Part shown: positions 1 through 48,993 of the stretch, one piece after another
Numbering within the stretch: position 1 is the first letter of the stretch
Layout of the letters: every line of letters begins with the position of its first letter
Source: Rhodanobacter sp.
GTDB taxonomy: Bacteria > Pseudomonadota > Gammaproteobacteria > Xanthomonadales > Rhodanobacteraceae
Assembly (NCBI GenBank): GCA_004298505.1
Contig: SCRO01000130.1
Location: 1-48,993 of the forward strand
Length of the DNA stretch: 48,993 bases
Direction: 5' to 3'
Translations under genes and position numbers: made by a program
The notes under the pieces: generated by a model
What the model was told of the DNA's origin: nothing
What the model saw: the letters and a program-made list of their open reading frames with translations, nothing else
Databases searched by the model: none

Positions 1-445
1 TGATCAACTTTTCCTTGAGCAGGTCCTTCATCTGCTGCAAGGCGTCGCGACGTACATTGCGGATCGCGATCTTCGTGTTCTCGCCTTCGTGGCCGACGTG
101 CCTGGCCAGTTCGCGGCGGCGTTCTTCGGTGAGTGCCGGCATGTTCAGCCGGATCACGGTACCGGCGGTGGTCGGCGTGATGCCGATATCCGAGGCCATC
201 AGGGCCTTCTCGATCGGTGCCACCATGGTCTTTTCCCATGGCGTGATGTTGATCGTGCGCGAGTCCGCCAACGACACCGAGGCGACCTGGGACAGCGGCG
301 TGTCGGCGCCGTAATAGGGCACCTTGATATGGTCCACCAGGGTGGTGCTGGCGCGCCCGGTGCGAATGCGCGTGAGATCGTGCCTGAGCGATTCGATGCT
401 CTTGCCCATGCGGGTCTGCGCATCGTTCTTGATGTCGTTGAGCAT
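1..445 (-). CDS. frr: Ribosome recycling factor, C-terminus cut by window edge
   Basis: Ribosome recycling factor works with EF-G to split post-termination ribosomes in the cytoplasm. Reading on the minus strand from ATG at 445 gives MLNDIKNDAQTRMGKSIESL and continues through DHIKVPYYGADTPLSQVASV and RLNMPALTEERRRELAR, all characteristic RRF sequence. About 148 of the usual 185 codons are present; the rest lies beyond base 1. It is the last visible gene of the rpsB-tsf-pyrH-frr cluster, 80 bp after pyrH, the classic order for translation genes plus UMP kinase. No frameshift is seen. Identification is firm; only the C-terminus is unseen. Confidence 0.96.
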   Translation of the reverse strand, partial: MLNDIKNDAQTRMGKSIESLRHDLTRIRTGRASTTLVDHIKVPYYGADTPLSQVASVSLADSRTINITPWEKTMVAPIEKALMASDIGITPTTAGTVIRLNMPALTEERRRELARHVGHEGENTKIAIRNVRRDALQQMKDLLKEKLI

Positions 446-525
446 GTGTCGTTTTCCGGTGAATCTGGCAACGTTCAATTATAGCAGTGACTGCCGCAGT
501 GCCCGCCGTCGACCTGATCCGGCCT

Positions 526-1242
526 TCAGGCGACCAGGGTACCGATCGATTCGCCGCGCATGATCCGCATCAGGTTGCCCGGCACCGTCATGTCATAGAT
601 GCGCAGCGGCATGCCGTGGTCGCGGCACAGCGCAATGGCGGCCGTATCCATCACCTGCAGGTTACGCTGGATCACGTCGGCGTAGGTGAGCTGCTCGTAG
701 CGGGTGGCGTCGGCATGGCGCGCCGGGTCGGCGCTGTACACGCCATCGACCTTGGTCGCCTTCAATACCAGGTTGGCGCCGATCTCCACCGCACGCAGCG
801 CTGCGGCCGAGTCGGTGGTGAAGAACGGGTTGCCGGTGCCGGCGGCGAACAGCACGATGCGGCCTTTTTCGATATGCCGGATCGCGCGGCGCCGGATGTA
901 GTCCTCGGCCACGTCGTGGATCTGGATGGCGCTCATCACGCGCGCATAGCCACCGCACTTCTCGATCGCATCGGCCATCGCCAGCGCGTTCATCACCGTG
1001 GCCAGCATGCCCATGTGGTCGCCGGTGACCCGGTCCATGCCGGCGGCGGCCAGCCCGGCGCCGCGGAAGATGTTGCCGCCGCCGATCACGATGCCGATCT
1101 GCACGCCGGTGCGCTGCACCTCGATGATCTCTTCGGCAAGCCGGACGATCACCTTTGGATCGATGCCGTAATCGGCATCGCCCATCAGCGCCTCGCCGGA
1201 GAGCTTGAGCAGGATACGACGGTACTTGGGCTGGTCGCTCAT
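526..1242 (-). CDS. pyrH: UMP kinase
   Basis: Bacterial UMP kinase of the amino-acid-kinase fold phosphorylates UMP to UDP with ATP in pyrimidine nucleotide synthesis; the enzyme is a cytoplasmic hexamer, usually activated by GTP and inhibited by UTP. The 238-residue product has the N-terminal phosphate-binding motif [11 protein letters not shown], the GGGNIFRG glycine loop and the C-terminal [12 protein letters not shown] and TAIALCRDH segments expected of PyrH. An open frame extends upstream to 1410, but I choose ATG at 1242 because GGAGA lies a few bases before it and the protein then begins [16 protein letters not shown] like its relatives. It lies between tsf and frr. Confidence 0.96.
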
Positions 1243-1275
1243 GAAATCTCCGGATTGTGTGGGGCAAACCGACGC

Positions 1276-1281
1276 ATTGTA
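1276..1281 (-). promoter_or_regulatory. Candidate -10 element of a pyrH promoter
   Basis: On the minus strand TACAAT (5 of 6 to the sigma-70 consensus) sits 34 bases before the pyrH start. No convincing -35 hexamer is found at 16-18 bp spacing. It would give pyrH-frr expression independent of the terminator that follows tsf. Inferred from sequence only. Confidence 0.35.
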
Positions 1282-1370
1282 GCGGAGAGCAGGGGGCGAC
1301 AGGGACGATGAGTGAGTGAAGAGGAGTGGGAAATTCGGGGCCTGCAGCGCCAAGCGCTCACCTGGGAACC

Positions 1371-1395
1371 AAAAAGGCCACGGTTTCCCGTGGCC
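1371..1395 (-). terminator. Rho-independent terminator after tsf
   Basis: On the minus strand GGCCACGG, a short AAA-type loop and CCGTGGCC form a perfect GC-rich hairpin (1376-1395), followed directly by five T residues (1375-1371). It lies about 70 bp past the tsf stop and before pyrH, so it separates rpsB-tsf transcription from pyrH-frr, at least in part. Confidence 0.85.
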
Positions 1396-1466
1396 CTCGC
1401 TTCGAAGCATCGATCTTTCTGAACAGTCCGGCTATGCAGGGCCGGTCTTTCATGCAGGGATGACTA

Positions 1467-2348
1467 TCACCTCAAGCCTGCCTGCTTCATCACCTCGGCG
1501 GCAAAATCCTCTTGCACTTTCTCGATACCTTCGCCTACGGCAAGACGAACTACCGAAATCACCTCGGCGCCTTCCTTCTTCAACGCGTCGGCAACCGTCA
1601 TGTCGGTGTCGAGCACATAGGGCTGGCCGAGCAGGGTCACTTCGGACACGATCTTGTGCAGCTTGCCGCTGATGATCTTCTCGAGGATCTGGGCCGGCTT
1701 GGCCTTGTCCTTGTCGGACAGCAGGCTCAGCGCGATGTCCTTTTCCTTGGCGATGAATTCGGCCGGCACGTCCTCGGCGCGAATGTGCGCCGGGTTCATC
1801 GCGGCCACGTGCATCGCGATGCCCTTGGCCAGTTCCACGGAACCGCCGGTGAGCGCGACCAACACGCCAATGCGGCCGCCGTGAACGTAGCTGCCGATCA
1901 CGCCGTCGCTCTCGACGCGGGCCAGGCGGCGCACGTCGATCTTCTCGCCGATGGTGGCGATCAGCGCCTTGGCGGCGTCCTCGACGCTACCACCGCCCGG
2001 GTAGGCGGCGGCCCTCAGCGCGTCGACGTCGGCGGCAGCGGATTTCAGCGCGACATCGGCGACGGCATCGCTGAACTTCAGGAAGCTGGCGTCCTTGCCG
2101 ACGAAATCGGTTTCGCAGTTGATCTCGACCAGCACCGCCTTGGCGCTGGCCTGGGCGGCCACGATGCGGCCTTCGGCGGCGATGCGGCTGGCCTTCTTGT
2201 CGGCCTTGGCCAGGCCGGACTTGCGTAGCCACTCCATCGCCGCGTCGAGATCGGCGTGGTTCTCGACCAGGGCCTTCTTGCATTCCATCATGCCGGCGCC
2301 GGACCGCTCACGCAGTTCCTTGACCAGTTGGGCGGAAATAGTGCTCAT
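1467..2348 (-). CDS. tsf: Translation elongation factor Ts
   Basis: EF-Ts is the guanine-nucleotide exchange factor that regenerates EF-Tu-GTP. The 293-residue product starts [20 protein letters not shown], with an N-terminal UBA-like domain and the TSF motifs around MMECKKAL (residues 20-28) and the ETDFVGKD segment near residue 80. Length is typical for gammaproteobacterial EF-Ts. The open frame reaches 2438, but ATG at 2348 has GGAGAA 9 bases upstream and matches the family N-terminus, so it is the start. It follows rpsB by 101 bp in the same direction, the conserved pair. Confidence 0.97.
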
Positions 2349-2449
2349 CGGTAATTCTCCAATGCTTGGATGGCGCGACAGCGAACGAACGCCATCGCGC
2401 CTTGATCTCGGGCGTTGCGGCGGCGGTCGGTTGACCACCGCCGCAGCGC

Positions 2450-3313
2450 TTATTTGGCGGTGGGGGCGCCGTCGTTGCGCGGGCCACGACCGTGGTCACG
2501 GCCACCTTCGCGGCGCGGTGCGGACTTGCGCGGGGCAGCCTCACGGCGCGGGCGATCGACCTTGGCCACCGGGTTGCCTTCCTCGTCCAGTTCGACGAAG
2601 TCGTTGCCATCGCCCTGGGCGGCGGCCGGCGCAGCGGCCTTGCCTTCGAGGATCGAGTCGGCCGCGGCACGGGCGTACAGCTGGATCGCACGGATCGCGT
2701 CGTCATTGCCCGGGATGGCGTAGTCGACCAGATCCGGGTTGTAGTTGGTGTCGACCACGGCGATCACCGGGATGCCGAGCTTCTTGGCTTCCTGCACGGC
2801 GATGTCTTCATGGCCGATGTCGATCACGAACAGCGCGTCGGGCAGGCGGTTCATGTCCTTGATGCCGCCCAGCGAGGCCTGCAGCTTGTCGCGCTCACGG
2901 CGACGGGCCAGCACTTCGTGCTTGACCAGCTTCTCGAATGAACCGTCGGTCTCGGCCGCTTCCAGTTCCTTCAGGCGCGAAACGGACTGCTTCACGGTGC
3001 GGAAGTTGGTCAGCATGCCGCCGAGCCAGCGCGAGGTGACGAATGGCATGCCGGCGCGGGCAGCCTCTTCGGCCAACGGCTCACGCGCCGAACGCTTGGT
3101 GCCGACGAACAGGATGGTGCCGCGCTTCTGCGCCAGCGCCGACAGGAAGTTCATCGCGTCGGTGAACAGCGGCAGGGTCTTTTCGAGGTTGATGATGTGG
3201 ATCTTGCCGCGGGCGCCGAAGATGTAGGGAGCCATCTTGGGGTTCCAGTAACGGGTCTGGTGACCGAAATGGACGCCGGCTTCGAGCATCTGACGCATGG
3301 TGACTTGTGCCAT
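2450..3313 (-). CDS. rpsB: 30S ribosomal protein S2
   Basis: Small-subunit protein S2 is needed for late 30S assembly and S1 binding. The 287-residue product begins [19 protein letters not shown] and carries S2 signatures [32 protein letters not shown] and the [17 protein letters not shown] region. Start chosen at ATG 3313 with GGAG upstream; a longer open frame to 3532 has no support. The last 60 or so residues form a low-complexity tail rich in Arg, Pro, Gly and Asp (after [18 protein letters not shown]), longer than E. coli S2. Such basic tails occur in Xanthomonadales. It leads the rpsB-tsf pair and has a structured leader. Confidence 0.97.
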
Positions 3314-3455
3314 GGGTGTAACTCCGATTGTCGGTTCCCCTGGAGCGGAACCTGGGGGTTGGGACCTCCACGTATCCCCGGCTTCGACCGCGACTGGCCC
3401 GATTTTGTTGGTGGGCGGGGCGCGGCACCCCGAAGGCGGTGCCGATACGTGTGTG
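3314..3455 (-). ncRNA. Candidate rpsB leader RNA (S2 autoregulatory type)
   Basis: The transcribed 5' region of rpsB can fold in an ordered way. An outer stem CACGTATC/GATACGTG (3451-3444 with 3376-3369) encloses a hairpin CGGCACC/GGTGCCG (3444-3438 with 3429-3423). A second hairpin GGTTCC/GGAACC (3352-3347 with 3338-3333) stands just before the GGAG ribosome site. Known rpsB leaders in gammaproteobacteria are structured and mediate repression by S2; assignment here rests on position and pairing, not on a covariance match. Confidence 0.45.
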
Positions 3456-3463
3456 GCGTTGGT

Positions 3464-3492
3464 TTGGGTGTTGTACCGCTGCGGGTTACAAT
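3464..3492 (+). promoter_or_regulatory. Candidate sigma-70 promoter for map-glnD
   Basis: TTGGGT (3464-3469), a 17 bp spacer and TACAAT (3487-3492) give a good -10 with a partial -35, about 137 bp before map. The intergenic region 3314-3628 thus appears to hold divergent promoters for the rpsB and map transcripts. Confidence 0.4.
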
Positions 3493-3554
3493 CCCGGTTT
3501 GCTTTGCACTGGCCGGATGTCGAAACGACCACGCCAGATCAGCAGAACTCCGAA

Positions 3555-3584
3555 ATTGTAGCCGGTACGCCGGCAGTGCGGCAA
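3555..3584 (-). promoter_or_regulatory. Candidate sigma-70 promoter for rpsB-tsf
   Basis: On the minus strand TTGCCG (3584-3579) and TACAAT (3560-3555) are separated by 18 bp. The predicted start near 3548 would give an rpsB leader of about 235 nt, which includes the folded element at 3455-3314. Sequence match only. Confidence 0.4.
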
Positions 3585-3628
3585 GTCGCTGGATTTCAAG
3601 CGCTTCTGTCGCCATATGAGTGGAATCC

Positions 3629-4393
3629 ATGGCTATTACCCTAAAATCCCCCGAAGACCTCGAACGCATGCGCGTCGTCGGCAAGCTGGCGGCCGAAGTG
3701 CTGGCAGTGCTCAAGGACTACGTCAAGCCCGGCGTCACCACCGAGGAGCTGGATCGCCGCGCCTACGAGTACATCGTCAATGTGCAGAAGGCGGTCCCCG
3801 CCAACATCGGCTATCACGGTTTCCCCAAGACCTTGTGCACCTCGGTCAACCACGTGATCTGCCACGGCATCCCGAACGAGGGCAAGGTGCTCAAGGACGG
3901 CGACATCGTCAATATCGACGTGACCGTGATCAAGGATGGCTGGCACGGCGATACCAGCCGCATGTACTTCGCCGGCACGCCGTCGGTGCTGGCCAAACGA
4001 CTGGTCGACACCACCTTCGAAGCGATGATGTGCGGTATCCGGGCGGTACGCCCGGGTGCCACGCTGGGCGACGTCGGCCACGCCGTCCAGTATCATGCCG
4101 AAGCGGCCGGCTTCTCGGTGGTGCGTGAGTATTGCGGGCATGGCATCGGCAAGGTCTATCACGACGATCCGCAGGTGTTGCACTACGGCAAGCCCGGCAC
4201 CGGTATCGAGTTGAAGAAAGGCATGACCTTCACGGTCGAGCCGATGATCAATGCCGGCAAGCCGCAGACCCGCCAACTTCCGGATGGCTGGACCGTGGTG
4301 ACCAAGGATCATTCGTTGTCGGCACAATGGGAACACACCCTGGTGGTGACTGACGACGGCTTCGAGATCCTCACGCCCTGGCCCGATGCCTGA
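3629..4393 (+). CDS. map: Methionine aminopeptidase, type I
   Basis: Removes the N-terminal methionine from nascent proteins; a two-metal cytosolic enzyme. The 254-residue product shows the pita-bread fold motifs in order: HVICHGIPNEG, metal ligand Asp pair in NIDVTVIKDGWHGDTSRMY, the His of CGHGIGKVYHDDP, the Glu of TFTVEPM and the final QWEHTLVV. An upstream in-frame GTG at 3620 would add three residues; I prefer ATG at 3629, giving MAITLKSPEDLERMRV, with GAGTGGA as ribosome site. It is divergent from rpsB, a common pairing in proteobacteria, and is followed by glnD after 39 bp. Confidence 0.96.
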   Translation: MAITLKSPEDLERMRVVGKLAAEVLAVLKDYVKPGVTTEELDRRAYEYIVNVQKAVPANIGYHGFPKTLCTSVNHVICHGIPNEGKVLKDGDIVNIDVTVIKDGWHGDTSRMYFAGTPSVLAKRLVDTTFEAMMCGIRAVRPGATLGDVGHAVQYHAEAAGFSVVREYCGHGIGKVYHDDPQVLHYGKPGTGIELKKGMTFTVEPMINAGKPQTRQLPDGWTVVTKDHSLSAQWEHTLVVTDDGFEILTPWPDA

Positions 4394-4432
4394 CTGACCC
4401 CGGGCTCCTACCGATCACAGGCTTTTGACGTC

Positions 4433-7081
4433 ATGTCGCCAGCACCAGCCGTCCTTGTCCTGCCGCCATTGCCGCGCCTGCCGGTAGCCGTACCGCGTTC
4501 GGGTGTGTCGAGCGAGGCACGGCGTGCCCTGCGGCAGCTGCTGGGCGACATCGATCGGGCCCTGGCCACCGCGTTCCGCGATGGTGCCGACGCCAGCGCG
4601 CTGGCGCGGCGACGCAGTGATTCGGTCGTTGCGCTCGTTGCGCATGTATGGGTGGCCTGTCTGGGTGAGGTGACTGGCGCCGCGCTGTTTGCCGTGGGTG
4701 GTTTCGGTCGCGGCCTGCTGTTCCCGTATTCGGATGTGGATCTGCTGGCGCTGGTGACCGCACCGGAGCCGGCGCGGCTGCGCGCGCTGGAGCAGTTCTT
4801 CGCCACCTTGTGGGATGTCGGCCTGAAGGTTGGCCACGCCGTGCGCGAGCCGACGCAATGCCGGGCGCTCGCTGCGCACGATGTCAGTGTTTTTACCAGC
4901 CTGCTGGATGCGCGCAGGCTGGCCGGCGATCCGGCCTTCGATGCCCAGCTGCGCGCCATCGTCGACGATCCGGCGCTGTGGCCACCGCGCGAATATCTGG
5001 CGGCGCGCCTGGCTGAACGCGACGCGCGGCATGCACGCTACGATGATACTGCCTACAACCTCGAGCCGAATCTCAAGGACGGGCCCGGCGGCCTGCGCAC
5101 GCTCGACTCGCTGCGCTGGATGGGGCGGCGCCTGGCGCATGCGCGCGATCTTTCCGAAATGGTTGCCGAGGGCTTGCTCGACCCCGCCGAGCAGGTCCAG
5201 CTGGAGCAGTCCGAGGCGACCTTGCGTCGCTATCGCTATGCCCTGCATCTGGAAGCGGGCCGGGCCGAGGAGCGATTGCTGTTTGATTACCAGCAAGGGC
5301 TGGCGGCGCGACTGGGCTTCGAGGACGAACACGCAAAGAATCTGGGCGTTGAGCAGTTCATGCAGGGCTACTACCGGGCGGCCAGCCAGGTCGAGCGGCT
5401 CGGCGTACAGGTGGCCGAACGCTTCGAGGAGATGCTGGAACCACCTGGTGAGGAGCAGCCGGTAGGCGCCGACTTCGTGCGCTACGGCGCACGCCTGGCG
5501 GCGCGCGACCTGGAATTGTTCATGCGCCGGCCGGCCGCCCTGGTGGAGATCTTCATCGCCCGGCTGGATCAGTCCGGTGTCAGGGGTTTCAGTGCCGACA
5601 CCATGCGGCGCATCCACCAGGCCACCGACACCCATGGCGCCCTGCTGGCGCAGGATAGCGAGGTGCTGGGCGCGTTCCTGCGCCTGCTGCGACGCGGTGC
5701 GCCAGCGGTGGAAGCATTGTGGCGGATGAACCGGCACGGACTGCTGGCGGCAATCCTGCCGGCGTTCGGCAAGGTGTTCGGGCGCATGCAGTACGACCTG
5801 TTCCATGTCTACACAGTCGACGAACACACCTTGCGCGTGTTGCGCAACATGGCGCGCTTCGCCGACCCGGCTGCGCGCGCGGAGTTTCCCCAGGGCTGCG
5901 AGATCTGGGCCAAGCTGCCCAAGCCGGAAGTATTGTTGCTCGCGGCCTTGTTCCACGATATCGCGAAGGGTCGTGGCGGCGACCATTCGGCGCTGGGTGA
6001 GCAGGATGCGCGCGAGTTCTGCATCCGCCTGGGTCTGCCAGCCGGGGACGTCGAGCGCGTCGCCTGGCTGGTACGCCACCATCTGCTGATGAGCGCCACG
6101 GCACAACGCCAGGACATTACCGATCCCGAGGTGGTGCATCGCTTTGCCGAAGTGGCCGGTGACCGCGAGCGACTCGGCCAGCTGTACCTGCTGACCATCG
6201 CCGACATCATCGGCACCAGTCCCCGACTGTGGAACAGCTGGAAGGATCGCTTGCTGGCGGATCTTTACGCCGCTACCCGTTATGCCTTGCGCAGCGATGT
6301 CGAGTTGCCGCGCGATGCCGGCGAACGCGTGCGCGAGTGCGCCGAACACGCGTTGGCGCTGCTGATGGACGGAGGCTTTGCCGAAGCGGAGGTGAGGCGT
6401 GCGTGGACCGACTTTCCGCAGTTGAGCTTCCTGCGTCACCGGCCCGAGCAGATTGCCTGGCAGACCGGTGCAATCGTGCGTGCGCAGGGCGCATCACCGA
6501 TGGTCGCGGTGCAACCGCTGTCGGTGCGGGGCAGCACCGAGCTGTTCATTTACACGCCGGATCGAGATGGCCTGTTCGCCACCGTGACGGCGGTGCTCGA
6601 CCGCTTGCGCTTCTCGGTGATGGAGTCACGCATCCTCAGCTCGCCCACCGGAATGGCGCTGGATACCTTCCTGCTGCTCGAGGCCGACAGTCAGCAGCCG
6701 GCTAACAGCGCCCGTGCCGAAGAACTGCAGCAACGCCTGCAGCGCGCGCTGGCGCAGTCGGCTGGCGTGCAGCCGAGCAAGCGCGGCATGTCGCGCCACC
6801 AGAAGCATTTCCAGATGGCGCCAAAGATCAGTTTCCACGCGGCTGGCGACCGTACCCAGCTGGCGCTGGTCGGTACTGATCGGCCGGGGCTGCTGGCGGC
6901 GGTGGCGCAGGTGATGTTGAGCGAGGATGTACGTGTGCACGATGCGCGCATCGCCACGTTCGGCGAGCGCGTCGAGGATTTCTTCCAGCTGACCAACCGG
7001 CACAATGCGCCGCTCGACGCCCAGCGGCAGGAGCGGTTGCTGCAGGCCTTGTTGGCACGCATCGGCCTGCGACAGGATTGA
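4433..7081 (+). CDS. glnD: Bifunctional [protein-PII] uridylyltransferase/uridylyl-removing enzyme
   Basis: GlnD senses glutamine and adds UMP to, or removes it from, PII proteins (GlnB/GlnK), controlling glutamine synthetase and NtrBC. The 882-residue product has the nucleotidyltransferase signature GGFGRGLLFPYSDVDLLAL (about residues 87-105), the helical GlnD region around LKDGPGGLRTLDSLRW, an HD hydrolase core with LFHDIAKGRGGDHS (about 506-519), and two C-terminal ACT domains beginning TELFIYTPDRDGLFATV and QLALVGTDRPGLLAAV. Length and domain order are standard. It follows map by 39 bp and is probably cotranscribed. A likely substrate, GlnK with Tyr51, is encoded at 38840-39178. Confidence 0.96.
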   Translation: MSPAPAVLVLPPLPRLPVAVPRSGVSSEARRALRQLLGDIDRALATAFRDGADASALARRRSDSVVALVAHVWVACLGEVTGAALFAVGGFGRGLLFPYSDVDLLALVTAPEPARLRALEQFFATLWDVGLKVGHAVREPTQCRALAAHDVSVFTSLLDARRLAGDPAFDAQLRAIVDDPALWPPREYLAARLAERDARHARYDDTAYNLEPNLKDGPGGLRTLDSLRWMGRRLAHARDLSEMVAEGLLDPAEQVQLEQSEATLRRYRYALHLEAGRAEERLLFDYQQGLAARLGFEDEHAKNLGVEQFMQGYYRAASQVERLGVQVAERFEEMLEPPGEEQPVGADFVRYGARLAARDLELFMRRPAALVEIFIARLDQSGVRGFSADTMRRIHQATDTHGALLAQDSEVLGAFLRLLRRGAPAVEALWRMNRHGLLAAILPAFGKVFGRMQYDLFHVYTVDEHTLRVLRNMARFADPAARAEFPQGCEIWAKLPKPEVLLLAALFHDIAKGRGGDHSALGEQDAREFCIRLGLPAGDVERVAWLVRHHLLMSATAQRQDITDPEVVHRFAEVAGDRERLGQLYLLTIADIIGTSPRLWNSWKDRLLADLYAATRYALRSDVELPRDAGERVRECAEHALALLMDGGFAEAEVRRAWTDFPQLSFLRHRPEQIAWQTGAIVRAQGASPMVAVQPLSVRGSTELFIYTPDRDGLFATVTAVLDRLRFSVMESRILSSPTGMALDTFLLLEADSQQPANSARAEELQQRLQRALAQSAGVQPSKRGMSRHQKHFQMAPKISFHAAGDRTQLALVGTDRPGLLAAVAQVMLSEDVRVHDARIATFGERVEDFFQLTNRHNAPLDAQRQERLLQALLARIGLRQD

Positions 7082-7142
7082 TGTCCACTCCCTGCGTTAT
7101 CATCCTCACCGCTGCGCGCTGCAGCGGCCACGTGTTTTCTTC

Positions 7143-7592
7143 ATGACCTATCTGCTGATCAAATCGCTGCACCTGTTGTTTGTCATCGCCTGGATGGCCG
7201 CGGTGTTCTACCTGCCACGAATCCTGGTGAATCTGGCCGAGGCCACGGGCGAGCCGGCGGTGCAGGCGCGGCTGCAGTTGATGGGTAGGCGGTTGTACAA
7301 GTTCGGCCACAATATGTTCGGCATCGCTTTCGTGTTCGGGCTGGCGTTGTGGCAGGGCTGGCGCGTGTTTCCCACCGCGTTGCCGCATGTCACCGCCGGC
7401 ACGCACTGGATCGACGCCAAGCTCACTCTGGTGGCCTTGCTGCTGGCCTATTTCGTGTGGGCCGGGCGCCTGCTCAAGCGCAGCATCAACGGTGGCACCC
7501 TGCCTGCGGCGCGTGCGCTGCGCTGGATCAACGAGCTGCCGGTGCTGCTGTTGCTCGGGGTGATCTATCTGGTGATTGCCAAACCGTTCTGA
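7143..7592 (+). CDS. hemJ: HemJ-type protoporphyrinogen IX oxidase (CopD/UPF0093 family)
   Basis: A 149-residue integral membrane protein with four hydrophobic segments (about residues 4-24, 57-75, 92-110 and 128-146). The HemJ/UPF0093 hallmarks are visible: MTYLLIKSLHLLFVIAWMA with conserved His10, the HNMFG segment in helix 2, and HWIDAKLTLV with Lys93. HemJ oxidises protoporphyrinogen IX to protoporphyrin IX in heme synthesis in many proteobacteria that lack HemG and HemY. Start chosen at ATG 7143, where the family begins; the open frame extends upstream into glnD. Lying 61 bp after glnD, it could share its transcript. Whether another protoporphyrinogen oxidase exists in the genome cannot be seen. 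Confidence 0.85.
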   Translation: MTYLLIKSLHLLFVIAWMAAVFYLPRILVNLAEATGEPAVQARLQLMGRRLYKFGHNMFGIAFVFGLALWQGWRVFPTALPHVTAGTHWIDAKLTLVALLLAYFVWAGRLLKRSINGGTLPAARALRWINELPVLLLLGVIYLVIAKPF

Positions 7593-7780
7593 ATGTACCC
7601 GGCGCTCTCGCAGACATCGGTCGCGGTACGGGATGTTCGCTGTATCCGACAACGAGCGCGTCACCGTTCTGCACGGGGGGCACCGACGTGACGATCGACC
7701 ACCAGGCAGCCAGCTGCGCCTGACTTATGCAGAAATGACTGGATTTTCGGTCGGATATTTCTATTGTATTCGCTCCCGAT

Positions 7781-7809
7781 TTGAGATAAGCGCAGCGTTC
7801 GACTATCAT
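7781..7809 (+). promoter_or_regulatory. Strong sigma-70 promoter candidate for the betaine-type ABC operon
   Basis: TTGAGA (7781-7786), exactly 17 bp, then TATCAT (7804-7809); both hexamers match 5 of 6 consensus bases. It lies in an unusually AT-rich patch (about 7735-7830) for this GC-rich sequence. The predicted transcript starts near 7816, leaving a leader of about 150 nt before proV. A perfect inverted repeat CGTGGAG-CGT-CTCCACG at 7902-7918 lies in that leader and may be an operator or RNA hairpin. The intergenic stretch 7593-7963 holds nothing else that I recognise. Confidence 0.6.
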
Positions 7810-7901
7810 CCATAGTTTACCTTCGTACAAACCCGGGCCGGCTTGCACTCTTGCCAACGACCCCAGCGTCATCGCGCCCTGTGTTTGTTCCGATGCTTCA
7901 T

Positions 7902-7918
7902 CGTGGAGCGTCTCCACG
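7902..7918. repeat. Perfect inverted repeat in the proV leader
   Basis: CGTGGAG, CGT, CTCCACG: 7-bp arms with a 3-nt loop, 46 bp before the proV start and downstream of the predicted promoter. No T-run follows, so it is not an intrinsic terminator. It could be an RNA hairpin or a protein site. Confidence 0.5.
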
Positions 7919-7963
7919 TGCCTTCCTGCGCACGCGGCAATTGAACTCTAGGTCCAGGGGCCG

Positions 7964-9180
7964 ATGCAGAAAATCAAGATCGAACATCTCACCAAGGTCT
8001 TCGGACCACGACCGGAACAGGCGCTGCGCATGCTCGACGAGGGCGCGAGCAACGCACAGATCCGCAAGACCGGCAACGCGGTCGGTATTGCCGATGTCTC
8101 CTTCGAGGTCGAGCAAGGCGAGCTGCTGGTGATCATGGGCCTCAGCGGCAGCGGCAAATCGACCCTGCTGCGTTGCCTCAACCGGCTCAACCCGTCCAGC
8201 CGCGGCAGCATCTGCATTGATGGCGACGACATCACCAGGTTCGATCGCGAGCACCTGCTGGAGCTGCGCCGGCGCAAGATCAGCATGGTATTCCAGCATT
8301 TCGCGCTGTTTCCACGGCGCAGCGTGGCCGACAACGCGGCCTATGGACTGGAGATACAGGGCGTCGACCCGGCAGCACGTCGCCAAAGTGCGGTTGAGGC
8401 GCTGGAGCTGGTGGGCCTCAAGGGCTGGGAGGATTCTTTTCCGGATCAGCTCAGTGGCGGCATGCAGCAGCGCGTCGGGCTGGCGCGCGCGCTGGCGGTG
8501 AAATCGGACATCCTGCTGATGGACGAGGCGTTCAGCGCGCTCGATCCGCTGATCCGTCGCGACATGCAGCAGGAGTTGGCGTCGCTGCAGCGGCGCATGA
8601 AGAAGACCATTGTCTTCATCACCCACGATCTGGACGAGGCGCTGCAGTTGGGCGACCGCATCGTGCTGATGAAAGACGGTCGCGTGGTACAGATCGGCAC
8701 GCCCGAGAACATCCTCAACCATCCGGCAGACGACTACGTGAAGCGCTTCGTGGAAAACGTGGACATGTCGCGCGTGCTCACCGCGCGCTCGGTGATGGGC
8801 CGCGCTCCCGAGGTGGCATTTCCGCAGGACGGCCCGCGCACCGTGTTACGCAAGATGACCGAAAGCAGCGACACCAGCATCCTGGTCGTCGAACGTGACC
8901 GCACCCTGGTCGGCATGGCGATGCTGGATGAACTGGCCAAGGCGGTGAAGGACGGCCGGCAGAGTATCGACGAACTGATCCAGCGCGATGCGCCGGCGAT
9001 CGGCCCGGACACGCCGTTGACGGAGATCATCAACCTGATGGCCACATGGCCGTACCGGCTGCCGGTGGTCGATGAGCATCGTAAGTTGCTGGGCGTGGTG
9101 ACGCGCCCGCAAGTGATCGATGCGCTGGCGCAAAACAGCACGACAGACGCTGCCGCCGAGCAAGCGAGGAACGCTGCCGT

Positions 9181-9184
<4 letters not shown>
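7964..9184 (+). CDS. proV: Glycine betaine/L-proline-type ABC transporter, ATP-binding subunit
   Basis: ATPase of an osmoprotectant (quaternary amine) uptake system, acting on the inner face of the cytoplasmic membrane. The 406-residue product has Walker A GLSGSGKST (residues 59-67), the Q-loop in MVFQHFALFPRRSV, signature LSGGMQQRVGLARAL, Walker B ILLMDEAF and the switch His in FITHDLDEAL. The extra N-terminal stretch containing DEGASNAQIRKTG is typical of the ProV/OpuAA family. The C-terminal part (about 280-395) is a tandem CBS pair, which senses ionic strength in OpuA. It overlaps proW by 4 bp. The true substrate (betaine, proline betaine, choline or carnitine) cannot be told from sequence. 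Confidence 0.92.
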
Positions 9185-10032
<848 letters not shown>

Positions 10033-10055
10033 ATTTCCCAAAAAAGGAAGGTTCC

Positions 10056-11012
10056 ATGATTCGCAAGCTTCCCATGCGTCATTTGTTATCCATCGCGCTT
10101 ACGACATCGGCGCTGGCGTTGGCCGGATGCTCCAGCGGCGGCAGCGGTAGCGACAACGGCCAGGCAGCCTTAGCCGGCTCGGCGGCGGCGAGCGCAGCAT
10201 CCGGGCCAACCAGCGCCGCCGACCAGCTCGGCGATGGCCATATCAAGCTGGTCTACGTGGAGTGGGCCAGTTGTACGGCCGCCACCAACGTGGTCAAGGC
10301 CGTGCTGGAGCAGAAAGGCTACACCGTCGATGCCGTATCGGTCAGTGGTGCTGCAATGTACTCGGCGCTGGCCAACAACGCGGCTGACGCCACCGTCTGC
10401 GCCTGGCTGCCGACCACGCATGCCAATTACTACGCGCGTACCAAGGACAAGCTCGACAACCTGGGCCCCAACATGACCGGCACCAAGCTCGGCCTGGTGG
10501 TGCCTGATTACGTGAGCATCGATTCCATTCCCGAGCTGACCAAGCACGCCGACCAGTTCAAGGACCGCATCGTGGGTATCGACCCCGGTGCCGGTGAGAT
10601 GGGCCTGACCCAGGATGTGATCAAGCAGTACAAGCTGCCGTTGAAACTGGTGGCCGGTAGCGGCGCCACCATGACTGCGGCCCTGAAGAGCGCGATTGAC
10701 AACCACCAGTGGATCGTCGTCACCGGCTGGACGCCGCACTGGATGTGGGCGCGCTGGAAGCTGAAGTATCTGTCCGATCCGAAGGGCATTTACGGCAAGG
10801 GCGAGAATATCGACACGCTGACGCGCAAGGGCCTGCAGCAGGATGACCCGGAGGCCTACGCGATCCTGGACGCGTTCCACTGGACTCCCGACGTGATGCA
10901 GGAAGTCATGGCCACCAGCCGCAAGCCGGGGCAGGATCCCGCATCCAGCGCGAAGCAGTGGGTCGCCAGCCACCCCGACGTGGTATCGACCTGGACCGGC
11001 GCCGCTCACTGA
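10056..11012 (+). CDS. Betaine-type ABC transporter substrate-binding lipoprotein
   Basis: Periplasmic substrate-binding subunit (OpuAC-like domain) of the ProVW system. The 318-residue product starts MIRKLPMRHLLSIALTTSAL and has a clear lipobox LALAGC, so Cys at about residue 25 would be lipidated and the protein membrane-anchored. A Ser/Gly/Ala-rich linker of about 35 residues follows. The binding domain contains several Trp/Tyr-bearing stretches (YVEWASCTAATN, TVCAWLPTTHANYYA, VVTGWTPHWMWARWKL), as expected for an aromatic cage that binds quaternary ammonium groups. The start is ATG 10056 with AAGGAAGG just upstream; the frame is open far upstream inside proW. A lipidated ProX analogue differs from the soluble ProX of E. 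coli. Confidence 0.88.
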   Translation: MIRKLPMRHLLSIALTTSALALAGCSSGGSGSDNGQAALAGSAAASAASGPTSAADQLGDGHIKLVYVEWASCTAATNVVKAVLEQKGYTVDAVSVSGAAMYSALANNAADATVCAWLPTTHANYYARTKDKLDNLGPNMTGTKLGLVVPDYVSIDSIPELTKHADQFKDRIVGIDPGAGEMGLTQDVIKQYKLPLKLVAGSGATMTAALKSAIDNHQWIVVTGWTPHWMWARWKLKYLSDPKGIYGKGENIDTLTRKGLQQDDPEAYAILDAFHWTPDVMQEVMATSRKPGQDPASSAKQWVASHPDVVSTWTGAAH

Positions 11013-11084
11013 TCGACACCACCACCTCATCCGCGCTCGGCGATGGAGTTGCCCGGCGCGGATCTTCACAGCAAGGGGATCGCC

Positions 11085-12458
11085 ATGCACAAATCAATCC
11101 GGTGCACGCTAGGCGCGTGCGTCGTTGCGGCCTTGTCCGTCCCATCCATGGCTGCAGCAATGGATGCCGGACAATCCAGCGCATCCAGCCAGGAAAATTC
11201 CGCGACAAACATCCGCATGAATGCCATGCAGCAGCAGATCGACGCGTTGCAGAAGCAGCTTGATGCGATGCGTGCGGCACAGGCCGCTTCAAACCTGGCC
11301 GCGAACAAGACGCCGCTCTCATCCGCGCCGGTGACCGCGCGCGATGCGGCCAAGACTTCGGTGGCGAAGGTCAAGCCGAAGCAACAGGCCGAAAAGTCCG
11401 ACGAAGGCATCCATATCGGCGGCGCGATGCGCTTCCAGTACAGCTACGAGGATTACAACCGAGGCAACGTGCAACGCAAGGGCGATGCTGATTTCGACAT
11501 CTTCCGGTTGAACATGCGCGGCAAGGTCGATGACATCGAGTTGCAGGCCGAGTGGCGCTGGTTCCAGTACATGAGTGCGATCAAGTTCGCCTGGCTGGGC
11601 TACGACTTCAGCAAGACCTCGCAGCTGCAAGTGGGCATCACGCGCATCCCGTTCGGCAACCAGCCCTACGATTCACACAGCTACTTTTTCAGCTCGAACT
11701 ACTACCTTGGGCTGGAGGACACCTACCATGCCGGGGCCGAGTACGTGTATGCCGGCGACCCGTGGAACGTGCAGCTGGCGTTCTTCAAGAATGACGCCAT
11801 GGGTGGCGTGGATGGCTACGTCAGCAACCGTTCCAATAGCTATTCGTACAACGTGGTCGGCGTGCGCCAGCCGGGCGACGGCATCTTTGATAATCCGAGC
11901 CATCCCATCGGCAGCGCCAATACCTCGGCTGCCCGCGTGGCTTACACCTTCAAGCCCGGCGACGTGAAGCTGGAGCTGGGCGCCTCTGCCCTCTACGGTA
12001 GCCTGGAAAGCCCCGCCGCGAGTGTCGGCAACTACCACGCCTATGCGCTGCACATGAACGCGGATTACAAGCGCTGGAACGTGCAGGCGCAGGCGTCACG
12101 CTACCACTACCAGGTCGATGGCGGCGCCGACCGCCTGGCCGTCGGGGCGTACGCGTTCTACGACTCGATCCCCGCCCGCGCCGACACCTATACCTTCAAC
12201 GTGAAGTATCACCAGCCGGTGCAGTGGGGGCCCATCCACAGCCTGGATTTCTACAACGATTATTCGCTGGTCACGCACAAGTCGGGCCTGCTGCCGAGCA
12301 CGTTCATGAACGACCTCGGCGTGGGCGTATCCGCTGGCGACCTGTACACCTATTTCGATTTCCTGACCGCGCGCAACCAGCCGTTCGTGGGTGGCAGCAT
12401 GGCCGGCGACGGTGCGGTGGAGCATCGCGTCAACGTCAATTTCGGCTTCTATTTCTGA
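11085..12458 (+). CDS. Outer-membrane porin with N-terminal coiled coil
   Basis: A 457-residue exported protein. Residues 1-25 (MHKSIRCTLGACVVAALSVP, then an Ala-rich AxA site) form a signal peptide. A short coiled coil follows (NAMQQQIDALQKQLDAMRA), as in trimeric porins with periplasmic coiled coils, then an Ala/Lys linker. From HIGGAMRFQYSYEDYN on, alternating hydrophobic strands rich in Tyr, Trp and Phe run to the C-terminal NVNFGFYF, the aromatic end that targets BamA. I infer a substrate-selective porin (OprP/OprO or DcaP-like), but the subfamily is uncertain. It lies 72 bp after the lipoprotein gene, just before a terminator, which suggests that it admits the ABC system's substrate. 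Start ATG 11085 has AAGGGGAT upstream. Confidence 0.8.
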   Translation: MHKSIRCTLGACVVAALSVPSMAAAMDAGQSSASSQENSATNIRMNAMQQQIDALQKQLDAMRAAQAASNLAANKTPLSSAPVTARDAAKTSVAKVKPKQQAEKSDEGIHIGGAMRFQYSYEDYNRGNVQRKGDADFDIFRLNMRGKVDDIELQAEWRWFQYMSAIKFAWLGYDFSKTSQLQVGITRIPFGNQPYDSHSYFFSSNYYLGLEDTYHAGAEYVYAGDPWNVQLAFFKNDAMGGVDGYVSNRSNSYSYNVVGVRQPGDGIFDNPSHPIGSANTSAARVAYTFKPGDVKLELGASALYGSLESPAASVGNYHAYALHMNADYKRWNVQAQASRYHYQVDGGADRLAVGAYAFYDSIPARADTYTFNVKYHQPVQWGPIHSLDFYNDYSLVTHKSGLLPSTFMNDLGVGVSAGDLYTYFDFLTARNQPFVGGSMAGDGAVEHRVNVNFGFYF

Positions 12459-12477
12459 ATGCCCCGGCCCGGCTCCG

Positions 12478-12521
12478 CGGCGCGCCGGCGTTGACAGCGC
12501 CGACGCGCCGGGCTAGTTTTT
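12478..12521 (+). terminator. Intrinsic terminator after the porin gene (overlaps the thrS promoter candidate)
   Basis: A 13-bp GC-rich stem with one mismatch (12478-12490 with 12498-12510) around a 7-nt loop, followed after six bases by TTTTT (12517-12521). It lies 20 bp past the porin stop and would end the ABC-porin operon. The loop itself contains TTGACA, part of a promoter-like sequence described separately. Confidence 0.7.
12491..12519 (+). promoter_or_regulatory. Candidate promoter for the thrS operon
   Basis: A perfect -35 TTGACA (12491-12496), 17 bp, then TAGTTT (12514-12519, 3 of 6). The start would be near 12526, so the transcript would include the 12579 leader peptide and the attenuator. 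The -10 is weak and the element is nested in the upstream terminator, so confidence is moderate. Confidence 0.4.
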
Positions 12522-12578
12522 CGCTATCCGCGACCGATCCAAGGTGGCCTGCAAGCAACTGCCGGTCGAGAGTGCGAC

Positions 12579-12599
12579 ATGGACACTACGACGTTCTGA
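12579..12599 (+). CDS. Putative threonine leader peptide of thrS (Met-Asp-Thr-Thr-Thr-Phe)
   Basis: A six-codon reading frame, ATG GAC ACT ACG ACG TTC TGA, with three consecutive threonine codons (12585-12593). A purine-rich CGAGAG lies about 9 bases upstream as a possible ribosome site. It ends 12 nt before the 5' arm of an antiterminator hairpin and 27 nt before an intrinsic terminator stem, the geometry of a ribosome-mediated attenuator. Lack of charged threonyl-tRNA would stall the ribosome on the Thr codons and favour read-through into thrS. Function is inferred from layout; three Thr codons followed by a perfect terminator are unlikely by chance but not proof. Confidence 0.65.
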   Translation: MDTTTF

Positions 12600-12610
12600 C
12601 GCTGACGCTT

Positions 12611-12649
12611 CGCGCCGAGGCACCCGAGGGCGCGCGGCGCCCTTTTTTT
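12611..12649 (+). promoter_or_regulatory. Transcription attenuator of the thrS operon (antiterminator/terminator)
   Basis: Terminator: GAGGGCGC (12626-12633), loop GCG, GCGCCCTT (12637-12644), with a T-run through 12649. Competing antiterminator: CGCGCC (12611-12616) with GGCGCG (12629-12634), which uses most of the terminator's 5' arm, so the two cannot coexist. A ribosome that reaches the leader stop codon (12597-12599) would cover the approach to 12611 and allow termination. A ribosome stalled on the Thr codons would leave 12611-12616 free. Confidence 0.65.
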
Positions 12650-12752
12650 ATTGGATTCGCATTGCCCGCCTCAAGGTCGGACAGGGGGAAAGCGAATCTC
12701 GACGACAGGTCTTCCAACAACGCACGCCGCATCGGCGTGCCGGTAATCGAAC

Positions 12753-14654
12753 ATGATCCAGATCACTCTCCCCGACGGCAGCAAAAAGCCCTTTGGACAC
12801 CCCGTCACCGTGCAGGATGTGGCCGCCTCGATTGGCGCCGGCCTGGCCAAGGCCACCCTGGCCGGCAAGGTCGATGGCAAGCTGGTCGATGCCAGCTTTC
12901 CGATTGAGCACGATGCCAGCGTGCAGATCGTCACCGAGAAAAGCTCGGAGGCGCTGGAGATCCTGCGCCACTCCACCGCACACCTGATGGGGCAGGCCGT
13001 GCAGCGGCTGTTTCCGGGCGCACAGGTCACGATCGGCCCGGTGATCGACAATGGCTTCTACTACGACTTCGCCTACGAGCGTCCGTTCACGTCCGAAGAC
13101 CTGCCGAAGATCGAGGCCGAGATGCACAAGATCGTGGCCGAAGCGCTGCCGGTGACGCGCAGCGTGAAGTCACGCGATGATGCGGTGGCGTTCTTCCGCG
13201 GCCTGGGTGAGCACTACAAGGCCGAGATCATCGAGGGCATTCCGGCCGATCAGGACCTGTCGCTGTATTCACAGGGCGAGTTCACCGATTTGTGCCGCGG
13301 CCCGCACGTGCCAAACACCGGCAAGCTGCATTCGTTCAAGCTGATGAAGGTGGCCGGCGCCTATTGGCGCGGCGATTCGAACAACGCGATGCTGAGCCGC
13401 ATCTACGGTACCGCCTGGCTCAACGACAAGGATTTGAAGGCGTACCTGTATCAGCTCGAGGAGGCCGAAAAGCGCGACCACCGCAAGATCGGCAAGCAGT
13501 TGGACCTGTTCCACCAGCAGGAAGAAAGCCCCGGCATGGTGTTCTGGCACCCGAACGGCTGGGCCATCTGGCAGCAGGTCGAGCAGTACATGCGCAACGT
13601 GTACCGCACCAGCGGTTACCAGGAAGTGCGTTGCCCGATGGTGCTGGATGTATCGCTGTGGAAAAAGTCCGGGCACTGGGACAATTACAAGGAAAACATG
13701 TTCTTCACCGAATCGGAGAAGCACACCTTCGCCTTACGGCCGATGAACTGCCCTGGCCATGTACAGATCTTCAACGAAGGCTTGCGCAGCTACCGCGACC
13801 TACCGCTGCGCTACGGCGAGTTCGGCGGCTGCCATCGCAACGAGCCGTCCGGCGCGCTGCACGGCATCATGCGCGTGCGCGCGTTCACCCAGGACGATGG
13901 CCACATCTTCTGCACGCCCGGGCAAATCGAGTCGGAGGTGACCGCTTTCCACCGGCAGGCCATGCAGGTGTACGCCGACTTCGGTTTCGAGAATATCGAC
14001 GTGGCACTGGCGCTGCGACCCGATCAGCGCATCGGCGACGACGGTGTGTGGGATCGCGCCGAGGCGGCGTTGCGTGGGGCGCTGGCGGCGGCCGGGGTGA
14101 AATGGACCGAGCTGCCCGGCGAAGGCGCCTTTTACGGTCCCAAGATCGAGTACCACATGAAGGACTCGATCGGCCGCGACTGGCAGGTGGGTACCATGCA
14201 GGTGGATTTCATGATGCCCGAGCGCCTCGGCGCCGAATATGTCGATGAACACTCGCAAAAACAGCATCCGGTGATGCTGCACCGGGCCATCGTGGGCTCG
14301 ATGGAGCGCTTCATCGGCATCCTGATCGAGCACCACGCCGGCCTGCTGCCGGCCTGGTTGGCGCCGATCCAGGCGGTGGTCCTCAACATCACCGATGCGC
14401 AGGCCGATTATGTCGGGCAGGTAACGCAAACCCTTGTCGACAAAGGTTTGCGGGTACAATCGGATTTGCGCAACGAGAAAGTCGGCTATAAAATCCGCGA
14501 ACATACAATGCAGAAAGTGCCGTATCTGCTTGTGGTCGGTGACCGCGAGAAAGAGACGGGCAGCGTTTCTGTGCGTACCCGTTCCGGCGAGGACCTGGGC
14601 AGCATGCCGCTGGCCGATTTCGTCGAGCGACTGGGGGCCGAGACCCGACGCTGA
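12753..14654 (+). CDS. thrS: Threonyl-tRNA synthetase
   Basis: Charges tRNA-Thr in the cytoplasm as a homodimeric class II enzyme. The 633-residue product has the N-terminal TGS domain ([20 protein letters not shown]), the editing domain with [17 protein letters not shown] (HxxxH) and the SAD region containing ITFG-like [15 protein letters not shown]. The class II core follows with RPMNCPGH, the motif 2 stretch [16 protein letters not shown] and motif 3 [18 protein letters not shown], then the anticodon-binding domain to the end. Length is standard. It heads the thrS-infC-rpmI-rplT-pheST-ihfA cluster and is preceded by a Thr leader peptide and attenuator. Its 3' end carries promoter-like sequences for infC and a hairpin with a T-run. 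Confidence 0.97.
14434..14460 (+). promoter_or_regulatory. Candidate internal promoter for infC within thrS
   Basis: TTGTCG (14434-14439) and TACAAT (14455-14460) are 15 bp apart; a second AT-rich TATAAA lies near 14484. E. coli has infC promoters inside thrS, so position supports the reading, but the spacing is short. Confidence 0.3.
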
Positions 14655-14672
14655 GCGTCGAGCGGCCTTTTT
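14636..14672 (+). terminator. Hairpin with T-run overlapping the thrS stop
   Basis: GGCCG (14636-14640) pairs with CGGCC (14663-14667) around an inner perfect hairpin CGACGC-TGA-GCGTCG (14646-14660) whose loop is the thrS stop codon. TTTTT follows at 14668-14672. It lies 27 bp before infC and probably attenuates transcription between thrS and infC rather than ending it completely. Confidence 0.6.
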
Positions 14673-14698
14673 CATTACTTCTTCTGGAGGATCGTGGT

Positions 14699-15223
<525 letters not shown>

Positions 15224-15250
15224 GATTGCCGCGTCGAGGGCCGGGGCCTG

Positions 15251-15274
15251 AGGAGCCCGCTCGCGGGCAATGCT
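15251..15274 (+). repeat. REP-like palindrome, single arm
   Basis: AGGAGCCCGCTCGCGGGCAATGCT, with GCCCGC-TC-GCGGGC as palindromic core. It is one of eight arms of the same sequence found at five intergenic loci (15251, 20781/20841, 24679, 28786/28857, 30064/30129). It lies 27 bp past the infC stop. Further on, the gap 15224-15520 also holds a GGGAGAGG palindrome and the rpmI leader hairpins. Confidence 0.8.
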
Positions 15275-15306
15275 CTTTCGCTGTTTGGGGCGGGGCAAGC
15301 CCGCCC

Positions 15307-15340
15307 CCTCTCCTCAATCCTCTCCCATAGGGAGAGGATT
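15307..15340 (+). repeat. GGGAGAGG-type palindromic repeat, copy 1
   Basis: CCTCTCC, TCAATCC, TCTCCCATAGGGAGAGGATT: two overlapping hairpin options with CCTCTCCC-ATA-GGGAGAGG as the core. Related copies lie at 16210-16243 and 16304-16336, so three copies flank rpmI-rplT. They are interspersed repeats of unknown function. Confidence 0.7.
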
Positions 15341-15375
15341 CGTGGTCAGCACTTGGTGCTGGTGTTTGGCTTTTT

Positions 15376-15414
15376 GAACCCGTATGATCACGGGTTCGAC
15401 CCGCCGGAAGGGTC
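15376..15414 (+). promoter_or_regulatory. Two adjacent hairpins in the rpmI leader
   Basis: GAACCCGT-ATGATC-ACGGGTTC (15376-15397) is followed without gap by GACCC-GCCGGAA-GGGTC (15398-15414), 107 bp before rpmI. In other bacteria L20 represses rpmI-rplT by binding a structured leader that mimics its rRNA site. These hairpins are the best candidates here, but I cannot show similarity to the rRNA site. Confidence 0.35.
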
Positions 15415-15520
15415 GTGCACAGATCATGGCAGGATGGAAAGCGTGGTCCTCGGGTCACCGCCAGATCAGTCAGAAACCGGAGTCGTCCAGGCCGGACGAG
15501 CTCCACACAAGGAACTACTC

Positions 15521-15715
15521 ATGCCCAAGATCAAGACCAACCGGGCGGCTGCGAAGCGTTTTCGCAAGACTGCGTCGGGCAAAATCAAGTGCGGTCACGC
15601 TTACCGGTCACATATCCTGACCAAGAAGTCGACCAAGTTGAAGCGCGGCCTGCGTGCCAAGAACCACCTCAAGGTGTGTGACGCCCCGGGTGTCGCGCGC
15701 ATGTTGCCGTACTGA
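15521..15715 (+). CDS. rpmI: 50S ribosomal protein L35
   Basis: Small basic large-subunit protein of 64 residues, [20 protein letters not shown] followed by [19 protein letters not shown] and ending in VARMLPY, the L35 pattern. The start at 15521 has AAGGAA upstream; the longer open frame to 15353 is spurious. It forms the invariant pair with rplT (17 bp gap). Confidence 0.97.
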
Positions 15716-15732
15716 AGACGAGGAGATAAACC

Positions 15733-16092
15733 ATGGCTCGTGTAAAGCGTGGCGTTACCGCCCGTCGTCGTCACAAGAAAGTCATCGGCCGCGCCAAGGG
15801 CTACTACAACGCCCGCCGCAAGGTCTTCCGCGTTGCCAACCAGGCCGTCGTCAAGGCTGGCCAGTACGCCTATATCGGCCGCAAGCAGCGCAAGCGTCAG
15901 TTCCGCGCCCTGTGGATCGTGCGTATCAACGCCGCAGCACGCATGTTCGGCCTGTCCTACAGCCGCCTGATCAATGGCCTGAGCAAGGCCGGCATCACGG
16001 TGGACCGCAAGGTGCTGGCAGATATCGCCGTGCACGACATCAAGGCGTTTGGCGTGATTGCCGAAAAAGCGAAGGCCAGCCTGGCGGCGTAG
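15733..16092 (+). CDS. rplT: 50S ribosomal protein L20
   Basis: The 119-residue basic protein begins [20 protein letters not shown], followed by [19 protein letters not shown] and the globular C-terminal half with [20 protein letters not shown], as in L20. It binds 23S rRNA early in 50S assembly and in many bacteria represses its own operon. AGGAGA lies 7 bases before ATG. A strong terminator follows 54 bp after the stop. Confidence 0.97.
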
Positions 16093-16131
16093 TTTGTGTG
16101 CAGCCCTTTGGGCTTGCGCCTTCAGGGATGA

Positions 16132-17355
<1,224 letters not shown>

Positions 17356-17357
17356 AC

Positions 17358-17452
17358 GGGAATCGGGAATGGGGAATCGGGAATCGTAGAAGCGGCGGCA
17401 ATGTCCACGCTCTGGCTTTTCCCATTCCCTATTCCCGATTCCCCATTCCCGG
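17358..17452 (+). repeat. Inverted pair of GGGAATC arrays between pheS and pheT
   Basis: Left array 17358-17386 has four GGGAAT units (GGGAATCGGGAATGGGGAAT and on). The right array, about 17421-17452, carries the complementary ATTCCC units, separated by about 34 bp. In RNA the arrays would form a long hairpin in the middle of the operon. Similar arrays occur at 28816, 30105, 38806 and 41347. Confidence 0.85.
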
Positions 17453-17461
17453 ATCAAAACC

Positions 17462-19945
17462 ATGAAATTCTCCGAGAACTGGCTGCGCGAGCTGGTCGAG
17501 ATCAAGGCCGATCGCAGCCAACTGGCCCATGCCCTGACCATGGCGGGTCTGGAAGTGGAAGAAGTCACCCCGCTGGGCGACGATCTGGCGGGCGTGGTGG
17601 TGGCCGAGATCGTTGCGGCGGAAAAGCATCCCGAAGCGGATCGGTTGCAAATCTGCAAGGTCGACGCGGGACAGGGTGAGCCGCTGCAGATCGTCTGCGG
17701 CGCGCCGAACGCGCGGGTCGGCATCAAGGTGCCGCTGGCTACCGTTGGGGCGAAGCTGCCTGGCGGCTCCTCCCGGCCATCCATGGCCTCCGGGGCACTC
17801 GGGCTCCTGCCCAGCGGTATCGCGATCAAGGCGGTGAAGCTGCGCGGTATCGAGTCATTCGGCATGCTGTGTTCGGCGAAAGAGCTGGGCATCGATGCCG
17901 ATGCATCCGGCCTGCTCGAGCTGCCGCCGGACGCGCCGGTGGGTCGGCCATTGGCAGATTACCTGGGCTTGCCCGACGCCAGCTTCGAGCTGAAACTCAC
18001 GCCGAACCGCCCGGACTGTCTCGGCCTGGTCGGGTTAGCCCATGATGTGGCGGCCTTGTTCGGCAGCACCGCGAAGGTACCGACGCAAGCGGCCGCGCCG
18101 GTCACCGGGGAGGCGCGCCGCGGCATCCGCCTGGAAGCGGGCAAGGATGCGCCACGTTATCTCGGCCGCATCATCGAAGGCATCGATCCGGCCGCGCGCG
18201 CGCCGCTGTGGTTGGCCGAGCGCCTGCGACGTGCCGGGCTGCGCCCGATCAGCGCCGTGGTCGACGTCACCAATTACGTGATGCTGGAGCTGGGCCAGCC
18301 GCTGCATGCATTCGACAACGACGCGCTCGAGGGCGACATCGTGGTGCGCCACGCGCACGCGGGCGAAACGTTGAAAATCCTCGATGGCAGCGTGGCGAAG
18401 CTCGACCCGGGCTTCGTGTTGATTGCCGACGAAAGAAAAGGCCTGGCCGTGGCCGGCGTGATGGGTGGTTACGATTCGCGGGTTATCGACACCACGCGCA
18501 ACATCTTCCTCGAGTCCGCGCACTTCGCGCCGGCCGCGATCATGGGGCGCGCGCGCAAGCTGGGCTTGCACACGGAAGCCTCGCATCGCTTCGAGCGCGG
18601 CGTCGATCCGGAACTGCCGCGGCGTGCGTTGGAGCGCGCCACCGAATTGCTGCTGGCAATTGCCGGCGGCAAGGCTGGGCCGGTACTGGTCGCGGAAAAC
18701 CTGGTCTATCTGCCGGCACCGGTCGCAGTGACCTTGCGTCGCGCGCGCCTGAAGCGTGTGCTGGGTGTGGGGGTGGCCGATGCCGAGGTCGCGCGCATCT
18801 TCACCGCGCTGGGCATGCAGGTCGTGGCGACGACAGATGGCTGGCAGGTCACCGCGCCGAGCAGCCGTTTCGACATCGAGCACGAGGAAGACCTGATCGA
18901 GGAGGTCGCGCGGATTTTCGGCTACGACAACATCCCCACCGCCACGCCGACCGGCGCGTTGACCCTGGCGATCGAACCGGAGGCGCGCATCGGTGAACTG
19001 GCGCTGAGCGAGCAATTGGCTACGCGCGGGTACTACGAGGCGGTGAACCTGTCGTTTGTTCCGGCAGAGCTTTTGGCGCGCTGGGGTTTCAGCGAACGAT
19101 TGGTGCCGCTGGCCAATCCGCTATCGGCGGACCTGGCCGTGATGCGCCCTTCGCTGCTGCCCGGACTGATCGAGGCCTTGCGTCACAATCGCGCGCGCCA
19201 GCAGGAACGTGTGCGCCTGTTCGAGCTGGCGCGTGTCTTCCAACAAAGTGCGTCCGTGCGCGAAGAACCTGCCATCCATGGCCGGACTCTTCAACCAGCA
19301 GGCGCCCCGCCGCTGGAAACACCCACTCTTGCCATCGCCGCGTGCGGGAATGCGCGAGCCGAGCAATGGGGCGAGCCGGCGCGGACGCTGGATTTCCATG
19401 ATCTCAAGGGCGATCTCGACGCCTTGATCGGCTGGGGTGGCGAGCCGCAGCGCTGGACGGTGCACGCTGACGGCTTGCCGGCATGGCTGCATCCGGGCCG
19501 TGCTGCGCGCGTGGCGCGCGATGGCGAAACCGTGGGCTATCTTGGCGCCCTGCATCCGCAATTGGCCGGAGTACTGGACCTGGGTACCGACGTTCATGTG
19601 CTGGAAGTGGCGTTGGAGCCCTTGCTGGCCCGACGCCTGCCCCAGGCGACAGGGATACCCCGCTTTCCTGCGGTGCGCCGGGATATCGCGATGGATCTGC
19701 CGGAAACCATCAGCTGGTCACAGATTGACCAAACCGTTCGCGCCACGCTCGGTGCGCGGCTCAAGGAGCTGCGGCTGTTCGATCGTTACAGCGGCAAAGG
19801 CGTCGAAGCGGGCCGAAAAAGTCTCGCTATGGGCTTGATTTTGCAGGACGCTTCACGCACCCTTACAGATGAAGACGCGGACCGCTGGGTGCGTGAAGCC
19901 GTGAATGCATTGGAGCAGACATGCCGGGGGAAATTGCGAGGATGA
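17462..19945 (+). CDS. pheT: Phenylalanyl-tRNA synthetase, beta subunit, with two small insertions
   Basis: Beta subunit, with tRNA-binding (EMAP-like), B3/B4 editing, B5 and ferredoxin-fold anticodon domains. The 827-residue product starts [20 protein letters not shown] and shows [24 protein letters not shown], the editing-domain [20 protein letters not shown] and the C-terminal [20 protein letters not shown]. It is about 30 residues longer than usual. The excess lies mainly in two places: after LPGG ([16 protein letters not shown], near 17767-17814) and after ARVFQ ([19 protein letters not shown], near 19245-19310). Both contain the palindrome CCATCCATGGCC in different frames, which suggests in-frame repeat insertions. 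The gene appears intact and functional. Confidence 0.95.
17764..17815 (+). repeat. Palindromic repeat inserted in frame in pheT, copy 1
   Basis: The core GGCCAT-CC-ATGGCC (17776-17789) lies in a 48-bp stretch absent from the corresponding site of E. coli PheT, where LPGD runs directly into FKIKAAKLRGE. It is flanked by TCCTCCC and by GGGGCACTCGGGCTCCTGCC. The reading frame is kept. Comparison is from memory of the E. coli protein. Confidence 0.5.
19245..19315 (+). repeat. Palindromic repeat inserted in frame in pheT, copy 2
   Basis: The core GCCATCCATGGC (19271-19282) sits in a stretch coding for [19 protein letters not shown], in a loop region that is shorter in other PheT proteins. The palindrome is read in a different frame from copy 1, which argues for DNA insertion rather than conserved protein sequence. 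Boundaries are approximate. Confidence 0.45.
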
Positions 19946-19946
19946 G

Positions 19947-20246
19947 ATGGCGCTGACCAAAGCAGAAATGGCCGAGCGGCTTTTCCTCGACGTGGGTCTC
20001 AACAAGCGTGAGGCGAAGGAATTCGTGGATGCCTATTTCGAGGTGGTTCGCGGCGCGCTGGAAAACGGCGAGCAGGTGAAGCTGTCCGGTTTCGGCAATT
20101 TCGATCTGCGCATGAAAAACCAGCGACCGGGACGCAACCCCAAGACCGGCGAGGAGATCCCTATCTCGGCGCGGCGGGTGGTAACGTTCCGGCCGGGACA
20201 GAAACTCAAGGTGAGAGTCGAAGGCTATGCTGGACCAAGGGAATAA
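19947..20246 (+). CDS. ihfA: Integration host factor, alpha subunit
   Basis: DNA-bending histone-like protein that works as a heterodimer with IHF-beta in replication, sigma-54 activation and nucleoid structure. The 99-residue product reads [20 protein letters not shown] and continues to [20 protein letters not shown], the intercalating-Pro arm, and [19 protein letters not shown]. It starts 1 bp after the pheT stop and overlaps the next gene by 20 bp. The conserved pheT-ihfA-merR order supports the call. IHF could assist the predicted sigma-54 promoter of glnK. Confidence 0.96.
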
Positions 20247-20583
20247 TACCGAACTGCCGGCCATCCCGGCCAAGCGTTACTTCACCATCGGTGAAGTGGG
20301 CGAGCTGTGCGGTGTAAAGCCCCACGTGCTGCGCTACTGGGAACAGGAGTTTCCTGCGCTCAACCCGGTCAAGCGCCGCGGCAACCGTCGTTATTACCAG
20401 CGCCACGACGTGCTGATGATCCGCCAGATCCGCTCGCTGCTATACGACGAGGGCTTCACCATCACCGGTGCACGTGCTCGTCTGGAAGGCCCGCAGGCGC
20501 GACTGGAATCCAGCATATCGCACCAGATCGTGCATCAGGTCCGGATGGAACTGGAAGAAGTGCTCACGCTGCTGCGGCGTTGA
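20227..20583 (+). CDS. MerR-family transcriptional regulator
   Basis: A 118-residue protein with an N-terminal MerR winged helix-turn-helix ([20 protein letters not shown], then [20 protein letters not shown]) and a short C-terminal helix. It lacks a ligand or metal domain: there is no cysteine pair as in the metal sensors. This small regulator is habitually encoded directly after ihfA in gammaproteobacteria, and its target is unknown to me. The start overlaps ihfA by 20 bp, so the two are cotranscribed. Expected site: promoters with long spacers, which I could not identify here. Confidence 0.9.
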
Positions 20584-20635
20584 AGGCTTCCGGACGCACC
20601 ATGCGAGCTGTTAGACTTGCTTGCTTGCCGAATGT

Positions 20636-20712
20636 CGGGGCGTAGCGCAGCCTGGTAGCGCATCTGCCTGGGGGGCAGAGGGTCGTCGGTTCGAATCCGG
20701 CCGCCCCGACCA
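20636..20712 (+). tRNA. tRNA-Pro (anticodon GGG)
   Basis: A 77-nt cloverleaf. Acceptor CGGGGCG pairs with CGCCCCG and is followed by an encoded ACCA end. The D arm is GCGCAGCCTGGTAGCGC. The anticodon stem TCTGC/GCAGA holds loop CTGGGGG with anticodon GGG. The T arm has GTTCGAAT. All stems pair fully. GGG reads CCC and CCU proline codons. Confidence 0.96.
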
Positions 20713-20780
20713 ATTTGGAAAGTATCGTCATGGCACCTGCGGGTGCCGTTTTCGTGTGCGCCCAGACTCCCGAGTACCGC

Positions 20781-20862
20781 AGGAGCCCGCTGGCGGGCGA
20801 TGCTTTTGATTTGATCCAACCTCGTGCATCAAAGGCAAGGCATCGCCCGCGAGCGGGCTCCT
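20781..20862. repeat. BIME-like inverted pair of REP arms
   Basis: Left arm AGGAGCCCGCTGGCGGGCGA (from 20781) and right arm CATCGCCCGCGAGCGGGCTC (from 20841) are inverted copies separated by about 36 bp. The separator itself contains TTGATTTGATCC and GTGCATCAA. It lies between tRNA-Pro and the serA 3' end. Confidence 0.8.
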
Positions 20863-20886
20863 AACCGTGGTGTGCCCATTCTCCCC

Positions 20887-22119
20887 TCAATACAGTACCC
20901 GGCTGCGCAATGTGCCCGGAATCGCCGCCAGCTTCGCCTTCAGCATGTTCGCCTGTGCCTCGTCGGCGCTCATATCGATCACCACGTAGCCGACCTCGCT
21001 GTCGGTCTGCAGGAACTGCGCGTCGATGTTGAGGTTGCCGGTGGAAAACAGCTCGTTGATCCGCGACAGCATGCCGGGCACGTTGCGATGGATGTGCAGC
21101 AGGCGGCGGCTGTGCGGATGCTCGGGCAGGGCGACCTCGGGGAAGTTCACTGCCGAGAGGGTGGAACCGTTGTCGCTGTAGCGCACCAGCTTGCTGGCAA
21201 CTTCGATACCGATATTGTCTTGTGCCTCCAGCGTGCTGCCGCCGATGTGGGGGGTCAGGATCACGTTGTCCATGCCAACCAGCGGCGAGACGAAGGCGTC
21301 GTCGTTACCCTTCGGTTCGGCCGGGAATACATCCACGGCCGCACCAGCCAGCCGGCCCTCGCGCAACGCCGTGGCCAGCGCGTCGATGTCCACCACGCTG
21401 CCGCGCGAGGCGTTGATCAGCATCGCGCCGGCGTGCATCTTCGCCAGCTGTTCGGCGCGAATCATCATCTGCGTGGCTGGAGTCTCCGGTACGTGCAGCG
21501 TGACCACGTCCGAGCGCTCCAGCAATTCGCCCAGGCTGGCGACGGCGCGCGCATTGCCCAGCGCCAGCTTGGCCTCGATGTCGTGGAAGATCACCCGCAT
21601 GCCCAGGCTCTCGGCCAGCACGCCGACCTGGGTACCGATGTGGCCGTAGCCGACGATGCCGAGCACCTTGTCGCGGGTCTCATAACTGCCGTTGGCCGAC
21701 TTGGCCCAGCCGCCGCGGTGGCACTGCGCGTTCTTGTGCGGAATGCCGCGCAGCAGCATGATCGCCTCGGCGATCACCAGCTCGGCCACGCTGCGCGTAT
21801 TCGAATAGGGGGCGTTGAATACCGGTACGCCGAGCCGGTGCGCAGCGCCCAGGTTCACCTGGTTGGTGCCGATGCAGAAGCAGCCCACGGCGATCAGGCG
21901 CTTCGCCTGTGCCAGTACCGCGTCGGTCAGCTGGGTGCGCGAGCGCAAGCCGACAATATGCGCATCGGCAATGCGTGCCTTGAGTTCGTCCTCCGGCAGC
22001 GATTTCGCATGGAGTTCGACCTGAGTGTAACCGGCGCGGTGAAACACCTCGACCGCACTGGCGCTGATCCCCTCCAGCAGCAATACCTTGATGTCCTGAC
22101 GGGGAAAGGAAGTTTGCAT
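20887..22119 (-). CDS. serA: D-3-phosphoglycerate dehydrogenase
   Basis: First enzyme of serine synthesis, oxidising 3-phosphoglycerate with NAD+. In several bacteria it also reduces 2-oxoglutarate to D-2-hydroxyglutarate. The 410-residue product has the D-isomer dehydrogenase fold with LGIVGYGHIGTQVGVLAESL (Rossmann glycine motif), NASRGSVVDIDALATAL, the catalytic TPHIGGSTLEAQ and a C-terminal ACT domain (HIHRNVPGMLSRINELFSTG) for serine feedback. This is the E. coli-like short form. It is divergent, across 122 bp, from a D-2-hydroxyglutarate dehydrogenase-like gene, which supports the dual activity. Confidence 0.95.
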   Translation of the reverse strand: MQTSFPRQDIKVLLLEGISASAVEVFHRAGYTQVELHAKSLPEDELKARIADAHIVGLRSRTQLTDAVLAQAKRLIAVGCFCIGTNQVNLGAAHRLGVPVFNAPYSNTRSVAELVIAEAIMLLRGIPHKNAQCHRGGWAKSANGSYETRDKVLGIVGYGHIGTQVGVLAESLGMRVIFHDIEAKLALGNARAVASLGELLERSDVVTLHVPETPATQMMIRAEQLAKMHAGAMLINASRGSVVDIDALATALREGRLAGAAVDVFPAEPKGNDDAFVSPLVGMDNVILTPHIGGSTLEAQDNIGIEVASKLVRYSDNGSTLSAVNFPEVALPEHPHSRRLLHIHRNVPGMLSRINELFSTGNLNIDAQFLQTDSEVGYVVIDMSADEAQANMLKAKLAAIPGTLRSRVLY

Positions 22120-22241
22120 CGTATCGACCCTAGTGTGGAGGAACCCCTACTATGCCAGAGCCTGAGACAAATTGCGGCACCGCAGCACTAGACGCGGAGT
22201 GATGCGGCTGGCAGGCTGTGCGAATGACCCCGGAGCCCCGC

Positions 22242-23633
22242 ATGTCCAACCCCCGTCTTGCCCAATTGAACCGCCGCTTGCCTGGGTTGCGAGTGCTTGC
22301 CGAAGCCGGCGACCTGGAGCATTACGGGCGCGACTGGACACGCCGCTGGACACCGGCGCCATTGGCGATTGCCCTGCCGGACACGGTCGAAGAAGTGCAG
22401 GCCGTCGTACGCTGGGCGAACGACGAGCGGGTTGCAGTCGTGCCGTCCGGTGGCCGCACCGGCCTGTCCGGTGGCGCTGTGGCAGCGAACGGCGAGCTGG
22501 TGCTCAGCCTGGAGCGGATGAACCGGGTGCTGGATTTCAACGCGGTGGATCGCACCCTCACCGTGCAACCGGGAATGATCCTGCAGCAGGTGCACGAGGC
22601 GGCGCATGAGCATGGCTTGGTCTATCCCGTCGATTTCGCCGCACGTGGTTCGTGCTCGATCGGCGGCAACATAGCGACCAATGCTGGCGGCATCCGGGTG
22701 ATCCGTCATGGCAACACGCGCGAATGGATTGCCGGCCTGAAGGTGGTCGCCGGCAACGGCGAGTTGCTGGAGCTCAACCGCGGCCTGATCAAGAACTCCA
22801 GCGGCTACGACTTTCGCCAGCTCATGATCGGATCCGAAGGCACGCTGGGCATCGTGGTCGAAGCCACGCTGAAGCTCACCGAGCCACCGCCGCCGTCCCG
22901 GGTAATGTTGTTGGCACTGCCGGACATGGGTGCGCTGATGGAGGTGTTCGCGCTGTTTCGTGCGCGACTGGCGCTGCAGGCGTTCGAGTTCTTTACCGAC
23001 GTCGCGCTGCAGCATGTGTTGGCGCATGGTGCGCAACGCGCCATCGAGGGCAATCACCCGTACTATGTGGTTGCCGAGTTCGATGCGGCCGATGAGCGGC
23101 AGCAGGAAGCGGCGCTGGTCGCGTTCGAACGCGCGCTGGAGCAGGGTTGGGTCAGCGACGGCGTGATTGCGCAGAGCGAGGCCCAGGCCGCGGCCCTGTG
23201 GCGACTGCGCGAAGGCATTACCGAGAGCCTGGCGCCGCGGCGACCGTACAAGAACGACGTGTCGGTGAGAGTCAGCGCGGTGCCGGGTTTCCTGGAGGAG
23301 ATGCAGGCCTTGCTGGCGAACGAATATCCCGGCATCGAGGTGGTCTGGTTTGGTCACATTGGCGACGGCAACCTGCATATCAACGTGTTGCGGCCGGACG
23401 ATCTGGCTGAAGCTGCCTTTATCGCCCAATGCGAGCAGGTAACCCGGCTGCTGGCGGCGACCCTGCAACGTCACGGCGGCAGCATTTCGGCCGAGCACGG
23501 CATCGGCCTGGTCAAGCGCGCTTACCTTGCAAGCACCCGCAGCGCCGCGGAGATCGCGCTGATGCAGGGCGTGCGCAAGGTGTTCGATCCGCACGGCATC
23601 CTCAATCCAGGCAAGCTGTTCGAAGCCGACTGA
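22242..23633 (+). CDS. FAD-linked oxidase, probable D-2-hydroxyglutarate dehydrogenase
   Basis: A 463-residue FAD enzyme of the GlcD/D2HGDH group. The PCMH-type FAD domain carries VVPSGGRTGLSGGAVAANG and FAARGSCSIGGNIATNAGGI. The C-terminal domain has the metal-ligand motif WFGHIGDGNLHINVL and the end motif SAEHGIGLVKRAYL. Glycolate or D-lactate oxidase subunits look similar, so substrate is inferred from context: the gene is divergent from serA, and D2HGDH is known to recycle the D-2-hydroxyglutarate made by SerA. Start ATG 22242 has CCGGAG 7 bases upstream; 22224 is an in-frame alternative. Confidence 0.82.
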   Translation: MSNPRLAQLNRRLPGLRVLAEAGDLEHYGRDWTRRWTPAPLAIALPDTVEEVQAVVRWANDERVAVVPSGGRTGLSGGAVAANGELVLSLERMNRVLDFNAVDRTLTVQPGMILQQVHEAAHEHGLVYPVDFAARGSCSIGGNIATNAGGIRVIRHGNTREWIAGLKVVAGNGELLELNRGLIKNSSGYDFRQLMIGSEGTLGIVVEATLKLTEPPPPSRVMLLALPDMGALMEVFALFRARLALQAFEFFTDVALQHVLAHGAQRAIEGNHPYYVVAEFDAADERQQEAALVAFERALEQGWVSDGVIAQSEAQAAALWRLREGITESLAPRRPYKNDVSVRVSAVPGFLEEMQALLANEYPGIEVVWFGHIGDGNLHINVLRPDDLAEAAFIAQCEQVTRLLAATLQRHGGSISAEHGIGLVKRAYLASTRSAAEIALMQGVRKVFDPHGILNPGKLFEAD

Positions 23634-23659
23634 GGTCTGGAAAATGCCGCCCGTGCTAG

Positions 23660-24655
<996 letters not shown>

Positions 24656-24678
24656 GCGCCCGTCGCGACAGAGCGGGT

Positions 24679-24702
24679 AGGAGCCCGCTCGCGGGCGATG
24701 CT
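24679..24702 (+). repeat. REP-like palindrome, single arm
   Basis: AGGAGCCCGCTCGCGGGCGATGCT, 24 bp after pip; same family as 15251 and 20781. No inverted partner is present here. Confidence 0.8.
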
Positions 24703-24726
24703 TCTGCTCTTGATGCACGAGCAAAC

Positions 24727-24960
24727 TCAAACTCCTGCGGTTGATCTTAAGCCGTTCGTCAGCAGCTGCCTGGTGCTGAAAATCCTGTCGCCGGCGTCAC
24801 CGAGGCCGGGCAGGGGGTAGCCATGCCCGTTCAATCGTTCGTCGATCGCCGCGGTGTAGATCTCGATCTCCGGATGGGTTGACTCTAGCCGCTTGCGGCC
24901 TTTGGGCGCGGCGACCAGGAACAGGCCCCTGATCCGGTACACCCGCACGTGGCGCGACAC
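24727..24960 (-). pseudogene. upp: Remnant of uracil phosphoribosyltransferase (C-terminal quarter only)
   Basis: A 77-codon open frame whose residues 12-63 (24927-24772) match the C-terminal end of Upp: [20 protein letters not shown], then [20 protein letters not shown] and [10 protein letters not shown], against [20 protein letters not shown] and following in E. coli. It contains the uracil-binding loop (TAAID, GLGDAGD) but nothing of the PRPP-binding first three quarters; bases above 24930 show no Upp similarity in any frame. It is therefore a truncated relic, and the enzyme would need another gene for function. The comparison is from memory of the family. Confidence 0.75.
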
Positions 24961-25038
24961 CCGAGCTTGGCGAAGCGGCCCTGCGCACGCACGCTGGCGG
25001 TTGCGCGTGGGCAGGGTCGTTGCTGTTGGCGGTGGCGC

Positions 25039-25407
25039 TTATGTTGCCGTCGATGCCTCGGCGCCGTCGCCCTTCAGGCAATGGCTCATGAAGACCTTGC
25101 GCTCGGCGCCCTTGAGCGCCTTGGCCTTGGCGTCGGCGTTGCAGGTTTTCATCTTTCCCTGCTGGGTCTGTCGGGCCGACGGTGCAGCCGCTGCGTGGCC
25201 TTTCAGGCAGGAACCCATGAAGGTCTTGCGTTCGGCACCCTTCTTGCCGGTCGCCTGCTTATTGCAGTCGATCATGCGTTGTTGCTGGGCGGTATGCGGT
25301 TTGCTGGCCGGCGCCGCTGTGCTGGATGGTGGGGCGGCGGCGAAGGCGACACCGGCGAAGGCAAAGGCGACGCTGGTGGCAAGCATGCGTAGAGACATCG
25401 ACATCAT
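25039..25407 (-). CDS. PsiF-family small periplasmic protein with duplicated motif
   Basis: A 122-residue exported protein: signal peptide MMSMSLRMLATSVAFAFAGV with cleavage after AFA, a Pro/Ser/Ala linker, then two copies of the PsiF repeat. The copies are QRMIDCNKQATGKKGAERKT with FMGSCLKG, and GKMKTCNADAKAKALKGAER with VFMSHCLKG. Each repeat has two cysteines. PsiF is phosphate-starvation induced in E. coli; its biochemical role is unknown. AGGGAGGA lies 5 bases before the ATG at 25407. No Pho box was found by eye. It is oriented like the upstream aminotransferase gene, 149 bp away. Confidence 0.85.
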   Translation of the reverse strand: MMSMSLRMLATSVAFAFAGVAFAAAPPSSTAAPASKPHTAQQQRMIDCNKQATGKKGAERKTFMGSCLKGHAAAAPSARQTQQGKMKTCNADAKAKALKGAERKVFMSHCLKGDGAEASTAT

Positions 25408-25556
25408 GGAGTCCTCCCTGGGTTAACCGGCGGTTGCCGGCTGAAGGAGTCTATGTCCGACGGATGCTGCGGGAAGTAGGCCAAATCCGACGCACGCGAA
25501 GTATTTGGCTGCGGCGAGCGGAGGGCCGTCGCCGCAGCTGTACCGCTCGCGCAAAT

Positions 25557-27053
25557 TCAGGCAGCTGCGGCCTTGGTCTTGCGCGGCCCTTCCTGGAGCG
25601 CCCTGCGCACGTGCGACACGATCAGGTCCACCTCGGCGCTGGTGACCTTGAAGTGCGGGGTGAAGCGCAGCGAGTTGCTGCCGCCGTGGATCACGCCGAT
25701 GCCATGTTCGCGCATGTATTCCTCGGTCGAACCGGCGCCGTAGCACTTGTACTCCGCAGCCAGTTCGCAGGAGAACAGCAAGCCGGTGCCCTGTACCTTG
25801 GTGATCAGGCCGCCGAGCTCGTTCTTCAGCGCGTTGAGCTTGTCGACGAACTCCTTGCCGCGCTCGCGGATGTTGTTGCGCACCTCCTCGCTCAGTTCGC
25901 CCAACGCGGCCAGCGCCACGTCCAGCGCACGCGGGTTCGCGGTCATCGTGTTGCCGTAGATCCCCTTGCGGTAGAGCTTGGCGGTGGCGTCGGTGACGGC
26001 CAGCACCGACAACGGATACTGGCCGGCGTTGAGCGCCTTGGAGAAGGTCTCCATGTCGGGTGCCGGCAGTTTTTCGAAACCGGGATAGTCGGTGATCGAC
26101 AGCACGCCGTGTGCGCGCAGGCCGGCCTGGATCGAATCGACCAGCAGCAGGCTGCCGTGCGATTCGGTCAGGGTGCGGGCGGCCTGGTAGAACTCGACGG
26201 TGACGGCACGGCCCGGGTCGCCTTCGCCCATCACCGGCTCCAGGAACATCGCCTCGATGAACCAGCCGTGCTTGTCTGCCTCGGCGAACGCGGCTTCCAA
26301 CTGCGCCACGTCATAGGGTTCCACGGTGATCACGCTGTCTTCGTGGCGGTAGCTGGCCAGATGCTGTTGGTAGACCTTGCGCGAAGAATCGGAATACAGC
26401 GCCGGCTTGTCGGTGCGGCCGTGGAAGGCACCCTTGACCGCCAGGCGTTTGATCGTGCGGCTCGCATAGCGGGCGCCGGCGTCCGTCATGGCCTTGGCGT
26501 TGACGTCGGCGATGCGGCACGCCAGCGACACGGATTCAGAGCCCGAATTCAGGCACATGTAACGGTGGTACGGGCTGCCGCCACGGTGGCGGCCGAGTTC
26601 CCCGTTCATCGCCGCGGTGAAGCGCAACTGCGCCACGCTGGGCGACATCACGTTGGCCATCACCTGCGGGCGGGCCAGGGCCGCCAGGATCGCCGGATCG
26701 TTGTGGCCAAAGCCGAGCATGCCGTAGCCGCCGCTGTCGTGCAGCACCGCGCCCTTCAGGGTGACGATCCACGGCCCGCGTGCGGCCGCCGGCAAATAGG
26801 GGTTGACCGCATCGTCCGGGTAGAAATTCACGAACCCGGCCTGTGCCTTGACCAGTTGCTCGAGCTCGTCGAGTTTCAGAAAATCGGTCAGGTCGGCGCG
26901 TAATTCCCGGTGCTGCGCCACGGCTTCGGCAACCGCCTGCTCGAGCAGGGAATCCTTCACCGCCATCCGTTCGATGCTGGCGTCGTCCAGGCCGATGGTG
27001 CGCGGCTTGCCGCCGAATTCGCGCAGTTCGCGCAGTTGGTCGATGATGCCCAT
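25557..27053 (-). CDS. Class III PLP-dependent aminotransferase
   Basis: A 498-residue cytosolic fold-type I transaminase. Family marks: CLNSGSESVSLACRIADVNA (cofactor phosphate region), KGAFHGRTDKPA, LEPVMGEGDPGRAV, DSIQAGLRAHG (Asp306 to the pyridine nitrogen, Gln309), FSKALNAGQYPLSV with PLP Lys339, and GNTMTANPRALDVALAAL. The N-terminal extension of about 60 residues before the core is longer than in ornithine or GABA transaminases. I cannot name the substrate; L-lysine 6-aminotransferase-like or GABA-like activity are possible. Start ATG 27053 has GAGGAGGATTC just upstream. Confidence 0.85.
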   Translation of the reverse strand: MGIIDQLRELREFGGKPRTIGLDDASIERMAVKDSLLEQAVAEAVAQHRELRADLTDFLKLDELEQLVKAQAGFVNFYPDDAVNPYLPAAARGPWIVTLKGAVLHDSGGYGMLGFGHNDPAILAALARPQVMANVMSPSVAQLRFTAAMNGELGRHRGGSPYHRYMCLNSGSESVSLACRIADVNAKAMTDAGARYASRTIKRLAVKGAFHGRTDKPALYSDSSRKVYQQHLASYRHEDSVITVEPYDVAQLEAAFAEADKHGWFIEAMFLEPVMGEGDPGRAVTVEFYQAARTLTESHGSLLLVDSIQAGLRAHGVLSITDYPGFEKLPAPDMETFSKALNAGQYPLSVLAVTDATAKLYRKGIYGNTMTANPRALDVALAALGELSEEVRNNIRERGKEFVDKLNALKNELGGLITKVQGTGLLFSCELAAEYKCYGAGSTEEYMREHGIGVIHGGSNSLRFTPHFKVTSAEVDLIVSHVRRALQEGPRKTKAAAA

Positions 27054-27345
27054 GGTGAATCCTCCTCAAGCTCCGCTGGATAGCATGATGTCTGGTCGGC
27101 GGGTGATGAAAGCGCGGCGGGAAACGCGCGCTGGCAGGCGTTTCCTCAATGTTTTCAGCTCTTTCTGGCGGTGGATCGCGATCGTTTGCGGCCGTCTCTT
27201 TCCTCACAGGATACGCTGCCGCAACGGCCGCCGTAACCCCGCGGCATCCTGTGGATGACGCCTGTCACCCCCCTGCGGGTTGATGCGGGGGATTGCCGAC
27301 AAGCACCTGTTTGGCCAAGGATAAACGGCACAGGAGGAGCCTTGC

Positions 27346-27640
27346 ATGTACCACCTCCGAGATCCGCTTGCCTGCCTCAAGGGTGTCGTCAAACATTATG
27401 GCCAGCTCACTGCGCTTGACGGAGAAGCGGCCGTACGCAAAATTGGCCGGTGGCCAGCCGCGGCGCGTCAGTTTGCGCTGGCATTGTGCGGCTGATCCGA
27501 GCTGTTGTTTCTCGACGAGCCGACCGTGGATATGGATATCGAGGCCCGCCAGAAGCTGTCGGCGGCGATCCGCCAGTTGTTGGCCGAAGGCTGTTCGGTG
27601 TTGCTGACCGGATCGAGGGGTATCGGTTGGCGCGCCAGAA
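27346..27640 (+). pseudogene. Decayed ABC-transporter ATPase gene
   Basis: A strong AGGAGGAG site precedes ATG 27346. The frame then reads LKGVVKHYGQLTALDG, the usual start of an ABC-2-type exporter ATPase. About 100 residues including Walker A and the Q-loop are missing. A signature-like LAGGQPRRV appears in the +1 frame (near 27441-27468), then a TGA at 27493-27495, then in the original frame ELLFLDEPTVDMDIEARQKL and [17 protein letters not shown] (Walker B and D-loop). The switch His region is gone. A large deletion, two small frame changes and a stop make it non-functional. It ends about 90 bp before queA. Confidence 0.75.
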
Positions 27641-27730
27641 GGGCTGGATGCAGACGGCCGCGCTATCCATGGCGCAAGCGCTGGCCGGCTGCAGCATAAT
27701 GCCCGGTTCTCCATCCTGGTCACAGCTGCC

Positions 27731-28762
27731 TTGAAGAAGTCCGATTTCGATTTTTGCCTGCCGCATGAGCTGATCGCGCAGGTACCGTTGCCGCAGCGTT
27801 CGGCCAGCCGCATGCTGCTACTCGACGTGGCGGCGCAGTCGCGGCAGGACCGCATGTTTGCCGAGCTGCCGGAGATCTTGCGCCCGGGGGATCTGCTGGT
27901 GTTCAACGACACGCGGGTGCTTCCGGCGCGCCTGTACGGGCGCAAGGAAAGCGGCGGCGCGGTCGAGATCCTGCTTGAACGCATCACCGGCGCGCACGAG
28001 GCGATCGTGCAGCTGGGGGTCAGCAAGAAGCCGAAGGAGGGTGGCCGGATCGAGCTGGCTGACGGCAGCCATGCCGTGGTGCTGGGACGCGACGACGACT
28101 TTTTCCGACTGCGTTTCGAGGCGCCCGAACCGTTGGAGAAACTGCTGTTGAAACTGGGCGAGATGCCGCTGCCACCGTACATCGAGCGGCACGCCGACGC
28201 CAGCGACATGGAGCGCTACCAGACCGTGTTCGCGCGCGAGCCGGGCGCGGTGGCAGCGCCCACCGCGGGCCTGCATTTTGACGAGGCGACCCTGGTCCGG
28301 CTGCGCGAGCGCGGCGTCGAATTTGGTTACATCACGTTGCATGTCGGGGCCGGCACGTTCCAGCCGGTGCGTGCCGATGATCTGAAGGATCACCACATGC
28401 ACACGGAATGGCTGAATGTCGGCGCGCACCTGATCGGGCAGATTCGCCGCATCCGTGCCCACGGCGGCCGGGTGATCGCCGTGGGCACCACCGTAGTGCG
28501 TGCACTGGAGAGCGCCAGCACGGATGGCGTGCTGTATCCATTCTCCGGCGAGACGCAGATCTTCATCTTCCCCGGCTACCGTTTCAGCAGTATCGATGGC
28601 CTGCTCACCAATTTCCACTTGCCACAATCGACCCTGCTGATGCTGGTATCGGCGCTGGCCGGGCGCGAGTTCATCCTCGACAGCTACCGCCATGCGGTCG
28701 AGCAGCGCTACCGCTTCTTCTCCTATGGCGATGCGATGCTGATCTTGCCACCCGGTCTCTGA
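27731..28762 (+). CDS. queA: S-adenosylmethionine:tRNA ribosyltransferase-isomerase
   Basis: Transfers and isomerises the ribosyl group of SAM onto 7-aminomethyl-7-deazaguanine in tRNA to make epoxyqueuosine. The 343-residue product has [79 protein letters not shown] and [15 protein letters not shown], all QueA hallmarks. The start is TTG at 27731, giving [20 protein letters not shown] as in relatives; no in-frame ATG or GTG lies nearby. It is followed by tgt across a 160-bp repeat-filled gap. Confidence 0.95.
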
Positions 28763-28785
28763 TCATCTGCCGCTGCACGTACGTA

Positions 28786-28878
28786 GATCCCGCTCGCGGG
28801 CGACGCTGTTTGGCCGGGAATCGGGAATCGGGAATCGGGAATCGCAAGAGCAAGAACATCGCCCGCGAGCGGGCTCCT
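28786..28878. repeat. Composite BIME: REP arms flanking a GGGAATC array
   Basis: A left arm GATCCCGCTCGCGGGCGACG (from 28786) and an inverted right arm CATCGCCCGCGAGCGGGCTC (from 28857) enclose four GGGAATC units (28816-28844). It fills the queA-tgt gap (28763-28922) almost completely. The left arm is diverged (GATCCC for GAGCCC). Confidence 0.85.
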
Positions 28879-28922
28879 TAGGGACGTAGGTGCGGCGGCG
28901 TCAAACCCGGGATAATCACTGA

Positions 28923-30063
<1,141 letters not shown>

Positions 30064-30065
<2 letters not shown>

Positions 30066-30150
30066 GAGCCCGCTGGCGGGCGATGCTGTTGCACTTGCTT
30101 TTGCGATTCCCGATTCCCGGCCAAAGGGCATCGCCCGCGAGCGGGCTCCT
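30064..30150. repeat. Composite BIME between tgt and yajC
   Basis: Left arm AGGAGCCCGCTGGCGGGCGA (from 30064) and inverted right arm CATCGCCCGCGAGCGGGCTC (from 30129) enclose two ATTCCCG units (30105-30120). It has the same architecture as 28786-28878 with the inner array in the opposite orientation. It begins 2 bp before the tgt stop codon is complete. Confidence 0.85.
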
Positions 30151-30219
30151 ACATGGTCTTGGCCACGGGTTGGCCTGGCCATGGGACTTCTCGGCCGTGC
30201 ACGGGTCGGGGACGCATGG

Positions 30220-30225
30220 CATAAT
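30220..30225 (+). promoter_or_regulatory. Candidate -10 element before yajC
   Basis: CATAAT, 65 bp before yajC, with no good -35. A hairpin-forming stretch GGCGTTCAGC/GCTGATGACGCC (30242-30270, imperfect) follows it in the leader. This may provide yajC-secDF expression beyond the repeat. Confidence 0.25.
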
Positions 30226-30284
30226 CGAGAATCTTTTATCAGGCGTTCAGCTGAAATTGCTGATGACGCCATAACTTGCGAGAC

Positions 30285-30617
30285 ATGATGATGAGTTTTC
30301 CGCTTTCCCCCGTGATCGCCGAAGCCACGCCACAACAAGGCGGCGGCATGTCCCTGATCATCATGATGGTGGTGCTGTTCGGCCTCATGTATTTCATGAT
30401 GATCCGGCCGCAGATGAAGCGGCAGAAGGAACACCGAGCGCTGATCGCCGCCCTGGCCAAGGGTGACGAGGTGGTCACCAACGGCGGTCTGGCTGGTCGT
30501 GTGGAAGAAGTGGGCGAGACCTTCATCACGGTCGAAATCGCGGCCAACGTAAAGGTGAAGCTGCAGAAGGGCGCCGTGCAACAGGTGCTGCCCAAGGGTT
30601 CACTGAAGTCCGTTTGA
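30285..30617 (+). CDS. yajC: Sec translocase accessory subunit YajC
   Basis: Small inner-membrane protein of the SecDF-YajC complex. The 110-residue product has a short N-terminus, one membrane helix (SLIIMMVVLFGLMYFMMIRP) followed by QMKRQKEHRALIAALAKGDE and VVTNGGLAGRV, the standard YajC cytosolic domain. Three in-frame ATGs at 30285, 30288 and 30291 make the exact start uncertain. It precedes secD by 111 bp. The gap carries an inverted repeat CCGCGG/CCGCGG followed by CTTTG, perhaps a weak terminator. Confidence 0.93.
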   Translation: MMMSFPLSPVIAEATPQQGGGMSLIIMMVVLFGLMYFMMIRPQMKRQKEHRALIAALAKGDEVVTNGGLAGRVEEVGETFITVEIAANVKVKLQKGAVQQVLPKGSLKSV

Positions 30618-30728
30618 TGCCGACGAGGTTGCGCCTGGTGGTTGGCGGCGACGACTCTTGCGCATCCAGGCTTTTCTATTGTTGCTACCGCCGCGGCCAG
30701 GTTGCCGCGGCTTTGACGGGTTCAAGGC

Positions 30729-32612
30729 ATGAGTGATTTCCCCCGCTGGAAGTACGCGCTGGTTGCGCTGATGATGCTGTTCGGCGTGATCTACGCGCTG
30801 CCGAATGCGTTCATTCCCGTTCCGGCCGTGCAGGTCTCCGCCAATCGCGATGCGCCGCCGGTCGACCAGGCGTTGCGCCAGCGCGTAGAGGCAACGCTGC
30901 AGCAGCAACACATTCAGTTTGGCAAGGTCGACGTGCACGGCGACAACCTGCTGGCGACGTTCGCCAATACTGACGTGCAGAAGAGCGGTTCGGACGCGAT
31001 CAAGGCGCTGCTTGGCGATGAGTACACCGTGGCCTTCAAGCTGCAGTCCACCGTACCCGGCTGGCTGAGTGCGATCGGTGCCCGCTCCATGCCGCTTGGC
31101 CTGGATCTGCAAGGTGGCGTGCACTTCCTCATGCAGGTCGACGAGAACGACGTGATCGACAAGCAGGAGAGCAGCTACGCGGACGATATCCGCAGCCTGC
31201 TGCGCGACAAGAAGATCCACTACGAGTCGGTGACGCGCAGCACGGTGCGCGGCCAGGGGGTCGCGGTGGTATTGCGTTCGGCGGAGGACCGCGCCAAGGC
31301 GTCCGACGCCATCGCCAATGAATACAACGACCTGCTGGTATCCAATGGCCCCAGCACTGGCGACCGCTTCGTGCTGAAGGCGGTGATCAAGCCGGACAAG
31401 TTGCGTGACATTTCGCGCGGCGCGATCACCCAGAACCTGCAGACGCTGCGCAACCGTATCAACGCACTGGGCGTTTCCGAGCCGTTGATCCAGCAGCAGG
31501 GCGAGAGCCACATCGTGGTCGATCTGGCCGGCGTGCAGGATCCGGCCGAAGCGAAGAAGCTGATCGGCACCGTGGCTACGCTGGAATACCGGCCGGGTAT
31601 CGGTCACCCTGGCGATCCGCAGGCGGTGGAGGCCGAAAAGACCGGCAACATCCCGCCGGATGCGAACCTGTACCACATGCGCGGCACGAACCTGCCGGTG
31701 CTGGTGAGCAAGCAGGTCATCGTGACCGGCAAGGAGCTGGTCGACGCTTCCTCCGGCATCGACCAGCAAAGCGGCACGCCCAAGGTCGACGTCACCCTGA
31801 ATGCCGCCGGCGCGCGCAAGATGAGCGATTTCACCAACGCCAACGTCGGCAAGCCGATGGCGGTGGTGTACGTCGAGCGCGTGACCGAAACCAGGATGGT
31901 CGACGGCAAGGAAGTGCGCACGCCCAAGATCACCGAGTCGGTGATCAACGACGCCAACATCGCTAGCCCGTTCGGCAAGCAATTCCAGACCACCGGCCTG
32001 GGCAGCCCGAAAGAAGCCTCCGACCTGGCCCTGCTGCTCAAGGGTGGTGCGTTCGCCGCTCCGGTGGACATCATCGAGGAAGGCGTGATTGGCTCCAGCC
32101 TGGGCGCGGACAACATCGACAAGGGCTTCAAGTCGGTGATGCTGGGCTTGGCCCTGGTGTTGCTGGCCGCCGCGATCTACTACAAGCTGTTCGGCCTGGT
32201 GGCCGATATCGCGTTGTTCTTCAACCTGGTGATCCTGGTGGCGGTGATGTCGCTGATCGGGGTGACCCTGACCATGCCAGGGATCGCCGGTATCGTGCTG
32301 ACCCTGGGCATGGCGATCGATGCCAACGTGCTGATCTGCGAACGTGTGCGTGAAGAGTTGCGCAATGGCTCTACGCCGCATGCCTCGATCCGCGCCGGTT
32401 ACGAGAAGGCCTGGTCGACCATTCTGGACGCCAACGTCACCCACCTGATCGCGGCGCTGGCCTTGACCACGATGGGCACCGGCGCGATCAAGGGCTTCGG
32501 TGTAACCCTGATGATCGGCATCCTGACCTCGCTGTTCACCTCGGTAACATTGACGCACGCGTTCACCGCGGCGATCCACGGCCACCGCAAGCTCAAGACG
32601 CTGTCCGTATAA
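30729..32612 (+). CDS. secD: Protein translocase subunit SecD
   Basis: RND-superfamily subunit that uses the proton gradient to pull proteins out of SecYEG on the periplasmic side. The 627-residue product starts MSDFPRWKYALVALMMLFGV (helix 1), has the P1 motif MPLGLDLQGGVHFLMQVDEN, a large periplasmic domain and five C-terminal helices with GLALVLLAAAIYYKLFGLVA and LTLGMAIDANVLICERVREE (the Asp and Arg relay). Length matches SecD of gammaproteobacteria. secF starts 11 bp after the stop. Confidence 0.97.
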   Translation: MSDFPRWKYALVALMMLFGVIYALPNAFIPVPAVQVSANRDAPPVDQALRQRVEATLQQQHIQFGKVDVHGDNLLATFANTDVQKSGSDAIKALLGDEYTVAFKLQSTVPGWLSAIGARSMPLGLDLQGGVHFLMQVDENDVIDKQESSYADDIRSLLRDKKIHYESVTRSTVRGQGVAVVLRSAEDRAKASDAIANEYNDLLVSNGPSTGDRFVLKAVIKPDKLRDISRGAITQNLQTLRNRINALGVSEPLIQQQGESHIVVDLAGVQDPAEAKKLIGTVATLEYRPGIGHPGDPQAVEAEKTGNIPPDANLYHMRGTNLPVLVSKQVIVTGKELVDASSGIDQQSGTPKVDVTLNAAGARKMSDFTNANVGKPMAVVYVERVTETRMVDGKEVRTPKITESVINDANIASPFGKQFQTTGLGSPKEASDLALLLKGGAFAAPVDIIEEGVIGSSLGADNIDKGFKSVMLGLALVLLAAAIYYKLFGLVADIALFFNLVILVAVMSLIGVTLTMPGIAGIVLTLGMAIDANVLICERVREELRNGSTPHASIRAGYEKAWSTILDANVTHLIAALALTTMGTGAIKGFGVTLMIGILTSLFTSVTLTHAFTAAIHGHRKLKTLSV

Positions 32613-32623
32613 GAGAACCCACC

Positions 32624-33586
32624 ATGGAAATTTTCAACCACGACAGCAACATCCACTTCCTGGGGATGCGCAAGTACACGATCACCATCGCGATCTTGCT
32701 GATGATCGGCTCGATCGCCCTGATCGCGACCCGGGGGCTCAACTACGGGCTGGATTTCACCGGCGGCATATCGATGCTGGTCAATTACGACAAGCCGGTC
32801 GAGATCGGCGAGGTACGCGGCGCGCTGGCCAAGGGCGGCTTCGCCGACGCGGTGGTGCAGAGCCTCGGTGGCACCCGCGAGGTGTCGATCCGCTTCCAGG
32901 CCAAGGATGACAAGAACGCGATCCAGGCCAACGGTACGGTCAACCTCGACCGCGTCTCCGCCGACGTCATGAAGCAGCTGCAGGTGGCCCGCGCGGATGC
33001 GAAGCTGAAAAGTCGCGACTTCGTCAGCGCGGAAGTCGGCGCGGAGCTGAAGACCGACGGTACCTGGGCCGCGTTGTTCGTGATCCTGGGCATCATGGCC
33101 TACCTGTGGATCCGCTTCGAACGCCGTTTCGCGATCGCCGCGGTCGCCACCGAGATTCACGACGTGCTGGTCACGCTGGGTATTATCGCGCTGGTGCAGC
33201 GCGAGTTCGACATGACCGTGCTGGCCTCGGTACTGGCAGTGATCGGCTACTCGATCAACGACAAGGTGGTGGTGTTCGACCGCATCCGCGAACTGTTTCG
33301 CCTGGCGCGCAAGGCCGAGCCGGAGGAAATCCTCAACCGTTCGATCAACAACACGCTGTCGCGAACCATCATCACCTCGCTGTTCACCGGCATCACCATG
33401 GGGGCGATGTATTTCATCGGCGGCCCGGCGGTGCATGGTTTCGCGATCACCATGCTGATCGGTATCGTGGTCGGTACGCTGTCCTCGATCTTTGTGGCCA
33501 GCCCGATCCTGCTGTGGCTGGGCGTGTCGAAGAAGGACCTGATGCCGGTGACTCGCGACAATCCGGAACTGGCGCGGAGGCCGTAG
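32624..33586 (+). CDS. secF: Protein translocase subunit SecF
   Basis: Partner of SecD. The 320-residue product has six membrane helices, the RGLNYGLDFTGGISMLVNYD motif after helix 1, DVLVTLGIIALVQREFDMTV, and SVLAVIGYSINDKVVVFDRI with the conserved Asp-Arg, then LSRTIITSLFTG. A ribosome site AGAGAA precedes ATG 32624. It ends the yajC-secD-secF operon. The following 171 bp hold a short tandem repeat and the motAB promoter candidate. Confidence 0.97.
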   Translation: MEIFNHDSNIHFLGMRKYTITIAILLMIGSIALIATRGLNYGLDFTGGISMLVNYDKPVEIGEVRGALAKGGFADAVVQSLGGTREVSIRFQAKDDKNAIQANGTVNLDRVSADVMKQLQVARADAKLKSRDFVSAEVGAELKTDGTWAALFVILGIMAYLWIRFERRFAIAAVATEIHDVLVTLGIIALVQREFDMTVLASVLAVIGYSINDKVVVFDRIRELFRLARKAEPEEILNRSINNTLSRTIITSLFTGITMGAMYFIGGPAVHGFAITMLIGIVVGTLSSIFVASPILLWLGVSKKDLMPVTRDNPELARRP

Positions 33587-33590
33587 GTAC

Positions 33591-33620
33591 GCATGTCGGC
33601 AGGTGTCGGCAGGTGTCGGC
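33591..33620. repeat. Short tandem repeat, 10-bp unit, three copies
   Basis: GCATGTCGGC, AGGTGTCGGC, AGGTGTCGGC: three direct copies just after the secF stop; the first differs at two bases. Likely a slippage-prone microsatellite with no evident coding role. Confidence 0.7.
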
Positions 33621-33701
33621 GAAAGGCCCCACATTGCCGGAGCTTTCGGTTGTTGAGGCGAATTCCGTCGCGTCGGCGTGAGGCCGGGTGAAAAAGCAGG
33701 C

Positions 33702-33728
33702 TACATATTTCGCGCTTGCGGTCGATAA
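33702..33728 (+). promoter_or_regulatory. Candidate sigma-28 (FliA) promoter for motAB
   Basis: TACATATT (33702-33709) and GTCGATAA (33721-33728) fit the flagellar pattern TAAAGTTT-N11-GCCGATAA: 5 of 8 at -35, 7 of 8 at -10, with exact spacing (TACA-N15-GTCGATAA). The start would be about 20-25 bp before motA. Class III control of motAB is the rule in gammaproteobacteria, which supports the match. Confidence 0.55.
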
Positions 33729-33757
33729 GAGGTGGTCGATCCGGCAGTGGAATTAGC

Positions 33758-34627
33758 ATGCTTGTGGTTTTCGGTTCCCTGGTTGTCCTCATCAGCGTCC
33801 TGGGCGGCTTCCTATTGTCGCATGGCCAGCTGATGGCACTGTGGCAGCCGTACGAGCTGCTGATCATTGGTGGCGGTGCGGCAGGGGCGTTCCTCACCGC
33901 CAACCCGGTCAAGCTCGTGAAGGCGACCTGCCGTGACATGCTGGGCCTGCTGAAAGGACCCGCCTACCGTCGTCAGGACTATATTGACCTGCTCTCGCTG
34001 CTGTATGACATTTTCGCGCTGATGCGCAAGAACGGGCTGCTCAGCCTGGAAGCCCACATCGAGGACCCGGCCAGCAGCGAGATATTCTCGGCCTATCCGC
34101 GCCTGCTGGCCGAGCAGCACCTGATCGAATTCATCACCGACTGCCTGCGTCTGATCGTGGGCGGCAGCATGAATCCGCAAGAGCTGGAGCAGCTGCTCGA
34201 AGTCGAGCTGGAAACCCATCATCAGGAGGCCGAGGCGCCAGCGCTGGCGGTGATGAAGTCCGCCGACGCGCTGCCGGGATTCGGCATCGTGGCGGCCGTG
34301 CTCGGCATCGTGACCACCATGTCGCAGCTCAGCGGCGACACGTCCAGGATCGGCGAGCACATCGCCGGCGCACTGGTGGGCACCTTCCTGGGCATCCTGC
34401 TCTGTTATGGGTTCGCGGGGCCGCTGGCTTCGGCGATGGAGAGTAGGGCACAGGAGGATGGCAAGGCTTTCGAATGCGTAAAAGTGGCCCTGATGGCTAA
34501 CCTGCGCGGCTACAACCCGATGGTGTCGGTGGAGTTTGCGCGCAAGTCGCTGTCCGACCATGCCCGGCCGAGTTTCGTCGACATGGAGGGCCACCTCAAG
34601 GGAGATCGCAGCGGAGCCGTCGCATGA
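33758..34627 (+). CDS. motA: Flagellar motor stator protein MotA
   Basis: Proton-channel stator subunit in the inner membrane. The 289-residue product begins MLVVFGSLVVLISVLGGFLL (helix 1), helix 2 follows with LLIIGGGAAGAFLTANP, then a large cytoplasmic loop with charged residues that contact FliG. Helices 3 and 4 carry KSADALPGFGIVAAVLGIVT and GTFLGILLCYGFAGPLASAM. The open frame extends to a TTG at 33716, but ATG 33758 with GTGGA upstream gives the family N-terminus. motB overlaps by 4 bp. No other flagellar genes lie in the window. Confidence 0.95.
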   Translation: MLVVFGSLVVLISVLGGFLLSHGQLMALWQPYELLIIGGGAAGAFLTANPVKLVKATCRDMLGLLKGPAYRRQDYIDLLSLLYDIFALMRKNGLLSLEAHIEDPASSEIFSAYPRLLAEQHLIEFITDCLRLIVGGSMNPQELEQLLEVELETHHQEAEAPALAVMKSADALPGFGIVAAVLGIVTTMSQLSGDTSRIGEHIAGALVGTFLGILLCYGFAGPLASAMESRAQEDGKAFECVKVALMANLRGYNPMVSVEFARKSLSDHARPSFVDMEGHLKGDRSGAVA

Positions 34628-35682
34628 GCGATGACGTCGCACCACCGATTATCATCCGTCGGGCGCGACACCGGAAGCATGGCTACCACGGCGGCGCCTG
34701 GAAGGTGGCCTATGCCGATTTCGTGACTGCCATGATGGCGTTCTTCCTGGTGATGTGGCTGATCGGCGTGGGCACCCGCGAGCAGAAGGCTGCCATCTCG
34801 GAGTATTTCAAGAACCCCAGCATGACGCCCGGCACCGCGACCATCGCGCCACCGGGCAAGGTTGGCCCGGGCGGCGCCAGCGACAGCATGATCAAGCTGG
34901 GCGGCGCGATGGACCTGCCGCGCGGACCGGGCAAGGACAAGCACGGCATGCCGGTGGTCAAGAAGAACGTCGAGGATGCCCTCAAGCAGGCGCGCGCGGC
35001 GGACAAGGCGCGCCTGGAAGAGTTGATGAAGCAACTGAACGCGGCCATCCAGAGCAGCCAGGCGCTGGCGCCGTTCAAGGACCAGTTGCTACTGGACATC
35101 ACCCCGGAAGGTTTGCGGATCCAGATCGTCGACAAGCTCAACCGGCCGATGTTCGACATAGGCAGCGCCAGGCTCAAACCCTATACCGTGCAGATCCTGC
35201 ATGAGCTGGGCGAATCGATCAACGGCGTGCCCAACAAGATCAGCATCTCAGGTCACACCGACGACGCGGCCTACACCGGCGAGCACAACTACAGCAACTG
35301 GGAGTTGTCCGCCGATCGCGGCAACGCCGCCCGGCGTGCGCTGATCGCAGGTGGCCTGGAGGCGGACAAGGTTTCGCGCGTGGTGGGCCTGGCCGCGTCG
35401 GTACCGTTCGACCGACAGAATCGCGCCGATCCGATCAATCGCCGTATCAGTATCATCGTGATGACGACCCAGGCGGAAAAAGCTGCACGCTCGCAGGAAA
35501 TGACCGACGGCAAGGACGCGATTGCGGCTGCGCCATCGACACCAGCCAGGCCGCTGGCGCAGCCTGGCAACACGACCGCACAAGCACGGCCGCCGGTATT
35601 GCCGGCAGTGATGCACGCGGCCGCAGCCACCGAGCTCCATGCGAGCGCGGATCAGCGGTCCTGGAGACCAGCGTCGCCGTGA
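34624..35682 (+). CDS. motB: Flagellar motor stator protein MotB
   Basis: Peptidoglycan-anchoring stator subunit. The 352-residue product has a basic N-terminus, a single helix with the proton-binding Asp32 in WKVAYADFVTAMMAFFLVMW, a plug and linker region, and a C-terminal OmpA-like domain with ISISGHTDDAAYTG and NWELSADRGNAARRALIAGG. After NRRISIIVMT there is an Ala/Pro-rich tail of about 60 residues, longer than E. coli MotB. The gene overlaps motA at the start and the convergent murU by 31 bp at the end. Confidence 0.95.
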   Translation: MSDDVAPPIIIRRARHRKHGYHGGAWKVAYADFVTAMMAFFLVMWLIGVGTREQKAAISEYFKNPSMTPGTATIAPPGKVGPGGASDSMIKLGGAMDLPRGPGKDKHGMPVVKKNVEDALKQARAADKARLEELMKQLNAAIQSSQALAPFKDQLLLDITPEGLRIQIVDKLNRPMFDIGSARLKPYTVQILHELGESINGVPNKISISGHTDDAAYTGEHNYSNWELSADRGNAARRALIAGGLEADKVSRVVGLAASVPFDRQNRADPINRRISIIVMTTQAEKAARSQEMTDGKDAIAAAPSTPARPLAQPGNTTAQARPPVLPAVMHAAAATELHASADQRSWRPASP

Positions 35683-36401
35683 GCGGGAGTGTTGTCGCCG
35701 TTGCCGGCGACCGCCGCGAGACGAGAATCGATCTGCGCCAGGCGAGCGGGCGTGCCGACATCCGTCCACATCCCGTCGTGGCGGGTGCCGGTGACGGATT
35801 GGCGGGCGATCGCCGGTTGCAATGCCTGGCGCAGCTTGAATGATGGCGACATGGTCACTGCGCCGGTACCCCGCTTCCAGTCGCCCAGCAGTTCGCGGCG
35901 AAACACGCCGATGCCGCCGAAGGTGAGCTTCGGCTCTCCGGTGTCGTGCAGCATGCCTTGCGCATCGAGCGCGAAATCACCGCGCGGGTGATGGGCGGGA
36001 TTGTCGACCATCAACAGATGCGCCAGTCCGGTCGGTTCAGCGGGCAGACTGGCGAAATCGACGTCGCACCAGATGTCGCCGCTGATCGCGAGGAAAGGTT
36101 CGGCCCCCAGCAGCGGCAGCGCGTTCAGCATGCCGCCGCCGGTTTCCAGTGGAGTCGCGCCTTCATAGGCATAGCGGATACGCAAGCCCCAGCGCGAGCC
36201 GTCGCCCAGCGTGTCGGGAAACTGTTCGGCCAGGTGCGAGGTGTTGATCACCACGTAATGCACGCCCGCGGCGGCGAGCTTCTCCAGCTGCCACGCGATC
36301 AGCGGCTTGCCGCCGACACTCAGCAATGGCTTGGGCGTGTGGTCAGTCAGCGGGCGCATGCGCTCGCCGCGGCCGGCGGCGAAGATCAGCGCGTGTCTCA
36401 T
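35652..36401 (-). CDS. murU: N-acetylmuramate alpha-1-phosphate uridylyltransferase
   Basis: Makes UDP-MurNAc directly from MurNAc-1-phosphate in the fosfomycin-bypassing cell-wall recycling route. The 249-residue nucleotidyltransferase starts MRHALIFAAGRGERMRPLTD, then PKPLLSVGGKPLIAWQLEKL, a GGGMLNALPLLG stretch and ISGDIWCDVDF with the metal-binding Asp. It is shorter than glucose-1-phosphate thymidylyltransferases, and pairing with amgK (4-bp overlap) fixes the role. A longer open frame to 36719 lies inside amgK and is not used. The 3' end overlaps motB tail to tail. Confidence 0.92.
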   Translation of the reverse strand: MRHALIFAAGRGERMRPLTDHTPKPLLSVGGKPLIAWQLEKLAAAGVHYVVINTSHLAEQFPDTLGDGSRWGLRIRYAYEGATPLETGGGMLNALPLLGAEPFLAISGDIWCDVDFASLPAEPTGLAHLLMVDNPAHHPRGDFALDAQGMLHDTGEPKLTFGGIGVFRRELLGDWKRGTGAVTMSPSFKLRQALQPAIARQSVTGTRHDGMWTDVGTPARLAQIDSRLAAVAGNGDNTPAHGDAGLQDR

Positions 36402-37411
36402 GCCGCTGCCGGTTGACGCAGGTCGCGTGGGCCCACACAGCGACGAAGCAGCACCACGAACTCGGCCAGCGCGGGATAGCGCCCGGCCACTTCGATCACG
36501 TAGTCGTAGACCCGCGGCAGGTCGGCGAGATAACCGTGCTTGCCATCGCGGTAATGTAGCCTGCAGAAGATGCCCAGTACCTTGATATGGCGTTGCAGGC
36601 CGATCAGGTCGAACCAGCGCCGAAAGCGTTCGCGGTCGACGTCGGCGCCGATCAACTGCGCCGCCCGCAGGCGGCGCCGGTGGCTTTCGGCCCAGGCTTC
36701 GACCTGCTGGCGATCCCATGTGAGGTAGCAGTCACGCAGCAGCGAGGCGAGGTCGTAGGTGATCGGGCCGAGCCGGGCGCCCTGGAAATCGATGATGCCG
36801 GGGTTGTCGTGTTCCACCACCAGCAGGTTGCGGCTGTGGAAATCGCGATGCACGAAGCAGCGTGGCTGTTCCAGCGCGCTGGCCAGCAACTGGGTGAATG
36901 CCGCCTCCAGCACGTCCCATTCTCCGCACTTCGGTGTGTAGCCAAGATGGGTGCCGAGGAACCACTCGGGCATGATCTCCAGCTCGCGTTGCAGGAAAGC
37001 GCGGTCGTACGGCGGCATGCCGGCTACGTCGACATCGCGCTGCATGCACAGCAGCGCCTCCATCGCGTCGGCATACAGCGCGTCGACGCTGCCCGCGTTC
37101 AAGGCCGGCAGATAGAGCCGATCGCCGAAATCCTCGATCAGCAGGAAGCCCTGCTGCAGATTCTGTGCGTGCACGGCGGGCACATGCAGCCCCGCCGCGG
37201 CGAGTCGTGCGCCAATGGCAATCCACGCTGCGGGATCTTCCTGCGCGGGAGGCGAATCCATCAGGATCCAACTCTGGCCGCCGTGCGATGTTCGCCAATA
37301 GCTGCGGAAGCTGGCGTCGGTCGAGGCCGGCGTCAGCGTGGCTGTGGAGTCGCCGAGCGCATCGCGAAGCCAGGCGAGGCGGGCGGTGGCGTGATCTTGA
37401 GGGCTGTCCAT
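36398..37411 (-). CDS. amgK: N-acetylmuramate/N-acetylglucosamine kinase
   Basis: Phosphorylates MurNAc (and GlcNAc) at the anomeric position for MurU. The 337-residue product has the aminoglycoside-phosphotransferase/kinase fold: N-lobe with TDASFRSYWR, catalytic loop FVHRDFHSRNLLV (HxDxHxxN) and metal-binding IIDFQGARLGPITYDLASLL. Bacteria with AmgK-MurU are intrinsically more tolerant to fosfomycin. It is the first gene of the amgK-murU pair; 59 bp separate it from amt upstream, which runs in the same direction. Confidence 0.92.
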   Translation of the reverse strand: MDSPQDHATARLAWLRDALGDSTATLTPASTDASFRSYWRTSHGGQSWILMDSPPAQEDPAAWIAIGARLAAAGLHVPAVHAQNLQQGFLLIEDFGDRLYLPALNAGSVDALYADAMEALLCMQRDVDVAGMPPYDRAFLQRELEIMPEWFLGTHLGYTPKCGEWDVLEAAFTQLLASALEQPRCFVHRDFHSRNLLVVEHDNPGIIDFQGARLGPITYDLASLLRDCYLTWDRQQVEAWAESHRRRLRAAQLIGADVDRERFRRWFDLIGLQRHIKVLGIFCRLHYRDGKHGYLADLPRVYDYVIEVAGRYPALAEFVVLLRRCVGPRDLRQPAAA

Positions 37412-37470
37412 GAAGTCGGTCGTTGACGAAACATCGACAGCTTATCAGGCCGTCCCGGCGAGCTCGCCTC

Positions 37471-39384
<1,914 letters not shown>

Positions 39385-39408
39385 CAACTTGTCAGAGCCC
39401 GAGCACCC

Positions 39409-39863
39409 ATGCTCCGCGTCAGCCGACTCACCGATTACGCGACCGTTGTGATGACCTGCATCGCGGCCCATCCGGTAGAGGTGCTGAGCACGGCGCAGAT
39501 TGCCGACGAGACGCATCTGGAGCTGCCGACGGTGAGCAAACTTCTGAAAACACTCGGTCACGCCGAACTGGTCGAGTCCTTTCGTGGCGTCAATGGCGGT
39601 TATCGGCTGGCCCGTCCGGCCAGTACGATTTCGCTGGCCGAGATCGTCGAGGCGCTGGAGGGCCCGATCGGCATGACCGAGTGCGGCGTGGCCGAAGGTC
39701 AATGCGACCGCGAATCGCAGTGCAGCGTCCGCGGCAGCTGGCAGCTCATCAACAGCGTGCTGGAGCAGACCCTGCGCGGAGTCAGCCTGGCCGACATGCT
39801 CGAGCCGTTGTCGCCGAAACGAAAAATTGCAGTCACCGTGAAAACGGGCGAGACCATCACCGA

Positions 39864-39867
<4 letters not shown>
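39409..39867 (+). CDS. SUF-system Fe-S regulator, Rrf2 family
   Basis: A 152-residue transcription factor with an N-terminal winged helix ([20 protein letters not shown]; helix 3 around [20 protein letters not shown]; wing [10 protein letters not shown]). Three cysteines, Cys92, Cys99 and Cys105 in [19 protein letters not shown], would hold a [2Fe-2S] or [4Fe-4S] cluster, so it senses cluster supply like IscR. It is the first gene of the suf operon and its stop overlaps the sufB start. ATG 39409 is chosen because the domain begins there; the open frame extends further upstream through the promoter. Confidence 0.9.
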
Positions 39868-41339
<1,472 letters not shown>

Positions 41340-41346
41340 CTGCAAC

Positions 41347-41442
41347 GGGAATCGGGAATGGAGAATCGGGAATCGCAAGAGCTGTCGCGCGGCCTGATTT
41401 ATCGCTTCTGACGATTCCCTATTCCCTATTTCCCATTCTCGG
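41347..41442 (+). repeat. Inverted pair of GGGAATC arrays between sufB and sufC
   Basis: Left array 41347-41375, right array about 41413-41442 with complementary ATTCCC units, some degenerate. It is almost the same design as the pheS-pheT element (17358-17452) and ends 8 bp before the sufC start codon, so a hairpin would lie next to the ribosome site. Confidence 0.85.
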
Positions 41443-41450
41443 ATCTTGAA

Positions 41451-42211
<761 letters not shown>

Positions 42212-42215
<4 letters not shown>

Positions 42216-43519
42216 ACCAACCCGTTTCAACGCCGCTGGTGGAATCCTTGCTGGAAGCACCGTTGGCGCCCAGCGGTATCGCCTGGCTGGACGCGGCACG
42301 GCAGGAGAATCTCGCCGCCTTCGCCGCCAGCGGCCTGCCTGATACGCACGTGGAGGCATGGAAATACACGGCGCTGCGCATGCTTGGTCAGCGTCGTTTC
42401 GTCGCGCTCGACATGGCCGCGCCTGCCAGCACGGTGGATGCCGCCAGCCTGGCCTTGCCTGGCGTCGACGGGCCGCGCCTGGTATTCGTCAATGGTATGT
42501 TCCGGGCCGAACTATCGCAGGTCGGGAACCTGCCCGAGGGCCTGACCCTGCAGCCGCTGTCGCAGGCGCTCGCGGGCGATGCGGAGCCGCTGCGGTTTTC
42601 GCTGTCGCGGCATTACCGCGAACCAGGTGACGCGTTCGCCCGGATCAACGCAGCGCGCGCGCGCGATGGCGTGGTGTTGCGTGTGGCAGCCCACGTTGAA
42701 ATCACCCGGCCGGTACATCTGGTCTTCATCGCGGCGGCTACCGAGATGGATCTCGCGTGGCACGCGCGCAATGTGATTGAACTGGGCGAGGGCGCCAGGT
42801 TGAACCTGGTCGAGCAGCACCTGGCCAGCGGCGAGCCGACCCAGCTGGCCACGCTGGTCAGCGAGATTGAAGTGCGCGAGGGTGCCCGGTTGCAGCTCAC
42901 GGTGCTGCAGAACGCGGCAACCAGCACGCATCTGATCCGGCACAGCGGGCTGCGCCTGCAGGCGCAGGCCCAGGCCACCTTGCACGTGCTGGAGCTTGGC
43001 GGCGCGCTGGTGCGGCATGACCTCAAGGTCGAGTTGATCGGCGATGGGGCGCAACTGTTGACTCGCGGCGTGTTCATGCCGCACGGCCGCCAGCACATCG
43101 ACACGCAGCTGGCGATCCGTCATCAGGCACTGGACACCACCTCCGACTCGAGCTGGCGTGGCGTGGCCAACGATCGCGGACGTGGCGTGTTCCGCGGCGC
43201 GATCATGGTCGCCCCTGGCGCCGACGGCAGCGACGCCAATCTCAGCAACAAGAACCTGTTGTTGTCGCCCAGCGCCGAGATCGACACCAAGCCGGAGCTG
43301 GAGATCTACGCTGACGAAGTGAAGGCCGCCCACGGTGCCACTGTCGGCCAGCTCGACGAACGTTCGCTGTTCTACCTGCGCTCGCGCGGTATCCCGCTGG
43401 CCGAGGCACGCGCGCTGCTTACGGCGGCATTCTGTCGCGCGGTGCTGGCCGACCTGCCCAATGAAGCGCTGCGTGAACACCTGTCGACCCTGCTGGTCGA
43501 ACAATTGCCCAACACTTGA
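42212..43519 (+). CDS. sufD: Fe-S cluster assembly protein SufD
   Basis: Partner of SufB in the scaffold, needed for iron acquisition. The 435-residue product has an N-terminal helical part with THVEAWKYTALRML, the parallel beta-helix core of the SufBD domain (for example HIDTQLAIRHQALDTTSDSS), and the C-terminal SNKNLLLSPSAEIDTKPELE, HGATVGQLDERSLFYLRSRG region with the conserved His. It is less conserved at the N-terminus, as usual. sufS follows 9 bp downstream. Confidence 0.94.
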
Positions 43520-43528
43520 AATGACACC

Positions 43529-44773
43529 ATGACCGCAACCACCAGCACTCCCACCGACTTCGACGTCCGACGCATACGTGCGGATTTCCCGCTGCTCGCA
43601 CGCCGTGTGCACGGCAAACCGCTGGTGTACCTGGACAATGCCAACACCAGCCAGAAGCCGCTGGCGGTGATCGAGGCGATGAACACGCATTACCGCGAGC
43701 ACAATGCGAACGTGTCGCGCGCCGTGCATCAGCTGGGCGAGGAAGCCACTGCCGCGTATGAGGGCACGCGCGACAAACTGGCGCGTTTCATCAATGCGGA
43801 TTCGCGCGACGAGTTGATCCTCACTTCGGGCACCACCCAGTCCACCAACCTGGTGGCCTACAGCTACGCGCTGCCGCGGCTGCAGGCGGGCGATACGATC
43901 CTGACCTCGGTGATGGAGCACCACGCCAACATCGTGCCGTGGCAGCTGGTGGCCGCACGCAGCGGCGCTACGGTCAAGGCTGCGCCGATCAGCGAGCGCG
44001 GCGAACTGATCGTCGAGCAATACATCGACCTGCTCACCCCGGAAGTGAAGCTCGCCTGCGTCACGCATGTCTCCAACGTGCTCGGCACCGTCAACCCGGT
44101 GCGCGAGATTGCGAAGGCATGCCGCAAGCGCGGAATACCGCTGCTGGTCGATGGCTCGCAGGCGGTGCCGCATCGGCCGGTCGACGTGCAGGCGCTGGGT
44201 TGCGATTTCTATGCCTTCACCGGTCACAAGATGCTGGCGCCGACCGGCACCGGCGCGCTGTGGGCGAAGGCTGAACACCTGGAGGCGATGCCGCCGTTCT
44301 TCGGCGGCGGCGAGATGATTCGCGAGGTACGTTTCAGTGCTACCACCTTCGCCGCACCACCGCACAAGTTCGAGGCGGGTACGCCGAACATCGCCGGTTT
44401 CGTGGGCATGTCCGCGGCGATTGACTACTACCAGTCGCTGGGCTTCGAGGCAATCCAGGCGTGGGAGCAGCAGTTGCTGGCATATGCCACCGAACGCCTG
44501 CACGAAATTCCCGGCCTGCGCATCATCGGCGAAGCGGCCGAGAAGGAGCCAGTGATCTCGTTCCTCATCGATGGTGCGCAGGCCACCGATCTGGCTACCT
44601 TGCTCGATCTCGAGGGCGTCGCCGTACGCTCCGGCCATCACTGCGCCCACCCGCTGATGCAGTTCTATGGCGTACCTGCCACGCTGCGTGCTTCGCTGGC
44701 GTTTTACAACACCCTTGAGGAAATGGACGCCTTCGTCGCCGCCCTGCTCAAGGTACGCCGGTTGCTGCGCTGA
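43529..44773 (+). CDS. sufS: Cysteine desulfurase SufS
   Basis: PLP enzyme that takes sulfur from L-cysteine for cluster synthesis. The 414-residue product has YLDNANTSQKPLAVIEAMNT, TSGTTQSTNLVAYSYALP, HHANIVPWQLVAAR, DGSQAVPH, the PLP Lys234 in FTGHKMLAPTGTGAL and the persulfide Cys372 in RSGHHCAHPLMQF, all of group II (SufS/CsdA). A SufE or SufU partner is required but not encoded in the window. It ends the sufBCDS block. Confidence 0.95.
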   Translation: MTATTSTPTDFDVRRIRADFPLLARRVHGKPLVYLDNANTSQKPLAVIEAMNTHYREHNANVSRAVHQLGEEATAAYEGTRDKLARFINADSRDELILTSGTTQSTNLVAYSYALPRLQAGDTILTSVMEHHANIVPWQLVAARSGATVKAAPISERGELIVEQYIDLLTPEVKLACVTHVSNVLGTVNPVREIAKACRKRGIPLLVDGSQAVPHRPVDVQALGCDFYAFTGHKMLAPTGTGALWAKAEHLEAMPPFFGGGEMIREVRFSATTFAAPPHKFEAGTPNIAGFVGMSAAIDYYQSLGFEAIQAWEQQLLAYATERLHEIPGLRIIGEAAEKEPVISFLIDGAQATDLATLLDLEGVAVRSGHHCAHPLMQFYGVPATLRASLAFYNTLEEMDAFVAALLKVRRLLR

Positions 44774-44851
44774 GCCGGCAGCGGCCAGGCGCAGGGTTCC
44801 TGTGGCCGCGGTAGGGCATTATGCTGGGCGGAATTCCCATCGATCATCCTC

Positions 44852-45766
44852 ATGTTTGCGACATTGCCTTCGTTCATTCGCGTGCCGCTGGCGTTACTGG
44901 CCCTCGCGATCAACATCTTGCTGCACGTGGCGTTCCTGTTCGTGTTCACCGTGTTCAAGCTGGTGTTGCCGATCCGCTCGATCCGGCAGGCCTGCTCGCG
45001 GGTGTTGGTGTGGATCGCGGAAAGCTGGATCGGCGTGAACAATCTGCTGTTCGAATGGTTTACCCGCATCCGTTGGCAGGTTGAAGGTCTGGACGGCCTG
45101 CGCCGCGACGGCAGCTATCTGGTGTTTTGCAACCACCAGAGCTGGGTGGACATCCCGGTGCTGCAGAAGATTTTCAACCGGCGCATTCCCTTTCTTCGTT
45201 TTTTCCTCAAGCAGGAACTGATCTGGGTGCCTTTGCTCGGGCCGGCGTGGTGGGCGCTGGATTTCCCGTTCATGAAGCGCTATTCGCGGCAAACCCTGCT
45301 GCGTCATCCCGAGCTGCAGGGCAAGGACCGCGAGGCGACGCGGCGGGCCTGCGAAAAATTCCGACATATGCCGGTCTCGGTGATGAATTTTGCCGAAGGC
45401 ACGCGCTTTACCCAGGCCAAGCACGCTGCACAGTCTTCGCCATTCCGTTACCTGCTGCGTCCCAAGGCTGGCGGCGTGGCCTTCGTGCTGGATGCGATGG
45501 GCGAGGCGCTGCACGCGATTCTCGATGTGACCATCGTCTACCCGAATGGGTCATGCACGATCATGGACCTGATCGCCGGGCGCGTGCGCGAGATCCGCGT
45601 GCATGTACTCGAACGGCCCATGGAGGCCGGCCTGATCGGTAGCTACGACGAGGACACCGCGTTTCGTGGCCGGATCAAGGCGTGGATGAACACCTTGTGG
45701 AGCGAAAAGGACGTCCAGGTGGCGCGTATGCAACGGGCCGCGGACGTGCCACCGATGGGAGACTGA
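44852..45766 (+). CDS. PlsC-type lysophospholipid acyltransferase (YihG-like)
   Basis: A membrane-bound acyltransferase, 304 residues. Two N-terminal hydrophobic stretches (FATLPSFIRVPLALLALAIN and LLHVAFLFVFTVFKLVLPI) precede motif I FCNHQSWVD (HX4D), a middle FLKQELIWVPLLGPAWWALD segment and motif III NFAEGTRFT. It resembles the E. coli YihG group, thought to acylate lysophosphatidic acid with particular chains; the exact acceptor is not known from sequence. It follows sufS by 78 bp, with a GGCATTATGCTGG stretch that could be a -10. The next gene starts 1 bp after its stop. Confidence 0.85.
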   Translation: MFATLPSFIRVPLALLALAINILLHVAFLFVFTVFKLVLPIRSIRQACSRVLVWIAESWIGVNNLLFEWFTRIRWQVEGLDGLRRDGSYLVFCNHQSWVDIPVLQKIFNRRIPFLRFFLKQELIWVPLLGPAWWALDFPFMKRYSRQTLLRHPELQGKDREATRRACEKFRHMPVSVMNFAEGTRFTQAKHAAQSSPFRYLLRPKAGGVAFVLDAMGEALHAILDVTIVYPNGSCTIMDLIAGRVREIRVHVLERPMEAGLIGSYDEDTAFRGRIKAWMNTLWSEKDVQVARMQRAADVPPMGD

Positions 45767-45767
45767 G

Positions 45768-46703
45768 ATGCGTATTCTGATGGTTGGCGCCGGCGCCACA
45801 GGCGGTTACTTTGGCGCGCGCCTGCTGCAGCACGGGTGCGATGTGACCTTCCTGGTGCATGACGCACGTGCGCGGCAGTTGGCGCAGCATGGTCTGGTTG
45901 TCCGCAGCGCGACCGGCGACGTGGATCTGCCAGCGCCTCGCGCGCTGCGGGCAAGCGAATTGCATGACCCGTTCGACCTGGTCGTGCTCGGTTGCAAGGC
46001 TTACGGGCTGGAACAGGCGATGGCCGATATCGCGCCGGCTGTCGGTGTGCAGACGGCGATCCTGCCCTTGCTCAACGGCATGCGCCAACTTGACCTGCTC
46101 GACGAGAAATTCGGGCCGCAGCACGTGCTCGGTGGCCAGTGCATCATTTCCGCCGTGCTCGATGCGCAGGGTATCGTGCAGCATCTGAACCGGGTGCACA
46201 GCATCACCTTCGGCGAGCGTGATGGCCGTGCGTCGCCACGCATGCAGCAGATCACCGCAGCCTTCGCGGGTGCGGGATTCGACTCGCGCCCGAGTAGCAA
46301 CGTGCTGCAGGACATGTGGGACAAATGGGTGTTTCTCGCTTCGCTGGCCGGCATCACTTGCCTGATGCGCGGCTCGATCGGCGAGATCGTGGCCGCTCCC
46401 GGTGGGGCTGCGGCCGCGCTGGTCCTGCTCGACGAGTGCCGGGCCGTGGCGGAATGTTTCGAGCATGCACCGGGCGAGCGCGTGCTGGAGCGTACCCGCA
46501 GCATGCTGACCGAAGCCGGTTCGGCGCTAGCCGCGTCGATGCTGCGCGATCTGCAGAGCGGCCACCCGATCGAAGCCGATCACATCATCGGCGACATGCT
46601 GGCCCGCGCCCAGCGCCATCACCTGCCTGCCTCGATGCTTGCGCTGGTCTACACCCACCTGAAGGTTTACCAGGCGGGCCGGTCGGCCGGCGCCTCCGCG
46701 TGA
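45768..46703 (+). CDS. Ketopantoate reductase family protein (ApbA/PanE)
   Basis: A 311-residue NADP-dependent reductase-like protein: Rossmann motif MRILMVGAGATGGYFGARLL, LLNGMRQLDLLDEKFGPQHV and the C-terminal helical domain with WDKWVFLASLAGITCLMRGS and LRDLQSGHPIEADHIIGDML (the Lys and Glu/Asp region of PanE). It could be the 2-dehydropantoate 2-reductase of pantothenate synthesis; many genomes have extra paralogues of unknown substrate, so I leave the symbol open. It starts 1 bp after the acyltransferase stop and is probably cotranscribed. Confidence 0.85.
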   Translation: MRILMVGAGATGGYFGARLLQHGCDVTFLVHDARARQLAQHGLVVRSATGDVDLPAPRALRASELHDPFDLVVLGCKAYGLEQAMADIAPAVGVQTAILPLLNGMRQLDLLDEKFGPQHVLGGQCIISAVLDAQGIVQHLNRVHSITFGERDGRASPRMQQITAAFAGAGFDSRPSSNVLQDMWDKWVFLASLAGITCLMRGSIGEIVAAPGGAAAALVLLDECRAVAECFEHAPGERVLERTRSMLTEAGSALAASMLRDLQSGHPIEADHIIGDMLARAQRHHLPASMLALVYTHLKVYQAGRSAGASA

Positions 46704-46770
46704 GGGCTGTCGGTGGCCGACTGCCCTAGATCATGGTCGGTCAGTGGCACGCCGCACTATCATGGCGCCG

Positions 46771-47322
46771 ATGACTGACACACTATCCCGGATCGTATTT
46801 CGTGCCGCCGTTGCCGCCGATGTCCGTGCCATCGTCGCCCTGGTCGAGTCGGCGTATCGCGGCGAGTCCGGCCTGCGCGGTTGGACCACCGAATCGCATC
46901 TGCTCGATGGCCAGCGTACCGATGCGGCCGATGTCGCCGCCCTGATCGAGCGCCCGGGCAGTCGTGTCCTGCTGACCGAACGCGACGGCCAACTCAGGGC
47001 CAGTTGCCACATTGAGCGGCAGGGTGTGGCCGCTTACTTCGGCATGTTCGCGGTTGCTCCTGACGAGCAGCGCGGTGGCCTGGGCAAACTGGTGCTGGCC
47101 CGGGCCGAGTGCATGGCGCGGCAAGAGTGGCATTCCCAGGTGATGCGCATGACGGTGATCGAGCAGCGCACCGACCTGATCGCGTGGTACGAGCGCCGCG
47201 GCTACCGACGCACCGGTGAGTATCAACCATTCCCTTATGGCGAGGAGCGCTTTGGCATACCCCGCCGCGACGATCTGCGCTTCGAGATTTTGCTCAAGGA
47301 CTTGGTGGAGTTGAATGCATGA
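46771..47322 (+). CDS. GNAT-family N-acetyltransferase
   Basis: A 183-residue acetyl-CoA-dependent acyltransferase. The acetyl-CoA loop is seen in AYFGMFAVAPDEQRGGLGKL (motif QRGGLGK), followed by MTVIEQRTDLIAWYERRGYR, the typical GNAT motif B. The acceptor is unknown. ATG 46771 is chosen because the fold begins soon after; ATG 46762 and GTG 46744 are in frame alternatives, and none has a clear ribosome site. It overlaps the Rieske gene by 4 bp, which suggests coupling. Confidence 0.82.
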   Translation: MTDTLSRIVFRAAVAADVRAIVALVESAYRGESGLRGWTTESHLLDGQRTDAADVAALIERPGSRVLLTERDGQLRASCHIERQGVAAYFGMFAVAPDEQRGGLGKLVLARAECMARQEWHSQVMRMTVIEQRTDLIAWYERRGYRRTGEYQPFPYGEERFGIPRRDDLRFEILLKDLVELNA

Positions 47323-47633
47323 ACGACTGGATCAAGGTCGGCACCCGCAGCGACTTTTTGCCCGGCGAATTCAAGGTGGTGTGGGACGGCGACACGCCGA
47401 TCGCCGTGTACAACATCGATGGCGCGTTGTACGCCGTCGAGGACACGTGTACGCACGATGGCGGCGACCTGGCTGGCGGCGAGGTGTTCGGTTTTGAAGT
47501 CGAATGCCCGCGGCACGGGGCACGCTTCGACCTGCGTACAGGCGCGGTAACCAGACCGCCGGCCTACATCCCGATCGCCAGCTTTCCGGTGCGCGAGGAA
47601 GATGGGGCGATCTGGACGCGGGATGATCGGTGA
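47319..47633 (+). CDS. Rieske [2Fe-2S] ferredoxin, non-heme oxygenase ferredoxin type
   Basis: A 104-residue soluble Rieske protein. Cluster ligands are Cys44 and His46 (DTCTHDGGDLAGG) and Cys63 and His66 (VECPRHGARFDLRTG), the C-x-H...C-x2-H pattern of bedC/NirD-like ferredoxins. Such genes often end suf operons in proteobacteria, possibly as a client or an electron donor to cluster assembly. No oxygenase gene lies near. It follows the GNAT gene with overlap. Confidence 0.93.
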   Translation: MNDWIKVGTRSDFLPGEFKVVWDGDTPIAVYNIDGALYAVEDTCTHDGGDLAGGEVFGFEVECPRHGARFDLRTGAVTRPPAYIPIASFPVREEDGAIWTRDDR

Positions 47634-47720
47634 GATAGACGCACCTGGAATGGTTTCGTCGAACGCGCGATTGAACATTGCGCGCCGTGACTGGCGTTGT
47701 CTTGGTCGCTGTGGTGGCGA

Positions 47721-47746
47721 TCGAGGCGACTTGATTCTCGCCTCGA
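47721..47746. repeat. Perfect inverted repeat in the Rieske-mipA intergenic region
   Basis: TCGAGGCGA, 8 nt, TCGCCTCGA: 9-bp perfect arms, but no T-run on either side. It is between convergent genes (47634-47903), so a factor-dependent bidirectional terminator is possible. I see no gene in this 270-bp stretch. Confidence 0.5.
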
Positions 47747-47903
47747 CCAGCAAAGTTCGACAGGCTCCCGGCCCATGCGCCAGGCTGCGGCTCAAGGTTG
47801 CATTTACCTGTGAAGCTCCACCGGCGACACCCTCCGACCCGAGCACAGCGGGATGTGCCAGCGGCTTGTGTTGCCATGAGCGCCAGGCCGGTGCGGCATT
47901 ACC

Positions 47904-48704
47904 TCAACGGTGATATACAAATGCGAGCGACTCGTTCCATTGGCTGCGTGAGCCGAACCGCGTCACCAGTGGGCTAGCGCCGGCCTGACCCAGCAGACGA
48001 CCGTAAACCAGCGCGAACGCGAAACCGGTGTGCTTGCTGGTGGGCATGAACAGGTCATATTCCAGCGAGCCGAGCTGGCTGCCACTCCCGGGCTGCCATG
48101 GTCGCACCTGCAGGGTGTTGGCCTGGGCCGGGTTGACGCCGAAGAAACGATCCATCGCTGCGCCGTTCATGGCCTGCCAGCTCAGTTGCACCGAATGCTG
48201 CAGCATCCAGACCGGCGGGAGATCCCACTCGGCATAAACCTTGAAGTAGGCGCCAGCGCCCTGGGCATCGTGGCTGAGATTGGCACCCACATCGACTTGT
48301 TTGCCGAGCTGCCATTCAAGATAGCCGCCCACGGTGAAGCGTGGCAACAGCGGGGTAATTTTGCCGCGCAACGCGCCCAGGTCGTCGCTCTCGCGGCCCC
48401 ACTGGTAGTCGCCGTAGAGGCCGCCATGCAGCACCGTACCGCCGAGCAGGTCGACCTGCAGACCGTCCTGGGTAGACAGGCTGAGGTGGTTGGGAATCTC
48501 GATCTCGACGTAGGGGATGGGCTGGTAGCGCGAGGTACGTGCGCCGGCCCAGCCTGGCAGGTGCTCTACGCCGATGCCGACGGCAACGCTCGGCTGACCA
48601 TCGGTGTCGGCACGGCATGCCTGTGTCAACAGCAGGCTGGCCAGCACGCCGGCAGGCCCCAGAAAGTAGGAAAATGAGAACGCTGGCCGACGCGTGCAGG
48701 GCAT
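47904..48704 (-). CDS. MipA/OmpV family outer-membrane protein
   Basis: A 266-residue exported beta-barrel. Residues 1-32 (MPCTRRPAFSFSYFLGPAGV and on to LTQACRA) form a signal peptide. The mature part has alternating amphipathic strands with VAVGIGVEHLPGWAGARTSR, YQPIPYVEIEIPNHLSLS and a C-terminal strand SQWNESLAFVYHR. MipA in E. coli scaffolds murein synthases; OmpV-like members have various roles. Start ATG 48704 gives a normal signal peptide; an in-frame GTG at 48761 would add 19 residues. It is divergent from a response-regulator gene, perhaps its regulator. Confidence 0.8.
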   Translation of the reverse strand: MPCTRRPAFSFSYFLGPAGVLASLLLTQACRADTDGQPSVAVGIGVEHLPGWAGARTSRYQPIPYVEIEIPNHLSLSTQDGLQVDLLGGTVLHGGLYGDYQWGRESDDLGALRGKITPLLPRFTVGGYLEWQLGKQVDVGANLSHDAQGAGAYFKVYAEWDLPPVWMLQHSVQLSWQAMNGAAMDRFFGVNPAQANTLQVRPWQPGSGSQLGSLEYDLFMPTSKHTGFAFALVYGRLLGQAGASPLVTRFGSRSQWNESLAFVYHR

Positions 48705-48925
48705 GGGGATGGGAGCATAGAGGCTGGCGTACCGAAGCGGAATACGATAACGGCATGCCACTCAGCATCCGTTCTGTCGATGCACGGCGATGACTGCGCG
48801 GTTCGACCATGCAGTACGCTGGTACCGACCTGCCAGGTGGCACTAAGGGTTTCGCAAGCCAGGTGCGTAATAGTGGCGGCAACGGCTGCGCATGGCCTGG
48901 TTGGTCGCGACAAGAGGAATGTTGG

Positions 48926-48993
48926 ATGCACATCATCGTGGTGGAAGACGATCCGGAACTGGGCGCGGCGATCCAGCGCGCACTGGAACGTCT
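48926..48993 (+). CDS. Response regulator, N-terminus only (window edge)
   Basis: The first 22 codons read MHIIVVEDDPELGAAIQRAL, the start of a receiver domain (beta-1 followed by the acidic pair VEDD). The phosphorylated Asp and the output domain lie beyond the window. OmpR-type DNA-binding regulators are the commonest with this start. It is divergent from the mipA-like gene, separated by 221 bp that probably hold both promoters. Confidence 0.85.
   Translation, partial: MHIIVVEDDPELGAAIQRALER

Follow-up and report, generated by a model that had tools for sequence, protein, structure and literature searches.

A probable threonine-specific leader-peptide attenuator upstream of thrS in Rhodanobacter and its relatives

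The locus described here belongs to a genome of Rhodanobacter sp. (assembly GCA_004298505.1), in which the first 48,993 nucleotides of contig SCRO01000130.1 were analysed on the forward strand; this whole stretch is called the window below. The threonyl-tRNA synthetase (ThrRS) gene thrS stands at the head of what we take to be a thrS–infC–rpmI–rplT–pheS–pheT series, the names of thrS and of the genes behind it having been assigned from their translations. On the same strand, a porin-like gene (its identity also read off the translation) ends 121 nt 5' of the start codon of a short ORF. The elements 5' of thrS follow one another in the order promoter-like site, hairpin, short ORF, spacer, and terminator (Table 1). 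The promoter-like site, the 5' hairpin, and the second in-frame TGA go beyond what the first-pass annotation of this stretch had described.

Table 1. Features of the thrS upstream region and other elements located in the window.
Feature	Position	Strand	Remarks
Promoter-like site, TTGACA-17 nt-TAGTTT	12491..12519	+	Read in sequence
5' hairpin	12545..12568	+	Upstream of leader start region; fold and covariation
Conserved GAG.GTGCGAC-type stretch	12568..12578	+	Weak Shine-Dalgarno-like GAG; directly before leader ATG
Leader peptide ORF, MDTTTF*	12579..12599	+	ATG GAC ACT ACG ACG TTC TGA; six codons
Putative regulatory Thr codons	12585-12593	+	ACT ACG ACG, within MDTTTF*
Second in-frame TGA	12603..12605	+	Codon 9, usual family stop position
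Candidate antiterminator 5' arm, CGCGCC	12611..12616	+	Pairs with 12629-12634
Candidate antiterminator 3' arm, GGCGCG	12629..12634	+	Overlaps terminator 5' arm
Intrinsic terminator	12626..12649	+	Hairpin with 8-bp stem, T-run
thrS (threonyl-tRNA synthetase)	12753..14654	+	First gene of thrS-infC-rpmI-rplT-pheS-pheT
tRNA-Pro gene	20636-20712		

The six-codon frame with three adjacent Thr codons, on which the first-pass annotation had built its proposal, is present as described, and its conservation was followed in the window's family, taken as Rhodanobacteraceae. A ThrRS search (E ≤ 1e-150) found the enzyme in 222 of 233 family genomes, and the 150 most similar places were listed, thrS being 80–95% identical in the other 149. 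The family sample consists of 117 of these best 150 thrS upstream regions, the window's own included. When the leader was defined as an ORF starting at G[TC]G[TC]GA[CTG]ATG, it was present in 115 of the 117 regions (114 under a stricter pattern, with L192 recognised only by the G variant of the start pattern). No ORF with this start was found in the two remaining regions, L030 and L194, the former being without a canonical leader. Eight sense codons make up 108 of the 115 leaders and the rest have 6, 7, 9 or 14, while the stop is TGA in 108, TAA in 4 and TAG in 3. Codon 3 encodes Thr in all 115 leaders and codon 4 in 101, a conservation that the first-pass annotation had proposed to look for; a single Thr only was seen in 12. 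The third base of the Thr codon at position 4 is free (ACC 57, ACG 32, ACA 8, ACT 4), which is a mark of coding. Kept in frame while TGA, TAA and TAG are exchanged at its end, this ORF is a candidate translated leader upstream of thrS, and its Thr codons at positions 3 and 4 are cognate to that gene, as would be expected of a ribosome-mediated attenuator.

Six-codon leaders such as that of the window also occur in relatives (METTIF in L044 and METTHF in L215), so the window allele need not be dead. By pattern match alone, the leader start of the window was found in 67 of the 233 family genomes. More distant family loci were taken from 30 of 70 genomes: the leader is present in 24 of them, with a terminator behind 23 of these (none was found in L235), and in L211 and L216 its place is taken by another Thr leader, MTRTF.... 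The leader is absent from L219 and from L206, which comes from the same genome as L194, and two further loci (L225 and L232) are uninformative because the locus is cut.

The terminator, described by the first-pass annotation as an 8-bp hairpin followed by seven T, was confirmed. It reads GAGGGCGC-GCG-GCGCCCTT (12626-12644), with 8 pairs, 6 of them G-C, around a loop of 3, and the first two T of the T-run (12643-12649) lie inside the stem. Taken alone, the window yields little: scanning it for terminators gave 1, where shuffled sequence gave 0.5 on average, and the fold gave a z of −1.47. In the family sample, 114 of 115 regions have a terminator behind the leader, L193 being the sole exception, compared with 1.8% of 80-nt regions after shuffling; it was also not found in L051, L052 and L063 (Lysobacter, Luteimonas and Xanthomonas). 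The terminator finder is not strand-specific and passes 41 of the 115 regions on the opposite strand too, as expected of A-flanked hairpins. The native arms match better than arms exchanged between sequences do (z −14.9 for 114 sequences and −3.8 for 8 non-redundant ones). An intrinsic terminator thus lies between the ORF and thrS, the place it has in an attenuator.

The keeping of the frame, the variable stop, and the co-varying terminator arms are sequence evidence which points to a ribosome-mediated, threonine-specific transcription attenuator before the thrS operon, and we regard this interpretation as very probable. It is well supported for the family and probable for the window allele. 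Since single-sequence tests are near chance, the window alone is indecisive and conservation in relatives decides. When Thr-tRNA is charged, the ribosome would complete the leader, the terminator would form, and transcription would stop. A shortage of charged Thr-tRNA would make the ribosome stall on the Thr codons, and the post-stop spacer would pair with the 5' arm of the terminator; with this antiterminator formed, RNA polymerase would continue through thrS and the following genes. If these genes are co-transcribed, IF3, L35, L20, and PheRS would come under threonine-charging control. Counting against this interpretation, the leaders hold two to three Thr codons, which is few compared with classic leaders.

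The antiterminator is the weakest element of the arrangement. The 6-bp pairing that the first-pass annotation had drawn is exact over all six positions in the window, and such complementarity recurs in relatives, but its role as a specific switch finds no support in covariation. Compensatory changes had been proposed as a check on both stems: the terminator arms are co-adapted, whereas swapping of antiterminator arms between genomes revealed no co-adaptation (z −0.58, 114 sequences; p 0.22, 0.056, 0.16 and 0.49 in non-redundant sets of 76, 38, 24 and 14). The helix of the window is not exceptional among shuffled spacers (p 0.22 for mononucleotide and 0.43 for dinucleotide shuffles), and the fold of its stretch has a z of +0.10. 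Over the family, p ≤ 0.05 is reached by 10 of 114 helices when mononucleotide shuffles are the reference, and by 6 when dinucleotide shuffles are; as the spacers are GC-rich, helices of such strength arise by chance. CGCCTT, the complement of the usual terminator 5' arm, occurs in 68 of 114 spacers where 5.2 are expected from shuffles (kinship uncorrected), and the best helix begins 8 or 9 nt past the stop in 48 of 114.

Masking by the ribosome was modelled by folding with standard footprints, the ribosome being either stalled at codon 4 or placed with UGA in its A site. The mean number of antiterminator pairs was about 5.4 in the stalled state and 2.8 at the stop. This drop (2.64 pairs) is larger than the 1.83 pairs of shuffled spacers (p 0.008, kinship uncorrected); overall, pairing in the stalled state was no stronger than in shuffled spacers (5.43 against 5.33 pairs, p 0.22). 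Pairing reached 7.74 pairs in Rhodanobacter (42 sequences), against 6.11 in shuffles, and by genus group it was above shuffles in 4 of 11 and below in 7 (clearest in g24 and g26). The first-pass annotation had held that the spacing fits masking by a ribosome at the stop codon. For relatives, this idea stands in the 72 of 114 regions that lose more than one pair at the stop, and runs the other way in the 3 that gain more than one. For the window allele it fails in the model: as the stop is reached two codons sooner than usual, a ribosome on it does not mask the antiterminator. One at the second in-frame TGA would prevent the pairing. The leader of the window being two codons short, the switching quality of this allele is uncertain.

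The drawn switch pairing is therefore best described as plausible but unproven. Ribosome control could also operate without it, through release, re-initiation, polymerase coupling, or another fold, and the failure of masking in the window as well as the covariation and energy tests, which do not single out the antiterminator, would agree with this. We nevertheless judge such a route unlikely, given the recurrence of CGCCTT, the place of the best helix past the stop, and the excess pairing in Rhodanobacter.

The leader might also sense Thr and Phe together, as pheS and pheT lie downstream and Phe is present in 57 of 115 leaders, 55 occurrences being at codon 6, where the window has TTC (12594-12596). 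Half of the leaders, however, are without Phe (0 of 4 in g25 and 0 of 2 in g27), and related species share ancestry; a role for codon 6 in such dual sensing appears improbable.

The threonine-specific attenuator would require transcription to begin upstream of the leader. There, the TTGACA-17 nt-TAGTTT site was read in the sequence and was not among the matches of a stricter promoter scan of the window. A relaxed promoter-like pattern is present in 93 of 115 family regions, compared with 0.7% of shuffles, and the distance from the end of the −10 element to the leader ATG is 54–65 nt in nearly all of these matches. Loss of the Thr codons in relatives, or transcripts starting downstream of position 12650, had been named in the first-pass annotation as evidence that would tell against its proposal; the codons are kept, and the predicted promoter-like site lies upstream of that position.

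The 5' hairpin shows strong covariation among 92 sequences, with 97.5% of cells paired, double changes in 6 of 7 pairs, and a score that was equalled by none of 500 shuffles. From the window sequence alone it is non-significant (z +0.34). The columns of the GAG.GTGCGAC-type stretch are nearly invariant in alignment A1, and we infer a Shine-Dalgarno-like role for it. Over 12541-12578, AAGGTGG, the hairpin, and GAG[TC]GTGCGACATG follow one another, with a conservation above that of the later peptide codons. One explanation would be a split ribosome-binding site that the hairpin bridges.

The conservation of the 5' hairpin might instead suggest that ThrRS represses its own synthesis, by means of this structure or of a perfect 8-bp hairpin close to the thrS start (GCACGCCG-CAT-CGGCGTGC, 12722-12740, ending 12 nt before the ATG), the ORF being incidental. 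Against this, the loop of the 5' hairpin is unconserved in the alignment and no anticodon-like triplet was seen to be kept in it, and the loop of the start-proximal hairpin has just 3 nt. In addition, the distance from terminator to ATG is only 19–32 nt in 69 of 114 family regions, which leaves little room for an operator-like domain, and autorepression would not account for the frame, the stop, and the Thr codons of the ORF. Autorepression of this kind seems to us very improbable.

An RNA model, R1, which comprises the 5' hairpin and the leader start, was built from the 92 sequences. In the order, it matched 150 of 299 genomes: 70 of the window's family, one of family f4, one (weakly) of family f8, and for the remainder family f2; six genomes of the window's family that are listed in the order sample gave no match. 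Family f2 is most likely Xanthomonadaceae, because Xanthomonas, Lysobacter, and Luteimonas loci carry the same leader, and in f2 the model matched 135 of 149 genomes and left 14 without a match. In the class, it matched 3 of 274 genomes, all within the order and including the window's own. A genome usually has a single match, and all 73 matches for which the position of thrS was known (70 from the window's family and 3 from f2) precede that gene by 79–231 nt in the same orientation. Sixteen R1 matches were obtained in the genome of the window at E ≤ 10. Five of those beyond the thrS leader were read and did not resemble leaders, and a second target gene is therefore not proposed. The Thr leader and predicted attenuator that the first-pass annotation had seen in a single stretch thus appear to be conserved before thrS in nearly all examined members of two families.

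A chance origin of the Thr ORF, with the terminator serving the upstream gene or preventing read-through, is scarcely credible. Neither stem clearly beats shuffles in the window alone, and the porin-like gene ends close by on the same strand. The unit nevertheless accompanies thrS in all 73 checked matches, and in 114 of 115 regions the ORF comes first, the terminator second, and thrS third; the promoter-like site is situated after the upstream gene and before the ORF, and in one Luteimonas locus (L043) a tRNA gene stands directly upstream instead.

The occurrence of Thr leaders was also followed in a set of named loci (79 of 80, one being masked), at least 8 of which are from the window's family and some from genomes counted already. 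Within 300 nt of thrS, 50 of the 79 have an ORF that contains at least two Thr codons in a row, with 10.1 expected from shuffles, and in 45 a terminator stands behind it. Three of these candidates (L098, L099, and L110) were rejected as ends of an upstream gene, and the Thr ORF of L040, which runs through a tRNA and is doubtful, was dropped from the recount. These exclusions leave 41 Thr ORFs with a terminator, of which 14 belong to the GACATG type and 27 to others. The 27 loci of other types are mostly Burkholderiales with differently built Thr leaders, such as MTPRTTTKYWE. In L211, L216, L040, and L057, the 5' element was not seen and a Thr leader beginning MTRT... or MTRGTG... takes its place.

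Many of the loci L053-L109 (mostly Burkholderiales) have MTPRTTT... followed by GACGCTAGTC and then by a terminator with a CTAG loop. Pairing between the two CTAG segments could provide an antiterminator, and this Burkholderiales-type thrS leader may represent a separate RNA family. Neither leader type has an Rfam family at curated scores. At the gathering score, Rfam had no family at the leader of the window, where a search with E up to 10 gave nothing but weak matches, and returned tRNAs only in the loci of 8 relatives; at a relaxed threshold, L062 gave a Leu_leader match of 19.5 bits, below the cut-off of 50.

Ribosome-mediated attenuators of amino-acid operons are known from thrL–thrABC, trpL, and hisL of enterobacteria. 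The arrangement before thrS has in common with them a short ORF with cognate codons, a terminator, and a possible alternative pairing. It differs in that it precedes an aminoacyl-tRNA synthetase operon instead of one for biosynthesis, that the leader is usually only eight codons long and includes two or three for Thr, and that a conserved 5' hairpin precedes the ORF. In E. coli, thrS is controlled by a translational operator, in which ThrRS binds tRNA-like arms and blocks ribosomes; to our knowledge, this operator involves neither a leader peptide nor a terminator. The same gene is here controlled, if the proposed attenuator is correct, likewise via the mRNA leader, and no tRNA-like mimicry was noticed by eye in the two hairpin loops. 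The thrS T-boxes of Firmicutes bind tRNA directly, so that the charging of Thr-tRNA controls read-through. The same signal and the same control of read-through are proposed here, but a T-box covariance model gave no match in the window locus or in the loci of 8 relatives.

In textbooks, thrS is the case of a repressor-like synthetase in E. coli and of a tRNA-binding riboswitch in Bacillus. A leader-peptide attenuator would be a third solution for this gene, nearly fixed in two families of Xanthomonadales and with a betaproteobacterial parallel. If true, this would show how freely sensors for one signal are exchanged in evolution. Attenuation of aminoacyl-tRNA biosynthesis operons is reportedly covered, to go by its title, in an article by Lopatovskaya and colleagues.

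In the literature, Lopatovskaya et al. (2010) and Vitreschak et al. (2004) appear as reference entries in the consulted parts of PMC4833913 and PMC9413887, and attenuators of amino-acid operons are treated in sections of PMC1183508. The excerpted text of PMC2965389 mentions threonyl-tRNA synthetase once, for E. coli. Among the matches listed in open-licence PMC literature, titles and abstract openings contained no thrS leader from these groups, and nothing was found there for the combination of thrS, leader peptide, and Xanthomonas. For Streptomyces lividans, passages of PMC8079986 report a predicted thrL before thrS, with the peptide MKRVRPFLETTPGFVPAR and two Thr. According to these passages it is likewise a two-Thr leader peptide before thrS, but the peptide is dissimilar to the Rhodanobacter leader and the S. 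lividans transcript is leaderless.

The Thr codons of the leaders are nearly always opened by a rare codon: codon 3 is ACT in 109 of the 115 family leaders, that of the window (12585-12587) included. A recount that does not presuppose ACT was made on the 41 named loci in which a terminator follows a Thr run, and the run opens with ACT in 37 of them (the exceptions being L048, L069, L078, and L081). Outside the window's family (n = 35), ACT comes first in 7 of 8 GACATG-type and in 24 of 27 other leaders, and it is thus shared as the opener by otherwise dissimilar Xanthomonadales and betaproteobacterial leaders. In thrS itself, ACT represents about 3–7% of Thr codons (29/855 in 30 Rhodanobacter loci, and 14/412, 30/582, and 8/116 in the thrS genes of three leader sets), and it accounts for 4 of 83 Thr codons in five genes of the window. 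As tRNA-Thr anticodons GGT and TGT were seen in the genome of the window (40 tRNA matches; 22 of 30 fetched tRNA loci scanned), ACT is probably read mainly by the GGT isoacceptor. The thr leader of E. coli has eight ACC codons, ACC being a major codon, according to sections of PMC1183508; the codon preference here, nearly always the rare ACT at the first Thr position, is different, and the isoacceptor is probably the same.

It is possible, though rather doubtful, that these leaders form an ancient class of thrS attenuators which extends over the order and in which a single rare codon tunes the sensor. Wobble reading of ACU by tRNA-Thr(GGU) would then determine how sensitive the switch is, and the conserved 5' hairpin of Xanthomonadales would time ribosome loading with RNA polymerase. 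The near-fixed rare ACT would offer a direct test of attenuator codon choice, which was modelled for E. coli in parts of PMC1183508.

Some minor features of the window may be added. The stretch from terminator to thrS is long in 45 of 114 family regions and short in 69, and by eye several of the long stretches have a GCACG..CGTGC-like hairpin ahead of a CAGGT Shine-Dalgarno-like site. The window carries an inverted repeat, GATTCGC/GCGAATC, between terminator and thrS (12654-12698). Elsewhere, an ordinary t44 RNA (RF00127) match over the gathering score lies at 3358-3473 (−).
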